DNA of 40,369 nucleotides, taken from the IMG/VR virus record IMGVR_UViG_3300003324_000175, positions 1 through 40,369 of that record. One strand, 5' to 3'. Each line of letters opens with the position of its first letter. Within the stretch, counting starts at the first letter, position 1. Both the position numbers and the translations under genes were made by a program. The stretch comes from a virus. The notes under the pieces are model-generated. The model searched no databases and was not told the origin of the DNA. It saw only the letters and a list, made by a program, of their open reading frames with translations. Below are positions 1 to 40,369 of this stretch, piece by piece.

Positions 1-24
1 CGTCGAAGTCCACGGCGAAGTAGA
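1..24. repeat. 24-bp terminal direct repeat, left copy
   Basis: The first 24 bases are identical to the last 24 bases of the window, and the endolysin reading frame continues through them without a break when the ends are joined. The simplest reading is an overlap left by linearising a circular assembly, not a biological terminal repeat. Confidence 0.9.
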
Positions 25-304
25 TCGGTCGGTCCGAAGGAAGGCCCAGGGCCCGCGCCTGGGCCAGCGCGTCCTTCGCGTCCGCTTCTCCTCCGGCCTC
101 TCCCCCGGTCTTCGCCCTGGAGGCCGTGGTCTCCCAGACCACCACGGACCAGATCCCGGCCGCCGCGAGACGATCGGCTTCAGACCTGGACAGGTTCTTC
201 CCGGTCGTGTCGTGGGACAGATAGCGCGCCGCGAACTTGACCCCGGCCGCCTTCATGGAGGCCATGGTGGGCTTCGACCATGCGTAGTCGATACCGAAGA
301 TCAT
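1..304 (-). CDS. Endolysin, N-terminal part (DUF1906, glycoside-hydrolase-like), continues at the right end
   Basis: This encodes residues 1-101 of a 275-residue endolysin; the remaining 174 residues are at the other end of the window. The N-terminus (MIFGIDYAW) and the later IYFAVDFD stretch, with acidic residues D5, D99 and D101, fit the DUF1906/Rv2525c-like TIM-barrel fold related to glycoside hydrolase family 25. The protein would cut host peptidoglycan at the end of infection. The ATG shares its A with the stop of the upstream small membrane-protein gene (TAATG), so translation is probably coupled. The enzyme class is a family-level inference; the joining of the two halves is seen directly. 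Confidence 0.85.
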   Translation of the reverse strand, partial: MIFGIDYAWSKPTMASMKAAGVKFAARYLSHDTTGKNLSRSEADRLAAAGIWSVVVWETTASRAKTGGEAGGEADAKDALAQARALGLPSDRPIYFAVDFD

Positions 305-555
305 TAAATGCATCCCTTGTCTCTGGCCAGATCCTTCAGAAGGTTGTACGTGGTGATCTGGCGCGGGGTGGGCTGGGGGTTGGTCGGGAGAGGCTGGGTC
401 AGCGACGTCAGGAGCGCGCACCATTGATGATCCGCTTGGCGCTGGACGTGGTTCGTGTAAACGATCCCGCCTATGGCCAGGATGGCGAAGAACAGGAACA
501 TGATCACAAACGTGTAGTTCCGTCGCGCCGGAGCTTCCTCACTCACCAGACCCAC
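304..555 (-). CDS. Small single-helix membrane protein of the lysis cassette
   Basis: This 83-residue protein has one strongly hydrophobic segment at about residues 14-36 (YTFVIMFLFFAILAIGG), then a soluble tail of about 45 residues ending in a Cys-containing tip. Similar one-helix proteins often sit next to actinophage endolysins. It could act as a holin, antiholin or spanin-like factor, and the sequence alone does not decide. The start may be the GTG at 555 or an in-frame GTG at 546, whose GTGA overlaps the stop of a hydrophobic reading frame inside the upstream gene. It is directly coupled to the endolysin. Confidence 0.75.
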   Translation of the reverse strand: MGLVSEEAPARRNYTFVIMFLFFAILAIGGIVYTNHVQRQADHQWCALLTSLTQPLPTNPQPTPRQITTYNLLKDLARDKGCI

Positions 556-565
556 CCCCAGATCT

Positions 566-808
566 CTATGAGGGGCCAGAGGCAGAGGACGAAGGCGGAG
601 AGGGCGAGGATGGTGATTCGGTAGGAGCGTTCGTCCCAGAGCGGCCCAGCCAGAGGGCCGCCAGAGTGCCCGGACTGGTAGCGATCAAGGCGTACACGAT
701 CAGGGTCGTGACGTTCGGGGACGCGCCCATTCCTTCGTGGACGATCCCCCAGGCCCCCGCCGCCAGGAGAACCAGGTCCCTCACTGCTGTGAAGATCTTT
801 GTCCACAC
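566..808 (-). CDS. Holin-like two-helix membrane protein
   Basis: This 80-residue protein starts at a GTG with a good AGGAGG ribosome site five bases upstream. Two hydrophobic segments, about residues 5-24 (TAVRDLVLLAAGAWGIV) and 34-57 (TTLIVYALIATSPGTLAALW), are followed by a hydrophilic Ser/Pro-rich tail. Size, topology and position between the tail genes and the endolysin fit a holin that permeabilises the membrane. Two more small membrane proteins lie in the same cassette, so which one sets the lysis clock is open. Confidence 0.7.
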   Translation of the reverse strand: MWTKIFTAVRDLVLLAAGAWGIVHEGMGASPNVTTLIVYALIATSPGTLAALWLGRSGTNAPTESPSSPSPPSSSASGPS

Positions 809-822
809 TCGATCCCTCCTGA

Positions 823-1710
823 TCACATGCCCCTGGTGACCGTAGCCGTGTCCAGGTTCATCGTGGTAACCCTCTGGTCCCCTGGGCCGCCCCAGGCATG
901 TGATCCGTGTCGCCGGTAGCGTACTCGCCAGACGTCTTCCGTCAGCTCCACGTAGGCGGACGTGGACTGGATCTTCGCGCTTTGGTCTCTCCCTGGTTCT
1001 CCCTCCAGGGAGAGCATGGCGGAGATATCCGTCAGAAGCGGGATGAAACGCCCCCCGAGACTCACGAACGTAGCTGCGGACAGGTCTGTGATGTCCTTGT
1101 GCATGTGGCCGCACATCATGCCCACGATGTTCGGAACGTCGCCCACCAGCGTGTTCAGCGCCGACTGGGGGAGTAGCGCGTTCTCGGGGGTCACGCCGCC
1201 CAGCTCCGTGGGCGGGTAGTGCTCCGCCAGGATCACGGGGCCGTTGTGCGCTCCGGCCGCGTACGCCACCCAGTCCCAGGTCTCATCCGGGACCACCCAC
1301 AGGGAGTCCGTCCCGGAGAAGTCGTCCACCGTGAACGTGATGAACCGGTACCCCTTCACGTCCACGAAGGTGTTGGCCTTCTGGCCGTACACGCCCTCCC
1401 AGGTGGCCCTGGTGTGGACCTTCCGGGCCCGAATGTCGTGGTTGCCCATACAGAGAAGGCGGCGGCCCTGGACGGCCCTGTCAAGCCAACTCAGGGCGTA
1501 CCCGTCTTCTTCGTCCGCGCCGTCGTCCGTGATGTCCCCCGTGTGGAGGAACAGGTCCGGGATCGGGACCAGCCCTTCCTGGTAGTCCCGGAGCATGTGT
1601 TCGGACTCCGCGTAACTCCACGGCCGGTACCCGAAGTGGGTGTCAGAGACGTGATTGACGATCACCCCGGAGTCAGGGGAGATCAGGGGCCAGGGGCGCG
1701 TCTCCGTCAT
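823..1710 (-). CDS. Calcineurin-like metallophosphoesterase in the tail/lysis region
   Basis: This 295-residue protein carries the full set of metallophosphoesterase motifs: D23-x-H25 (SDTHFG), G58-D59 (HTGDI), G89-N90-H91-D92, H164 (AEHYPP) and G201-H202-M-H204. These would bind two metal ions, so the enzyme should be active on a phosphomonoester or diester; the substrate cannot be read from the sequence. The ATG chosen overlaps the stop of the upstream tail gene as ATGA, which marks it as part of the late tail operon. No signal peptide or helix is evident. It may be a virion-associated enzyme acting on phosphorylated cell-surface polymers such as teichoic acid, or an intracellular late enzyme. 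Confidence 0.85.
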   Translation of the reverse strand: MTETRPWPLISPDSGVIVNHVSDTHFGYRPWSYAESEHMLRDYQEGLVPIPDLFLHTGDITDDGADEEDGYALSWLDRAVQGRRLLCMGNHDIRARKVHTRATWEGVYGQKANTFVDVKGYRFITFTVDDFSGTDSLWVVPDETWDWVAYAAGAHNGPVILAEHYPPTELGGVTPENALLPQSALNTLVGDVPNIVGMMCGHMHKDITDLSAATFVSLGGRFIPLLTDISAMLSLEGEPGRDQSAKIQSTSAYVELTEDVWRVRYRRHGSHAWGGPGDQRVTTMNLDTATVTRGM

Positions 1711-2180
1711 AGCGGCCGGTACCTCACGGTGGCGATCATCGGGAGGTGGATCGGGTTCGGAGACCCGGTCTTCAGCCACGTCATGGCCAGAAGCTGGCCC
1801 TTCGTCAGGTCTGCGTTCCCCCAGTTGGCCGCGTCGAAGTTCCAGGACGCGCGGGCCGTGATCGGGCCGTTCGCGTCCGCCCCCGTGTTCCGCGTGTTCC
1901 GGACCGCGATGTCCGGGAACCCAGAGGCCCCGGTCCCCTTCTCCAGGACCACGGTCCAGTAAGCCGCGTCAGAGCTGGACAGGTTCCAGTACTCGAACGA
2001 CAGGTCTACGGAGAGGACCCGGAGCGCGATGGGCGCGACAAGGAGCGTGAACCGAGTGTCCCCGGTCAGATCCTGGAGGCCGTTCCAGCTCTGGAAGGGT
2101 ACGGAGAAGATCATCTCCTCCAGGGTGGGGGTCGTGTCCTGGAGCTGGGAGACCACGGCCTCCAGTTCTTCGAGCGTCAT
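1707..2180 (-). CDS. Putative tail-associated protein
   Basis: This 157-residue protein has no motif I recognise. The chosen ATG follows an AAGGA-type ribosome site and gives the N-terminus MTLEELEAV with a short helical stretch. The rest is rich in aromatic residues and predicted beta strand (for example SFEYWNLSSSDAAYWTVV), the texture of a receptor-binding or carbohydrate-binding tail module. It lies between the fibre-like protein and the phosphoesterase and overlaps the latter by four bases. A tail role is inferred from position only. Confidence 0.6.
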   Translation of the reverse strand: MTLEELEAVVSQLQDTTPTLEEMIFSVPFQSWNGLQDLTGDTRFTLLVAPIALRVLSVDLSFEYWNLSSSDAAYWTVVLEKGTGASGFPDIAVRNTRNTGADANGPITARASWNFDAANWGNADLTKGQLLAMTWLKTGSPNPIHLPMIATVRYRPL

Positions 2181-2190
2181 TCCTTGATCC

Positions 2191-2814
2191 TTAGTCGAGT
2201 TCGTACGTTCCCCACGCCTTGTAAATGTCCCCGGTAGCTGGCACCCACGGCGCGGTAGCGCTGACGTTGGCCAGCGCCGACGATCCACCCACCGCGCCGG
2301 ACTGGAGCGCGATGTACGTAGTGTTCACCACTCCCTGGCCCATGTAGGCGGTTACGGCGGAGGCGTCGTACGCCCTGCACAGTACTTCGGCTTCGGTGGT
2401 CGTGTCCGCGTTCCCGATACCAGGGAGGCTGATCCGGTAGTTCCCGGTCCCGGCCGTGGAGGTGGACCCGATCGTCAACGTGGTGTTGAAGTGGACGGTC
2501 TTCCCGAACCGGGCGTACCGGCCCGCGATCGTCCCGTTCCCCAGGGTCGGCTGGGTGCCAGAGCTGGACCAGGTGGGCGTGTAGGACGTCCAGCCGGAGC
2601 CGTACGCGATCGGGTCCCAGGAAACCCCGGAGTAGAAGTACACGATGTGGGTGTCTCCCGCGTACGCCCACATCCCTTGTTCAGGAGCCGTGATCGCAGC
2701 GTCACGGGCGGCCGTGTTCGCGAAGTAATGGATCACCTGTTCCTGAAGATAGTTCTGCATAAGGGTGTCCGTGACCACCTCCCCGTTCGTCCAGGTGCGG
2801 AATCCGGATGGCAT
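2191..2814 (-). CDS. Tail fibre-like minor tail protein
   Basis: This 207-residue protein opens with a pattern common in Streptomyces-phage tail proteins: a short FRTWTNGEVVT segment, a helical stretch (LMQNYLQEQVIHYF), then ARDAAITAPEQGMWAY and VYFYSGVSW. The second half (YTPTWSSSGTQPTLGNG, GRYARFGKTVHF) is rich in Gly, Ser and Thr, as expected of a beta-rich fibre tip. It probably contributes to host recognition. An AAGGAG ribosome site overlaps the stop of the upstream gene, and GATC directly precedes the ATG. Confidence 0.65.
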   Translation of the reverse strand: MPSGFRTWTNGEVVTDTLMQNYLQEQVIHYFANTAARDAAITAPEQGMWAYAGDTHIVYFYSGVSWDPIAYGSGWTSYTPTWSSSGTQPTLGNGTIAGRYARFGKTVHFNTTLTIGSTSTAGTGNYRISLPGIGNADTTTEAEVLCRAYDASAVTAYMGQGVVNTTYIALQSGAVGGSSALANVSATAPWVPATGDIYKAWGTYELD

Positions 2815-2824
2815 GATCAGCTCC

Positions 2825-4108
2825 TTAGTACGCGAGGACGTTCGAGCCGAGAACGCCCAAGATCGAGTTGTTCAGAGTGAGGAAGGAGCCCCGGTCCGCG
2901 CTCTGGAGGGTGAACGTTACCTCCCAGGTCGAAGGGGTGAATTCGTGCTTGATCCCGCGAATGAACACGTCCTGGTCTATCGGGTCCCCGCCGCCCGGAG
3001 GGTGCCGGATGATCGTGATCCGGTCCCCCAGCTCCCGCGCGAAGACGGCGGGGACGATCAGGTCCGGGTCGTGGTGGACCTTGACCATGATCTCTGTGAA
3101 CCGGTTCTCCGGGTCCTTCGACTGGGACAAGATCCAGTTGGCCATCTGGAGGGCTTCGGTATCGGAGGTCAACAGGGGGTTGGACGGCGGGGTGAATGTG
3201 ACCTCGAAGTTCTCCGTGATCGAAGCCGTATCCGTCGCGATCTGTTCGGTTCCGCCCTCCCGCGTGACCTTCACCGTGTTGGCCATCGTGGAATCGTCCG
3301 TGGAGAAGGACAGAGCGTGGTACGGGATCTCCGCGCCCGTGGCCTGATCATTGAACGTGAGCTGGGATGTGTTTGAGCGCGCATCGGTCAGGAGCGCGTG
3401 ACGGTTGCGGAAGACCACCTTCCCGGCCGCGTCCACGTACAGCTCCCCCAGCTCCGACACGGCCGTTTGCTGGAGTTCGTCCAGGGTGTTCCCGCCCAGA
3501 TCCGTGGCCTGGAGAAGCGTGTCCCCGGTCGCCACAATCCGGTCCACCGCGCTCCAGCCGATCCCGTCCAGGATGCGGTCCACACGCGCGCCGGAGTCCT
3601 CATTCGCGCCGACCGACCCCCCGGCCGTCCGGTCGTTCCTGGAGAAGATCGAGAAGGCGTCCAGCGCGGGGACTACAGACGTAGAGTCATTGTTAGAAAG
3701 ATCATCCCATTTGACGTCGAAGTTCCCCGTGAACCCCTGGTAAAGATCGTAATTCACGCCGTCCCAGGACGCCCGGAGCCGGAAGGCCCGCCGCGCCTTC
3801 ACCAGGGAGGCCCCTCCCGAGACGTACGGGCCGTCCAGGTTCGTCGGGTCGAAGCGTCGATCACGGTTGTCCAGGACGGCCGTAGCCGTTCCCGGCTCAT
3901 ACGTGATCAAGGGGTTGTCCACGCGCGTGGACCCGCGCTGGACGGAGCCGGAGCGGACCCACTGAGATACGTCTGTGAACTCGCCGGACGCGCCTCCGGC
4001 CGCGATCCCCTGGCCCAGGACTCCCCGGATGGGGTCGTTCAAGACCAGCCACGTAGACGTAGAGATCCCGGAGAAGGCGATCTCCAGGACAGGGGTCGGA
4101 ACGCTCAT
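2825..4108 (-). CDS. Minor tail protein (tail tip/baseplate hub-like)
   Basis: This 427-residue protein starts at an ATG that overlaps the tape-measure stop as ATGA. It lies just downstream of the tape measure, where siphophages place distal-tail and hub proteins. The N-terminal third is beta-rich and carries RVDNPLITYEPGTATAVLDN and RRFDPTNLDGPY, patterns typical of actinophage minor tail proteins. The C-terminal third (ITIIRHPPGGG, HEFTPSTWEVTFTL) is also beta-rich. No enzymatic motif is visible. It should form part of the tail tip beneath the tape measure. Confidence 0.7.
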   Translation of the reverse strand: MSVPTPVLEIAFSGISTSTWLVLNDPIRGVLGQGIAAGGASGEFTDVSQWVRSGSVQRGSTRVDNPLITYEPGTATAVLDNRDRRFDPTNLDGPYVSGGASLVKARRAFRLRASWDGVNYDLYQGFTGNFDVKWDDLSNNDSTSVVPALDAFSIFSRNDRTAGGSVGANEDSGARVDRILDGIGWSAVDRIVATGDTLLQATDLGGNTLDELQQTAVSELGELYVDAAGKVVFRNRHALLTDARSNTSQLTFNDQATGAEIPYHALSFSTDDSTMANTVKVTREGGTEQIATDTASITENFEVTFTPPSNPLLTSDTEALQMANWILSQSKDPENRFTEIMVKVHHDPDLIVPAVFARELGDRITIIRHPPGGGDPIDQDVFIRGIKHEFTPSTWEVTFTLQSADRGSFLTLNNSILGVLGSNVLAY

Positions 4109-7071
4109 GTCGGGATCTTCCCCCCGCTCCGCTTGTACTCGCGGAGGACTTCGGCCACCTGGCGTCCGGCCTCCGCTGGGTTCGAGCCCACGGGGAGATT
4201 GATCGTGACATTGATCTCCTGGGTCCCCGCGATGCGCTGGAGCATGGTCGCCGGAAGCGCGTACTCCCCGCGCCCGGTGCCGTTGTAGATCGGGGGGTTC
4301 AGCCCCGGCCGGAGGATCGCGCCGGAGTCCGCGCGCATGAAGGAAGCCGGAGGGCGGCCCCACCACGCGGGACGCTCCGCCACCTCACGAACGAAGGCTC
4401 CGGTGTAGGGCGCTTCGATGATCCGTCCCTTGCCGGAGTACATGAAGGTGTGACCGGGGTGAGGCTGACCCACGTCGCCCTCTCGCTTCGCGCCGGAGAC
4501 CGGGGTCAACCAGGGGCGTTGTGTCTGGGTGGTCCTGGGCATGACGTTTCCGGTCGCCTTGTACCAGGCGTATTGCATGAGGCTGGAACAGTCGAAGCCC
4601 TTGATCCCCGCGCCCTGGGCGAAGCCGTACGACGCGCCACCGGGGCCGCCGCCGCCCCAGGAGTAGGGGGTCCCGATCACGCCACGGGCGGCCGTTACCG
4701 CCTTGTGACCGGGCCCGCCCATGAGATCTTCCTTCTTCACCAGGAAGTTGGAGATCGAGTCCATGAACTTGATCGGGACGCCCCCGATCATGGCCCCCAT
4801 GGGGGTCTTGCCGATCGTGTTATTGATCAGACCCTTCAGGGGGTTGAAGACCGCGTCCAGGGCCTTCTTCACGCCTCCGGCGAAGAAGTCCTTCGCCTTC
4901 TGCCCGAAGCCCTTGACCCAGCCGACAAGCCCGCCGTCCTTGAAGCCGGGAACCTGGCCTCCGGGGTCTCCAGCGAACCCGAGACGCTTCGCGATGTCCA
5001 CCCCCCGGCCGCGCCGGTTGATGTAGTCGATCAATCCCAGGTTGGACTTCGTGGCCATGGCGTTGACCATGAACTCCCCACGGGAGCCCCGGATCAGGAC
5101 GTCATCCGCCGTGGGCCCCTTGCCCATCTTGATCTGTCCACCGGTCGCGAACTTCGGCGCGTCCGGGAGCTTGGGCGACCCGATGAACCCGGCCACCTTG
5201 TCCCAAACGGCCTTGATCCCCTTCGTGTAGACCGTGTTGATCACGAACTCCACGGGCTTCTTCGCGTACTCCTTGATCTTGGCCCAGACGTCCCTGATCA
5301 TGTGGGCCGCACTCTCGAAGGCGGAGCCCAGGAGCCGGACACCGGATTTCACGGTGTTGAAGATCGGCTGGAGGAAGTTCCAGAGCCCACGGGCTCCGGC
5401 GACGATCCCGTTCCAGACCGGTTGCGCGACGTTCTTCCAGAGCCAGGTGAACACCGGGGCGAGAACAGTTTGGATGAACTTCTTGATCAAGATGAACACG
5501 GTCTGGATCAAGACCCAAGCGATCTTGATCTCGAAGACGATCAGCTTGAAGTAGTTCTTGATCACGTTCTCGTAGAGCCACTTGAAGATCGGCATGAGAA
5601 CAGTGGTGATCACGGTCTTGATCGCGTTGAACACGGGCAAGATCACGTTATTCCAGGCCCAGGAGATCACGGTCTGGATACCTTGCCACGCGGCTTGAAC
5701 GATCGCCCTGAACGTGTCCGATTTCTTGTAAGCGATCACCAGGGCGACCCCGAGAGCCACCAGGCCCAAGATCACCCACCCGATGGGGTTGTTCCACATG
5801 AGCAAGTTGAAGTTGAACTGAACGATCGCCCATGCCTTCGTCACGGCCGCGATCCCCTTGACCACGGTCGTGTAGATCGTGATCGCCGTGGTCACAGCGT
5901 AGATCCCGATGGCAAGCCCGCCCAGGGCGATCGTCGCCGTGGCGAAGTCCTGGGAGCTGATCCCGAAGCCGGACAGAAGCCCGGTGAACTTCTCAACCAG
6001 GGGGATCACGCGGTTCCCCACGGTGTCCACGAAGGTAGTGATCACCGTCCGTTTGAACGCCTCGATCTTGGAAGACGCGGACTCCCCGATGGTCTTCGCG
6101 GCTTGATCGGTCGCGCCGGAGAAGTCGCCCAGCTTCTTGGCCGCGCTGGAGGGGTCCAGCTTGAACAGAGCCTGACCCAAGTCTTCGGCCTGGGTCCCGA
6201 ACAGGGCTACGGCGATCTGAGACCGGTTCGCGCTGGGAGGAAGCGCGCGGAGCTTGTCCAAGGTCAGGTCCAGGGCTCCGGCCGCGCTCGAACCCCCCTT
6301 CGAGATCTTCGCGGCCATCACATCCGCGTCCAGCCCCAGAGCCTGGAACCCGGAGGCCACGCCCTTCGAGCCGTCCACGGCCCGGATGCTGAACTCCTTG
6401 ATCGCGTCCGCCACGATGTCCGAATCCCGCGCGCCAGCTTGGAGCCCCTGGACCAGGAGCCCGGTAGCCGTCTGGGCGTTCAGACCCATGTTCCGGAACA
6501 GGGTCGGGTATTCGTTCAGCGTGTCCAGGAGATCTTCAGCCTTGTTCGCCCCGAGCTGGGACCCCCTCACGATCACGTCCATGGCTTCGCTGGCCGACTT
6601 CGCGAGTCCGGTCCGCATGAGCTGGGAGACAGAGGCCGTGACGCGGCTTACGTCTTCCTCCATGACGTCGGCCACGGTCAGGGCCTTCTGGGTCATGGTC
6701 TGGAGCGCGTCAGAACTAGCTGACTTCATCCCGTCAATGTTCTGGACCACGGACTTCACAGCCGTGTTCACGGTCTCGATCGAGTCCCCGAAGTTGTTCG
6801 CGAAGACCTTCCCGGCCACGGCCCCGACCCGCTTCGCTTCGTCGCCCACCAGGCCAAGCTGGGCCGCCAGCTTGGCCTGTCCGGCTCCGATATCCAGGGT
6901 CTTGACCATCCCGGCCGCGAAGCCCGCTCCGGCCGCCAGACCAGCCACCTGGGCCTTCTGGTTGAACTTCTCCATCCGCGTCTGGAGTCGTTCAGCCGCG
7001 TTCCCGGCTTGTTCGAAGGTGGAACTAAGCCTGTCGATCCCTTGAAGGACGAACGCGAGGGTCCTTGCCAT
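4105..7071 (-). CDS. Tail tape measure protein with C-terminal NlpC/P60-type peptidase
   Basis: At 988 residues this is the second longest protein of the window and occupies the usual tape-measure position after the overlapping chaperone genes. The N-terminal half is helical and Ala-rich; the middle (about 370-560) has several hydrophobic stretches and repeated Trp-containing helices (VISWAWNNVILPVFNAI and similar). Near residues 800-920 an NlpC/P60-like domain carries the catalytic Cys in FDCSS (C828) and a His in HPGHTF (H874). The protein should set tail length during assembly, and the peptidase domain could open peptidoglycan during DNA entry. It overlaps its neighbours at both ends. Confidence 0.92.
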   Translation of the reverse strand: MARTLAFVLQGIDRLSSTFEQAGNAAERLQTRMEKFNQKAQVAGLAAGAGFAAGMVKTLDIGAGQAKLAAQLGLVGDEAKRVGAVAGKVFANNFGDSIETVNTAVKSVVQNIDGMKSASSDALQTMTQKALTVADVMEEDVSRVTASVSQLMRTGLAKSASEAMDVIVRGSQLGANKAEDLLDTLNEYPTLFRNMGLNAQTATGLLVQGLQAGARDSDIVADAIKEFSIRAVDGSKGVASGFQALGLDADVMAAKISKGGSSAAGALDLTLDKLRALPPSANRSQIAVALFGTQAEDLGQALFKLDPSSAAKKLGDFSGATDQAAKTIGESASSKIEAFKRTVITTFVDTVGNRVIPLVEKFTGLLSGFGISSQDFATATIALGGLAIGIYAVTTAITIYTTVVKGIAAVTKAWAIVQFNFNLLMWNNPIGWVILGLVALGVALVIAYKKSDTFRAIVQAAWQGIQTVISWAWNNVILPVFNAIKTVITTVLMPIFKWLYENVIKNYFKLIVFEIKIAWVLIQTVFILIKKFIQTVLAPVFTWLWKNVAQPVWNGIVAGARGLWNFLQPIFNTVKSGVRLLGSAFESAAHMIRDVWAKIKEYAKKPVEFVINTVYTKGIKAVWDKVAGFIGSPKLPDAPKFATGGQIKMGKGPTADDVLIRGSRGEFMVNAMATKSNLGLIDYINRRGRGVDIAKRLGFAGDPGGQVPGFKDGGLVGWVKGFGQKAKDFFAGGVKKALDAVFNPLKGLINNTIGKTPMGAMIGGVPIKFMDSISNFLVKKEDLMGGPGHKAVTAARGVIGTPYSWGGGGPGGASYGFAQGAGIKGFDCSSLMQYAWYKATGNVMPRTTQTQRPWLTPVSGAKREGDVGQPHPGHTFMYSGKGRIIEAPYTGAFVREVAERPAWWGRPPASFMRADSGAILRPGLNPPIYNGTGRGEYALPATMLQRIAGTQEINVTINLPVGSNPAEAGRQVAEVLREYKRSGGKIPT

Positions 7072-7752
7072 CGTTGATCAATCCCTTCGGGCGCGGGACT
7101 CGACGCGGGGGAGTGAGACCCTTCGCGCCCAGTCCGGCAGACAGGTGGTAATCCATCTCCCGGACCGCGTCCACGACGGACGCGAGACCTTCGACCACAG
7201 GGGACCAGTTGCTCTCTTCCACGCCGTTGACCCGCTCATAGACCGAACTGTCTCGCGGAAGACCATGGACCAGGACCCAGAGACGACGAAGGGACAAACG
7301 GCCGGAATACCACTCCGACAGTTGATCCTTATCGCGCGGGTAATACCTGGCAAGATCGGCCTCGATTTCCTCACTGTGACGCATGAGCAGGGCAAACAGC
7401 GTGATCAGTTTTTTACGGACGTCCCTCCCAGGGCGTCCCCGAGACGATCCATGAAGAGATCGAATTCGGAGGCGTCCATCTCCAGCTCCAGGAGCTGGTC
7501 CACGACGGCCTTCCCGAAGACCACCCCGAGACCCCCGGCCAGATCGTTACGCCCCATGAGCTGGGAGAACTTCAGCCGCTTGAACTTCTTGGGGATGATC
7601 AGGACCACTTCGCGGTCCTCCGTGTAGGGGTCGGAGCCGTCTTCCGGCTCGATCTCCTCCAGGTAGCGCCAGACGAAGATCTGGCCCCCCTTCGTGCCCT
7701 TCGCCTCCGCGTTCAGCGCCAGCGCCGCGCGATCCGTCGTGTCCGTGCTCAT
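7025..7752 (-). CDS. Tail assembly chaperone GT, made by -1 ribosomal frameshift
   Basis: The first 115 codons are shared with the short chaperone. At the end of that frame the heptamer A-AAA-AAC lies directly before the TGA stop, and a -1 slip continues into a second frame (LITLFALLMRHSEEIEADL) for 127 more residues, giving a protein of about 242 residues. The second frame also has an internal ATG at 7384, but the standard lambda G/GT arrangement in front of a tape measure makes the fusion the expected product. GT-type proteins bridge the tape measure and tail tube subunits during assembly and are absent from the virion. The end overlaps the tape-measure start by 47 bases. Confidence 0.88.
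7405..7752 (-). CDS. Tail assembly chaperone G (unshifted product)
   Basis: This 115-residue acidic protein is the normal termination product of the chaperone pair. It has KRLKFSQLMGRNDLAGGLGV and a helical acidic end (QLLELEMDASEFDLFMDRLGDAL), typical of actinophage tail assembly chaperones upstream of the slippery site. Its ATG overlaps the stop of the preceding gene as ATGA and is preceded by GATC. It probably coats the tape measure before tube polymerisation, with the longer GT form made in smaller amounts. Confidence 0.85.
   Translation of the reverse strand: MSTDTTDRAALALNAEAKGTKGGQIFVWRYLEEIEPEDGSDPYTEDREVVLIIPKKFKRLKFSQLMGRNDLAGGLGVVFGKAVVDQLLELEMDASEFDLFMDRLGDALGGTSVKN
7408..7414 (-). 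promoter_or_regulatory. Programmed -1 frameshift heptamer A-AAA-AAC
   Basis: On the minus strand the zero frame reads GTA AAA AAC TGA. The heptamer AAAAAAC is a canonical -1 slippery site, and slippage restores an open frame that ends inside the tape-measure start. Position and outcome match the conserved siphophage G/GT frameshift. Confidence 0.88.
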
Positions 7753-8258
7753 GATCCGAGTTCCCTTTCGATCTCATCCATGACGCGCCCGATCCCCGCG
7801 AAGACGCGGGGGCCGTACCGGGCGGCCGTCTGGTAGAAGTACGGCATTCGATCTTGTCTGACCCAGACGTCCGTGTTGCCGAACACGGGGTGCCGAAGGA
7901 CCCCGACCTGGGTCCCCCTGAAGCCTCCGGAGCCTTCGATGTAGGGCGGAAGGCCCTTCATGTCCGGGTCCCGGATCTTCTTCGGGTCCGTCTTGATCAC
8001 GACCGTAGCGGCATTGTTGGTCTTGACCTTCAGGATCGTAGCCCTGGACAGCTCTCTACGGAGGGAGGGACGGCCGCGCCGTCTGCTCTGCCCCATGGAG
8101 GGCGAAGCCAGCGCGGCGCGCCGGACGGCCACCAGCGCGGGCTTCGCCTCCGCCCGGATCTCCTTCGTCATACGCCTGATCAGGTCTGGCCTGTCCATGG
8201 CGCGGAGACAACGGCGGAACTCCGGGACGGAGTTTCCGGCCCCGACCCTCATAGCCAT
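7749..8258 (-). CDS. HK97 gp10-like tail completion/joining protein
   Basis: This 169-residue basic protein has a helical N-terminal half with many Arg residues (DLIRRMTKEIRAEAKPALVAVR), a central Arg/Ser-rich loop, and a C-terminal HPVFGNTDVWVRQ followed by a final helix ending in ERELGS. The pattern (basic helices, then a short H-P-V-F-G strand) fits the HK97 gp10-like family that completes the head-tail interface or tail. Its ATG follows the upstream stop TAG directly, and its own stop overlaps the chaperone start. Confidence 0.65.
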   Translation of the reverse strand: MAMRVGAGNSVPEFRRCLRAMDRPDLIRRMTKEIRAEAKPALVAVRRAALASPSMGQSRRRGRPSLRRELSRATILKVKTNNAATVVIKTDPKKIRDPDMKGLPPYIEGSGGFRGTQVGVLRHPVFGNTDVWVRQDRMPYFYQTAARYGPRVFAGIGRVMDEIERELGS

Positions 8259-8669
8259 CTAGCTGGTAGCCCTGGTGACCGTGCCGGACGTCGGCCAGCT
8301 CACGGAGCGGACGGCCAGCGCGCCGACCTCTCCGTCCAGCGGACCGACCTGGTTGACCAGGACGTTCCCGCTGTACTGGGGGTTCGTCGCGCTGGTGGCC
8401 GCGCTGGTGGGCTTCAGGGTGAAGGCCACCACCGTTCCGAAGATCGGCCAGAGGGTGGCGTCCGTCTGGGCCGCCGCGAAGTCGTTGATGAACTCGACCT
8501 CCAGCGTTCCCGTCTTCAGGCCACCGATCCGGGAGCGGTAGCCGCCCCCGCCCATGGTCGTGGTCTCCAGGTCTTCGGCCTCCACGTTCAGCGTGACGGA
8601 CCGGACCAGGGTCGTCAGCGTGACCGCGTTCACCGTGAGTACGGCGTCTGTGAATGAGAATGCCGCCAT
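8259..8669 (-). CDS. Tail tube-type protein, shorter paralog
   Basis: This 136-residue protein shares its first 60 or so residues with the next gene upstream: both have a FSxTDA opening, VTLN-x-E-x-EDL, TT, and an R-x-RIGGLKT signature. The rest (VAFTLKPTSAATS and PQYSGNVLVNQ) is beta-rich, as in tail tube or tail-completion folds. With two paralogs side by side, one is probably the main tube subunit; this one lacks the extra C-terminal domain. It has an AAGGAG ribosome site and GATC next to the ATG. Confidence 0.65.
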   Translation of the reverse strand: MAAFSFTDAVLTVNAVTLTTLVRSVTLNVEAEDLETTTMGGGGYRSRIGGLKTGTLEVEFINDFAAAQTDATLWPIFGTVVAFTLKPTSAATSATNPQYSGNVLVNQVGPLDGEVGALAVRSVSWPTSGTVTRATS

Positions 8670-8678
8670 GATCTCTCC

Positions 8679-9401
8679 TTAGGCTCCGATCCCCACGGCG
8701 GAGGCGATCGAGAATGTTCCGGTCACGGCCGTGACGCGGAGTCGGTACCAGTCGTCCGTGAGCGGCCCAGCGACGCGAACGCCCCAGGTGCCCCCGGCTA
8801 CGGTGATCGGTCCGAATGTGATCCTGGTGGTTGCGGAGGCGAAGGTGTTCGCGTCGTCCGACTCCAGAACGGCTGTGATGGTCGTACCGGCGCTGAAGAC
8901 GTGGAAGGTCCCATAGAGGTACTGGCCGGACGCCACGCCCCCTACGAGCTGCACAGCCGTCCCTGTGGCTCCCGTAGCGCTGACCGACCCCTTGACCTTC
9001 GTCCAGACGCCCCGGATCAGCCCTTCGCCGTTCGTGTTCATGGAGCTGAAGGAGAAGGGGGTGGCCGCGCCGACCTCTCCGAACTGCTCATACGAGAATT
9101 CGCCCAGGCGCGCCAGGTAAGCCGTCTCCCCCTCCGTCCGGGTCGGGCCCACTGTGTGGGGTCGGGGCGTCCCGCCCAGGGCGTTGAACGTGTCCGCGTC
9201 TACGGTGTTCGCGTCGTGGAACCCCGCAAGATCCAGGTTCGCGGTCTTCAAGCCCCCGATGCGGGTCCGCCACCCTCCGGACGCGAAGGTGGTCACGTCC
9301 AGATCTTCGCCCTCCGCGTTCAGCGTGACCTGGTTGGAGACCCCGGTCAGGTCCACGCCGTCCACGTAGATCGTCGCGTCCGTCAGGGAGAACGCCGTCA
9401 T
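8679..9401 (-). CDS. Major tail protein-like, longer paralog
   Basis: This 240-residue protein has an N-terminal half paralogous to the gene downstream (VTLNAEGEDLDVTTF, RTRIGGLKT) and then a distinct beta-rich domain from about residue 110 to the end. That C-terminal part, with TFHVFSAGTTITAVLESDD and an Ig- or carbohydrate-binding-like strand pattern, could decorate the outside of the tail tube. It lies where siphophages carry the major tail protein, between the terminator-like and chaperone genes. Its ATG overlaps the stop of a 56-codon gene. Confidence 0.7.
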   Translation of the reverse strand: MTAFSLTDATIYVDGVDLTGVSNQVTLNAEGEDLDVTTFASGGWRTRIGGLKTANLDLAGFHDANTVDADTFNALGGTPRPHTVGPTRTEGETAYLARLGEFSYEQFGEVGAATPFSFSSMNTNGEGLIRGVWTKVKGSVSATGATGTAVQLVGGVASGQYLYGTFHVFSAGTTITAVLESDDANTFASATTRITFGPITVAGGTWGVRVAGPLTDDWYRLRVTAVTGTFSIASAVGIGA

Positions 9402-9568
9402 TCTGGATCACCCGCCTTCTTGGCCCGCTTCGCGGCCACGGGCGCGATGTGGCCGGACTCCAGGAGCGCGCCCAGGTTGACCAGCTCCGGGTCCAGCTCC
9501 ACGACTTCCCCCGGCTGAACGTCAGCCACGGGGAACGGTCCGGTAACAGTGAATCTCTGAAGACTCAT
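9398..9568 (-). CDS. Small conserved-position protein between tail terminator and tail tube genes
   Basis: This 56-residue protein (MSLQRFTVTGPF at the start, AAKRAKKAGDPE at the end) overlaps its neighbours by four bases (ATGA) at both ends, strong evidence that it is a real, translationally coupled gene. It has a beta-rich first half and a basic C-terminus. Comparable short proteins occur at this place in other actinophages, but I know no function for them. Confidence 0.7.
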   Translation of the reverse strand: MSLQRFTVTGPFPVADVQPGEVVELDPELVNLGALLESGHIAPVAAKRAKKAGDPE

Positions 9569-9984
9569 GAGTCCCCCCTAGCGATCACGTACAGGGTGAA
9601 GACGCCCCCGAAGTACCCGAAAGCCGCGTACTCCTCCAGGTCCAGGGGGCGGAACTGGGTCACGGTCGCGTCCGAAACGCGACCCCCCAGGGTCTTGTCC
9701 GCGTCGATCGCGGCGCGGATTGACATGGAGCCGGATGGGTTCGCGTATTCGGCCAGGAGGTTCTGACCGACCCGGTTCACGACCTGGGAAGTGAACACCG
9801 TGATCGTGGGCTCCAGCTCGAAGTGACCGCGCGCCATGCTGGAGTAGTAGGTGTTCACGGTCGGGAGGCCCACGACGGCCACCGGGGGGTTGATATCCCC
9901 CTCGAACATCTCTTCTACTCGAAGCTTGGGGATCGGTCCCAGGGCCGCCGCGATCCCCTCCACAACGTCCATGATCGTGCTCAT
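9565..9984 (-). CDS. Putative tail terminator protein
   Basis: This 139-residue protein has the pattern of actinophage tail terminators: an N-terminal helix (TIMDVVEGIAAAL), central strands, a conserved IRAAIDADKTLGG segment, then EYAAFGYFGGVFTLYV. It would cap the finished tail tube and join it to the head. The ATG chosen overlaps the upstream stop as ATGA. Assignment rests on this pattern and on gene order between the connector and tail tube genes. Confidence 0.65.
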   Translation of the reverse strand: MSTIMDVVEGIAAALGPIPKLRVEEMFEGDINPPVAVVGLPTVNTYYSSMARGHFELEPTITVFTSQVVNRVGQNLLAEYANPSGSMSIRAAIDADKTLGGRVSDATVTQFRPLDLEEYAAFGYFGGVFTLYVIARGDS

Positions 9985-10595
9985 GCGACCATGACCACCT
10001 TTCGGCGGTACGGGCTGATCCAGGCCATGGCCATGGGGTTCTCCCGGACGCGGATGGACCCCCACTGACCGAAGCCAGCGACTCCGAACGGAGCCTCCCG
10101 AAGCTTGTAGATCTCTTCGGCCACGGTGAAGGCGGCGGAGGTCACGGGGTCCGGGATAGCGGCCCAGCCCCATTGCGCCGTTACCCGGACGTTCGCGGCC
10201 GGAGCGAAGCTGAAGCACTTCGAGCGAACGGCCCGGATGCGCCAGTACGGCCACCCCTGGACCCCGTCCACGATCCCGTTCAGGGGCTCCAGTTGGTAGT
10301 CCGCCGCGCTCCAGGTGGCCCAGGCGCTCCCGGACCCGCTGGTGTCCGTCTCGATCACCAGGCCCGTGGTCGTGTGGAAGTCGTGGACGTCCGCGAAGTC
10401 GGAGGCGTCCGGGTAGAACAGGCGCGCGGACGCGCTGGTGGTCTTGTTGAAGTCGCGCCGACACACGAAGTTGATCCCCGCGCTGGCCGTCTTCCGGGCG
10501 AACTCCAGTCGATCATCATCCTGGGTGTCCGTGAGTTCGATCCCCAGGAACGTCTTCAGTTGATCAAGCGTGATGTACGGGTCGCCCAGAGCCAT
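9981..10595 (-). CDS. Head-tail connector (HK97 gp6-like adaptor)
   Basis: This 204-residue protein starts with YITLDQLKTFLGIELTDTQD and continues with helices (DRLEFARKTASAGINFVC), the usual look of gp6-type adaptors that dock below the portal. A beta-rich middle and a C-terminal helix (AFTVAEEIYKLRE) follow. It lies directly after the glycosyltransferase, with GATC before its ATG. The adaptor ring would seal packaged DNA and receive the tail. Confidence 0.7.
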   Translation of the reverse strand: MALGDPYITLDQLKTFLGIELTDTQDDDRLEFARKTASAGINFVCRRDFNKTTSASARLFYPDASDFADVHDFHTTTGLVIETDTSGSGSAWATWSAADYQLEPLNGIVDGVQGWPYWRIRAVRSKCFSFAPAANVRVTAQWGWAAIPDPVTSAAFTVAEEIYKLREAPFGVAGFGQWGSIRVRENPMAMAWISPYRRKVVMVA

Positions 10596-10597
10596 GA

Positions 10598-11395
10598 TCA
10601 GCCACCCTCCCCCAGCTCCCGCGCCATGCGGGACAGGTCGAAGGTCTCTTCATCTAGGAACAGGACACCTTTGTGATGGTTGGTCTTCACGCTGGTGTCC
10701 ACCCAGAGGGGGAGGTCCACGGCCGCGATGCGGAGGCAGAACGAAAGATCTTCGGAGAAGGTCCGGGGCCCGCCCTTCAGCGCCGTGGGGTGAGTGATCG
10801 GATCGAACCAGACCGGTCCGAACTTGTCGGCCACCAGCTCCAGCGCGGAGCGATGGATCATGAGCGCGGCGGCCCCGGTGCCGGAGACCTGGACCAGTTC
10901 GTTCCGGGGGTAGTCGGAGATCGGGAGGAACCCGATCGAATCGGGCTGTTCCACGTAGTGGTACAGGGTGGGCTGAATCGTGAAGCGCTCCCCGTACATG
11001 TGGGCCTGGGAGTCGGGAGGGGGAAAGCGGAGGCACGCGAAGCACAGCGCGCCGACCACCGGCCGCTCCGGGCCGCACGATTCCACCAGGCGCTCCACGA
11101 TGTCCGGCGCGAAGCCCATGTCCGTGTCGATCATGAACAGGTACTCCGCGTCCGTGACCTCCAGGAAGTCCCGCGCGATCTTGTTACGACCCCCGGCCAG
11201 ACCACCGGCCCCGGTCAGCGCCCGGAGTTCGAGCCCTCCCGGCCGGACGATCCGCTGACGGGTCATCACGTCCTGGAGGAGAAGATCACGGTAAGAGAGC
11301 CCGAACGACGCGGACCAGGTCCCGCCGTCCATGAAGCCCACCGCCACCGACCCAGGAACGGGGGCCGCGAAGGTTCCAGGAGGGGCCTTCTTCAC
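10598..11395 (-). CDS. Family 2-like (GT-A fold) glycosyltransferase in the capsid operon
   Basis: This 265-residue protein has GT-A features: GGRNKIARDFL, the DxD motif D90-T-D92 in YLFMIDTDMGF, PDIVERLVE, an acidic pair in FSEDLSFCLR (E215, D216) and a C-terminal His pair (TNHHKG, H240-H241) that may bind metal. It should transfer a sugar from a nucleotide donor. The GTG start overlaps the upstream stop as GTGA, so it belongs to the head gene operon between the capsid and the connectors. Phage-encoded glycosyltransferases that modify virion proteins are known in mycobacteriophages; a capsid or tail target here is inferred. Confidence 0.8.
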   Translation of the reverse strand: MKKAPPGTFAAPVPGSVAVGFMDGGTWSASFGLSYRDLLLQDVMTRQRIVRPGGLELRALTGAGGLAGGRNKIARDFLEVTDAEYLFMIDTDMGFAPDIVERLVESCGPERPVVGALCFACLRFPPPDSQAHMYGERFTIQPTLYHYVEQPDSIGFLPISDYPRNELVQVSGTGAAALMIHRSALELVADKFGPVWFDPITHPTALKGGPRTFSEDLSFCLRIAAVDLPLWVDTSVKTNHHKGVLFLDEETFDLSRMARELGEGG

Positions 11396-11637
11396 TTCGT
11401 GGCCTTCCTGGTGGTCGTGGTCGTGCGCTTCCGCGTCGTGGTGGTCTCCGTTCCCTCCGGCTCCGGGTCGTCCGACTCGTAGAGCCGGAACAGCCAGGGG
11501 TACTCCGCCACCATCGGGTGATCTTCGGCGAAGTCCTCCGCTGGGTTCGGGACGTCCATGGTCCCCTCCCCGTTCCAGGGCGTCCGGACGCACACGGGGC
11601 CGCCCTCCGCGTAGGGCCTGACTCTGTAGATCTTCAC
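11392..11637 (-). CDS. Small protein downstream of capsid with Thr/Arg-rich tail
   Basis: This 81-residue protein has a GTG start nine bases after an AAGGAGA site. The N-terminal 55 residues are mixed (YRVRPYAEGGPVCVRTP, AEDHPMVAEYPWLFRLYE); the last 20 are a repetitive basic Thr/Arg tail (TTTTRKRTTTTTRKATK). Short proteins of this build often follow capsid genes in actinophages. A decoration, cement or DNA-contacting role is possible, and the Thr-rich tail could be a substrate for the neighbouring glycosyltransferase. Both ideas are inference. Confidence 0.7.
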   Translation of the reverse strand: MKIYRVRPYAEGGPVCVRTPWNGEGTMDVPNPAEDFAEDHPMVAEYPWLFRLYESDDPEPEGTETTTTRKRTTTTTRKATK

Positions 11638-11665
11638 GTGAACCTGTCTCCTTCTGATCCGAAGT

Positions 11666-11697
11666 GGGGGTCAGGGTCGGATCAAGCCCTGACCCCC
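11666..11697 (-). terminator. Inverted repeat after the major capsid gene
   Basis: A perfect 11-bp stem (GGGGGTCAGGG with its complement) with a 10-base loop lies 17-48 bases past the capsid stop on the minus strand. It is GC-rich and lacks a clear U tract, as is common in actinobacteria. A partial terminator could raise capsid mRNA relative to the downstream genes. Confidence 0.6.
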
Positions 11698-11713
11698 GGC
11701 TTGTCGGCGCGGT

Positions 11714-13138
11714 TCAGGCGCTGGTCTTGTCCTGGAGGAGACGGAACGCCAGGATGTTCGTCGCGTCCGCTCCGGTCCGCCAGTGCATGTACCAGGCGCG
11801 GCGGCCGTCCGGGAGGTTGTTCGCGGTGTTGAACAGGTGCGGGATGAACTCCACGGACGTGGACCCCGGCTTGTCCACCACGACGTAGTTCGAGAAGTCG
11901 CCGTAAATGATCTCGTTGTCCAGCGCCGTCGTGGTCTGGGTGGTCGGGCAGTCGTCCGACTCGTAGACCGGGCGGCCCAGGATGCGGTCCGTCACGGGCT
12001 GGGTCAGGTCCCCGGAGAAGCTGGAGCTGACGGCCGTGCCCAGGCGCTTGATCGCCAGGTTGTACGTCGGGGCCATGAGCCACGCCCCACGGCCGCGCCA
12101 GCGCTGGCCCACGCCCTTGTAGAGCGCGTGGACGTCCACTTCCCCGATCACGGCCGCCGTGGTGGACGTGATCTCCACGGCCGTGGAGGCGTCCAGCGCC
12201 GTGAAGATGCCCTTCGGCTGGTTGCTGGAGCCCAGGCCCGTCATGTGGGCCGCGCCCTCCAGGCGGTCCCGCGCGTCCGCGAACAGCATCATGACGTCAC
12301 TGGTCAGGCCCGCGATGTCCTCGAACGCCTCGATCGTGGCCTGGACCAGCGCCTGGGGCTTGTACGTCGGGATTCCCAGCGTGCCGAAGCTGGGAGAGTC
12401 GTCGCTGACCTCCGTCGCCTCCGCGTCCCAGGACGCCGTGACCCCCGCCGTGGTGACTCCGTGCCAGGTGTTGCCCTGGGCCTGGGAGAGCGTGACCACG
12501 CGGGCCAGTCCCCGCATGATGTTCGCGGAGCCGGAGTTCGTCAGGATCAGGGTCGGGTCCAGGTGCGTGGGCACCAGGTACCCGCCCTGGGTGTTCGTGC
12601 CCACGGCCACGGCCGCGCGTTCCTCCGAAGACAGGGTCATCCCGGAGGGGTCGGTCATGAGCTTGGACCAGGCGGAGGCGTACTCCTCCCGGCTCCGACC
12701 GATCCAGTTCAGGACCCAGTTCGGGGACTTCCGCGTGTGCTCCTTGACCAGCCGTTCGTAGTGGGCTTCGTTGGCCGAACCCCCCAGATCCTGGTCTTCG
12801 ACGGCGCGGAGGGCGGAGTCCGCGATCACGCGGCGGCGCTCCACGGGGTTCGTGATGCTCCGGCCCCGGTCCTCCAGGATCGCGAACGGGTCGCGAGACG
12901 GGACGAAGTTGGGGCTCCGGCGCTGGTCTCCGGGCTCCACGTTGCCGGGGTTCCGGCTCATGTGCTGGAGGGCGTTGTGTCGGTCCAGGAGACCCTGAAG
13001 CCGGTTGCGCTCCGCCATGCCGTCGTTCCAGCGGGTCTGTTCGTCCGCGTTCAGGGCGCGGTCCACCGCGCCGTTGTGGATCTCCTGGAGGCAGGCGTCC
13101 AGCCACTCCAGCGAAGATCGGATTTCCTCGGGGTTCAC
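11714..13138 (-). CDS. Major capsid protein, HK97 fold
   Basis: This 474-residue protein has a helical, charged N-terminal region of about 120 residues (scaffold-like delta domain, to be removed by the protease encoded upstream), followed by the HK97-type shell domain. Typical stretches are GTNTQGGYLVPTHLDPTL, IEAFEDIAGLTSDVM, and a C-terminal strand-rich part with YVVVDKPGSTSVEFIPHLF. I prefer the GTG at 13138 because AAGGG lies eight bases upstream; an upstream in-frame GTG has no room for a ribosome site. It follows the protease gene by 12 bases. Confidence 0.93.
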   Translation of the reverse strand: MNPEEIRSSLEWLDACLQEIHNGAVDRALNADEQTRWNDGMAERNRLQGLLDRHNALQHMSRNPGNVEPGDQRRSPNFVPSRDPFAILEDRGRSITNPVERRRVIADSALRAVEDQDLGGSANEAHYERLVKEHTRKSPNWVLNWIGRSREEYASAWSKLMTDPSGMTLSSEERAAVAVGTNTQGGYLVPTHLDPTLILTNSGSANIMRGLARVVTLSQAQGNTWHGVTTAGVTASWDAEATEVSDDSPSFGTLGIPTYKPQALVQATIEAFEDIAGLTSDVMMLFADARDRLEGAAHMTGLGSSNQPKGIFTALDASTAVEITSTTAAVIGEVDVHALYKGVGQRWRGRGAWLMAPTYNLAIKRLGTAVSSSFSGDLTQPVTDRILGRPVYESDDCPTTQTTTALDNEIIYGDFSNYVVVDKPGSTSVEFIPHLFNTANNLPDGRRAWYMHWRTGADATNILAFRLLQDKTSA

Positions 13139-13150
13139 AACCCCCACCCT

Positions 13151-14014
13151 TCAGTTCCGGAGCGCGAACCCCCTCAGAAGGGCGGCGCGCTGGTCGTACG
13201 TGACTCCGGTGAGTGGGTCTGGACCCGGCTCCGTCTCGGCTGTGCGCGTGGCTGGGGTCCCCGGAAGTGCGCTCCGCGCGGCTTCAGGCCACCCAGTACG
13301 GACGGATCGTACCGCTTCGAGCGTACGAATGTATCTGGACTCATCCCGCGAACGCTCCAGCTCGAACCAGACGTCCGTGAGGGAGCGCACTCCGGCCGTG
13401 GCGTCCGGGTTCGCTGGGAACGGCGTGGGCCCGAACTCGAACAGGCGGACTTCCTTGATCGTCCGCTCCGGAAGGCCGTCCGGGTTGAAGTCGCTCCGGT
13501 CGGGTTCGTCGTTCCATTCGTCCTTGATCACCCGCATCCGGAACGAAGATCCGTAGAGTCCGGCGCGAAGACCGGGGAGAAGATCGCGGTTGTACGACGT
13601 GGCCATGAGATCGACCACGCCCAGGGGGGAGTCCGACTGTTCGGACAGTTCCGTGATCGGTCCTAGAACCTTCGCGCCGATCTGGGGGTCATGTCCATGA
13701 TCGAACATGACTTGCATCCCGCGCTGGTTCTCCTTGATCGTCTTCTTGAACGCCCCTGGAGAGGTCCGTTCCATGAACGTCCCCTCCCAAAGGGAGTCGA
13801 TCCGGTACCAGGTGTTGAAGGGGGAGAACCTGATCTCCACTTCGGCCAGAGGGCCTTCGTCTTCGGACCTCATGGCCTTCTTCTTCTTGGCCATGTCTTC
13901 CTCGGACATGGGCATGTCCTCCGGATCTTCCTCCTTCTTCTTCTTCTTCGCCCTGATCGTCACGACAGGTCCGGAGAGCCCCCGGACCACGTCAAGATCC
14001 CGAACTGTCTCCAC
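13151..14014 (-). CDS. Prohead maturation protease (HK97 family)
   Basis: This 287-residue protein has the family pattern WEGTFMERTSPGAFKKTI, the His-containing VMFDHGHDPQIG, and LYGSSFRMRV with the likely nucleophile Ser. An unusual Lys/Glu-rich insert (AKKKKKEEDPEDMPMSEEDMAKKKK) sits near residues 25-50. The GTG start overlaps the portal gene by 23 bases and has a strong GGAGGGG site seven bases upstream. It cleaves scaffold domains from capsid subunits before DNA packaging. A Pro/Glu-rich tail precedes the capsid gene. Confidence 0.88.
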   Translation of the reverse strand: METVRDLDVVRGLSGPVVTIRAKKKKKEEDPEDMPMSEEDMAKKKKAMRSEDEGPLAEVEIRFSPFNTWYRIDSLWEGTFMERTSPGAFKKTIKENQRGMQVMFDHGHDPQIGAKVLGPITELSEQSDSPLGVVDLMATSYNRDLLPGLRAGLYGSSFRMRVIKDEWNDEPDRSDFNPDGLPERTIKEVRLFEFGPTPFPANPDATAGVRSLTDVWFELERSRDESRYIRTLEAVRSVRTGWPEAARSALPGTPATRTAETEPGPDPLTGVTYDQRAALLRGFALRN

Positions 14015-15407
14015 TCTTCGTCCCCTCCTTCGGGTCCGCGCCGTCCTTTGGCTGATCTTCCTTCTTTGGGTCCGCCGCGCCGTCTCCCTCTCCAGCCGCC
14101 TGGGCCGCCGCGTCCGCCTCCGGGGTTCCGGGGGGCTGGAGCTGGACGGAGAACAGGCCGGAGTGAGCACCCACCAGGAGGGACATGTCTCCGGTGTCCA
14201 CGGCCTTCACAGCCGTGTCCCAGTCCGCGCCGACTTCCGCAAGTCGGGCGATCATGGTTACCTTCGCCTGGTTGATCTCTTGCTGATCTTTTGCGTCTTC
14301 GTACAGGAACGGGATGTAACGATCGTCGTACCAGAGCCGCGCCCCCGCTGGTACAGGTACCAGCTTGGCCAGAGGACCACAGATGGAACGCCACTGGGGC
14401 CGCGCCCAGTGGTCCCCGAACTTCCGCCGCGCCATGCCGTAGTTGGAATACGTGGACGCCTGGAGACCTTCGGACAGACCCACGATGATCGGGGGGACTC
14501 CCCCGGCCGCACAGATCCGCGTCTCCCCCGCGCCCTGGGTCACCTTGAAGTCAAGCTGTTTCATGTCGTTCCCGACCACGGTCACGTCCGCGCCACCAGC
14601 CAGGAACATGGTCTTGTAGGCGTTCCGGCCGCCGTCGTGGGACTCCTTGTGGGCTCGAACGAACTCCTCGAACTGTTCCTCCGTGACGGACTCCTTGAAC
14701 GCCACGGCCAGGTTAGGCGTGGCCGCGTTCTCGAAGAAGCGGGCCTTGTGATCAGTAGCCGCCTTGTCCGCCATGATCTCCCGCGCCACGGGAGTGACCC
14801 AACTCATCCCCCGGTACTGGGCCTCTGGGTCGGGAATCGGGGACCAGTGGACCATGTCCTCCGGCAGATAGGTACGTCCCGCGCCCGTACCACCAGGCCG
14901 GTACAGGTACCCCATGACGTCCGACTCCACGGCCTGGTCCGGGGGTGCCGAAAGGATGATCGAGACCCAGTCTGGCCGGAGGCGTCGAAGGCGATCCTTC
15001 TCGCGAACCACGTACCAGTTCCCGCCCAAGCTGACGTCCTGTTCCGCGCGGGCCAGAAGTTCCCCGGTCGTACCGTTCGGGTACGGTTCCTCCAAGATCC
15101 GGAGGGACTGGTTCCCGAACAGCTCCCCCGGCCGCCCGTTGTTCAGCCGAACGAAGCTGAAGCGGATCTCCGTGAACAGGAGCATCCGGGCCAAGATCGT
15201 AGCGAAGACCACGCCGTCCGACTTGTACGCCCCCTGGACGTGGCCCATGAAGGTCTGTTCGATCTCCTCCGGTTGCCCGCTGGAGCCCCAGCCGAACAGG
15301 GGGTACGTCAACCCCTCGAAGGACATCTTCTTCGCCTGTGCGAGATCGCCCAGGTTGTTCACGGTCGGCGCGAAGTCGGAGCGGAGAAGATCCCAGAGCC
15401 TAGGCAT
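13992..15407 (-). CDS. Portal protein
   Basis: This 471-residue protein has the arrangement of HK97-type portals: a mixed N-terminal domain, a middle with SVTEEQFEEFVRAHK and the ILAGGAD-like strand (FLAGGADVTVVG), then GVPPIIVGLSEG and YGMARRKFGDHWARPQW. The C-terminal 50 residues are a low-complexity acidic/basic tail (KKEDQPKDGADPKEG). It forms the dodecameric channel for DNA packaging. It starts eight bases inside a small membrane-protein gene and overlaps the protease start. Confidence 0.9.
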   Translation of the reverse strand: MPRLWDLLRSDFAPTVNNLGDLAQAKKMSFEGLTYPLFGWGSSGQPEEIEQTFMGHVQGAYKSDGVVFATILARMLLFTEIRFSFVRLNNGRPGELFGNQSLRILEEPYPNGTTGELLARAEQDVSLGGNWYVVREKDRLRRLRPDWVSIILSAPPDQAVESDVMGYLYRPGGTGAGRTYLPEDMVHWSPIPDPEAQYRGMSWVTPVAREIMADKAATDHKARFFENAATPNLAVAFKESVTEEQFEEFVRAHKESHDGGRNAYKTMFLAGGADVTVVGNDMKQLDFKVTQGAGETRICAAGGVPPIIVGLSEGLQASTYSNYGMARRKFGDHWARPQWRSICGPLAKLVPVPAGARLWYDDRYIPFLYEDAKDQQEINQAKVTMIARLAEVGADWDTAVKAVDTGDMSLLVGAHSGLFSVQLQPPGTPEADAAAQAAGEGDGAADPKKEDQPKDGADPKEGTKSGDSSGS

Positions 15408-15564
15408 CCGGCGCGTCCCCCTTCACGTTCGCGACGAACAACGTAAACACAGCCAGAAATGTACCCGCGCCGACAAGCCCCCAGGCTCCGAACAGCCAGG
15501 TGACCCCACCCGTGATCATAGAGAACGCGGACACCAGGAGCGCCAGCGCCTCCCACCTAGACAT
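15400..15564 (-). CDS. Small two-helix membrane protein between terminase and portal
   Basis: This 54-residue gene fills the gap between the terminase and portal genes, overlapping the first by 8 bases and the second by 8 bases. It encodes two hydrophobic segments, about residues 5-27 (EALALLVSAFSMITGGVTWLF) and 29-47 (WGLVGAGTFLAVFTLFVA). It is too short to be called by many annotation settings. The tight overlaps and clean membrane topology argue that it is real. Its function is unknown; a membrane role in the late period is likely. Confidence 0.7.
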   Translation of the reverse strand: MSRWEALALLVSAFSMITGGVTWLFGAWGLVGAGTFLAVFTLFVANVKGDAPDA

Positions 15565-17041
15565 ACGCCACCATGGGCGGAGCCCCCTTCTTCTTGATCG
15601 CTTTGAGCTGGAGGCCGTACGCGGCCAAGACCACGGCGACCAACGGGGAGATGTCCACGCCCACGTCCTTCCGGGCGAAGGCCCGAGCGTCCCCGAGATC
15701 GCGCCAGCGCGCCCCAGCCACGGCGACGGTTAGAACCGGATTGGGTTTGTACCTGAACTGGAACGGGCCGTCAGGTGTGATCACCGCGTCATACCATGTG
15801 CCGCACGCCTTCGCCATATCAGAGGCGCTGGTCCGGAGTCCGCCCCGGAGGCGCGCGCCCCCGGTCGGGATGGGGTTGGACGCGGCTGTGAACTCCAGCC
15901 CTTTGGCTTGCAAGATCGGGATGAAGGACGCGGCGGGGGAGCGATCGTCAATCATGATCGCTACGGGCCTATGCTTGGTGATCAGCTCCAGGAGCCGGGG
16001 GACCACCCAGTCCGTTCCGGGGCGGAACTCGATCACCTCCAGATGGACCTTCCCGTCCGGCCGGTACCCGGCCGCGCCGATCGACGCGGCGGAGCGTTCG
16101 GGGTTCACGTCCACCGCGAGCGCCAGCGCCCCCGTGATGCGGCTCTCCGCGTCCCCCAGAAGGTCCCAGAGGGCCATATCCAGGATGCTTGACCCAGAGA
16201 CATCCTCTTCAATCCCCAGGCGCTCACGCGCGAACTCAACGTCATCCATGGCGTCCCGCTCCGTGTCCGTGAACGCCATGGAGAGACGAAGGCCCATGCC
16301 GGGGTTGGCTTGCCACCGGGGTTCCGGGTCGTCCAGGGACGCCGTCCGGGGCGCGCTCCACTCGTAGTACGCGAGTCGGCGCGGGGGGTCGTCGCTCCGG
16401 CCCCGAAGCTGGAGGGCGCGGAGCTGGTCCGAATCCAGGAGGGGCGCGGAGCTGAAGTACCAGATCTGGGGGTTCGGTCGGGCGGAGAGGGTGGGGAGCA
16501 TCGCGGCCACGCTGGCACTGGACAGGTTGTACGCTTCGTCCAGGAAAAGATCATCCGCGCTGAACCCGCGCCCGGAGCCGCGCGTCCGGGCCATGAAGCG
16601 GAGGCGCTGGCCGGATAGAAGCTCGATCCCTTCTTGCCCGTGGGACTGGCTGACGGACTTGACCTTCCGGCGAAGGTCGTCCGTGTTCTCGATCAAGGAC
16701 AAGACGCGCCGGAACCCCTCCGAAGCGGTCTTGAATTCGTGGGCGGAATGGATCATGAGCTGAGATCCGAACAGGAAGAACCCGCCCAGCTCCCGCGCTT
16801 CGATGATCGAACCCTTGCCGTTCTGGCGTGGAACGATCACGGCCGTCTCGAACGCGGACCACTTCCCGAAGTGATCTTCTCCGCATCCGCCCATGAGCGT
16901 GTACTTCTGCCACGGGTCCAGATTCAAGCCCGCGAACTCCGCGAGTTCGGCCACGTCGGGGCCGGACGTCGTGACGTACGGCGGAACCTTACTGACCCGT
17001 GGATCTTGCGATCCGATCCGCGCGCCTGGCTGCAAGGTCAT
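15557..17041 (-). CDS. terL: Terminase large subunit
   Basis: This 494-residue packaging motor has an ATPase domain with the Walker A-like VPRQNGKGS (about 70-78) and Walker B LFLDEA (D168, E169). The nuclease domain carries D311 in ALAVDVNPE, D365/D366 in IMIDDRS, and D463 in GVDISPL. Phages of this type use the enzyme to cut concatemeric DNA and pump it through the portal. The start lies 53 bases inside the small subunit gene, with GGGGAGCAAGG upstream. The family is clear; the exact packaging strategy cannot be read here. Confidence 0.93.
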   Translation of the reverse strand: MTLQPGARIGSQDPRVSKVPPYVTTSGPDVAELAEFAGLNLDPWQKYTLMGGCGEDHFGKWSAFETAVIVPRQNGKGSIIEARELGGFFLFGSQLMIHSAHEFKTASEGFRRVLSLIENTDDLRRKVKSVSQSHGQEGIELLSGQRLRFMARTRGSGRGFSADDLFLDEAYNLSSASVAAMLPTLSARPNPQIWYFSSAPLLDSDQLRALQLRGRSDDPPRRLAYYEWSAPRTASLDDPEPRWQANPGMGLRLSMAFTDTERDAMDDVEFARERLGIEEDVSGSSILDMALWDLLGDAESRITGALALAVDVNPERSAASIGAAGYRPDGKVHLEVIEFRPGTDWVVPRLLELITKHRPVAIMIDDRSPAASFIPILQAKGLEFTAASNPIPTGGARLRGGLRTSASDMAKACGTWYDAVITPDGPFQFRYKPNPVLTVAVAGARWRDLGDARAFARKDVGVDISPLVAVVLAAYGLQLKAIKKKGAPPMVAYV

Positions 17042-17228
17042 CAGCCTTGCTCCCCTCCCGAGTGACCTCCGTGAAGGAAAGCTCCTTGATCACGGAAACC
17101 AGGACGTTGGCCGTGGGAGGAACGGCCGTGGCCGGAGCGGCTTCGAGCCGTTCGGCCAGAAGATCACGGATCGCTTCGAGCTGTTCCCGCGTCTTCCCTG
17201 TCTTGATCGTCTGTGTGAACTTGCTCAT
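16989..17228 (-). CDS. terS: Putative terminase small subunit
   Basis: This 79-residue protein lies immediately upstream of the large subunit and overlaps it. It has a charged helical N-terminus (TREQLEAIRDLLAERLEA) and a C-terminal ADDLAARRADRIAR, the pattern of very short actinophage small terminases. It would recognise the packaging site. GATC directly precedes the ATG. The call relies mainly on position and on the REQLEAIRD-type helix. Confidence 0.65.
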   Translation of the reverse strand: MSKFTQTIKTGKTREQLEAIRDLLAERLEAAPATAVPPTANVLVSVIKELSFTEVTREGSKADDLAARRADRIARSTGQ

Positions 17229-17481
17229 GATCGCCTACTTCCGGAGGGGTCCACCCCAGCATGATCAGAAGGTGGCGAGTAGCGGGGGAGACGTAGACCT
17301 GGGCGTCCCCCAGCTCCACGGAGACGTCCACCACCACGGGGTCCAGCTCCAGGCGCGGGAGGTCTCCCGCACGCATGGTAACGGTCAGGCCCCGGATGGA
17401 GTCCTCTACCTTGACGCCGTTCAGTTCTACGTCGGCGCGGGACGGACTGGACTGGGAGATCTTCGCGTGCATCCCGCTCAT
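17164..17481 (-). CDS. Conserved hypothetical protein upstream of terminase
   Basis: This 105-residue protein overlaps TerS by 65 bases. The first 75 residues form a beta-rich unit (ADVELNGVKVEDSIRGLTV, LELDPVVVDVSVELGDAQVYV) ending in ATRHLLIMLGWTPPE. Similar beta-rich proteins near terminase genes are familiar in actinophages without known function. The last 30 residues lie in the overlap and look less constrained. Its ATG overlaps the upstream stop and is preceded by GATC. Confidence 0.65.
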   Translation of the reverse strand: MSGMHAKISQSSPSRADVELNGVKVEDSIRGLTVTMRAGDLPRLELDPVVVDVSVELGDAQVYVSPATRHLLIMLGWTPPEVGDHEQVHTDDQDREDAGTARSDP

Positions 17482-17603
17482 GATCGTGACTCTCCGTCGA
17501 ATAGTCCTAGGCGGCGCTGAGAAGCCCCCAGACGCCTTGACCCCCGGTCACGGTACAACCACCCCGGAGCTTTCTGCCAGGGGTTTTCCCAGGTCAGAGC
17601 CAT
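17478..17603 (-). CDS. 41-residue Trp-rich microprotein (copy A of a duplicated module)
   Basis: This short reading frame begins ALTWENPWQ, continues PGWLY and ends LFDGESRS, with its stop overlapping the next start as ATGA. A second copy of the same DNA module near 30.3 kb encodes a related peptide (ALTWGNPWQ, PGWLY, GLFDG), which supports translation at least ancestrally. The gene also contains one TTGAC-N5-GTCAC operator-like site. It has no known family. It is basic and compact and could be a small regulator. Confidence 0.5.
   Translation of the reverse strand: MALTWENPWQKAPGWLYRDRGSRRLGASQRRLGLFDGESRS
17481..17601. repeat. Duplicated 120-bp module, copy A
   Basis: This segment and the one at 30232-30351 are clearly related along their whole length. 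They share CCGTCGAATAG near one end, the TTGAC-N5-GTCAC site and ACAACCACCCCGG in the middle, and CTGCCAGGGG and CCCAGGTCAGAG at the other end. Confidence 0.8.
17537..17551. promoter_or_regulatory. Operator-like inverted repeat, site 1 (TTGAC-CCCCG-GTCAC)
   Basis: This site lies inside copy A of the duplicated module and within the 41-codon reading frame. TTGACC could be a rightward -35 box, but the hexamer 17 bases on (CACCCC) is a poor -10, so a binding-only role may be more likely. Confidence 0.55.
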
Positions 17604-17854
17604 GACGGCCACTCCCATACGGTCCACCAGCCGAACACCAGGTGCCCGGTCAGCCAGACCAGGAACACGAAGAGTGGCGCGCGCCATGCCCAGGTCCAGA
17701 CCGTGGGCCGCGAGTCGGAGACCTTGAACCACTTCCAGACGTGTTCACTCAGTGTGTCCCCGCGATCTTTCCGGGCCAGCGCGTAGATCTCCACGGTCAG
17801 CGCCGCGAAGGCCCACGAAATCCAGAAGATCGTGAACCACTGGTTACCATTCAC
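17594..17854 (-). CDS. Membrane protein upstream of terminase
   Basis: This 86-residue protein has two hydrophobic segments, about residues 5-26 (QWFTIFWISWAFAALTVEIYAL) and 56-80 (WRAPLFVFLVWLTGHLVFGWW), separated by a polar loop with ARKDRGDTLSEHVW. This build is common in actinophages, often near terminase genes, and its role is unknown. It overlaps both neighbours slightly and is part of the leftward late operon. Confidence 0.7.
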   Translation of the reverse strand: MNGNQWFTIFWISWAFAALTVEIYALARKDRGDTLSEHVWKWFKVSDSRPTVWTWAWRAPLFVFLVWLTGHLVFGWWTVWEWPSWL

Positions 17855-18188
17855 GATCTTGGGCCCCCTTCTTCCGGAGAAGTCGGCGCACGTTCCGCGC
17901 GGAGATCGGGACGCGCTTCTGGAGCCCGGTCAACCCGACCGTGATCTGTCGGTCCACGCGGACCTCCCGGACCATGTCCGTCAGCTCCACAGAAGATCCG
18001 CCGTCCGGAGTGAACCACAGGCGCGTCACGCCCAGGGGCCGGAGGTTGACCACGGGCCGTGAGTCGCGCCGGATCTCCGCCCGGAGCTGGTGGCCGCGCT
18101 TGTGCTTGATCCTTCGGAGCTGGGCGGGGGTCAGGGGGCGGCCCGGTGCCTGGGCTTCGTAGGCGTGAACTCGATCCGTTTCGTCCAT
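17844..18188 (-). CDS. Basic hypothetical protein, first gene of the late operon
   Basis: This 114-residue basic protein has LTPAQLRRIKHKRGHQLRAEI near the N-terminus and a beta-rich middle (TRLWFTPDGGSSVELTDMV). No family is recognised; comparable proteins with an LTP-x-Q-x-RR-like helix occur near actinophage terminase genes. No ribosome site is visible. The chosen ATG lies exactly seven bases past a TACCGT -10-like box, so a leaderless transcript is likely. An upstream in-frame ATG at 18212 would overlap the divergent gene. Confidence 0.6.
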   Translation of the reverse strand: MDETDRVHAYEAQAPGRPLTPAQLRRIKHKRGHQLRAEIRRDSRPVVNLRPLGVTRLWFTPDGGSSVELTDMVREVRVDRQITVGLTGLQKRVPISARNVRRLLRKKGAQDREW

Positions 18189-18193
18189 GCGGC

Positions 18194-18205
18194 CACGGTA
18201 CCGTG
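18194..18205. promoter_or_regulatory. Palindromic divergent promoter (back-to-back TACCGT boxes)
   Basis: The 22-base gap between two divergent genes contains the perfect palindrome CACGGTACCGTG. It presents TACCGT, a good actinobacterial -10 match (TANNNT), on both strands. In each direction the ATG begins exactly seven bases after the box (18188 on minus, 18211 on plus), where a transcript start would be expected. No ribosome site exists on either side. This suggests one symmetric promoter driving two leaderless genes. Confidence 0.6.
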
Positions 18206-18210
18206 ACTCC

Positions 18211-18435
18211 ATGGCTTCGATCAGCGTCAGCGGCTCCCCCGTCTACACGATCACCGTCCAGAACGGTGATGGGGCCGTGGGTATCAACCTGGCTGTGTCC
18301 AAGAACGATCTCGGGGTGGACATGGACGCTCTGGCGGAGGCCGTTCGCGGTCTTCTCCTGGCCGACGTGACCGACCCCACGGCCAGCTACACGGACAAGA
18401 CGGAGGCCAGCGCCTCTGTCCTGTTCCCCACGTGA
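18211..18435 (+). CDS. Small hypothetical protein, divergent from the late operon
   Basis: This 74-residue protein has a beta-rich opening (SISVSGSPVYTITVQNGDG), then a helix (DMDALAEAVRGLLLAD). No family is recognised. It stands alone on the plus strand between two minus-strand blocks, probably with a leaderless transcript from the palindromic promoter. A perfect operator-like palindrome overlaps its stop codon. Confidence 0.6.
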   Translation: MASISVSGSPVYTITVQNGDGAVGINLAVSKNDLGVDMDALAEAVRGLLLADVTDPTASYTDKTEASASVLFPT

Positions 18436-18448
18436 CCCCTTGTCACGT
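18430..18448. promoter_or_regulatory. Operator-like inverted repeat, site 2 (GTGAC-CCCTT-GTCAC)
   Basis: The 15-bp core has two perfect GTGAC half-sites around a 5-base spacer, and the symmetry extends to ACGTGAC/GTCACGT. It overlaps the stop of the 74-codon gene. A possible rightward promoter, TTGTCA then CACAAT after 17 bases (18440-18468), overlaps it, but no clear gene follows on that strand. Confidence 0.65.
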
Positions 18449-18605
18449 AGTCCTATCCATGACACAATGGTGATCTTCCCTCTCCGGGGCCGCCCCAAGA
18501 TCGTCCGGGGCTCCAGCCACGGGGAGGGAAAAGGACATGCGCCGGTGTCAAGGGCCTGGGTGATCACCAGCGACGGACCCCCTCCCCCCTACCCTGAAGC
18601 CCTGA

Positions 18606-18905
18606 TCACCAGTCGCGAGACCAGTTCCTGGGCGTCCTGGGCTGGGTCTTCTGGCCAGCTCTCCCGTTGCATCTCCGATGCGCAAGCCGGAGGTTCGCGA
18701 GATCGAGCGGAGCGCCACCAAGTCCCAGTGGAATGACATGATCAACAGTGCGGGACATGGGATGGGACTTGGGTAGTGACTGGTCCACTACCAGTCCACA
18801 TAGATGGCAATGCGTCTGTGTTGCGTACACGTGATCACGTACCGCACGCCATCGCGCACCTGTTCGGCCTAGCTTCTGTCTCTCTGTCTTGGATAGCTTG
18901 ACCAT
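18606..18905 (-). CDS. HNH endonuclease
   Basis: This 99-residue protein has the phage HNH layout: a zinc knuckle C33-x-x-C36 (CHLCG), the TVDHVIPLGLGG stretch with D55-H56, NLRLAHRRCN with N71 and H76, and C79. HNH proteins encoded near terminase genes assist DNA packaging in several cos phages, and a packaging or nicking role is plausible here. It is divergent from the HTH regulator, and its ATG lies inside operator site 3. Confidence 0.85.
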   Translation of the reverse strand: MVKLSKTERQKLGRTGARWRAVRDHVYATQTHCHLCGLVVDQSLPKSHPMSRTVDHVIPLGLGGAPLDLANLRLAHRRCNGRAGQKTQPRTPRNWSRDW

Positions 18906-18926
18906 GGGTCACCCACCGTCCACACT
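18898..18926 (+). promoter_or_regulatory. Autoregulatory promoter with operator site 3 (TTGAC-CATGG-GTCAC)
   Basis: TTGACC is the -35 box, and CACACT follows after exactly 17 bases as the -10 box. The expected start, seven bases on, is the second ATG of the HTH regulator. The 15-bp operator covers the -35 box and the start codon of the divergent HNH gene, so a bound protein would shut off the regulator and possibly block HNH translation or transcription. Confidence 0.7.
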
Positions 18927-18932
18927 ATGACC

Positions 18933-19175
18933 ATGACTACCGAGAGCAGGGTAACCAACGCCAGCGTGGGCCAGGTGCTAGACCTGGACCAGAGCTATGT
19001 GTCCCTGATCCGGCGTGGGCTCCGGGTACCCTCCCGCGAGGTAGCCGCCCGGATCATGGCCCACTACCAGGCTGACCCCATCGAATTCACACGCGCCTAC
19101 CTGGACAGTGACCCGATGGTGTTCGCCAAGTACTTCACATCCCTGGTGGGCCTGGAGGGTGTACCGTCCGATTAG
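18933..19175 (+). CDS. Small HTH (XRE-type) regulator, candidate repressor
   Basis: This 80-residue protein has a helix-turn-helix at about residues 9-40 (SVGQVLDLDQSYVSLIRRG, VPSREVAARIMAHY). The C-terminal half is short and helical (IEFTRAYLDSDPMVFAKYF), too small for a cleavable LexA-like domain. Its own promoter carries operator site 3, which suggests autoregulation. I chose the second ATG because it lies at the predicted transcript start. It is a good candidate for the protein that binds the nine inverted repeats, though the second HTH protein is an alternative. Confidence 0.75.
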   Translation: MTTESRVTNASVGQVLDLDQSYVSLIRRGLRVPSREVAARIMAHYQADPIEFTRAYLDSDPMVFAKYFTSLVGLEGVPSD

Positions 19176-19206
19176 TTGCCCGGTTCGCCTCCGGCCAACC
19201 CCCGAG

Positions 19207-19247
19207 CGAAGGGCCCCTCTCCCTGACCACAGGAGAGGGGCCCTTCG
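19207..19247. terminator. Bidirectional terminator hairpin
   Basis: A perfect 16-bp stem (CGAAGGGCCCCTCTCC and its complement) with a 9-base loop lies between the converging HTH regulator and the end of the leftward replication operon. It should stop transcription from both sides. Confidence 0.85.
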
Positions 19248-19257
19248 TTGTGCGCGA

Positions 19258-19578
19258 TCAGCGCGCGGGCATCTTCAGCATGGCCTGGTAGATCTCTCCG
19301 CACTTCTTCGCGGCCGTGGCCACAGCGGAGATCACCTCCATAGGCGTGGGTGTGGAGTTGTCCAGGATCATGATGTGGGGGATTTCCTGGCCGACGAAGG
19401 GCGACTTCGCCCGGATCTCGATCACCATTCCCCAGCCCAGCCCAGGCGGCCCTGGAGTGGGGATCATGGAGTGGGACCAGATGTAGGACAAGGTCAGGCC
19501 CGTGGTCACCTGGGCGTCCGCCACGGCCTTGTTGATCAGCCCTTCGTAGGGCTCCGTCAGGTTCCTGGGAGGGGCCAC
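19258..19578 (-). CDS. Hypothetical protein, last gene of the replication operon
   Basis: This 106-residue protein starts at a GTG two bases after the upstream stop. The middle (LTLSYIWSHSMIPTPG, GWGMVIEIRAKSPFVGQEI) is beta-rich, and the end is helical (EVISAVATAAKKCGEIYQAML). No family is recognised. Immediate linkage to the previous gene and the terminator just past its stop mark it as the operon's final gene. Confidence 0.6.
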   Translation of the reverse strand: MAPPRNLTEPYEGLINKAVADAQVTTGLTLSYIWSHSMIPTPGPPGLGWGMVIEIRAKSPFVGQEIPHIMILDNSTPTPMEVISAVATAAKKCGEIYQAMLKMPAR

Positions 19579-19580
19579 GA

Positions 19581-19862
19581 TCAGAACCCCTCCAGCGCCT
19601 TGTAGAGATCGGTCGATCGGACCAGGGCGTCCGCTGGGGTGGCGATAGCCCGGACCAGCTCCGCCGTGGAGGCCGTGGTGGCGATCAGTTCCGCGATGAT
19701 CGCCGTTTTGATCGCGTCCGACTCCTGGAGAAGCCAGAACTGGGCCGCGCGCCGCGCCGTACCCTTCAGGTCGTCCACACGGACCTCCAGTGCGCCCTGG
19801 TTGCTCGGGGCGTACCAGACCGTGGCCTGGTTGAGGTACAGCAGAATTCCGGTGTAGCCCAT
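19581..19862 (-). CDS. Hypothetical protein
   Basis: This 93-residue protein begins MGYTGILLYLNQATVWY after an AAAGGA ribosome site. It is mainly helical afterwards (AAQFWLLQESDAIKTAIIAELIATTASTAEL), rich in Ala and Thr. No signal peptide is convincing. It has no recognised family; the conserved operon position is its only context. Confidence 0.6.
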   Translation of the reverse strand: MGYTGILLYLNQATVWYAPSNQGALEVRVDDLKGTARRAAQFWLLQESDAIKTAIIAELIATTASTAELVRAIATPADALVRSTDLYKALEGF

Positions 19863-19903
19863 CGGGCTTGATCCTTTCTTTGTGGGCCGCGCCCATACCT
19901 GGA

Positions 19904-20347
19904 TCATTCTCCGAAGTACGGGCGCGGGGGCTTGTAGGGGAACTTCTCGATCTTCGTCATAACGTCGGATACGCCTGGGATCTGGACCCAGCGGTACCCA
20001 GGGAAGCGATCTTCGATAGGGACGGCGTCCCGACGATCCGCGAACCCCCACTCCGTAGAGAACGCCATGATCTTAGCCAGGGAGAACTGGGGGCTATCTT
20101 CGGAGGTCCAGAGGGCCATGTACCGGAACCCGAAGCGGCCCGCGATCGGCGGACGGCCGACTTCAACCCTGATCCGGTGTATGAGCCCGGAAGGGTCCAG
20201 CCTGTTCGGGAGGCCGTCCAGGGCCCACCACCCCCGAGACTCCGCCAGCGTGATCAGCTCATAAGCGGCTTTCGGATAGGGGTGGACCCCGGACTTAGTG
20301 ATCACCCATTCTCGGGAGTCTTCGAAGACGGTAGGGGAGAGCGCCAT
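19904..20347 (-). CDS. Hypothetical protein
   Basis: This 147-residue protein has several aromatic-rich stretches (SREWVITKSGVHPYPKAAYEL, GRFGFRYMALWTSED, FPGYRWVQIPGV). The start overlaps the RusA-like gene by 46 bases, and a GGAGG site lies very close to the ATG, so the exact start is uncertain. No family is recognised. Confidence 0.6.
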   Translation of the reverse strand: MALSPTVFEDSREWVITKSGVHPYPKAAYELITLAESRGWWALDGLPNRLDPSGLIHRIRVEVGRPPIAGRFGFRYMALWTSEDSPQFSLAKIMAFSTEWGFADRRDAVPIEDRFPGYRWVQIPGVSDVMTKIEKFPYKPPRPYFGE

Positions 20348-20802
20348 ACCTCCAGAGTAGGGCCTATGTGACCGAAGGTCATGGGTTCCACGGGATGAAT
20401 TTCGATGGAGGCCCCAGGAGCGTCCAGAGCCCCTTCCTGGCCCACGTAGAGCTTGGAGGACCAGGTCCCGACCACCAGAGCGTCATCCGCCCACAGGAGG
20501 GCGTCCGTGATGGCGTCTTCCGTAGAACGAACCAGCTTTGAGAGGTCCGGGGCCGTGGTCGGGAAGATCCGGCCCCTGGGCATCTTCTGGGGCGCGCGCA
20601 TGGTGAAGATCACCGACAGGACCACAGGGCCCATGATCGGACTCTTCGGCCGGACGGCCTCCGCCGCCGCCCGTACGGCCTCCCTCCAGGGCTTCACCTT
20701 CCTGGACATCTCGATCAGGATCGTGGAGCCGTTCTTACGACGGCCCACGGCCTTCTTCGAGCCCTGGGGAGCCGGGAGGCCGTACACCTCGAACGCGATC
20801 AC
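20302..20802 (-). CDS. RusA-like Holliday junction resolvase
   Basis: This 166-residue protein has the RusA pattern: an N-terminal strand with YGLPAPQGSKK, then APDLSKLVRSTEDAITDALLWADDALV, which carries the acidic residues (D86, D96, D100, D106, D107) and the Lys of the active-site region. RusA enzymes cut branched DNA formed in replication and recombination. A Ser stands where many relatives have a second Asp in the DLxK segment. The GTG start overlaps a 28-codon gene as GTGA. It belongs to the polymerase operon. Confidence 0.75.
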   Translation of the reverse strand: MIAFEVYGLPAPQGSKKAVGRRKNGSTILIEMSRKVKPWREAVRAAAEAVRPKSPIMGPVVLSVIFTMRAPQKMPRGRIFPTTAPDLSKLVRSTEDAITDALLWADDALVVGTWSSKLYVGQEGALDAPGASIEIHPVEPMTFGHIGPTLEVWRSPLPSSKTPENG

Positions 20803-20885
20803 TTGTTACCCCACTTCTTGGTCCCGAAGTGGAGGAACGACAGAGCGCCGACGATCAGCGCCACGGTAACGATCAACTCAACCAT
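20799..20885 (-). CDS. 28-residue membrane microprotein
   Basis: The frame encodes MVELIVTVALIVGALSFLHF followed by eight polar residues: one hydrophobic helix and a basic tail. A near-perfect AGAGGAGG ribosome site precedes the GATC-ATG start, and the stop overlaps the resolvase start. These signals make it a strong candidate for a genuine tiny membrane protein of the replication operon. Confidence 0.65.
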   Translation of the reverse strand: MVELIVTVALIVGALSFLHFGTKKWGNK

Positions 20886-21099
20886 GATCAACCTCCTCTC
20901 TGATCATTTGGCAAATGCTGGAGGCCCAGCCCTTCGCCATCTCTTCCGCGATCTCGAACCGGTCGCCCGGAGGCATCCCCAGCTTGACCCGCATCATCTG
21001 GGCCTGGACGTCCAGGCCGTTGGCCGGAATCGGGTACATGACGAAGAAGCGCGCCATGATCTCCTCCAGCCGTTCTTCCGTGATCGTGATCTTCTTCAC
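20878..21099 (-). CDS. Small hypothetical protein after the polymerase
   Basis: This 73-residue mainly helical protein (ITITEERLEEIMARFFVM, FEIAEEMAKGWASSICQMI) starts with a GTG that overlaps the polymerase stop as GTGA, so translation is coupled. No family is recognised. A polymerase-associated role is suggested only by this coupling. Confidence 0.65.
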   Translation of the reverse strand: MKKITITEERLEEIMARFFVMYPIPANGLDVQAQMMRVKLGMPPGDRFEIAEEMAKGWASSICQMIREEVDHG

Positions 21100-24000
21100 T
21101 TCTCGTAGACCTCCGCCCAGGTGCGTCCCGGCTTCGAGCATCCGGCCGTGATCGGCACCCCCCGGAACTCCATGGTGAACGCCTTCACGACCTCCCGGCC
21201 GATCTCTTCCGCGTCCTTCTCGGGGACCGACAGGACCACTTCGTCATGGACCACCACGCGGAGGTAGGGCCAGAACTCCACAGGAAGGCGAAGGAGCCCT
21301 TCCGCCAGGATGTCCCGTGTACACCCCTGGCCCACCAGCGCGGGGGCCTGTGTGTAGGCGAAGCGGGGGTCCGGGCGCATCTTGCGGCCCCAGCCGTTGT
21401 CCAGGAGCTGGCCCGCGCTGGCCTGGGCCCTGACGTCTTCCTGCCACCCCACCAGACCGGGGAAGTTGACCCGCATCTCACGATCGAACTGGTACGCGAG
21501 TTCAGCCGGGACACCGTTCTTGACCATGCGCCCAGGGCCCTCCCCGTAGTTCCAGCCGTGGGAGATCGCCTTCGCCTGTTCGCGCATCTTCGGATCTCCG
21601 AAGACGGCCTGGGCAACGGTCGCGTGGAGGTCTTCTCCACGCTGGAAGATCGCCATGTACCCAGGGTCCTGGGAGTGCCCGGCCACGGCCCGCGCGTCAA
21701 CCTGGTCCAGGTCTACGGCAATGATCCGGTGTCCGATCTCGGGAAGGAGCGGAGCGCGCTCCACGTGCTTCCCGCCGCGCTTGCCCAGCACGGTCAGACC
21801 GGGATTCGTGACGGAGTCGCGCCCGGACGCCTGGGTGGACTTGATCTGGGGGTGGACCCGGTCCCCGACCCTGGTGTTCTCCATGGTCTGGTAGACCGTT
21901 CGCTCCCCGTTGACGGCCAGGATCAGGTCCAGCGCCCGGACCAGCTTCTCCTGGTTCTCCGGGGTCACGCGCGTGGAGGGCCTGGAGCACTTCTCCCGAA
22001 GCTCCCGAAGGTCGTCCGCCGCGAAGGAGACGTCCCCGGACTTGCCCGTCTTCTTCAGCCTGTCCAGGTTCAGCCCGGAGCGCTCGAAGAACGCCAGGAT
22101 CGCGGCCTTCCCCTCCTTCGTCGCCGTGGGGGAGCTGAAGGGTTCGAACCTGTCCGGCTTCGTCTTGAAGGTCCGCGTCCGGCCCAGGGGCATCCCGGTC
22201 AGGGCCGCCAGTTCCTCCGTGTTCTCCCCCTTGCGGATCTCCTGTTCGCGGAGGCGCTGGGCCAGGAGGGGGACGTCCACCCTGAAGCCGTTCACGGTCA
22301 TCTGGGCCTTGATCAGAGCCTGGTCCATCTCCCGGAGCGCGTAAGCGTCCAGCGGGCCCTGTGCGTCCGCTAGGGCCTTCGTCGCCTCCAGGTCTCCCAG
22401 AAGGTACGAACGGTACTCCGGGTCATCCTTGGGGATCATGTGGTACCCCCCGTGGATCTTGGCCAGTCGCGCCAGTTCGTCCGTCTTTGTGGGAAGACCC
22501 CTCCGGGTCGTGGAGTCGGCCAGACCGTAGTAGCCCTTCGGCATCCTGGACGTCCCCTCCTTGCCGGAGAGCGGAGGGTCCAGGAGCCGTTCCCGGACCT
22601 CCGTGTCCACGACCTTCCCCCGGAGCCTGTCCAGGCGGAGGTGACCGTACCGGGCCAGCGCCACAAGATCAAAAGCGATCACGTTGTGACCGATGATCGG
22701 GGCCTGTCCGTTGGCCAGCGCCGTGGAGACGGTAATGGCCGTGGGGCCCGCGCCGTCGTCCAGGATGTGGGGAGATCCGTCACTGTCCGTGTACCCCGAC
22801 AGGCGGACGAACTCCGGCCCGAAGGAGTGAATGGTGTCCGCCGCCGCCGTCTCCAGGTCAAGGACCATGGGGGCAGAAGGGGCAGATTCTGACCCACTGT
22901 TGTGGGACTGGGGAGAGCGCACTTCTTCGGCGCTCTGGGAGGTATCCGTTACCAATTCGTTGCCTTCCTTCCTGGGGGTCTCAACAGTAGGGGTCAAATC
23001 TGCCCCTTCTGCCCCCTGATCTTCGCCCCGCCGCTTCGGCGCGACGTTGTAACCGCGCGAACTGTTCGGCATGATCCGGACCTCCCGGACGCCGTTCACG
23101 CTGGTCAGGTGGCCCGTGAAGGTCTTCAGACCCATGGATGAGGTCTTGTTCTCCTCCGCCCAGCGCCCGAAAAGCCTGTGCAGCTCCTTCAGCGTCCGGC
23201 CTTCGTCGGGGGCAACTTTGGTTCTGCCCCCGGCTTCGTAGATCCACATCTCGTCTTCGATCCACTGGCGGACCCGGTTGGACCCGATCTCGAAGGCCGT
23301 CCGGACCTTCGGCAGTGTCGGAGAGTAAGCGCCGCGCTCACTCATCCGGTTCCAGGCGATCACCAGACGAACAAGGATGCCTTCGAGTTCGCCCATGATC
23401 GCGGATTCGATGGCGGGGTTTTCGCGGCCCGCGAAGGAGCGCCCGAACTCGAAGGGCTTGATCCGCTCCAGGTAGGCGCGGGAGGTCTCTCCGACCGTGG
23501 GGAGTTCGTTCGCGCTGAAGGCGAACAGGGCGCGGTTCGTGAACGTGAACTGGGCCCCGTACTTCCTGTTCCCCGTGATCGAGTCCTCCCCCGTCATCAT
23601 CTTGAAGACGGACAGGTCTGTGACCTCCGAAGCGGACAGGTCCGAACTCGCGTTCAAGATCTTCCCGTACACGTTGGCCGCCGCGAAGCGATCCCCACAG
23701 AGCTGGTGAAGGGTGACCGCGCTCCGGTTCTCCAGGCCCGCGATGGCTTGCAAGATCCGGATGAAGGTGGACTTCCCCGACCTGGACGGCCCGAACGCGA
23801 AGATCGCCTTCGAAGGCGTCCGGCTGGGGTCCAGCATCGTGGAGGCGACCTCTTCGAGATCTTCGATCTGGTCCGGGATCACGTCCTGGAGCCAGCGTTC
23901 GTACGTCGGGGCCTTCGCGTCCGGGTCCCAGTTGATCGGGATCTGGGCGCTGGACATGTAGACCGGATCATGCGGCTTCAAGGTCATGGTGGGAAGATCC

Positions 24001-24956
24001 AACATGCCGTTGGCCACGTTCAGAAGTGGACTGGTTTGTCTCTCGGGGAGGATGCGGCCCGCCGCGTAGAGAAGGCCCGTGGCCGTCTCCGCGATGTTCG
24101 CGCGCCACTCCCTCCGGTAAAGATCGCCCAGGAGCGCCACCACTTCCGCGATGAAGGCGGAGGGGTCCAGGCGGAACGCTCCGTTCCGGTAGAGGGCCAC
24201 TTCGCGCTCCGCCGTCAGGGCGGCGGGGGCCTTGTCCATGACGGCCTCCGTGGCGCGCCGGACCAGGAGAGATCCGTTCTCCGCTATGAAGGGGTTGGCC
24301 TGGGGCTTCTTCGGGGCCTTCGGGAGCCGCGCCGGAGCCTGGGAGATCCAGAGCGCCAGGAGCTGGGCGCGGCGTTCCTCCGGCAGAGAGGCTAGGACGT
24401 CGTCCAGGCCGTTCGTCCCGCGCGCCGTGGTCTGGACGTAGCGGACGCTGGCCACCCCGGAGCGCTTCAGTTGCGTGGTCAGCTCCTGGGCCGCCCTGTG
24501 GACTTGCCAGTTCGTCTCCATGTCCGCGTCGAAGCACACATACACATCCCGCCCCATGAGGAACAGGACGTCCGGCACCCAGGACGCCTTACCGTCGTCC
24601 GGGCTGACCCAGCCCCAACAGCCGGAGATCCCGTATACGGCGTACTCCTCCGCCGCGTACGACAGGGCCGCGTACTGCTGTTTCGTACCCTCCACGATCA
24701 GTACGGGCCCGGTACCGGAGTCCCGGAGCCTGTTCATGATCAGGGGCTGGTCTCGGGGCCAGAGGTACTTCCGGAGCCGTCCCGTGGTCAGGTCCGCGTC
24801 CGGCTGGTCCGGGCGGAGCTGGAGGACTTCGACACCGTCAGGGGAGCGCCAGGGAAAGATGATTCCCCGGTCGTTCGAGTCGATCCCCTGGGAGTCGATC
24901 ACTTCGTCCGTGATCGCGGAGCCGTTCAGGAGCGCTCTGTGTTCCGGCCTGATCAT
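21096..24956 (-). CDS. Fused TOPRIM primase - SF3 helicase - 3'-5' exonuclease - family A DNA polymerase
   Basis: This 1286-residue protein carries four replication modules in order. A TOPRIM primase part (about 80-200) has E89 in VLIVEG and D143-x-D145 in CFDADME. An SF3/D5-type helicase (about 300-570) has Walker A GPSRSGKST (389-397), an acidic NASSDL stretch and the motif-C-like FSANELP. A DnaQ-like exonuclease (about 697-870) has D700 and E702 in VLDLET, GHNVIAFD, and Y851-x3-D855. A Pol I-type polymerase follows, with DLDQVDAR (D1082), R1125-x3-K1129 of the O helix, and VVHDEV (H1237, D1238, E1239). A Ser/Glu-rich linker of about 60 residues (640-697) joins the halves. In related phages the polymerase usually starts as a separate gene near the MVLDLETA point. 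It follows the HTH gene with an ATGA overlap. Confidence 0.92.
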   Translation of the reverse strand: MIRPEHRALLNGSAITDEVIDSQGIDSNDRGIIFPWRSPDGVEVLQLRPDQPDADLTTGRLRKYLWPRDQPLIMNRLRDSGTGPVLIVEGTKQQYAALSYAAEEYAVYGISGCWGWVSPDDGKASWVPDVLFLMGRDVYVCFDADMETNWQVHRAAQELTTQLKRSGVASVRYVQTTARGTNGLDDVLASLPEERRAQLLALWISQAPARLPKAPKKPQANPFIAENGSLLVRRATEAVMDKAPAALTAEREVALYRNGAFRLDPSAFIAEVVALLGDLYRREWRANIAETATGLLYAAGRILPERQTSPLLNVANGMLDLPTMTLKPHDPVYMSSAQIPINWDPDAKAPTYERWLQDVIPDQIEDLEEVASTMLDPSRTPSKAIFAFGPSRSGKSTFIRILQAIAGLENRSAVTLHQLCGDRFAAANVYGKILNASSDLSASEVTDLSVFKMMTGEDSITGNRKYGAQFTFTNRALFAFSANELPTVGETSRAYLERIKPFEFGRSFAGRENPAIESAIMGELEGILVRLVIAWNRMSERGAYSPTLPKVRTAFEIGSNRVRQWIEDEMWIYEAGGRTKVAPDEGRTLKELHRLFGRWAEENKTSSMGLKTFTGHLTSVNGVREVRIMPNSSRGYNVAPKRRGEDQGAEGADLTPTVETPRKEGNELVTDTSQSAEEVRSPQSHNSGSESAPSAPMVLDLETAAADTIHSFGPEFVRLSGYTDSDGSPHILDDGAGPTAITVSTALANGQAPIIGHNVIAFDLVALARYGHLRLDRLRGKVVDTEVRERLLDPPLSGKEGTSRMPKGYYGLADSTTRRGLPTKTDELARLAKIHGGYHMIPKDDPEYRSYLLGDLEATKALADAQGPLDAYALREMDQALIKAQMTVNGFRVDVPLLAQRLREQEIRKGENTEELAALTGMPLGRTRTFKTKPDRFEPFSSPTATKEGKAAILAFFERSGLNLDRLKKTGKSGDVSFAADDLRELREKCSRPSTRVTPENQEKLVRALDLILAVNGERTVYQTMENTRVGDRVHPQIKSTQASGRDSVTNPGLTVLGKRGGKHVERAPLLPEIGHRIIAVDLDQVDARAVAGHSQDPGYMAIFQRGEDLHATVAQAVFGDPKMREQAKAISHGWNYGEGPGRMVKNGVPAELAYQFDREMRVNFPGLVGWQEDVRAQASAGQLLDNGWGRKMRPDPRFAYTQAPALVGQGCTRDILAEGLLRLPVEFWPYLRVVVHDEVVLSVPEKDAEEIGREVVKAFTMEFRGVPITAGCSKPGRTWAEVYEK

Positions 24957-25186
24957 GAGACCACCGATCCGAGTTCATCAGCGCGGACCAAGATCTGGTT
25001 CGGGTCCACGTCCAGTACAGCCGCGATCTTTGAGAAGCGGATGGACCCCGGCTCCGCGCGGCCCTGTTCCCATGATCGCCAGGTGTGGACGGACGTCCGG
25101 GCTCCGGCCGCCGCTTCCTCCTGGGTCTTACCGCGCTTCTCGCGATACTCGCGAATCGCCTCCCCCAGCGACACCTTTGTGATCAT
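24953..25186 (-). CDS. Second HTH (XRE-type) regulator heading the replication operon
   Basis: This 77-residue protein has a Cro/CI-type helix-turn-helix at about 7-60 (LGEAIREYREKRGKTQEEAAA, TSVHTWRSWEQGRAEPGS, FSKIAAVLDVDPNQIL). It lies first in the leftward operon, with a strong AGGGAGG site, and its stop overlaps the polymerase start. Placement resembles a Cro-like early regulator opposite a rightward operon, with operator site 4 in between. Confidence 0.85.
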   Translation of the reverse strand: MITKVSLGEAIREYREKRGKTQEEAAAGARTSVHTWRSWEQGRAEPGSIRFSKIAAVLDVDPNQILVRADELGSVVS

Positions 25187-25209
25187 CCCTCACCTCCCTA
25201 AGTAGCAAG

Positions 25210-25215
25210 ATATTA
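25210..25215 (-). promoter_or_regulatory. Probable -10 box of the leftward replication operon
   Basis: TAATAT on the minus strand is the most AT-rich hexamer in this gap and lies 24 bases before the ATG. Operator site 4 (25228-25242) covers the region where its -35 element would be. No good TTGACA match is seen there, so the -35 part is weak or needs an activator. Confidence 0.5.
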
Positions 25216-25227
25216 CGACCATAGCCC

Positions 25228-25256
25228 TTGACCAGGGGTCACACAAGACGGAGGAT
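25228..25256 (+). promoter_or_regulatory. Rightward early promoter with operator site 4 (TTGAC-CAGGG-GTCAC)
   Basis: TTGACC, a 17-base gap and GAGGAT form a promoter pattern with the operator over the -35 box. The predicted transcript starts near 25263 and leads to the recombination operon. The same operator is well placed to block the opposing replication promoter, so one site could control both early operons. Confidence 0.65.
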
Positions 25257-25297
25257 GGAACCGATCGAACAACCGACCGAAGGAAGTGATCAACGGC

Positions 25298-25621
25298 ATG
25301 ACGGACGAACGCTTCAGCCGCGCGGACAAGATCCGCTTGCGGGCTGCACACGTCCAGCTCCTGGAGACGAACGATCTCACCGTGAAGGACGGCGGGCCGG
25401 ACCTTCTGTCCGGGGGCCGCAACCTGGCGGACGTGATGCGCCACGCCCTCCCGGACATGGACCCGATCGACCTGGGCCGCGTGCTCCTGGAGATGAGCGA
25501 CTTCATGGAGGGCGTGTACTCCTCCGGCGCTCACTGCGGAGCCATCCTGGCCATGGGGATTCAGGCCCGCGCGGCGGGGATGGACCTCACGGCCCCGGAG
25601 TGGGAGGAGATCCCCTCATGA
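25298..25621 (+). CDS. Hypothetical protein, first gene of the recombination operon
   Basis: This 107-residue protein starts at an ATG 12 bases after AAGGAAG. It is helical and mildly acidic (IRLRAAHVQLLETNDL, DLGRVLLEMSDFMEGVY, GAILAMGIQARAAGMDL). No family is recognised. Its stop overlaps the next ATG. Confidence 0.65.
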   Translation: MTDERFSRADKIRLRAAHVQLLETNDLTVKDGGPDLLSGGRNLADVMRHALPDMDPIDLGRVLLEMSDFMEGVYSSGAHCGAILAMGIQARAAGMDLTAPEWEEIPS

Positions 25622-26028
25622 GCGGCTACACAGAAGGAGACGAGTTCGAGCCTCCCCAGGGCCACGTCAAGGCTCTCCGGCCGACCCCTCCCCCGGCTCC
25701 GCCGAAGGCCGCGCGGCCCCGAGACATCACGATCTGGCTGGAGGTCTCAGACCTGGAACTCCAGGTCAAGCGGATGTTCTACCGGCCCATGGACGTGGAC
25801 GCCTACCTGGAGACCCTGAAGACCGACTGGGCCGCGTGCGTCGCCCAGGCTTCGCACCGTGAGCCGGATTCGTACCCGGCTCCCCCGGACTTCGTCTGGT
25901 TCGATATCACGATCTGGATCGAGAAGGACGGCCTGGAGGTCCAGCGGAACAAGCGGACCATGAACCTGGACGAAGCTGAGAAGTTCGTCCGCGCCGTCTT
26001 CGACCTGTGGAAGGTCGTGGACTCATGA
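25618..26028 (+). CDS. Hypothetical protein with an internal repeat
   Basis: This 136-residue protein has a Pro-rich segment near residues 20-37 and then two similar units. Each starts with a D-I-T-I-W-(L/I)-E strand, continues with (D/G)-LE-(L/V)-Q and a basic stretch, and ends in a helix; they begin near residues 39 and 98. No family is recognised. Overlapping ATGA junctions at both ends mark coupled translation. Confidence 0.65.
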   Translation: MSGYTEGDEFEPPQGHVKALRPTPPPAPPKAARPRDITIWLEVSDLELQVKRMFYRPMDVDAYLETLKTDWAACVAQASHREPDSYPAPPDFVWFDITIWIEKDGLEVQRNKRTMNLDEAEKFVRAVFDLWKVVDS

Positions 26029-26258
26029 GCCCCCGCGCCGTGGCCGCGCTGGAGCGCCTGGGAGCGCTGGCCGTCGTGGCGTTCGCGGGGTGGCTGATCT
26101 ACATGGCGGCGGCCCACGGGATGGTCCTCTGGGCCGTGGGTGGAGCCCTGGTCCTGATCGTCCTGTTCGGCACCTGGACCAGGAAGGCCGCGCTGGTCAT
26201 GGTCCAGGGCTGTTCGTACGACGTGAAGGACCCGGCCGAAGAGAAAACGGAGGAATGA
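26025..26258 (+). CDS. Small two-helix membrane protein
   Basis: This 77-residue protein has hydrophobic segments at about 8-28 (LERLGALAVVAFAGWLIYM) and 33-50 (VLWAVGGALVLIVLFGTW), with a charged C-terminus. The ATG overlaps the upstream stop. The function is unknown; it may anchor replication or affect host physiology early in infection. Confidence 0.65.
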   Translation: MSPRAVAALERLGALAVVAFAGWLIYMAAAHGMVLWAVGGALVLIVLFGTWTRKAALVMVQGCSYDVKDPAEEKTEE

Positions 26259-26260
26259 TC

Positions 26261-26557
26261 ATGGGTCAGGGCTACTGCTATGACCCCAGGGAGGAGACGG
26301 CCGTCCGGACCGGGACTGGTCCGGACGACTGGTGGCTGATCGACCCGGACGCGGGAGTCCCATACGTCTGGATCAGGTTCTCCGGCGAGTACGAACAGCG
26401 CGTGATCCGCTGGGCTGTGGATCACTGGGAGATCTCGATCACCCAACTGGAGCCCGTGGAGATCGTGTTCCCGACGTTGGAGGCGTCCAGCGCCGTGGCC
26501 GCGTTCGCGAAGGTCCAGGTGTGGGAGCACTTCGAGAAGCGGAGGCGCGCGGCATGA
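26261..26557 (+). CDS. Hypothetical protein upstream of the helicase
   Basis: This 98-residue protein begins MGQGYCYDP after a GGAGGA site and GATC. It is rich in Trp (DDWWLIDPD, VWIRFSGEY, VDHWEISITQ) and ends in a basic helix. An earlier ATG six bases upstream lies too close to the ribosome site. It overlaps the helicase start by four bases. No family is recognised. Confidence 0.6.
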   Translation: MGQGYCYDPREETAVRTGTGPDDWWLIDPDAGVPYVWIRFSGEYEQRVIRWAVDHWEISITQLEPVEIVFPTLEASSAVAAFAKVQVWEHFEKRRRAA

Positions 26558-28203
26558 ATCGGATGATCAGACTTCGGGACTACCAACTGGGCGCGATCCT
26601 GGCCGTGGAGTCGAAGATCCAGAGCGGTTCGAAGCGGCCCGCCGTGGTCATCCCCACGGGCGGCGGGAAGACTGTGATCTTCTCCGCACTCGCGGCGCGC
26701 TTCCACGCCCGGACGGAGCGCCCGACCCTGATCCTGGTCCACCGGGAGGAACTGGCGGACCAGGCCCTGGACAAGCTCCGCATGGCCGCGCCGGACCTGA
26801 AGGTGGGCCTGGTGAAGGCGGAGTCCAACGATGTGGACGCGGACCTGATCGTGGCCAGCGTCCAGACGATCTCCCAGGTCCGCCGTCTCTCCCAGCTCCC
26901 GGAACCGGGACTGATCATCGTGGACGAAGCCCACCACGCCACGGCGGAGAGCTATCGCCGGATCATGACCTGGTGGGACGTCCCGGCCGTGGGCTTCACG
27001 GCCACGATGATCAGGGGGGACGGCGCGGACCTGGGCGACGTCTGGGACCTCCCGGCCGCCTACCGCATGGACATCTTGGACATGATCCCTACGTTCCTGG
27101 TGGACGTCGTGGGCCGTCAGGTGACCGTGGACGGCCTGACGCTGGGACAGGTCCAGATGCGAGGGAGGGACTTCGCGCCTCTGTCGCTCGGGGACGCCCT
27201 CCGTACTTCAGAAGCGTCCACGTTCATCACGCGGGCTTACCGGGAGTACGCGGGGGACATGCCGGGGATCGTCTTCACGCCCGACGTACAGACGGCCCTG
27301 GACATGTCGGAGGCGTTCGTCCGGGCGGGCTTCGACGCGGCCCCGGTCTGGGGCGACATGGACCGCGATCTCCGCCGCCGCACGCTCCAGCGTTACGAAA
27401 ACGGAGACCTCCAGGTCTTGATCAATTGCATGGTCCTCACGGAGGGCTTCGACTCCCCTCGCGCCCAGTGCGCCGTGATCGCCCGACCTACAACCAGTCC
27501 AGGTCTGTATATCCAGATGGTGGGCCGCGTGCTCCGCCAGTACCCAGGCAAGTCCCGCGCCCTGGTTCTGGACGTCGTGGGAGCGTCAGAGACGTTCTCC
27601 CTGGCCGGACTTCCGGACCTGACCGGGCGGAGGCTGGAGGGCGTGGAGCCCGGTGAAAGCCTTCTGGAGGCCGTCCAGCGGGAGCGCCGGAGCCGGAACC
27701 CCAACCTCTCGAACTACGTCGTGGACACGCGCGAAGTGGATCTCTTCCACCGTTCGTCCCTGGGGTGGCTGGAGACGGAGGGCGGGGTGTGGTTCCTCTC
27801 CGTCCCGCGTGGCCTGATCTTCCTGTGGCCGGACAAGGAGCCGGGGCGCTACCGCGTGGGGTCCGTGGCCGACTCCCCCGGCAACCGGCCGCGCTGGCAC
27901 CTCCATGACGTCGATCTTGAATTCGCCATGGCTTGGGGCGAACAGACGGCCACGGAGTACATGAGGGTCTTCGAAGAACGGGCGGCGGATTCGGACGCGG
28001 TCCGGTACTGGAGCCTCCAGAAGACGGCCAACTGGCGGAGGCGTCCGGCCACCACGCCACAGATCAATTTCGCTCTGTCCCTGGGGGTGGATCTCACTCC
28101 GTGGATCTCCACGACCGTGGCGACCAACTATCTGATCAAGCGTGGTGAGATCTCAGATCTGATCAGCATCAAAAAGGCATCCAAGATTCTCGACAGGAAG
28201 TGA
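26554..28203 (+). CDS. SF2 DEAH-box helicase
   Basis: This 549-residue protein has the SF2 motifs in order: Walker A IPTGGGKT (33-40), TLILVHREEL (Ia), VDEAHH (D124, E125, H127), GFTATM (motif III), GIVFTPDV (IV), TEGFDSP (V) and QMVGRVLRQ (VI, 321-329). It should unwind or translocate on nucleic acid using ATP. Relatives include type I/III restriction helicase subunits and phage recombination helicases; no methylase or nuclease partner of a restriction system is nearby, so a replication or recombination role is preferred. The C-terminal 150 residues are unassigned. Confidence 0.88.
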   Translation: MNRMIRLRDYQLGAILAVESKIQSGSKRPAVVIPTGGGKTVIFSALAARFHARTERPTLILVHREELADQALDKLRMAAPDLKVGLVKAESNDVDADLIVASVQTISQVRRLSQLPEPGLIIVDEAHHATAESYRRIMTWWDVPAVGFTATMIRGDGADLGDVWDLPAAYRMDILDMIPTFLVDVVGRQVTVDGLTLGQVQMRGRDFAPLSLGDALRTSEASTFITRAYREYAGDMPGIVFTPDVQTALDMSEAFVRAGFDAAPVWGDMDRDLRRRTLQRYENGDLQVLINCMVLTEGFDSPRAQCAVIARPTTSPGLYIQMVGRVLRQYPGKSRALVLDVVGASETFSLAGLPDLTGRRLEGVEPGESLLEAVQRERRSRNPNLSNYVVDTREVDLFHRSSLGWLETEGGVWFLSVPRGLIFLWPDKEPGRYRVGSVADSPGNRPRWHLHDVDLEFAMAWGEQTATEYMRVFEERAADSDAVRYWSLQKTANWRRRPATTPQINFALSLGVDLTPWISTTVATNYLIKRGEISDLISIKKASKILDRK

Positions 28204-28205
28204 CC

Positions 28206-29039
28206 ATGAGAACCAAGAACCCCGCGAAAGAGATCGAGTACCACCCGAAGTGGGGCGGGTACTCGAACCTCCCCCCGGTGCCCGGATGGTCCGGGAAGAC
28301 CTACTGGGCCCGCGCCACGTCCCTGGCCAAGGTGCTGGACGACACGTACAACCTGACCCAGTGGCAGAAGCGCCAGGTGGTCCTGGGGCTGAAGGAGAAC
28401 CCCGCGCTCCTGGACATGTGGACCGGTCGCATGAAGCCGGACTCCCAGGGCGGAAAGGAGATGCTGAACACCATCGCGGCGGCGGCCGTGGAGCTGGCCG
28501 GAAGCTTCTCCGGCGCGGACGCGGGGACGGCGCTCCATGACCTTTCCGAGATCTTGGACGATACGGGGGAGATCGACCCGGAGGCGACCAAGGACCAGCG
28601 CCGGACGCTGGAGGCGTACCGGGAGGGGGTCCAGGCGGAGGGGATCACGATCCTTCCCGAATTCACGGAGCGCGTGATCGTGAACACGAAGCTCCAGGTG
28701 GCCGGACGGATAGACCGGATCGGGGATGATGACGGGGTCCTGAAGATCATGGACCTGAAGTCCCAGAAGTGGGAGCCGGGAGCGTTCGATTCCCTGGCCC
28801 TCTCGATCCAACTCGCGATCTACGCGAACGCGGAATGGATGCTTGACGAAGAGTCATGGACCTGGGAGCCTATGCCCAAGGTCGATACCACGGAAGGAGT
28901 GATCTTCTGGATTCCCAGCGGACGGCCCGGTGTCTTCGAGTCGTACGATGTGGATCTGGTCCAGGGCTTGCGCTACGCGCGGGCCGCGAAAGACGTCCGG
29001 GACTGGCGGTACAACGCCCAGACCGTGACGAAGCGGTAA
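28206..29039 (+). CDS. Cas4/RecB-like PD-(D/E)XK nuclease
   Basis: This 277-residue protein has the RecB-family nuclease signature: H111 in AGTALHDL, D170 in VAGRIDRI, D183-x-K185 in IMDLKSQ, and the QLAIY motif at Q202. It is probably an exonuclease that makes single strands for recombination, working with the helicase before it and the putative ssDNA-binding protein after it. AGGAA lies six bases before the chosen ATG. Confidence 0.82.
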   Translation: MRTKNPAKEIEYHPKWGGYSNLPPVPGWSGKTYWARATSLAKVLDDTYNLTQWQKRQVVLGLKENPALLDMWTGRMKPDSQGGKEMLNTIAAAAVELAGSFSGADAGTALHDLSEILDDTGEIDPEATKDQRRTLEAYREGVQAEGITILPEFTERVIVNTKLQVAGRIDRIGDDDGVLKIMDLKSQKWEPGAFDSLALSIQLAIYANAEWMLDEESWTWEPMPKVDTTEGVIFWIPSGRPGVFESYDVDLVQGLRYARAAKDVRDWRYNAQTVTKR

Positions 29040-29084
29040 CACCAAGAACACCAAGCGCACTCAGTGCAGAAGGAGCAAGATCGA

Positions 29085-29675
29085 ATGTCATCCGCAAGTG
29101 ACCTGATGTTCGGAGGCGCGGCCCCCGCCGCGAAGTTCGCCTCCGTGGGCGACAAGATCACGGGAGTGATCGTCAACGAAGAGGGCCGCCAGCGCAACAA
29201 GTACGACCCGGACAAGCCGGGATGCCAGGGGGGCCCGCTCTGGTGGAAGAACGGCAAGCCCGTGGAGATGGACCACGCCGTGGCGGAGTCCATGAGGCTC
29301 CGGCCCGTGGAGGACCCGGTCCTGACCCTGGCCCTGTTCGAGAGCGACGCGGACGGGAACCTGTCGATCAAGACGGACCCGGAGGTGGACGGCGACGACG
29401 GCCAGCGCCGTCTGTTCGTCTCCTCCCAGGTCATGTTCCAGGCGATCAAGGCGGCCGTGATCGGCGCGGGAGGGAAGCGCGGCTTCGAGCTGGGCGCGGT
29501 CCTCTCCGTGGAGTTCACGGGCATGGCGAAGCCGAAGAAGAAGGGCGCGCGGGCCCCGAAGGACTACAAGGCGACGTACGCCCTCCCCACCCCGGAGTCC
29601 CTGAAGCTCCTGGCCACGGTCGCCGGAGGCGACGACGGCGCGGAGCTGGCCGACCCGGACGACCCCTGGAGCTGA
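29085..29675 (+). CDS. Possible ssDNA-binding or recombination-associated protein
   Basis: This 196-residue protein starts after an AGGAG site. The strand-rich core (DKITGVIVNEEGRQ, VLTLALFESDADG, RRLFVSSQVMFQAIKAAV, GAVLSVEFTGMAKP) and an acidic C-terminal tip ending in DDPWS recall single-stranded DNA-binding proteins, whose acidic tails recruit partners. Gene order after a helicase and nuclease supports this. The family match is by pattern only. Confidence 0.5.
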   Translation: MSSASDLMFGGAAPAAKFASVGDKITGVIVNEEGRQRNKYDPDKPGCQGGPLWWKNGKPVEMDHAVAESMRLRPVEDPVLTLALFESDADGNLSIKTDPEVDGDDGQRRLFVSSQVMFQAIKAAVIGAGGKRGFELGAVLSVEFTGMAKPKKKGARAPKDYKATYALPTPESLKLLATVAGGDDGAELADPDDPWS

Positions 29676-29703
29676 CCAGGGGCGCGGTAGACCCGCGATA
29701 GAG

Positions 29704-29743
29704 CAGAGGCCCGGAGAACAGGGGTGTTCCCTCCGGGCCTCTG
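29704..29743 (+). terminator. Terminator of the recombination operon
   Basis: A perfect 13-bp stem (CAGAGGCCCGGAG and its complement) encloses a loop that can add a 4-bp AACA/TGTT inner stem. It begins 29 bases after the last stop of the operon. Confidence 0.8.
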
Positions 29744-29756
29744 GCATTCTCGGAAC

Positions 29757-30230
29757 ATGGGCACCCACGAAGGCGCGAACAAGGACAGGTCTGTGATAGT
29801 GACCGCGTTCGGGCTCCTGGCCCTGGTGGTCACGATGATCTGGGGTGGCTGTGCGGCCTTCAGCGGGCCGTCAAGCCCTCCGGGTTCGAGTGCGGAGGCT
29901 GAGACCAGCCCCGACGAACCAGCCCCGGAGGAGAGCGCACAGGACCCGCTGGACGGTATCGAGTCCCCCGCGCCGGAGGTGACCGTTCCCGGTCCGACGA
30001 TCACGGTTCAGGGCGACCCGCGCCGCGTCCTGGTCCCCGGTCCCACGGTAACGATCAAGCCCTCCCCCGCGCCGACCGTGACGATCACCAAGACCGCGAA
30101 GCCCTCCCCCGCGCCGACCGTGACGAAGACGGTAACGGTTCGGCCACAGCCGATCATCCCAGCGCCGACCGTGACCGTAACGATCACCGTCACGGCCCAG
30201 CCCCAGGTGTCACCCTCCGGAGTTGAGTGA
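29757..30230 (+). CDS. Putative surface lipoprotein or membrane-anchored Thr/Pro/Val-repeat protein
   Basis: This 157-residue protein has a hydrophobic N-terminal segment (about 13-29, VIVTAFGLLALVVTMIW) followed by G-G-C32, an imperfect lipobox. The rest is an acidic Ser/Pro linker and a low-complexity tail of repeated PTVT-like units (PSPAPTVTITKTAKPSPAP). It is probably exported and held at the cell surface. It stands alone between a terminator and a non-coding gap, like a moron gene. A CATTCT box ends seven bases before the ATG and no ribosome site is visible, so the transcript may be leaderless. Superinfection exclusion is a guess. Confidence 0.6.
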   Translation: MGTHEGANKDRSVIVTAFGLLALVVTMIWGGCAAFSGPSSPPGSSAEAETSPDEPAPEESAQDPLDGIESPAPEVTVPGPTITVQGDPRRVLVPGPTVTIKPSPAPTVTITKTAKPSPAPTVTKTVTVRPQPIIPAPTVTVTITVTAQPQVSPSGVE

Positions 30231-30241
30231 CTGATCGTCAC
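30227..30241. promoter_or_regulatory. Operator-like inverted repeat, site 5 (GTGAC-TGATC-GTCAC)
   Basis: This is a perfect 5-5-5 palindrome that overlaps the stop of the repeat-protein gene. It is the only site with an AT-containing spacer of this kind and lies 62 bases from site 6, so cooperative binding or looping is possible. Confidence 0.6.
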
Positions 30242-30351
30242 ACTCCGTCGAATAGCCCTGGACGGCTCTCAGACGGCCGTAGAGCCCTTTGACCCCTAGT
30301 CACGTACAACCACCCCGGAAAATTCTGCCAGGGGTTTCCCCAGGTCAGAGC
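30232..30351. repeat. Duplicated 120-bp module, copy B
   Basis: This is the second copy of the module near the terminase genes. On the minus strand it still encodes the related peptide segments ALTWGNPWQ, PGWLY and GLFDG, but without an adjacent start codon. Single-base differences around the operator-like site shift the peptide frame while keeping the inverted repeat, which suggests that the DNA site is the constrained part. Confidence 0.75.
30289..30303. promoter_or_regulatory. Operator-like inverted repeat, site 6 (TTGAC-CCCTA-GTCAC)
   Basis: This is the counterpart of site 1 in copy B of the duplicated module. As there, no convincing -10 box follows. It lies in a gap of about 500 bases without an obvious plus-strand gene. 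Confidence 0.55.
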
Positions 30352-30403
30352 ACAAGTCGATCTTCAAGGCTTGATCACGGGCGCGCTCACGCTGGGCCAT
30401 CAT
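30296..30403 (-). CDS. Possible 35-codon frame, perhaps a frameshifted relic of the copy B microprotein
   Basis: A minus-strand frame starts MMAQRERARDQAL five bases after GAGGG and stops inside operator-like site 6. Removing one base near 30350 would join it to the ALTWGNPWQ frame that continues to 30238, giving a longer relative of the 41-residue protein. It could be a broken gene, a sequencing error or chance. Confidence 0.3.
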   Translation of the reverse strand: MMAQRERARDQALKIDLCSDLGKPLAEFSGVVVRD

Positions 30404-30424
30404 AAAATCCCTCGAAATTTAACC

Positions 30425-30441
30425 CATGCCGATTTGGCATG
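30425..30441. promoter_or_regulatory. Inverted repeat CATGCC-N5-GGCATG upstream of promoter site 7
   Basis: A perfect 6-5-6 inverted repeat lies seven bases before the -35 box of the next promoter. It has the same geometry as the main operator family but a different sequence, so it could be the site of a second regulator such as the other HTH protein. Confidence 0.4.
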
Positions 30442-30447
30442 AATCCC

Positions 30448-30476
30448 TTGACTCGGGGTCACGCCCATGGGAGTTT
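30448..30476 (+). promoter_or_regulatory. Promoter with operator site 7 (TTGAC-TCGGG-GTCAC)
   Basis: TTGACT and GAGTTT are separated by exactly 17 bases, and the operator covers the -35 box. The predicted transcript starts near 30483 and enters the hairpin-punctuated operon through a leader of about 250 bases. Confidence 0.65.
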
Positions 30477-30482
30477 GGAGAC

Positions 30483-30731
30483 ACAACAGAACAGGGACAA
30501 GGCACTCCGCCCCGGTACGTAGGGATCGCAAGATCCACACAGTCCTCCAAACCCGGCAAGCCAGAGAACCAGGCCGAAGTCCTACCGAATAGAAGGATCA
30601 CCCAAGCGCTTCGCCAGCGCTCCCCGAAGGGGGCAGTGATCACACGGTGGCACCGTAAGCGCGATCGAGTTCGGTCCGGCCTTACGGGGCCGTGGCCGTG
30701 CCCGATCGGGCAGGAAGACGGAGGAAAGATC
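30483..30731 (+). other. Long structured 5' leader without a convincing gene
   Basis: The stretch between the predicted start of the site 7 transcript and the first gene has no reading frame with a good ribosome site. It holds several short inverted repeats (CCCC-GAA-GGGG, ACGGTG-G-CACCGT, an AGCGCT pair) and ends with the first copy of the UNCG hairpin family. It may fold into a regulatory leader. Confidence 0.45.
30670..30700 (+). repeat. Intergenic UNCG hairpin element, copy 1
   Basis: This is the variant copy with a UACG loop: TTCGGTCCGG, a CGGCC stem closed by a U-G pair around UACG, then CCGTGGCCGTG. A second short hairpin (GCCC-GATC-GGGC) follows before the ribosome site of the 105-codon gene. 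Confidence 0.75.
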
Positions 30732-31049
30732 ATGACCGCGTACACGCTCCCCCAGTGCGACGTCTTCATGGACCGTGAGCCCGGAGTGGCCGCGTCCCTG
30801 GAGTCGATCCACGAATGCGGCGGGAACGACTGGACGTGCCCGAACGGCGTCTACCTGGAGCTGGCCCACGGGGAGTACGAAGACTCCCTGGACGGCCTGG
30901 ACGAACAGGACGAAGCCGTGAAGGCGCTCTGGGACGCCTACAGCCTGACCTTCGAAGACGCCTGGGAGGCCACCGTGTCCGCCCTGGTGACGCTCGGATG
31001 GACCCCCGGCAACGCTCGGGACGCCGTCCGGCGGGTTCGCCCCTGGTGA
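30732..31049 (+). CDS. Hypothetical acidic protein, first gene of the hairpin operon
   Basis: This 105-residue acidic protein has a Cys-containing first half (LPQCDVFMD, ESIHECGGNDWTCPNGVYLE) and a helical second half (DEAVKALWDAYSLTFEDAW, LVTLGWTPGNARDAV). GGAGGAAA and GATC precede the ATG. No family is recognised. Three Cys and a His in the first half could bind metal. Confidence 0.6.
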   Translation: MTAYTLPQCDVFMDREPGVAASLESIHECGGNDWTCPNGVYLELAHGEYEDSLDGLDEQDEAVKALWDAYSLTFEDAWEATVSALVTLGWTPGNARDAVRRVRPW

Positions 31050-31054
31050 TCCGC

Positions 31055-31086
31055 TTCGGTCCGGCCCTTCGGGGCCGTGGCCGTGG
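31055..31086 (+). repeat. Intergenic UNCG hairpin element, copy 2
   Basis: This is the consensus copy: TTCGGTCCGG, a stem around UUCG (CGGCCC/GGGCCG), then CCGTGGCCGTGG. It lies between the first gene of the operon and the Nudix gene. Confidence 0.85.
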
Positions 31087-31104
31087 CCGCTCAACGGAGG
31101 AAGC

Positions 31105-31530
31105 ATGACCAAGATCTACAAGGTTCGCGCCCTGGTGATCGACTCCCAGGGCCGCGCGCTGGCCATCGAAGCTGACGCGCCCCACGTTCTCCAGCTCCCC
31201 GGAGGGAGCCGGAAAGCGAAGGAAGACAAGATCAAGGCTCTCCGCCGCGAGATGCGGGAGGAACTGGGCCACACGATCAAGAAGGTCCGGCACGTTCGGA
31301 AGATCAAGGTTCGCCGGAACGGCGCGACGGAGATCACGGACTTCTACGTGTGCCGGATCAAGGGTGGCCACGGCCGCCCCAGCCTGACCGGGCGCGAAGC
31401 GCGGCGCGGCCTTCGGGTGTGCCGCTACGAGAGCCCCAAGGCGCTCCACAAGGCCCTGAAGCGCCGCGTCAAGGCCCACGGCCGGAGCGCGGCCCAGCGG
31501 GACCTGACGCTGGTCTCCAGCGCCGTCTGA
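31105..31530 (+). CDS. Nudix hydrolase
   Basis: This 141-residue protein has an almost perfect Nudix box at 34-56 (G-x5-E-x7-REMREELGH: G34, E40, R48, E49, E52, E53, G55). Nudix enzymes hydrolyse nucleoside diphosphate derivatives; the substrate cannot be predicted. The C-terminal half is highly basic (ALKRRVKAHGRSAAQR), which is unusual and could bind RNA or DNA. GGAGGAA lies before the ATG, after a hairpin element. Confidence 0.88.
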   Translation: MTKIYKVRALVIDSQGRALAIEADAPHVLQLPGGSRKAKEDKIKALRREMREELGHTIKKVRHVRKIKVRRNGATEITDFYVCRIKGGHGRPSLTGREARRGLRVCRYESPKALHKALKRRVKAHGRSAAQRDLTLVSSAV

Positions 31531-31535
31531 ACGAC

Positions 31536-31567
31536 TTCGGTCCGGCCCTTCGGGGCCGTGGCCGTGG
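31536..31567 (+). repeat. Intergenic UNCG hairpin element, copy 3
   Basis: This copy has the same 32-base sequence as copy 2. A second weaker hairpin with different sequence (TGGTCAG with CTGATCA) follows before the DUF932 gene. Confidence 0.85.
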
Positions 31568-31609
31568 CTGGTCAGACCTACTGATCAACCGACGGAAGGA
31601 ACACCCACC

Positions 31610-32887
31610 ATGAAGAAGATCGTCCGTAACGCGATCCAGAACGGGACCGACGTGAACGAAGAGTTCCGCCAGTCCAAGCTGGACCAGATCAAGAGCGCGG
31701 AGAACGCATACCAGGCCGTCCAGGACCAGCTTCAGTCCGGCGCGATCACCGCGCTGGGGGACAACCGCTATCGGGTGAACACCGGCTGGGACCGGGGCGA
31801 AGTGATCATGATCGACGTGGCCGCGCTCCAGGACAACGCGCTGACGGCCGAAGAGGCGATCAAGGGAGCCCACGGCCTGGACCTGAAGGCGGACGGCTCC
31901 GTGGCGCTCTACCACCGGACTCCGGCCTGGTGGGGGAACGGGACCATGATCCCCGCTGGTCTGACCGACGTGGACGCGGTCCTGAAGGCGGCGGGCCTGG
32001 ACTTCACGATCTCCAAGCGCGCGACCCCGTTCCTGACCCCGGACGGAGACTGGGTCCAGGTGCCGGACTCCTTCACCACCGTCCGGACGGACGCGGACGG
32101 GACGGAGACCCCCTTCGCCACGGTCGGGAAGATCTACCAGACCGTTCAGAACCGGGAGGCGTTCGCCTTCCTGGAGAAGCTGTTCGGGGACCACGAGTTC
32201 ATCCCCGAGACGGCCGCGCCGCTTCGCGGGGGCCGGAAGGTCTTCATCTCCGCGCGGATGCCGGAGGACATGATCGTGGACCCCGGAGGTATCGCGGACC
32301 ACATCCGGCTGTACCTGATCGTCGCGAACTCGCACGACGGGACCACCCCGATCCGGGCCTACGCCACGCCGTGGCGTCCGGAGTGCGAGAACACGGAGCG
32401 CTTCGGCCTCCGGGACGCGGCTTACTCCTGGACCGTTCGGCACACGCGGAACTGGGCGGACAAGTACGCCCAGGCGGCGGAGACGCTTCGTCTCTCGACC
32501 AAGTTCGCGGAGAACTGGATCTCCGAGGAAACGGAGCTGGTCCAGGCGTCCTTCACCATGGATGAGCTGGACGCCCTGATCACGGACGTCTGGGGCGAGA
32601 TCGACGGCGACGCTTCGAAGCGGGCCGTGACCATGGACGCGGCGCGGCGGAACGACATCGCGGAGCGCTGGGAGATCGAGTCCAACAAGGTCGGGGCCAC
32701 CGCGTACGCGGCGGAGCGCGCGATCACGGGGAGCGTGGACCACTTCACCACCCTGAAGCCGCGTGACCCGGTCCTCCAGGGCTCCGGCAACCGTCTCGCG
32801 GCCCTGGGCGCGGCCATCCTCGAAGACTCCCTGGCGGAGAACAAGAACAAGGCCCACGTCCGGCTCCTGGAGCTGGTCCGGCGCTGA
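31610..32887 (+). CDS. DUF932 (phage/plasmid-like) protein
   Basis: This 425-residue protein matches the DUF932 family pattern: an N-terminal ALYHRTPAWWGNG, then ISKRATPFLTPDG, PFATVGKIYQTVQNREAFAFLEKL, MIVDPGG, LYLIVANSHDGTTPIRAYATPWRPECENT and the helical C-terminal half. DUF932 proteins are widespread in plasmids and phages. Their biochemical role is not firmly known, and links to replication or DNA repair have been suggested. GGAAGGAA precedes the ATG by several bases. Confidence 0.85.
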   Translation: MKKIVRNAIQNGTDVNEEFRQSKLDQIKSAENAYQAVQDQLQSGAITALGDNRYRVNTGWDRGEVIMIDVAALQDNALTAEEAIKGAHGLDLKADGSVALYHRTPAWWGNGTMIPAGLTDVDAVLKAAGLDFTISKRATPFLTPDGDWVQVPDSFTTVRTDADGTETPFATVGKIYQTVQNREAFAFLEKLFGDHEFIPETAAPLRGGRKVFISARMPEDMIVDPGGIADHIRLYLIVANSHDGTTPIRAYATPWRPECENTERFGLRDAAYSWTVRHTRNWADKYAQAAETLRLSTKFAENWISEETELVQASFTMDELDALITDVWGEIDGDASKRAVTMDAARRNDIAERWEIESNKVGATAYAAERAITGSVDHFTTLKPRDPVLQGSGNRLAALGAAILEDSLAENKNKAHVRLLELVRR

Positions 32888-32892
32888 CCCCC

Positions 32893-32926
32893 TTCGGTCC
32901 GGCCCCTTCGGGGGCCGTGGCCGTGG
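32893..32926 (+). repeat. Intergenic UNCG hairpin element, copy 4
   Basis: The stem is one pair longer here (GGCCCC-UUCG-GGGGCC), with conserved flanks TTCGGTCC and CCGTGGCCGTGG. A second hairpin based on GGTTCAGA/TCTGAATCC follows. Confidence 0.85.
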
Positions 32927-32968
32927 AGGTTCAGAACCATCTGAATCCCTGACGGAGGGAAGATCGCT

Positions 32969-33130
32969 TTGACCGACGAACCGAAGGTCCGCGTGATCAT
33001 CATGACGGAGACCATCCCGGACGGCCGTGGAGAACGGGTGTTCGAAGGGACGGCCACGGAATCCGGCCTGGACAAGATCATCGAAGCGGCCCAGGACGCG
33101 GACAATTGGGCCGTTCACGGGATCGCGTGA
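32969..33130 (+). CDS. 53-residue hypothetical protein with TTG start
   Basis: The frame starts TDEPKVRVIIMTETI and ends DADNWAVHGIA. A GGAGGGA ribosome site precedes the TTG at good spacing, and the stop overlaps the next ATG as TGATG. It is strand-rich, then helical (ESGLDKIIEAAQDAD). No family is recognised. Confidence 0.65.
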   Translation: MTDEPKVRVIIMTETIPDGRGERVFEGTATESGLDKIIEAAQDADNWAVHGIA

Positions 33131-33330
33131 TGTGCGGGAAGGTGCTGGTCCTGGACGGACCGAACGACACCGGAGACCCCCGGCTGGACGAAGGTCGGGA
33201 GTTCACCTGTACGCGGCGCTATCCCCCGGTCCACTTCGTCCACCACGACGGCGCGGCGGAGTGGTTCCGACTCCTCCCCGACCTGTTCCAGATCCGCTTC
33301 CTGGAGCTGGTGAGAAAGGAGGAAGCGTGA
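33130..33330 (+). CDS. 66-residue hypothetical protein
   Basis: This protein begins MCGKVLVLDGPND and has a Cys and several His/Arg in the middle (TCTRRYPPVHFVHHDG), ending in a helix (LFQIRFLELVRKEE). It is coupled to the previous gene by TGATG. No family is recognised. Confidence 0.6.
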   Translation: MCGKVLVLDGPNDTGDPRLDEGREFTCTRRYPPVHFVHHDGAAEWFRLLPDLFQIRFLELVRKEEA

Positions 33331-33352
33331 TCCCTGGCGGTACCTGAACCCC

Positions 33353-33386
33353 TTCGGTCCGGCTCCTTCGGGAGCCGTGGCCGTGG
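33353..33386 (+). repeat. Intergenic UNCG hairpin element, copy 5
   Basis: The stem carries a compensatory change (GGCTCC-UUCG-GGAGCC) relative to copy 4, preserving pairing while the sequence differs. A second hairpin (GGCTCA with TGAGCC) follows. Confidence 0.85.
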
Positions 33387-33431
33387 AGGCTCACAAACCG
33401 AGATGAGCCCCTGACGGAGGGAAACTCCCGA

Positions 33432-33905
33432 ATGTCCAACAAGGTCAAGTACTTCCCCACCGCCGTGGAGGAGATCACGGTCTCCGGCTCCGTGCTGGTG
33501 GTCGGGAACGTGATGTGCGCCCCCGCGATCACGTGCCCGGACCCCGAGTGTGGGGAGGACTCCGTCCCCACCTCCCTGGCCATCGTCTACCAGTGGGAGC
33601 CGGACTCCGGCTGGAAGGAGCTGGACTTCATGGTCAACGCGCTCCACAAGGGCGCGGAGGTGGCCATCCCCAAGGAGCTGTTCGTGGACCACGTCCAGGC
33701 CCCCCAGATGCTGAAGGACATCGCGTCCGTGGCCTCGAAGCTGGGCGTGGACCTCCCGCTCTCCGCCCCCGGCCTGGGCGCGCCCCCGGAGTGGCTGACG
33801 GCCGCCGTGGAGCACTTCAAGCCCCGGATGAAGCCCGCCGTGAACCACGCCCCGTTCCAGTGGGACGCCAGCGCGGCGGCGGACCAGACCATCCCGGACG
33901 CCTGA
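33432..33905 (+). CDS. Hypothetical protein
   Basis: This 157-residue protein has a beta-rich first half with a possible metal-binding cluster (MCAPAITCPDPECG), then helices (APQMLKDIASVASKLGVDLPL) and a Pro/Ala-rich end. No family is recognised. It is the fifth gene of the hairpin operon, preceded by GGAGGGAAA. Confidence 0.6.
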   Translation: MSNKVKYFPTAVEEITVSGSVLVVGNVMCAPAITCPDPECGEDSVPTSLAIVYQWEPDSGWKELDFMVNALHKGAEVAIPKELFVDHVQAPQMLKDIASVASKLGVDLPLSAPGLGAPPEWLTAAVEHFKPRMKPAVNHAPFQWDASAAADQTIPDA

Positions 33906-33910
33906 TCCAG

Positions 33911-33962
33911 TTCGGTCCCGTACCAACCCTCTCGGGGGAGGGCTGGTACGGGTGCCGTGCCG
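33911..33962 (+). repeat. Divergent intergenic hairpin element, copy 6
   Basis: The outer flanks of the family are kept (TTCGGTCC and GCCGTG), but the stem is replaced by a longer one: CCCGTACCA pairs with TGGTACGGG, followed by an A/C mismatch and a CCCTC/GAGGG inner stem. Structure is conserved while sequence changes. Confidence 0.7.
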
Positions 33963-33983
33963 GTACCAGACGAAAGGATCATC

Positions 33984-34349
33984 ATGTACCGAATCGAGTC
34001 CAAGGACCCCCACGGGGTCCACGGTTCCATGACCATCACGACGGAGGTCCAGGGCGTACCGGACCAGAAGCACAACTACAGCACCCAGACGTTCCGCCCG
34101 GAAACGCTCCAGATCACGTACCGCATGGACGGCCGTGGGATCTGGGCCCCCACCGAATGGCGACTCTCCGGCCGCCGCGTCCTGAAGGACGGCGGACTGG
34201 GCCTGTCGGTCCACGAGAACCACGGGTACGGGTTCCGGGTCGGCCAGACCGTTCCGGCCTGGATCGACGAAGCCGCCGCCTACTTCGCGCCGGAGCGGAC
34301 GCGCGTCCTGGAGCCGGGGTCCGTGCTCCAGATCAACCCGCGTCCCTGA
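33984..34349 (+). CDS. Hypothetical protein
   Basis: This 121-residue strand-rich protein (GSMTITTEVQGV, ETLQITYRMDGRGIW, GLGLSVHENHGYGFRVG) ends with AYFAPERTRVLEPGS. AAAGGATCATC precedes the ATG. No family is recognised. Confidence 0.6.
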   Translation: MYRIESKDPHGVHGSMTITTEVQGVPDQKHNYSTQTFRPETLQITYRMDGRGIWAPTEWRLSGRRVLKDGGLGLSVHENHGYGFRVGQTVPAWIDEAAAYFAPERTRVLEPGSVLQINPRP

Positions 34350-34356
34350 TTGGCCC

Positions 34357-34385
34357 TTGACGGCCTGTCACGTCCGTGAGACGTT
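34357..34385 (+). promoter_or_regulatory. Promoter with operator site 8 (TTGAC-GGCCT-GTCAC)
   Basis: TTGACG and GACGTT are separated by 17 bases, with the operator over the -35 box. The predicted start is near 34392, 28 bases before the ATG of the 74-codon gene. It gives the last two genes of the operon their own regulated start. Confidence 0.65.
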
Positions 34386-34419
34386 CAAGTTCAGACGGAT
34401 TCAAGACGGAGGGATGACC

Positions 34420-34644
34420 ATGAAGGACATGAAGATCTTCCGGTTCACGCTGGAGGAAGCAGACTACGAAGAGTACGACGGCTTCGTGATCGCGGCCCGG
34501 TCGGCGCGGGAGGCCCGGAAGATCCTGAAGGACGCCCTGGAGGACACCCTGACCGAAGGTCGGGAGATGGAGTACGACCGGGAGGAGATCATCCTTCAGG
34601 ATCTTCGTCCGGGGGTCATCCTCTCTTCCAACGTCGGCGCGTGA
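34420..34644 (+). CDS. Small acidic hypothetical protein
   Basis: This 74-residue acidic protein (FTLEEADYEEYDGFVIAA, ARKILKDALEDTLTEGREM) has a beta-alpha pattern. I prefer the ATG that lies six bases after GGAGGG over the one next to it. No family is recognised; its regulated promoter suggests early expression. Confidence 0.6.
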   Translation: MKDMKIFRFTLEEADYEEYDGFVIAARSAREARKILKDALEDTLTEGREMEYDREEIILQDLRPGVILSSNVGA

Positions 34645-34649
34645 GCCCC

Positions 34650-34681
34650 TTCGGTCCGGCCCTTCGGGGCCGTGGCCGTGG
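34650..34681 (+). repeat. Intergenic UNCG hairpin element, copy 7
   Basis: This copy has the same 32-base sequence as copies 2 and 3, followed by a second hairpin (GGGGCT with AGCCCC) and the ribosome site of the last gene of the operon. Confidence 0.85.
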
Positions 34682-34722
34682 GGGCTCAATCCGGATGAAG
34701 CCCCAGGTGAAAGGATCATGAG

Positions 34723-34911
34723 ATGTTGGGAATCCTGCTGATCGCCGTGGGCCTCTGGGTCCTGTTCGGAGACCCGAGCGTGAAGAAGGTCAAGGGCGGG
34801 ATCAACAAGACGGAGGCCGTGGCGAAGGGGGTTCGGGACGTGTGCAAGGGCCGGACCGGGGCCCCGAAGCCGTCCGAAGATCTCCTGGGATGGCTGTTCT
34901 ACAAGGGATGA
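34723..34911 (+). CDS. Small membrane protein ending the hairpin operon
   Basis: This 62-residue protein has an N-terminal hydrophobic helix (about 1-16, LGILLIAVGLWVLF) and a basic soluble part (SVKKVKGGINKTEAVAKGV). AAAGGATC precedes the start. Two terminators follow. No family is recognised. Confidence 0.6.
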   Translation: MLGILLIAVGLWVLFGDPSVKKVKGGINKTEAVAKGVRDVCKGRTGAPKPSEDLLGWLFYKG

Positions 34912-34930
34912 ACCCAGACCCACCCAAGTA

Positions 34931-34950
34931 GGGGCCGCTACGGCGGCCCC
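34931..34950 (+). terminator. Hairpin with UACG loop
   Basis: GGGGCCGC pairs perfectly with GCGGCCCC around a UACG tetraloop, 20 bases after the last stop of the rightward operon. It is probably the first of two tandem terminators. Confidence 0.65.
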
Positions 34951-34970
34951 GAGTGACCCCCCACAGGCAT

Positions 34971-35013
34971 ACGAAAGCCCGCCCAGGACGGAGGATTCTG
35001 GGCGGGCTTTCGT
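34971..35013. terminator. Strong bidirectional terminator hairpin
   Basis: A perfect 16-bp stem (ACGAAAGCCCGCCCAG and its complement) encloses an 11-base loop between the converging rightward operon and the leftward translocase operon. Confidence 0.85.
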
Positions 35014-35071
35014 CGTTTCAGGGCCACGCAACGGTCCGGATGAGTTGCCCTTCACGTCCGACTCTACCCGG

Positions 35072-35158
35072 AGTCTCAGTCTCAGTCTCGCGAGCGCGGC
35101 CCGCGTCCGTACGCGCGCAGGCGCACGTCACGCGCGCATGAGGGCTGAGACTGAGACT
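35072..35158. repeat. Large inverted repeat with GC-alternating core downstream of the translocase operon
   Basis: Two perfect 14-base arms (AGTCTCAGTCTCAG and CTGAGACTGAGACT), each built from TCTCAG hexamers, flank 59 bases. The core begins with the palindrome CTCGCGAG (35087-35094) and has long runs of alternating C/G/A such as ACGCGCGCA. The palindrome TTCACGTGAA (35161-35170) lies just outside. A replication origin, transfer locus or protein-binding array are possible roles. Confidence 0.65.
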
Positions 35159-35161
35159 GGT

Positions 35162-35269
35162 TCACGTGAAGATCGCGAGCAACATCCCGGCCAGCGCTCC
35201 GCCCCCGATGTAGACCCAGAACCACGGGTCCGTGACTTCGGAGACGATCACGTTCCACAGGACTTTCAT
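35162..35269 (-). CDS. 35-residue membrane microprotein after the translocase
   Basis: The short frame (MKVLWNVIVSEV, then DPWFWVYIGGGALAGMLLAIFT) has one hydrophobic helix in its second half. The ATG overlaps the translocase stop as ATGA and has GGAGGGAGGGGA upstream, good evidence for translation. Small membrane proteins commonly accompany Tra-type translocases in actinomycete elements. Confidence 0.6.
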   Translation of the reverse strand: MKVLWNVIVSEVTDPWFWVYIGGGALAGMLLAIFT

Positions 35270-37014
35270 TCCCCTCCCTCCGAGATCACCCAGGTCCCGC
35301 GCGTGGCTCCGGGCCGGATCAGGCCCTCCGCCTTCAGCTCCTTCAGGCGGCGGAAGACCACGGCGCGGGAGATGCCCGTGGCCTCCACGATCATGTTGGC
35401 CGTCGTCGCGCCTTCGCGGATGGCCGTGAGGATGGGATTCGTGGCCCCCAGATCGTCCACAAGGACCGCATCCAGGACTTCCGGAGTGGTTGTACCGGAG
35501 AGGGGGGTATCGGGGCTCTCCGTGGCTCTCAGAGCCGTCCAGCGCCTAACCTCCGCGTCGCGTGTCTGGTCAGAGATCCAGAAGGCCCGCGCCAGAAGCG
35601 GCCGGAGATGCTTCCGGTTCCTGATCATGAATGACCCCTGGCGGTTGCCGGGGATCTTGGACACCCTCCAGCCGTCCTTCGTCGCGTTCTCCCCGAAGAT
35701 CACGCGGTCCGCTGAGTCGCCCTCCGTCTTCACCCCGATCCGCTGGGGGCAGTTGGCTTTGATGATCGAAGACAGGGCCTTGTCCGTAGGGTGCTGGGTC
35801 GCGACGATCACGCATCCGGCGAAGGCCCGCGCCAGCGCCGTGACATCCTCCGCCGCGCTCTCCAGCTTGTGGCGCTTCAGCTCGAAGGCTTCGTCAATGA
35901 CCACCACCAGGAAGGGGTCCTCCAGGGTCGGGACCCACTCCCGGATACCCATCTCACCCATGAGGGTCCCGCGCCGCTCCATCTCCCGCTGGTACCAGGC
36001 CAGCACTTCCCGCGCCTGGGCGGGGGTCACGGCCAGCTTCTTCATGACGCGCTCATACGGCCGAAGCTCCACGCCACCCGGCTTCAGATCTATCCCGATC
36101 AGAGCCACCAGGGGGTTCCGCATGAGCTTGCACATGATCGCGTTCATGACCCCGGACTTGCCCGCGCCCGTGGCCCCCGCTACCAGCGTGTTGATCAGCT
36201 CGAACTCAGTCGGGTCCCCCGTCTCGAACCGGCCGATCACTTGATCATCGGTGTCCGGGAGGGGGATGGGCTCCGCGTGCGGGTCCAAGATCATGAGTCT
36301 GATCATGGCGCGCTGGGCGTTCGAGTCCACCGGCTCCACGCGGGACGCGCCGCGCCGACTGGCAAAGGCGCTCTCCAGCTTGGCCAGCTTGCGGGCCGTG
36401 AAGTCCTCCACGGCCGCGCCGCGCCGGAACTGGATCAGGATATTGATCGAGACCTCCAGGAACTCCACGGCAAGGATCTTGGAGTTCGAGAGCTGGGCCG
36501 CGCTGGAGAGTCCGGTCCAGTCCTCCAGGAGCGCGGCCACTTCGGTACGGCGCTTCTGGCGCTCCTTCAAGGTCATGCCGTCGTGGAACGTCACGGGGAT
36601 GGAGCCCCGGATCTTCCTGTGGTTCCAGTACGGCGCGGAAACCAGGATGGTCCCCAGGACCAGGACGCCCACCTCCGGCCCGTTGGGCGGGCCCGTACCG
36701 GTCCAGGCGCTCCAGCCGTACCAGAGGGCCGCCGTGGTGGCCGCGAGTGCCGCGTACCGGCGCTCCGGTACACGGTTCAGCTTGATCTTCTCGCCGTAGA
36801 CCAGGATGGCCACGGCCGCCCCGAGCGTCAGCGGGACGATCAGTTCCGCGTTCCCGAAGATGGTCGCCAGCACGTACCAGGCCGTGGCCCCGTAGACCGG
36901 GGCCAACTGGTGGCGGTTGCGCCGGAGGGCGCGGACCGCGTCCTTGCCCGCGTCCGTGGTAGCGCGGGGGGTCTCCTCCGGCCTCCGGAGCCAGACCGTG
37001 GTCTTACCCGGCAT
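35266..37014 (-). CDS. FtsK/SpoIIIE/TraB-type DNA translocase
   Basis: This 582-residue protein has membrane segments in its N-terminal quarter (about 42-75 and 88-130). A motor domain carries Walker A GATGAGKS (280-287), Walker B VVVIDEA (D374, E375) and ATQHP (405-409). A C-terminal winged-helix-like part follows (about 523-580, ILTAIREGATTANMIVEAT, GISRAVVFRRLKELKAEGL). This is the architecture of the TraB proteins that move double-stranded plasmid DNA between Streptomyces hyphae, in which the winged helix reads 8-bp repeats at the clt locus. It overlaps the DUF2637 gene by 11 bases. In a phage it may serve transfer, partition or segregation. Confidence 0.87.
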   Translation of the reverse strand: MPGKTTVWLRRPEETPRATTDAGKDAVRALRRNRHQLAPVYGATAWYVLATIFGNAELIVPLTLGAAVAILVYGEKIKLNRVPERRYAALAATTAALWYGWSAWTGTGPPNGPEVGVLVLGTILVSAPYWNHRKIRGSIPVTFHDGMTLKERQKRRTEVAALLEDWTGLSSAAQLSNSKILAVEFLEVSINILIQFRRGAAVEDFTARKLAKLESAFASRRGASRVEPVDSNAQRAMIRLMILDPHAEPIPLPDTDDQVIGRFETGDPTEFELINTLVAGATGAGKSGVMNAIMCKLMRNPLVALIGIDLKPGGVELRPYERVMKKLAVTPAQAREVLAWYQREMERRGTLMGEMGIREWVPTLEDPFLVVVIDEAFELKRHKLESAAEDVTALARAFAGCVIVATQHPTDKALSSIIKANCPQRIGVKTEGDSADRVIFGENATKDGWRVSKIPGNRQGSFMIRNRKHLRPLLARAFWISDQTRDAEVRRWTALRATESPDTPLSGTTTPEVLDAVLVDDLGATNPILTAIREGATTANMIVEATGISRAVVFRRLKELKAEGLIRPGATRGTWVISEGGE

Positions 37015-37726
37015 CCGTCCGGCCCTCCTTCACGTAACCGATCACGAACCGGGCGAGCGTCCGGTTCTTCAGGTCCACGGCCGCCGCTAGATCACGCTCG
37101 GATAGAGGCCGTCCGGGAGCGGCCACGCTCTCCCGGTAGATCTTCAGAGCGTCCCGGAACCTGGGGTGGTCCACGCCCGATCCGGCGCGCGGCTTCGGGG
37201 CCTCCAGCGCGGGCTTCAGCGGGTTCTGGACGCCCTCCGGCTCCGGCGCGGGGGACTTCTCCACGACTACGGCCGCCAGGGGCTCCTGGGCGATTTCAGC
37301 GGCCTTCAGGTTCTTGGCCGCGAACTGCTTTGTGATGGACAGGACCACCAGGAGTCCGGCCATGGCCGCGATGGGCGGGACGGCGGCCGTCAGGTGGAAG
37401 GTCCAGTCCGCCTCCGGGCCCAGCTCCTGGAAGGAGTTCGCGGCCACCGACACCGTTAGGCCCACGCCCGTGATCGTCCAGCACAGGACGCGGACGCGCT
37501 TGGGCCAGAGGTAGAAGGCGGACAGGAGAAGGCCCAGCTCTCCGGCCACGATGAACGTGTCCACCTGCAACGGCCAGACGTTCGCGGTCCAGCCGGGGTC
37601 CACGCCGTGAGCGATGGCCCAGTTCCGGAGCCCATGGAACGACTCCGCGAGCGCCACCGAACTGGCACCCAGGACCAGGGCCACCAGGGGGACCACCGGC
37701 CAGTTGATCTTCCAGAAGTTCTTCAT
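37004..37726 (-). CDS. DUF2637 membrane protein (plasmid spread-like)
   Basis: This 240-residue protein has about four hydrophobic helices within its first 131 residues (VPLVALVLGASSVAL, TFIVAGELGLLLSAFYLW, VLCWTITGVGLTVSVAAN, AVPPIAAMAGLLVVLS) and a soluble C-terminal half with a helical end (FRDALKIYRESV, LSERDLAAAVDL). DUF2637 proteins occur in actinomycete plasmids, integrative elements and phages beside FtsK-like translocases. A role in DNA spread or membrane anchoring is inferred from that context. GGAGGGAAAAGGATC precedes the ATG. Confidence 0.8.
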   Translation of the reverse strand: MKNFWKINWPVVPLVALVLGASSVALAESFHGLRNWAIAHGVDPGWTANVWPLQVDTFIVAGELGLLLSAFYLWPKRVRVLCWTITGVGLTVSVAANSFQELGPEADWTFHLTAAVPPIAAMAGLLVVLSITKQFAAKNLKAAEIAQEPLAAVVVEKSPAPEPEGVQNPLKPALEAPKPRAGSGVDHPRFRDALKIYRESVAAPGRPLSERDLAAAVDLKNRTLARFVIGYVKEGRTDAG

Positions 37727-37742
37727 GATCCTTTTCCCTCCG

Positions 37743-38021
37743 TCAGGGGTTGTACGCGCGATAGATCCCGTACATAGCGCCGCATACCACGGCCGCGATG
37801 GCGGACCGCTTCCACGTCCAGGTCAGGTACAGGAACCCAACCGCGATGTACCGGGGCCACTTCATGACACCGGACCAGATCCGCTCCACATCGGACTGTG
37901 GGTCAAACTCGGGGACCGGATGGTACCAGTCAAGATCAGCCGTTTTCCGGGTCGGACCGACCTGAACCAGGGTCCAACCCTCTGGCACCTGTACCGGTAG
38001 CTGATCTTTCCTCATGTCCAT
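37743..38021 (-). CDS. Small membrane-associated protein, first gene of the translocase operon
   Basis: This 92-residue protein starts with a soluble part (PVQVPEGWTLVQVG, WYHPVPEFDPQ) and has hydrophobic segments near 57-68 and 73-86 (YIAVGFLYLTW, AIAAVVCGAMYGIY). Its ATG lies exactly seven bases after a CAAGCT -10 box, so the transcript is probably leaderless. It heads the operon of DUF2637 and the translocase. No family is recognised. Confidence 0.65.
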   Translation of the reverse strand: MDMRKDQLPVQVPEGWTLVQVGPTRKTADLDWYHPVPEFDPQSDVERIWSGVMKWPRYIAVGFLYLTWTWKRSAIAAVVCGAMYGIYRAYNP

Positions 38022-38027
38022 GCGTCA

Positions 38028-38056
38028 AGCTTGTGCTATGTGTGACCACCTGTCAA
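38028..38056 (-). promoter_or_regulatory. Leaderless promoter of the translocase operon with operator site 9
   Basis: On the minus strand TTGACA and CAAGCT are separated by 17 bases, and the ATG at 38021 starts seven bases further on. The operator TTGAC-AGGTG-GTCAC covers the -35 box. A possible opposing promoter (TTGTGC, 17 bases, CAAGAT; 38031-38059 on plus) overlaps it and could drive the rightward DUF457 operon. Confidence 0.7.
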
Positions 38057-38097
38057 GATCTGGGTACCTATCAGGTACTGACGGAGGAAGGAAGATC

Positions 38098-38220
38098 ATG
38101 ATCCTGTTCGCAAGGTGGTGGGGGTGGACCCTTCGCCACCTGGAGATCTACGCGGACCGCGTGTACAGGGCGTACCTGGCGTCCAGGTGGCCAGACAGGT
38201 ATGAGGAGAAGCCCCGATGA
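38098..38220 (+). CDS. 40-residue aromatic, basic protein
   Basis: The frame (MILFARWWGWTLRHLEIYAD, then an Arg/Tyr-rich end) has an amphipathic, possibly membrane-associated helix. A very good GGAGGAAGGA site and GATC precede the ATG, and the stop overlaps the next start. No family is recognised. Confidence 0.6.
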   Translation: MILFARWWGWTLRHLEIYADRVYRAYLASRWPDRYEEKPR

Positions 38221-38909
38221 TGGGGAGGACCCACGCCGTAACGGGCGCGCTGGCCTTCCAGGCGGCGGCGGGATGGTTCCCGGCCACGGTCCCAGCCGTA
38301 CTTCTGGGAACGATCATCTGTACCGGCGCGGCCCTGTTGCCGGACATTGATCACGGCGACGCGACGACGGCCAATACCTACGGTCCCGTAACCAGGGGCC
38401 TGTCCGTCGTGGTCCGCAAGATCAGCGGAGGTCACCGGAACGGTACCCATTCCGTTCTGGGGATCGGGCTTACCGGCCTGTCCGCGTACCAGGCCGTCCT
38501 GTACCAGGACGCTCCCGGCTGGGCCGGAGTGGTCGCGAAGGTCTGGCTTTCGGTACTTCTGATCTTGGCCAGCGCGGGAGCGGTCCGGCTCCTGAAGATC
38601 GACGGATACGCGGACGACTTCGCGCCCATCCCGGTCTGTCTGGCGCTGGTCTGGCTTGCGCCCGTGGACCTCTCCTGGGTCCCTCTGGCGATCATGCTCG
38701 GGATGGCCGTCCACGTCGCCGGAGACATGCTGACCAACGGCGGATGCCCCCTGTTCTGGCCGATCAAGAAGGGCAAGGGGAAGCGCTCGAAGCCCGCGCG
38801 GTACGCGCTGGGCCTGTTCAAGACGAACGGCTGGTTTGAGAACTGGATCGTTCTACCTCTGGCCATCATCGGAACGGTGGCCCTGATCGGATGGAGGATC
38901 TTCGGATGA
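38217..38909 (+). CDS. DUF457/YdjM-type membrane-bound metal-dependent hydrolase
   Basis: This 230-residue protein has the family's conserved polar motifs: HAVTG near the N-terminus, LLPDIDHGD (about 41-49), HRNGTHSVLG (about 73-82) and HVAGDMLTNGGCPLFWPI (about 165-182). They are embedded between hydrophobic helices. The family is predicted to hold a metal site at the membrane face; in E. coli YdjM belongs to the SOS regulon. Its role in phages is not known; altering host membranes or lipids is a reasonable guess. Confidence 0.82.
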   Translation: MMGRTHAVTGALAFQAAAGWFPATVPAVLLGTIICTGAALLPDIDHGDATTANTYGPVTRGLSVVVRKISGGHRNGTHSVLGIGLTGLSAYQAVLYQDAPGWAGVVAKVWLSVLLILASAGAVRLLKIDGYADDFAPIPVCLALVWLAPVDLSWVPLAIMLGMAVHVAGDMLTNGGCPLFWPIKKGKGKRSKPARYALGLFKTNGWFENWIVLPLAIIGTVALIGWRIFG

Positions 38910-39469
38910 GCAACGATCACATGAGATGGCGTCCGGACCAGGAGATGGAAACGGACAGACCTGTCTCGATCTACGGCCACGACCCCGGACGGGACGCCGT
39001 GGCTCCGATGGCCCGCGCTCGCATGGAGGGCCTGGGTTCCGAAGGGACGGCGGAAGACGCCCTGGAGTGGCTGGAGGAGGAAATGGACCGCCTTCTACGG
39101 CGGCCCTCCCATCCGGTCGCCACGATCGTTCCCATTCCCCCGGAGCGCCGTCCGGGGCCGCGCGGGTACCAGGCGGAAACCGCGTGGGTGGACGAAACCC
39201 AGTACCGGCCCGAACGTCCCAGGATCGCGGAGGTCATGGTCCGGATCAGGACCACGGACGGCCTGGAGCGCGTGGTCAGGATCGAACAGCCGGAGGAAGT
39301 CCGGCTGGACACGGAGATGGAGGAACTGGACATCACGTCCTTCATGGACCCGTTCCCGCGCTACGTCCCGAGTCGGATCATGGAACTGATCATGAGGGTT
39401 CGGGCTCCGCGCTCCTGTTCGGAGGAGACCAGGCGCTGGGTTCCCCCAGAGCGCCCCACGATCCTCTGA
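38906..39469 (+). CDS. Hypothetical protein, last gene of the rightward right-end operon
   Basis: This 187-residue acidic protein starts with an ATGA overlap. It has a helical segment (AEDALEWLEEEMDRLLRR), a Pro-rich linker (IVPIPPERRPGPRG) and a strand-rich end (IAEVMVRIRTTDGLERVVRI). Family unknown. A hairpin terminator follows 100 bases later. Confidence 0.6.
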   Translation: MSNDHMRWRPDQEMETDRPVSIYGHDPGRDAVAPMARARMEGLGSEGTAEDALEWLEEEMDRLLRRPSHPVATIVPIPPERRPGPRGYQAETAWVDETQYRPERPRIAEVMVRIRTTDGLERVVRIEQPEEVRLDTEMEELDITSFMDPFPRYVPSRIMELIMRVRAPRSCSEETRRWVPPERPTIL

Positions 39470-39569
39470 CGGAGATCAGGATCTGGGCTTGCGCCGACCC
39501 AGCGGGCCGCGCGGAAGAACTGGTCCTGGTGGGCCTCATATACCGGATCAGGTCCATGTGGACATGACG

Positions 39570-39609
39570 GAGCCCCTGGCGCGGACCTCCCGAAACGCGC
39601 CAGGGGCTC
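39570..39609. terminator. Terminator between rightward operon and late operon end
   Basis: A perfect 14-bp stem (GAGCCCCTGGCGCG and its complement) encloses a 12-base loop between the converging transcripts. A smaller inverted repeat (ACCGAAG with CTTCGGT, 39623-39649) lies at the end of the holin-like gene and may assist termination of the leftward late transcript. Confidence 0.8.
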
Positions 39610-39648
39610 ACGCGCCCCACCCACCGAAGCCGATCGTACAGCCTTCGG

Positions 39649-39810
39649 TCAGTCGGTCTTGTTGGGGGTGAAGATCACGCCCACGGCCGCCAGACCGGTG
39701 ACCAGGACATAGATCCACTCCTCCCCAGTGATCCCGTCCGTGGCCACGGCACCCACGGCCGTGGCCGCCGCCGCCGCGAAGGCCCACCAGAATTTCGCGT
39801 ACTTCTTCAT
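39649..39810 (-). CDS. Small holin-like membrane protein downstream of the endolysin
   Basis: This 53-residue protein (MKKYAKFWWAFAAAAATAVG, then EEWIYVLVTGLAAVGVIF) has two hydrophobic segments with a short polar turn and a short basic N-terminus. This build and place, just after the endolysin, match proteins often labelled holin in actinophages. GGAGGG and GATC precede the ATG. It is the last gene of the circularised late operon. Confidence 0.7.
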   Translation of the reverse strand: MKKYAKFWWAFAAAAATAVGAVATDGITGEEWIYVLVTGLAAVGVIFTPNKTD

Positions 39811-39821
39811 GATCCACCCTC

Positions 39822-40369
39822 CTAGGTGATCTTGGCCGTCCAGGCGGCCTTCCAGGACATCGGGCCCAGGACCCCGTCCACGGATAGGCCCTTCTCTTCC
39901 TGGAAGGCGCGAAGGATCTCTTCGTCCCGCGCGGAGAAGGTCCCGTCTACGGTGATCGCCCAGCCGCGCTTACGCATCTGGGTTTGCCAGGTGCGGACGT
40001 CCGTCCCGGACATCGCGGGAGGTTGAGTGATCAGGCGTCCCGGCCACGGGGGAACGGCCGGAGCTTCAGGTTCCGGCGCGGCGGGGGACTTGCCCGGCAT
40101 GAACTGGCCGTAGTCCGGCTTCATGGCCCGGTCGTAATCGACGTCTCCCCCGCCCATGTTGACGCCGTTCTTGTACTGCTGGAGCTGGGCGCGGGGGTCC
40201 CACTTCCCTTCGCTCCAGGCGTAGGTCTGCCACCCCCAGGTGATGAGACCTTCATCGAAGCCCCATCTGATCGGGTCGTAACCCGCGTACATCCCGACCC
40301 GCGCCGCGCCGATCACGTCGGTCACGCCCTTGAAGTACTTCTTGGCGTCGAAGTCCACGGCGAAGTAGA
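39822..40369 (-). CDS. Endolysin, C-terminal part with peptidoglycan-binding domain
   Basis: This continues the endolysin that begins at base 304 of the left end. It completes the catalytic DUF1906-like domain (GVTDVIGAARVGMYAGYDPI, GLITWGWQTYAWSEGKW, GGDVDYDRA), then a Pro/Ala-rich linker. The last 70 residues form a PG_binding_1-like helical repeat (VRTWQTQMRKRGWAITVDG, then AFQEEKGLSVDGVLGPMSW). That domain would hold the enzyme on the cell wall. The apparent GTG start at 40358 is an artefact of the cut; the real protein has 275 residues. Confidence 0.88.
   Translation of the reverse strand, partial: YFAVDFDAKKYFKGVTDVIGAARVGMYAGYDPIRWGFDEGLITWGWQTYAWSEGKWDPRAQLQQYKNGVNMGGGDVDYDRAMKPDYGQFMPGKSPAAPEPEAPAVPPWPGRLITQPPAMSGTDVRTWQTQMRKRGWAITVDGTFSARDEEILRAFQEEKGLSVDGVLGPMSWKAAWTAKIT
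40346..40369. repeat. 24-bp terminal direct repeat, right copy
   Basis: This is the exact copy of bases 1-24. After one copy is removed the unique sequence is 40,345 bases and can be drawn as a circle. Confidence 0.9.

Follow-up and report, generated by a model that had tools for sequence, protein, structure and literature searches.

A family of covarying RNA hairpins incorporating a UGA codon at cistron boundaries of an actinophage operon

The virus record IMGVR_UViG_3300003324_000175 was analysed over its whole length of 40,369 bases, which is referred to here as the window. Positions 1-24 and 40346-40369, at the two ends of the window, are identical (CGTCGAAGTCCACGGCGAAGTAGA), and owing to these matching ends the record is probably a complete genome that may be read circularly. 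The gene set is of the actinophage type, with terminase, portal, tape measure, primase-polymerase, helicase and an FtsK-like protein, and the phage is a soil-type actinobacteriophage. Its primase-polymerase shares approximately 40% identity with its counterparts in Streptomyces phages such as Xkcd426, phiSAJS1 and YDN12, and because of this resemblance the host is probably Streptomyces or a relative. The operon investigated, putatively an early one, spans approximately 30.7 to 34.9 kb and has a NUDIX gene and a DUF932 gene among its genes. Gene boundaries are given according to our own simple gene predictions.

A constant core, TTCGGTCC, begins in this operon at positions 30670, 31055, 31536, 32893, 33353, 33911 and 34650. 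These are the seven starts listed in an earlier note on this DNA, and a covariance model built on the seven copies (R1) detected exactly the same sites on the + strand of the window, with scores of 54-73 bits and E-values from 1.6e-13 to 3.4e-19. An eighth copy was not found in the window by R1, the next best match, other than the antisense strand of these sites, scoring 15 bits. All seven copies are located on one strand and in one operon, in agreement with the previous statement that the element is absent from the other operons. Seven gene junctions had also been reported; six of the copies do follow genes, but copy 1 is located in the leader of the first gene.

Copy 1 (30659..30711, +, 70.6 bits) carries a UACG loop and an outer stem, CGATCG-a-G / C-c-CGATCG, in which CGA occupies the place of UGA and is compensated by UCG. 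Copy 2 (31044..31096, +, 68.9 bits), copy 3 (31525..31577, +, 73.3 bits) and copy 4 (32882..32936, +, 68.6 bits) all have a UUCG loop, and the gene before each of them terminates at the UGA of the copy (31047-31049, 31528-31530 and 32885-32887, respectively); the gene in question is the NUDIX gene for copy 3 and the DUF932 gene for copy 4. Copy 5 (33342..33396, +, 68.3 bits) has the inner stem GGCTCC/GGAGCC and keeps the UGA at 33345-33347, the likely upstream gene having its stop before it, at 33330. In copy 6 (33900..33970, +, 54.1 bits), where the UGA at 33903-33905 is again a stop codon, the inner stem has been exchanged for a longer, unrelated stem without a UNCG loop, and the U.U/U.G signature described below is kept. 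Copy 7 (34639..34691, +, 73.4 bits) ends its preceding gene with the UGA at 34642-34644 and has an uninterrupted outer stem, UGAGCCCC/GGGGCUCA. The UNCG cap formerly ascribed to every copy is consequently a property of all but copy 6. A 3′ flank described as fixed also varies: CCGTGGCCGTGG is replaced by GGGTGCCGTGCC in copy 6, and the flank of copy 1 ends in CCGTGGCCGTGC, with a different last base.

By a search with the FtsK-like protein, one close relative was found, IMG/VR 3300037483_000092 (39,493 bases), in which this protein is 68% identical. In the matching operon of the relative, R1 detected five copies (r1-r5) at 17-32 bits, and because the model is blind to gene junctions, their placing at junctions was not built into the search. 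The NUDIX and DUF932 proteins of the relative are 73% and 68% identical to those of the window. The two genes are in reversed order relative to the window (31105-32887) and both adjoin elements, and the genes neighbouring them differ between the two phages. A UACG hairpin was also seen 3′ of the DUF932 gene of the relative. A covariance model of all 12 copies (R2) scored the copies of both phages at E-values from 1e-7 to 6e-11.

Searches beyond these two phages gave no further convincing member. Exact and loose pattern scans of IMG/VR were without match in the first two rounds, and the loosest gave chance matches only, lacking the fold. A pattern scan of 84,980 bacterial genomes gave two matches, both without the fold, and one S. 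kebangsaanensis genome gave nothing beyond a weak R1 match (E 0.06). The operon had no match to phages by blastn, and single-sequence searches with the DUF932 and primase-polymerase proteins found no relatives in IMG/VR. An alignment of three primases led to 15 more distant loci, none of which contained the element, and R2 gave no convincing match in 19 relatives at a greater distance (best E 0.009). Neither the window nor the relative matched Rfam at the gathering score, and the family is not described in the literature searched, which was that of open papers.

Folding showed that the constant core is nested in a longer hairpin with an interrupted stem of 18-26 bp in all 12 copies. The outer part of this stem is specific to each copy and runs from the UGA, located five bases before UU (UGA-N5-UU), down to a UCA just 3′ of the core; examples other than that of copy 7 are GUCUGA/UCAGAC in copy 3 and CGAUCG/CGAUCG in copy 1. 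The structure thus extends further than the earlier note described, as the outer stem reaches the UGA codon. The UGA occurs in the same place in 11 of the 12 copies and pairs there with the UCA, the exception being copy 1 with its CGA paired to UCG. The preceding gene terminates at this UGA in copies 2, 3, 4, 6, 7, r2, r3 and r5, and probably also in r1. At copy 5 and r4 the likely upstream gene stops sooner and in another frame, and the UGA is still kept. As the UGA is retained where it is probably not a gene stop, and is replaced by a compensated CGA/UCG in copy 1, it is a structural part of the element as well as, mostly, a stop codon. The genes downstream of the copies have their own ribosome sites and starts. 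A programmed stop readthrough or bypass element was considered and rejected, the frames being inconsistent and the extensions ranging from 17 to 185 codons.

The outer stem was spotted by eye before it was tested. When the outer strands were swapped between copies, 45-55 of the 5040 permutations paired as well as the strands did with their own partners, for the main positions. With the constant UGA/UCA pairs omitted and positions 9-12 added, a choice of positions made after the data had been seen, only 3 of 5040 were as good. As it was in the window copies that the stem had been spotted, the five copies of the relative represent more independent support. For the whole hairpin, two-sided change was present in 10 of 23 pairs among the seven window copies, with a covariation score of 0.246 compared to 0.098 in shuffles and none of 500 shuffles as high. 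Across the twelve copies, which are related sequences from two phages and whose kinship is kept in the shuffles, two-sided change was found in 11 of 17 pairs, and none of 500 shuffles equalled the covariation score or the cells paired. The earlier claim of a covarying RNA structure is well borne out by these results and by the five copies of the relative, and its companion, that the element is not a coding repeat, gained strong support, also from the second phage.

Three positions in the middle of the hairpin did not follow this pattern of change. A U.G pair, an adjoining U.U mismatch and a second U.G above three intervening pairs were unchanged in all 12 copies. The three intervening core pairs covary across the same copies (CG/UA, GC/CG and GC/AU), these changes being probably few as evolutionary events, three or four. 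Invariant U.U and U.G positions amid covarying Watson-Crick pairs suggest that the hairpin is specifically recognised. The layout is one in which an outer strand starts from the UGA, the middle holds the invariant signature and the top is free to vary. The copies are best read as a single family of hairpins that are transcribed and act in cis as RNA, at the cistron boundaries of a polycistronic phage operon.

The transcriptional setting of the copies may be outlined as follows: The motif CTTGAC-N5-GTCAC, an inverted repeat overlapping a -35-like TTGAC, gave 11 matches in the window at no more than one mismatch, against 0.8 expected. Exact matches were located at 17536+, 18897+, 25227+, 30447+, 34356+ and 38042-, and matches with one mismatch at 30288+, 20368- and others. 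Several precede operons and matching copies are present in the relative, and the motif likely represents a phage promoter/operator family. The copy at 30447..30462 (+) is upstream of the leader, with copy 1 approximately 210 bases 3′ of the motif, and that at 34356..34371 (+), matched in the relative, is at the one junction of the operon that has neither a gene overlap nor an element. Promoter-like motifs within the operon were limited to the leader and this element-free junction, and the copies therefore appear to lie inside polycistronic transcripts. No T-run follows any copy, and a scan displayed no + strand terminator-like site there; the canonical intrinsic terminator was rejected on account of the T-run missing after every copy. 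The shortest gene gap, of 55 nt, is wholly taken up by the element and a ribosome site, and together with the missing T-runs this indicates that transcription probably runs through. A hairpin with an A-run and a T-run, GAAAGCCCGCCCAG...CTGGGCGGGCTTTC (34973..35011, no strand assigned), is located where convergent operons end and is likely to be a two-way terminator, judged from its composition. A perfect hairpin, GGGGCCGC-UACG-GCGGCCCC (34931..34950, +), found 3′ of the last gene of the operon, is not a copy of the element and is not among the R1 matches.

A second hairpin had been described after most copies. It is clear 3′ of copies 3, 4, 5 and 7, and weak or missing after the others. For copies 3, 4, 5, 7 and r1-r4, the 3′ outer strand can alternatively pair with a strand immediately preceding the ribosome site of the next gene. 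In the window, the possible alternative hairpins, all on the + strand, are at 31569..31587 after copy 3, where the 3′ outer-stem strand is reused, and at 32928..32947, 33388..33409 and 34681..34704 after copies 4, 5 and 7, respectively. The case for the alternative hairpin is suggestive.

Among the functions considered, segmentation of the mRNA with protection of its ends, in which an RNase III-type nuclease may act, is the one we tentatively prefer, at somewhat less than an even chance. Of the three functions offered in the earlier note, its processing or stability element thereby fits best. The hairpin would fold when the terminating ribosome leaves, would be recognised as a distorted duplex of approximately two helical turns, perhaps by host RNase III, and would give each cistron a structured, protected end, the mRNA being segmented in this way. 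In such a course of events the cleavage, the nuclease and the effect on the mRNA are steps that we infer. Segmentation is preferred because the copies appear inside polycistronic transcripts and because mismatched stems of 18-26 bp fit a double-strand nuclease. In Streptomyces coelicolor, the hairpin between rpsO and pnp is cut by RNase III, the site being an internal loop (PMC10126417). All 12 copies have mismatches and a bulge in their stems, and their 18-26 bp correspond to the duplex of approximately two helical turns with internal loops expected of an RNase III site. RNase III needs no fixed sequence, however, and therefore explains the invariant signature poorly. A duplex substrate would lose stability through the mismatches at outer positions two and five, and the fixed spacing of the UGA could simply reflect an element that brings its own stop codon; both count against segmentation.

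A specific binder would account for the invariant non-canonical positions better than segmentation does. The element might accordingly be a recognition site for a phage or host protein, such as an RNA-binding regulator or an antitermination factor, that would recognise the U.U/U.G signature of the nascent RNA at each junction. The non-Watson-Crick positions are the same in every one of the 12 copies, amid neighbouring pairs that covary, and the first copy is in the leader approximately 210 bases after the promoter-like motif, but the candidate binding protein is putative, the scan shows no T-run terminators inside the operon to be suppressed, and put consists of two copies near promoters with two stem-loops (PMC9378689), compared with seven copies at gene ends here. 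We regard such a site as possible, although rather unlikely, and the put-like signal proposed before survives in this loose sense, as an RNA recognised in the nascent transcript, and not as a member of HK022 put. The attenuator formerly suggested at each junction is likewise weakened. Partial intrinsic terminators without a poly-U tail would step down expression along the operon, and strong GC hairpins directly 3′ of genes agree with this, as does the early region of the Streptomyces phage phiC31, for which hairpin terminators lacking a 3′ poly-U are reported, according to Ingham 1995 as cited in PMC4411717. Yet a T-run is found at no copy and is present at the operon-end hairpin, no consistent promoter is located 3′ of the copies, a ribosome halting 5 nt before the core would hinder folding of the hairpin, and termination would not need the invariant U.U/U.G signature; attenuation is in our judgement unlikely. 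A more elaborate conjecture, to be held with equal reserve, is that a dedicated factor reads, at every boundary, a sequence-specific RNA element built on the stop codon and marked by the invariant U.G/U.U/U.G, and thereby links translation termination to mRNA processing or to the RNA polymerase.

The reversed order of the NUDIX and DUF932 genes in the relative, each adjoining elements and with different neighbours, and the retention, in copies 5 and r4, of a UGA that is likely not a gene stop, would also agree with a DNA cassette or recombination module that moves with or between genes, the hairpin being selected as a recombination or insertion site. Conserved sense-strand G.U wobbles and far lower antisense scores speak for RNA instead. 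Every copy also has the same orientation, inspection by eye showed no attC-like core site, and no recombinase gene is tied to the element, which makes a cassette very improbable. The least probable reading, to which we give hardly any weight, is a ribosome-controlled RNA switch, with the 3′ outer strand pairing either with the stop-codon strand or with the strand before the ribosome site. Here own strands did better than swapped ones, in the window (42 of 5040 permutations) and in both phages (P from 0.003 for the duplex to 0.03 for the hairpin), but such energies are common, 42% of random genome sites being at or below -9 kcal/mol, and copies 1, 2 and r5 are without the alternative hairpin. 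Exposure of the ribosome site showed no consistent effect when the stop strand was blocked, and a translational switch acting through such exposure was rejected for this reason.

Repeated junction hairpins are present in several unrelated groups of Streptomyces phages, and the papers searched say little on their role. Twelve copies in two phages, with a fold fixed by covariation and invariant non-canonical positions that can be mutated singly, make a clean test case, and the element-free junction in the operon is an internal control. If the mRNA is indeed segmented, the element illustrates how phages of high GC content fix expression levels gene by gene within a packed operon; if the signature is read by a factor, it is a new RNA-protein target.

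Phage T7 has RNase III sites between its early genes, which are not known to enclose the stop codon at a fixed spacing. The T7 sites and the Streptomyces rpsO-pnp hairpin (PMC10126417) resemble the window element in being long interrupted hairpins between cistrons of one transcript; cleavage of the window element is putative. The ESAS/SAS of Cluster K mycobacteriophages are likewise phage-specific inverted repeats in multiple copies, placed before a subset of non-structural genes (PMC3203893). ESAS consists of conserved 17-bp arms and a 13-bp start-associated sequence, whereas the arms of the window element vary and covary, and SAS GGGATAGGAGCCC gave four matches at two mismatches in the window, against 2.4 by chance, none of them at the copies. 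HK022 put shares with the element a structured nascent RNA with a bulged U, but consists of two stem-loops of approximately 70 nt in two copies near early promoters (PMC9378689); membership was rejected, the window having one long hairpin in seven copies at gene ends.

The most striking likeness in arrangement is found in Tomas, Jay2Jay and other Boydwoodruffvirinae Streptomyces phages, in which, as in the window, a UNCG stem varying by copy and then a constant sequence are present at most early-region junctions. In 12 kb of Tomas there are 12 copies, located at 3729-11236, with a UNCG-capped variable stem and a constant GACCGGCCCGGTC, at early junctions, and the Tomas-like repeat sequence occurs in 37 Streptomyces phage records. 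The constant tag differs, however, being GACCGGCCCGGTC in Tomas or TGTCC-GGCCC-GGACA-like in Jay2Jay, itself a small hairpin, and no GACCGGCCCGGTC-like tag is present 3′ of the window copies. Unlike in the window, a promoter-like TAGACT often stands between the repeat of the Boydwoodruffvirinae and the gene that follows. R2 found no member of the window family in Tomas; a Tomas copy with a near-identical core was assigned to Tomas's own repeat family. At the majority of their early junctions, the Woodruffvirus phages YDN12 and Xkcd426, Dubu and phiC31 also have a strong hairpin 3′ of the stop codon (z below -2 for 11 of 11 junctions in YDN12 and 13 of 15 in Xkcd426), with sequences unrelated to the window element. 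YDN12 and Xkcd426 have a constant apex, GGTTGC-N4-GCAGCC, not found in the window element, and at many of their early junctions a promoter-like TTGCA-N17-TAGCGT overlaps the hairpin. The Dubu hairpins are followed by short T-runs, which the window copies lack. None of the Streptomyces phage junction hairpins compared shares the sequence, the outer stem or the signature of the element. Repeated hairpins at phage gene junctions already exist as a general kind, and the family in the window is a variant of it unlike those compared.
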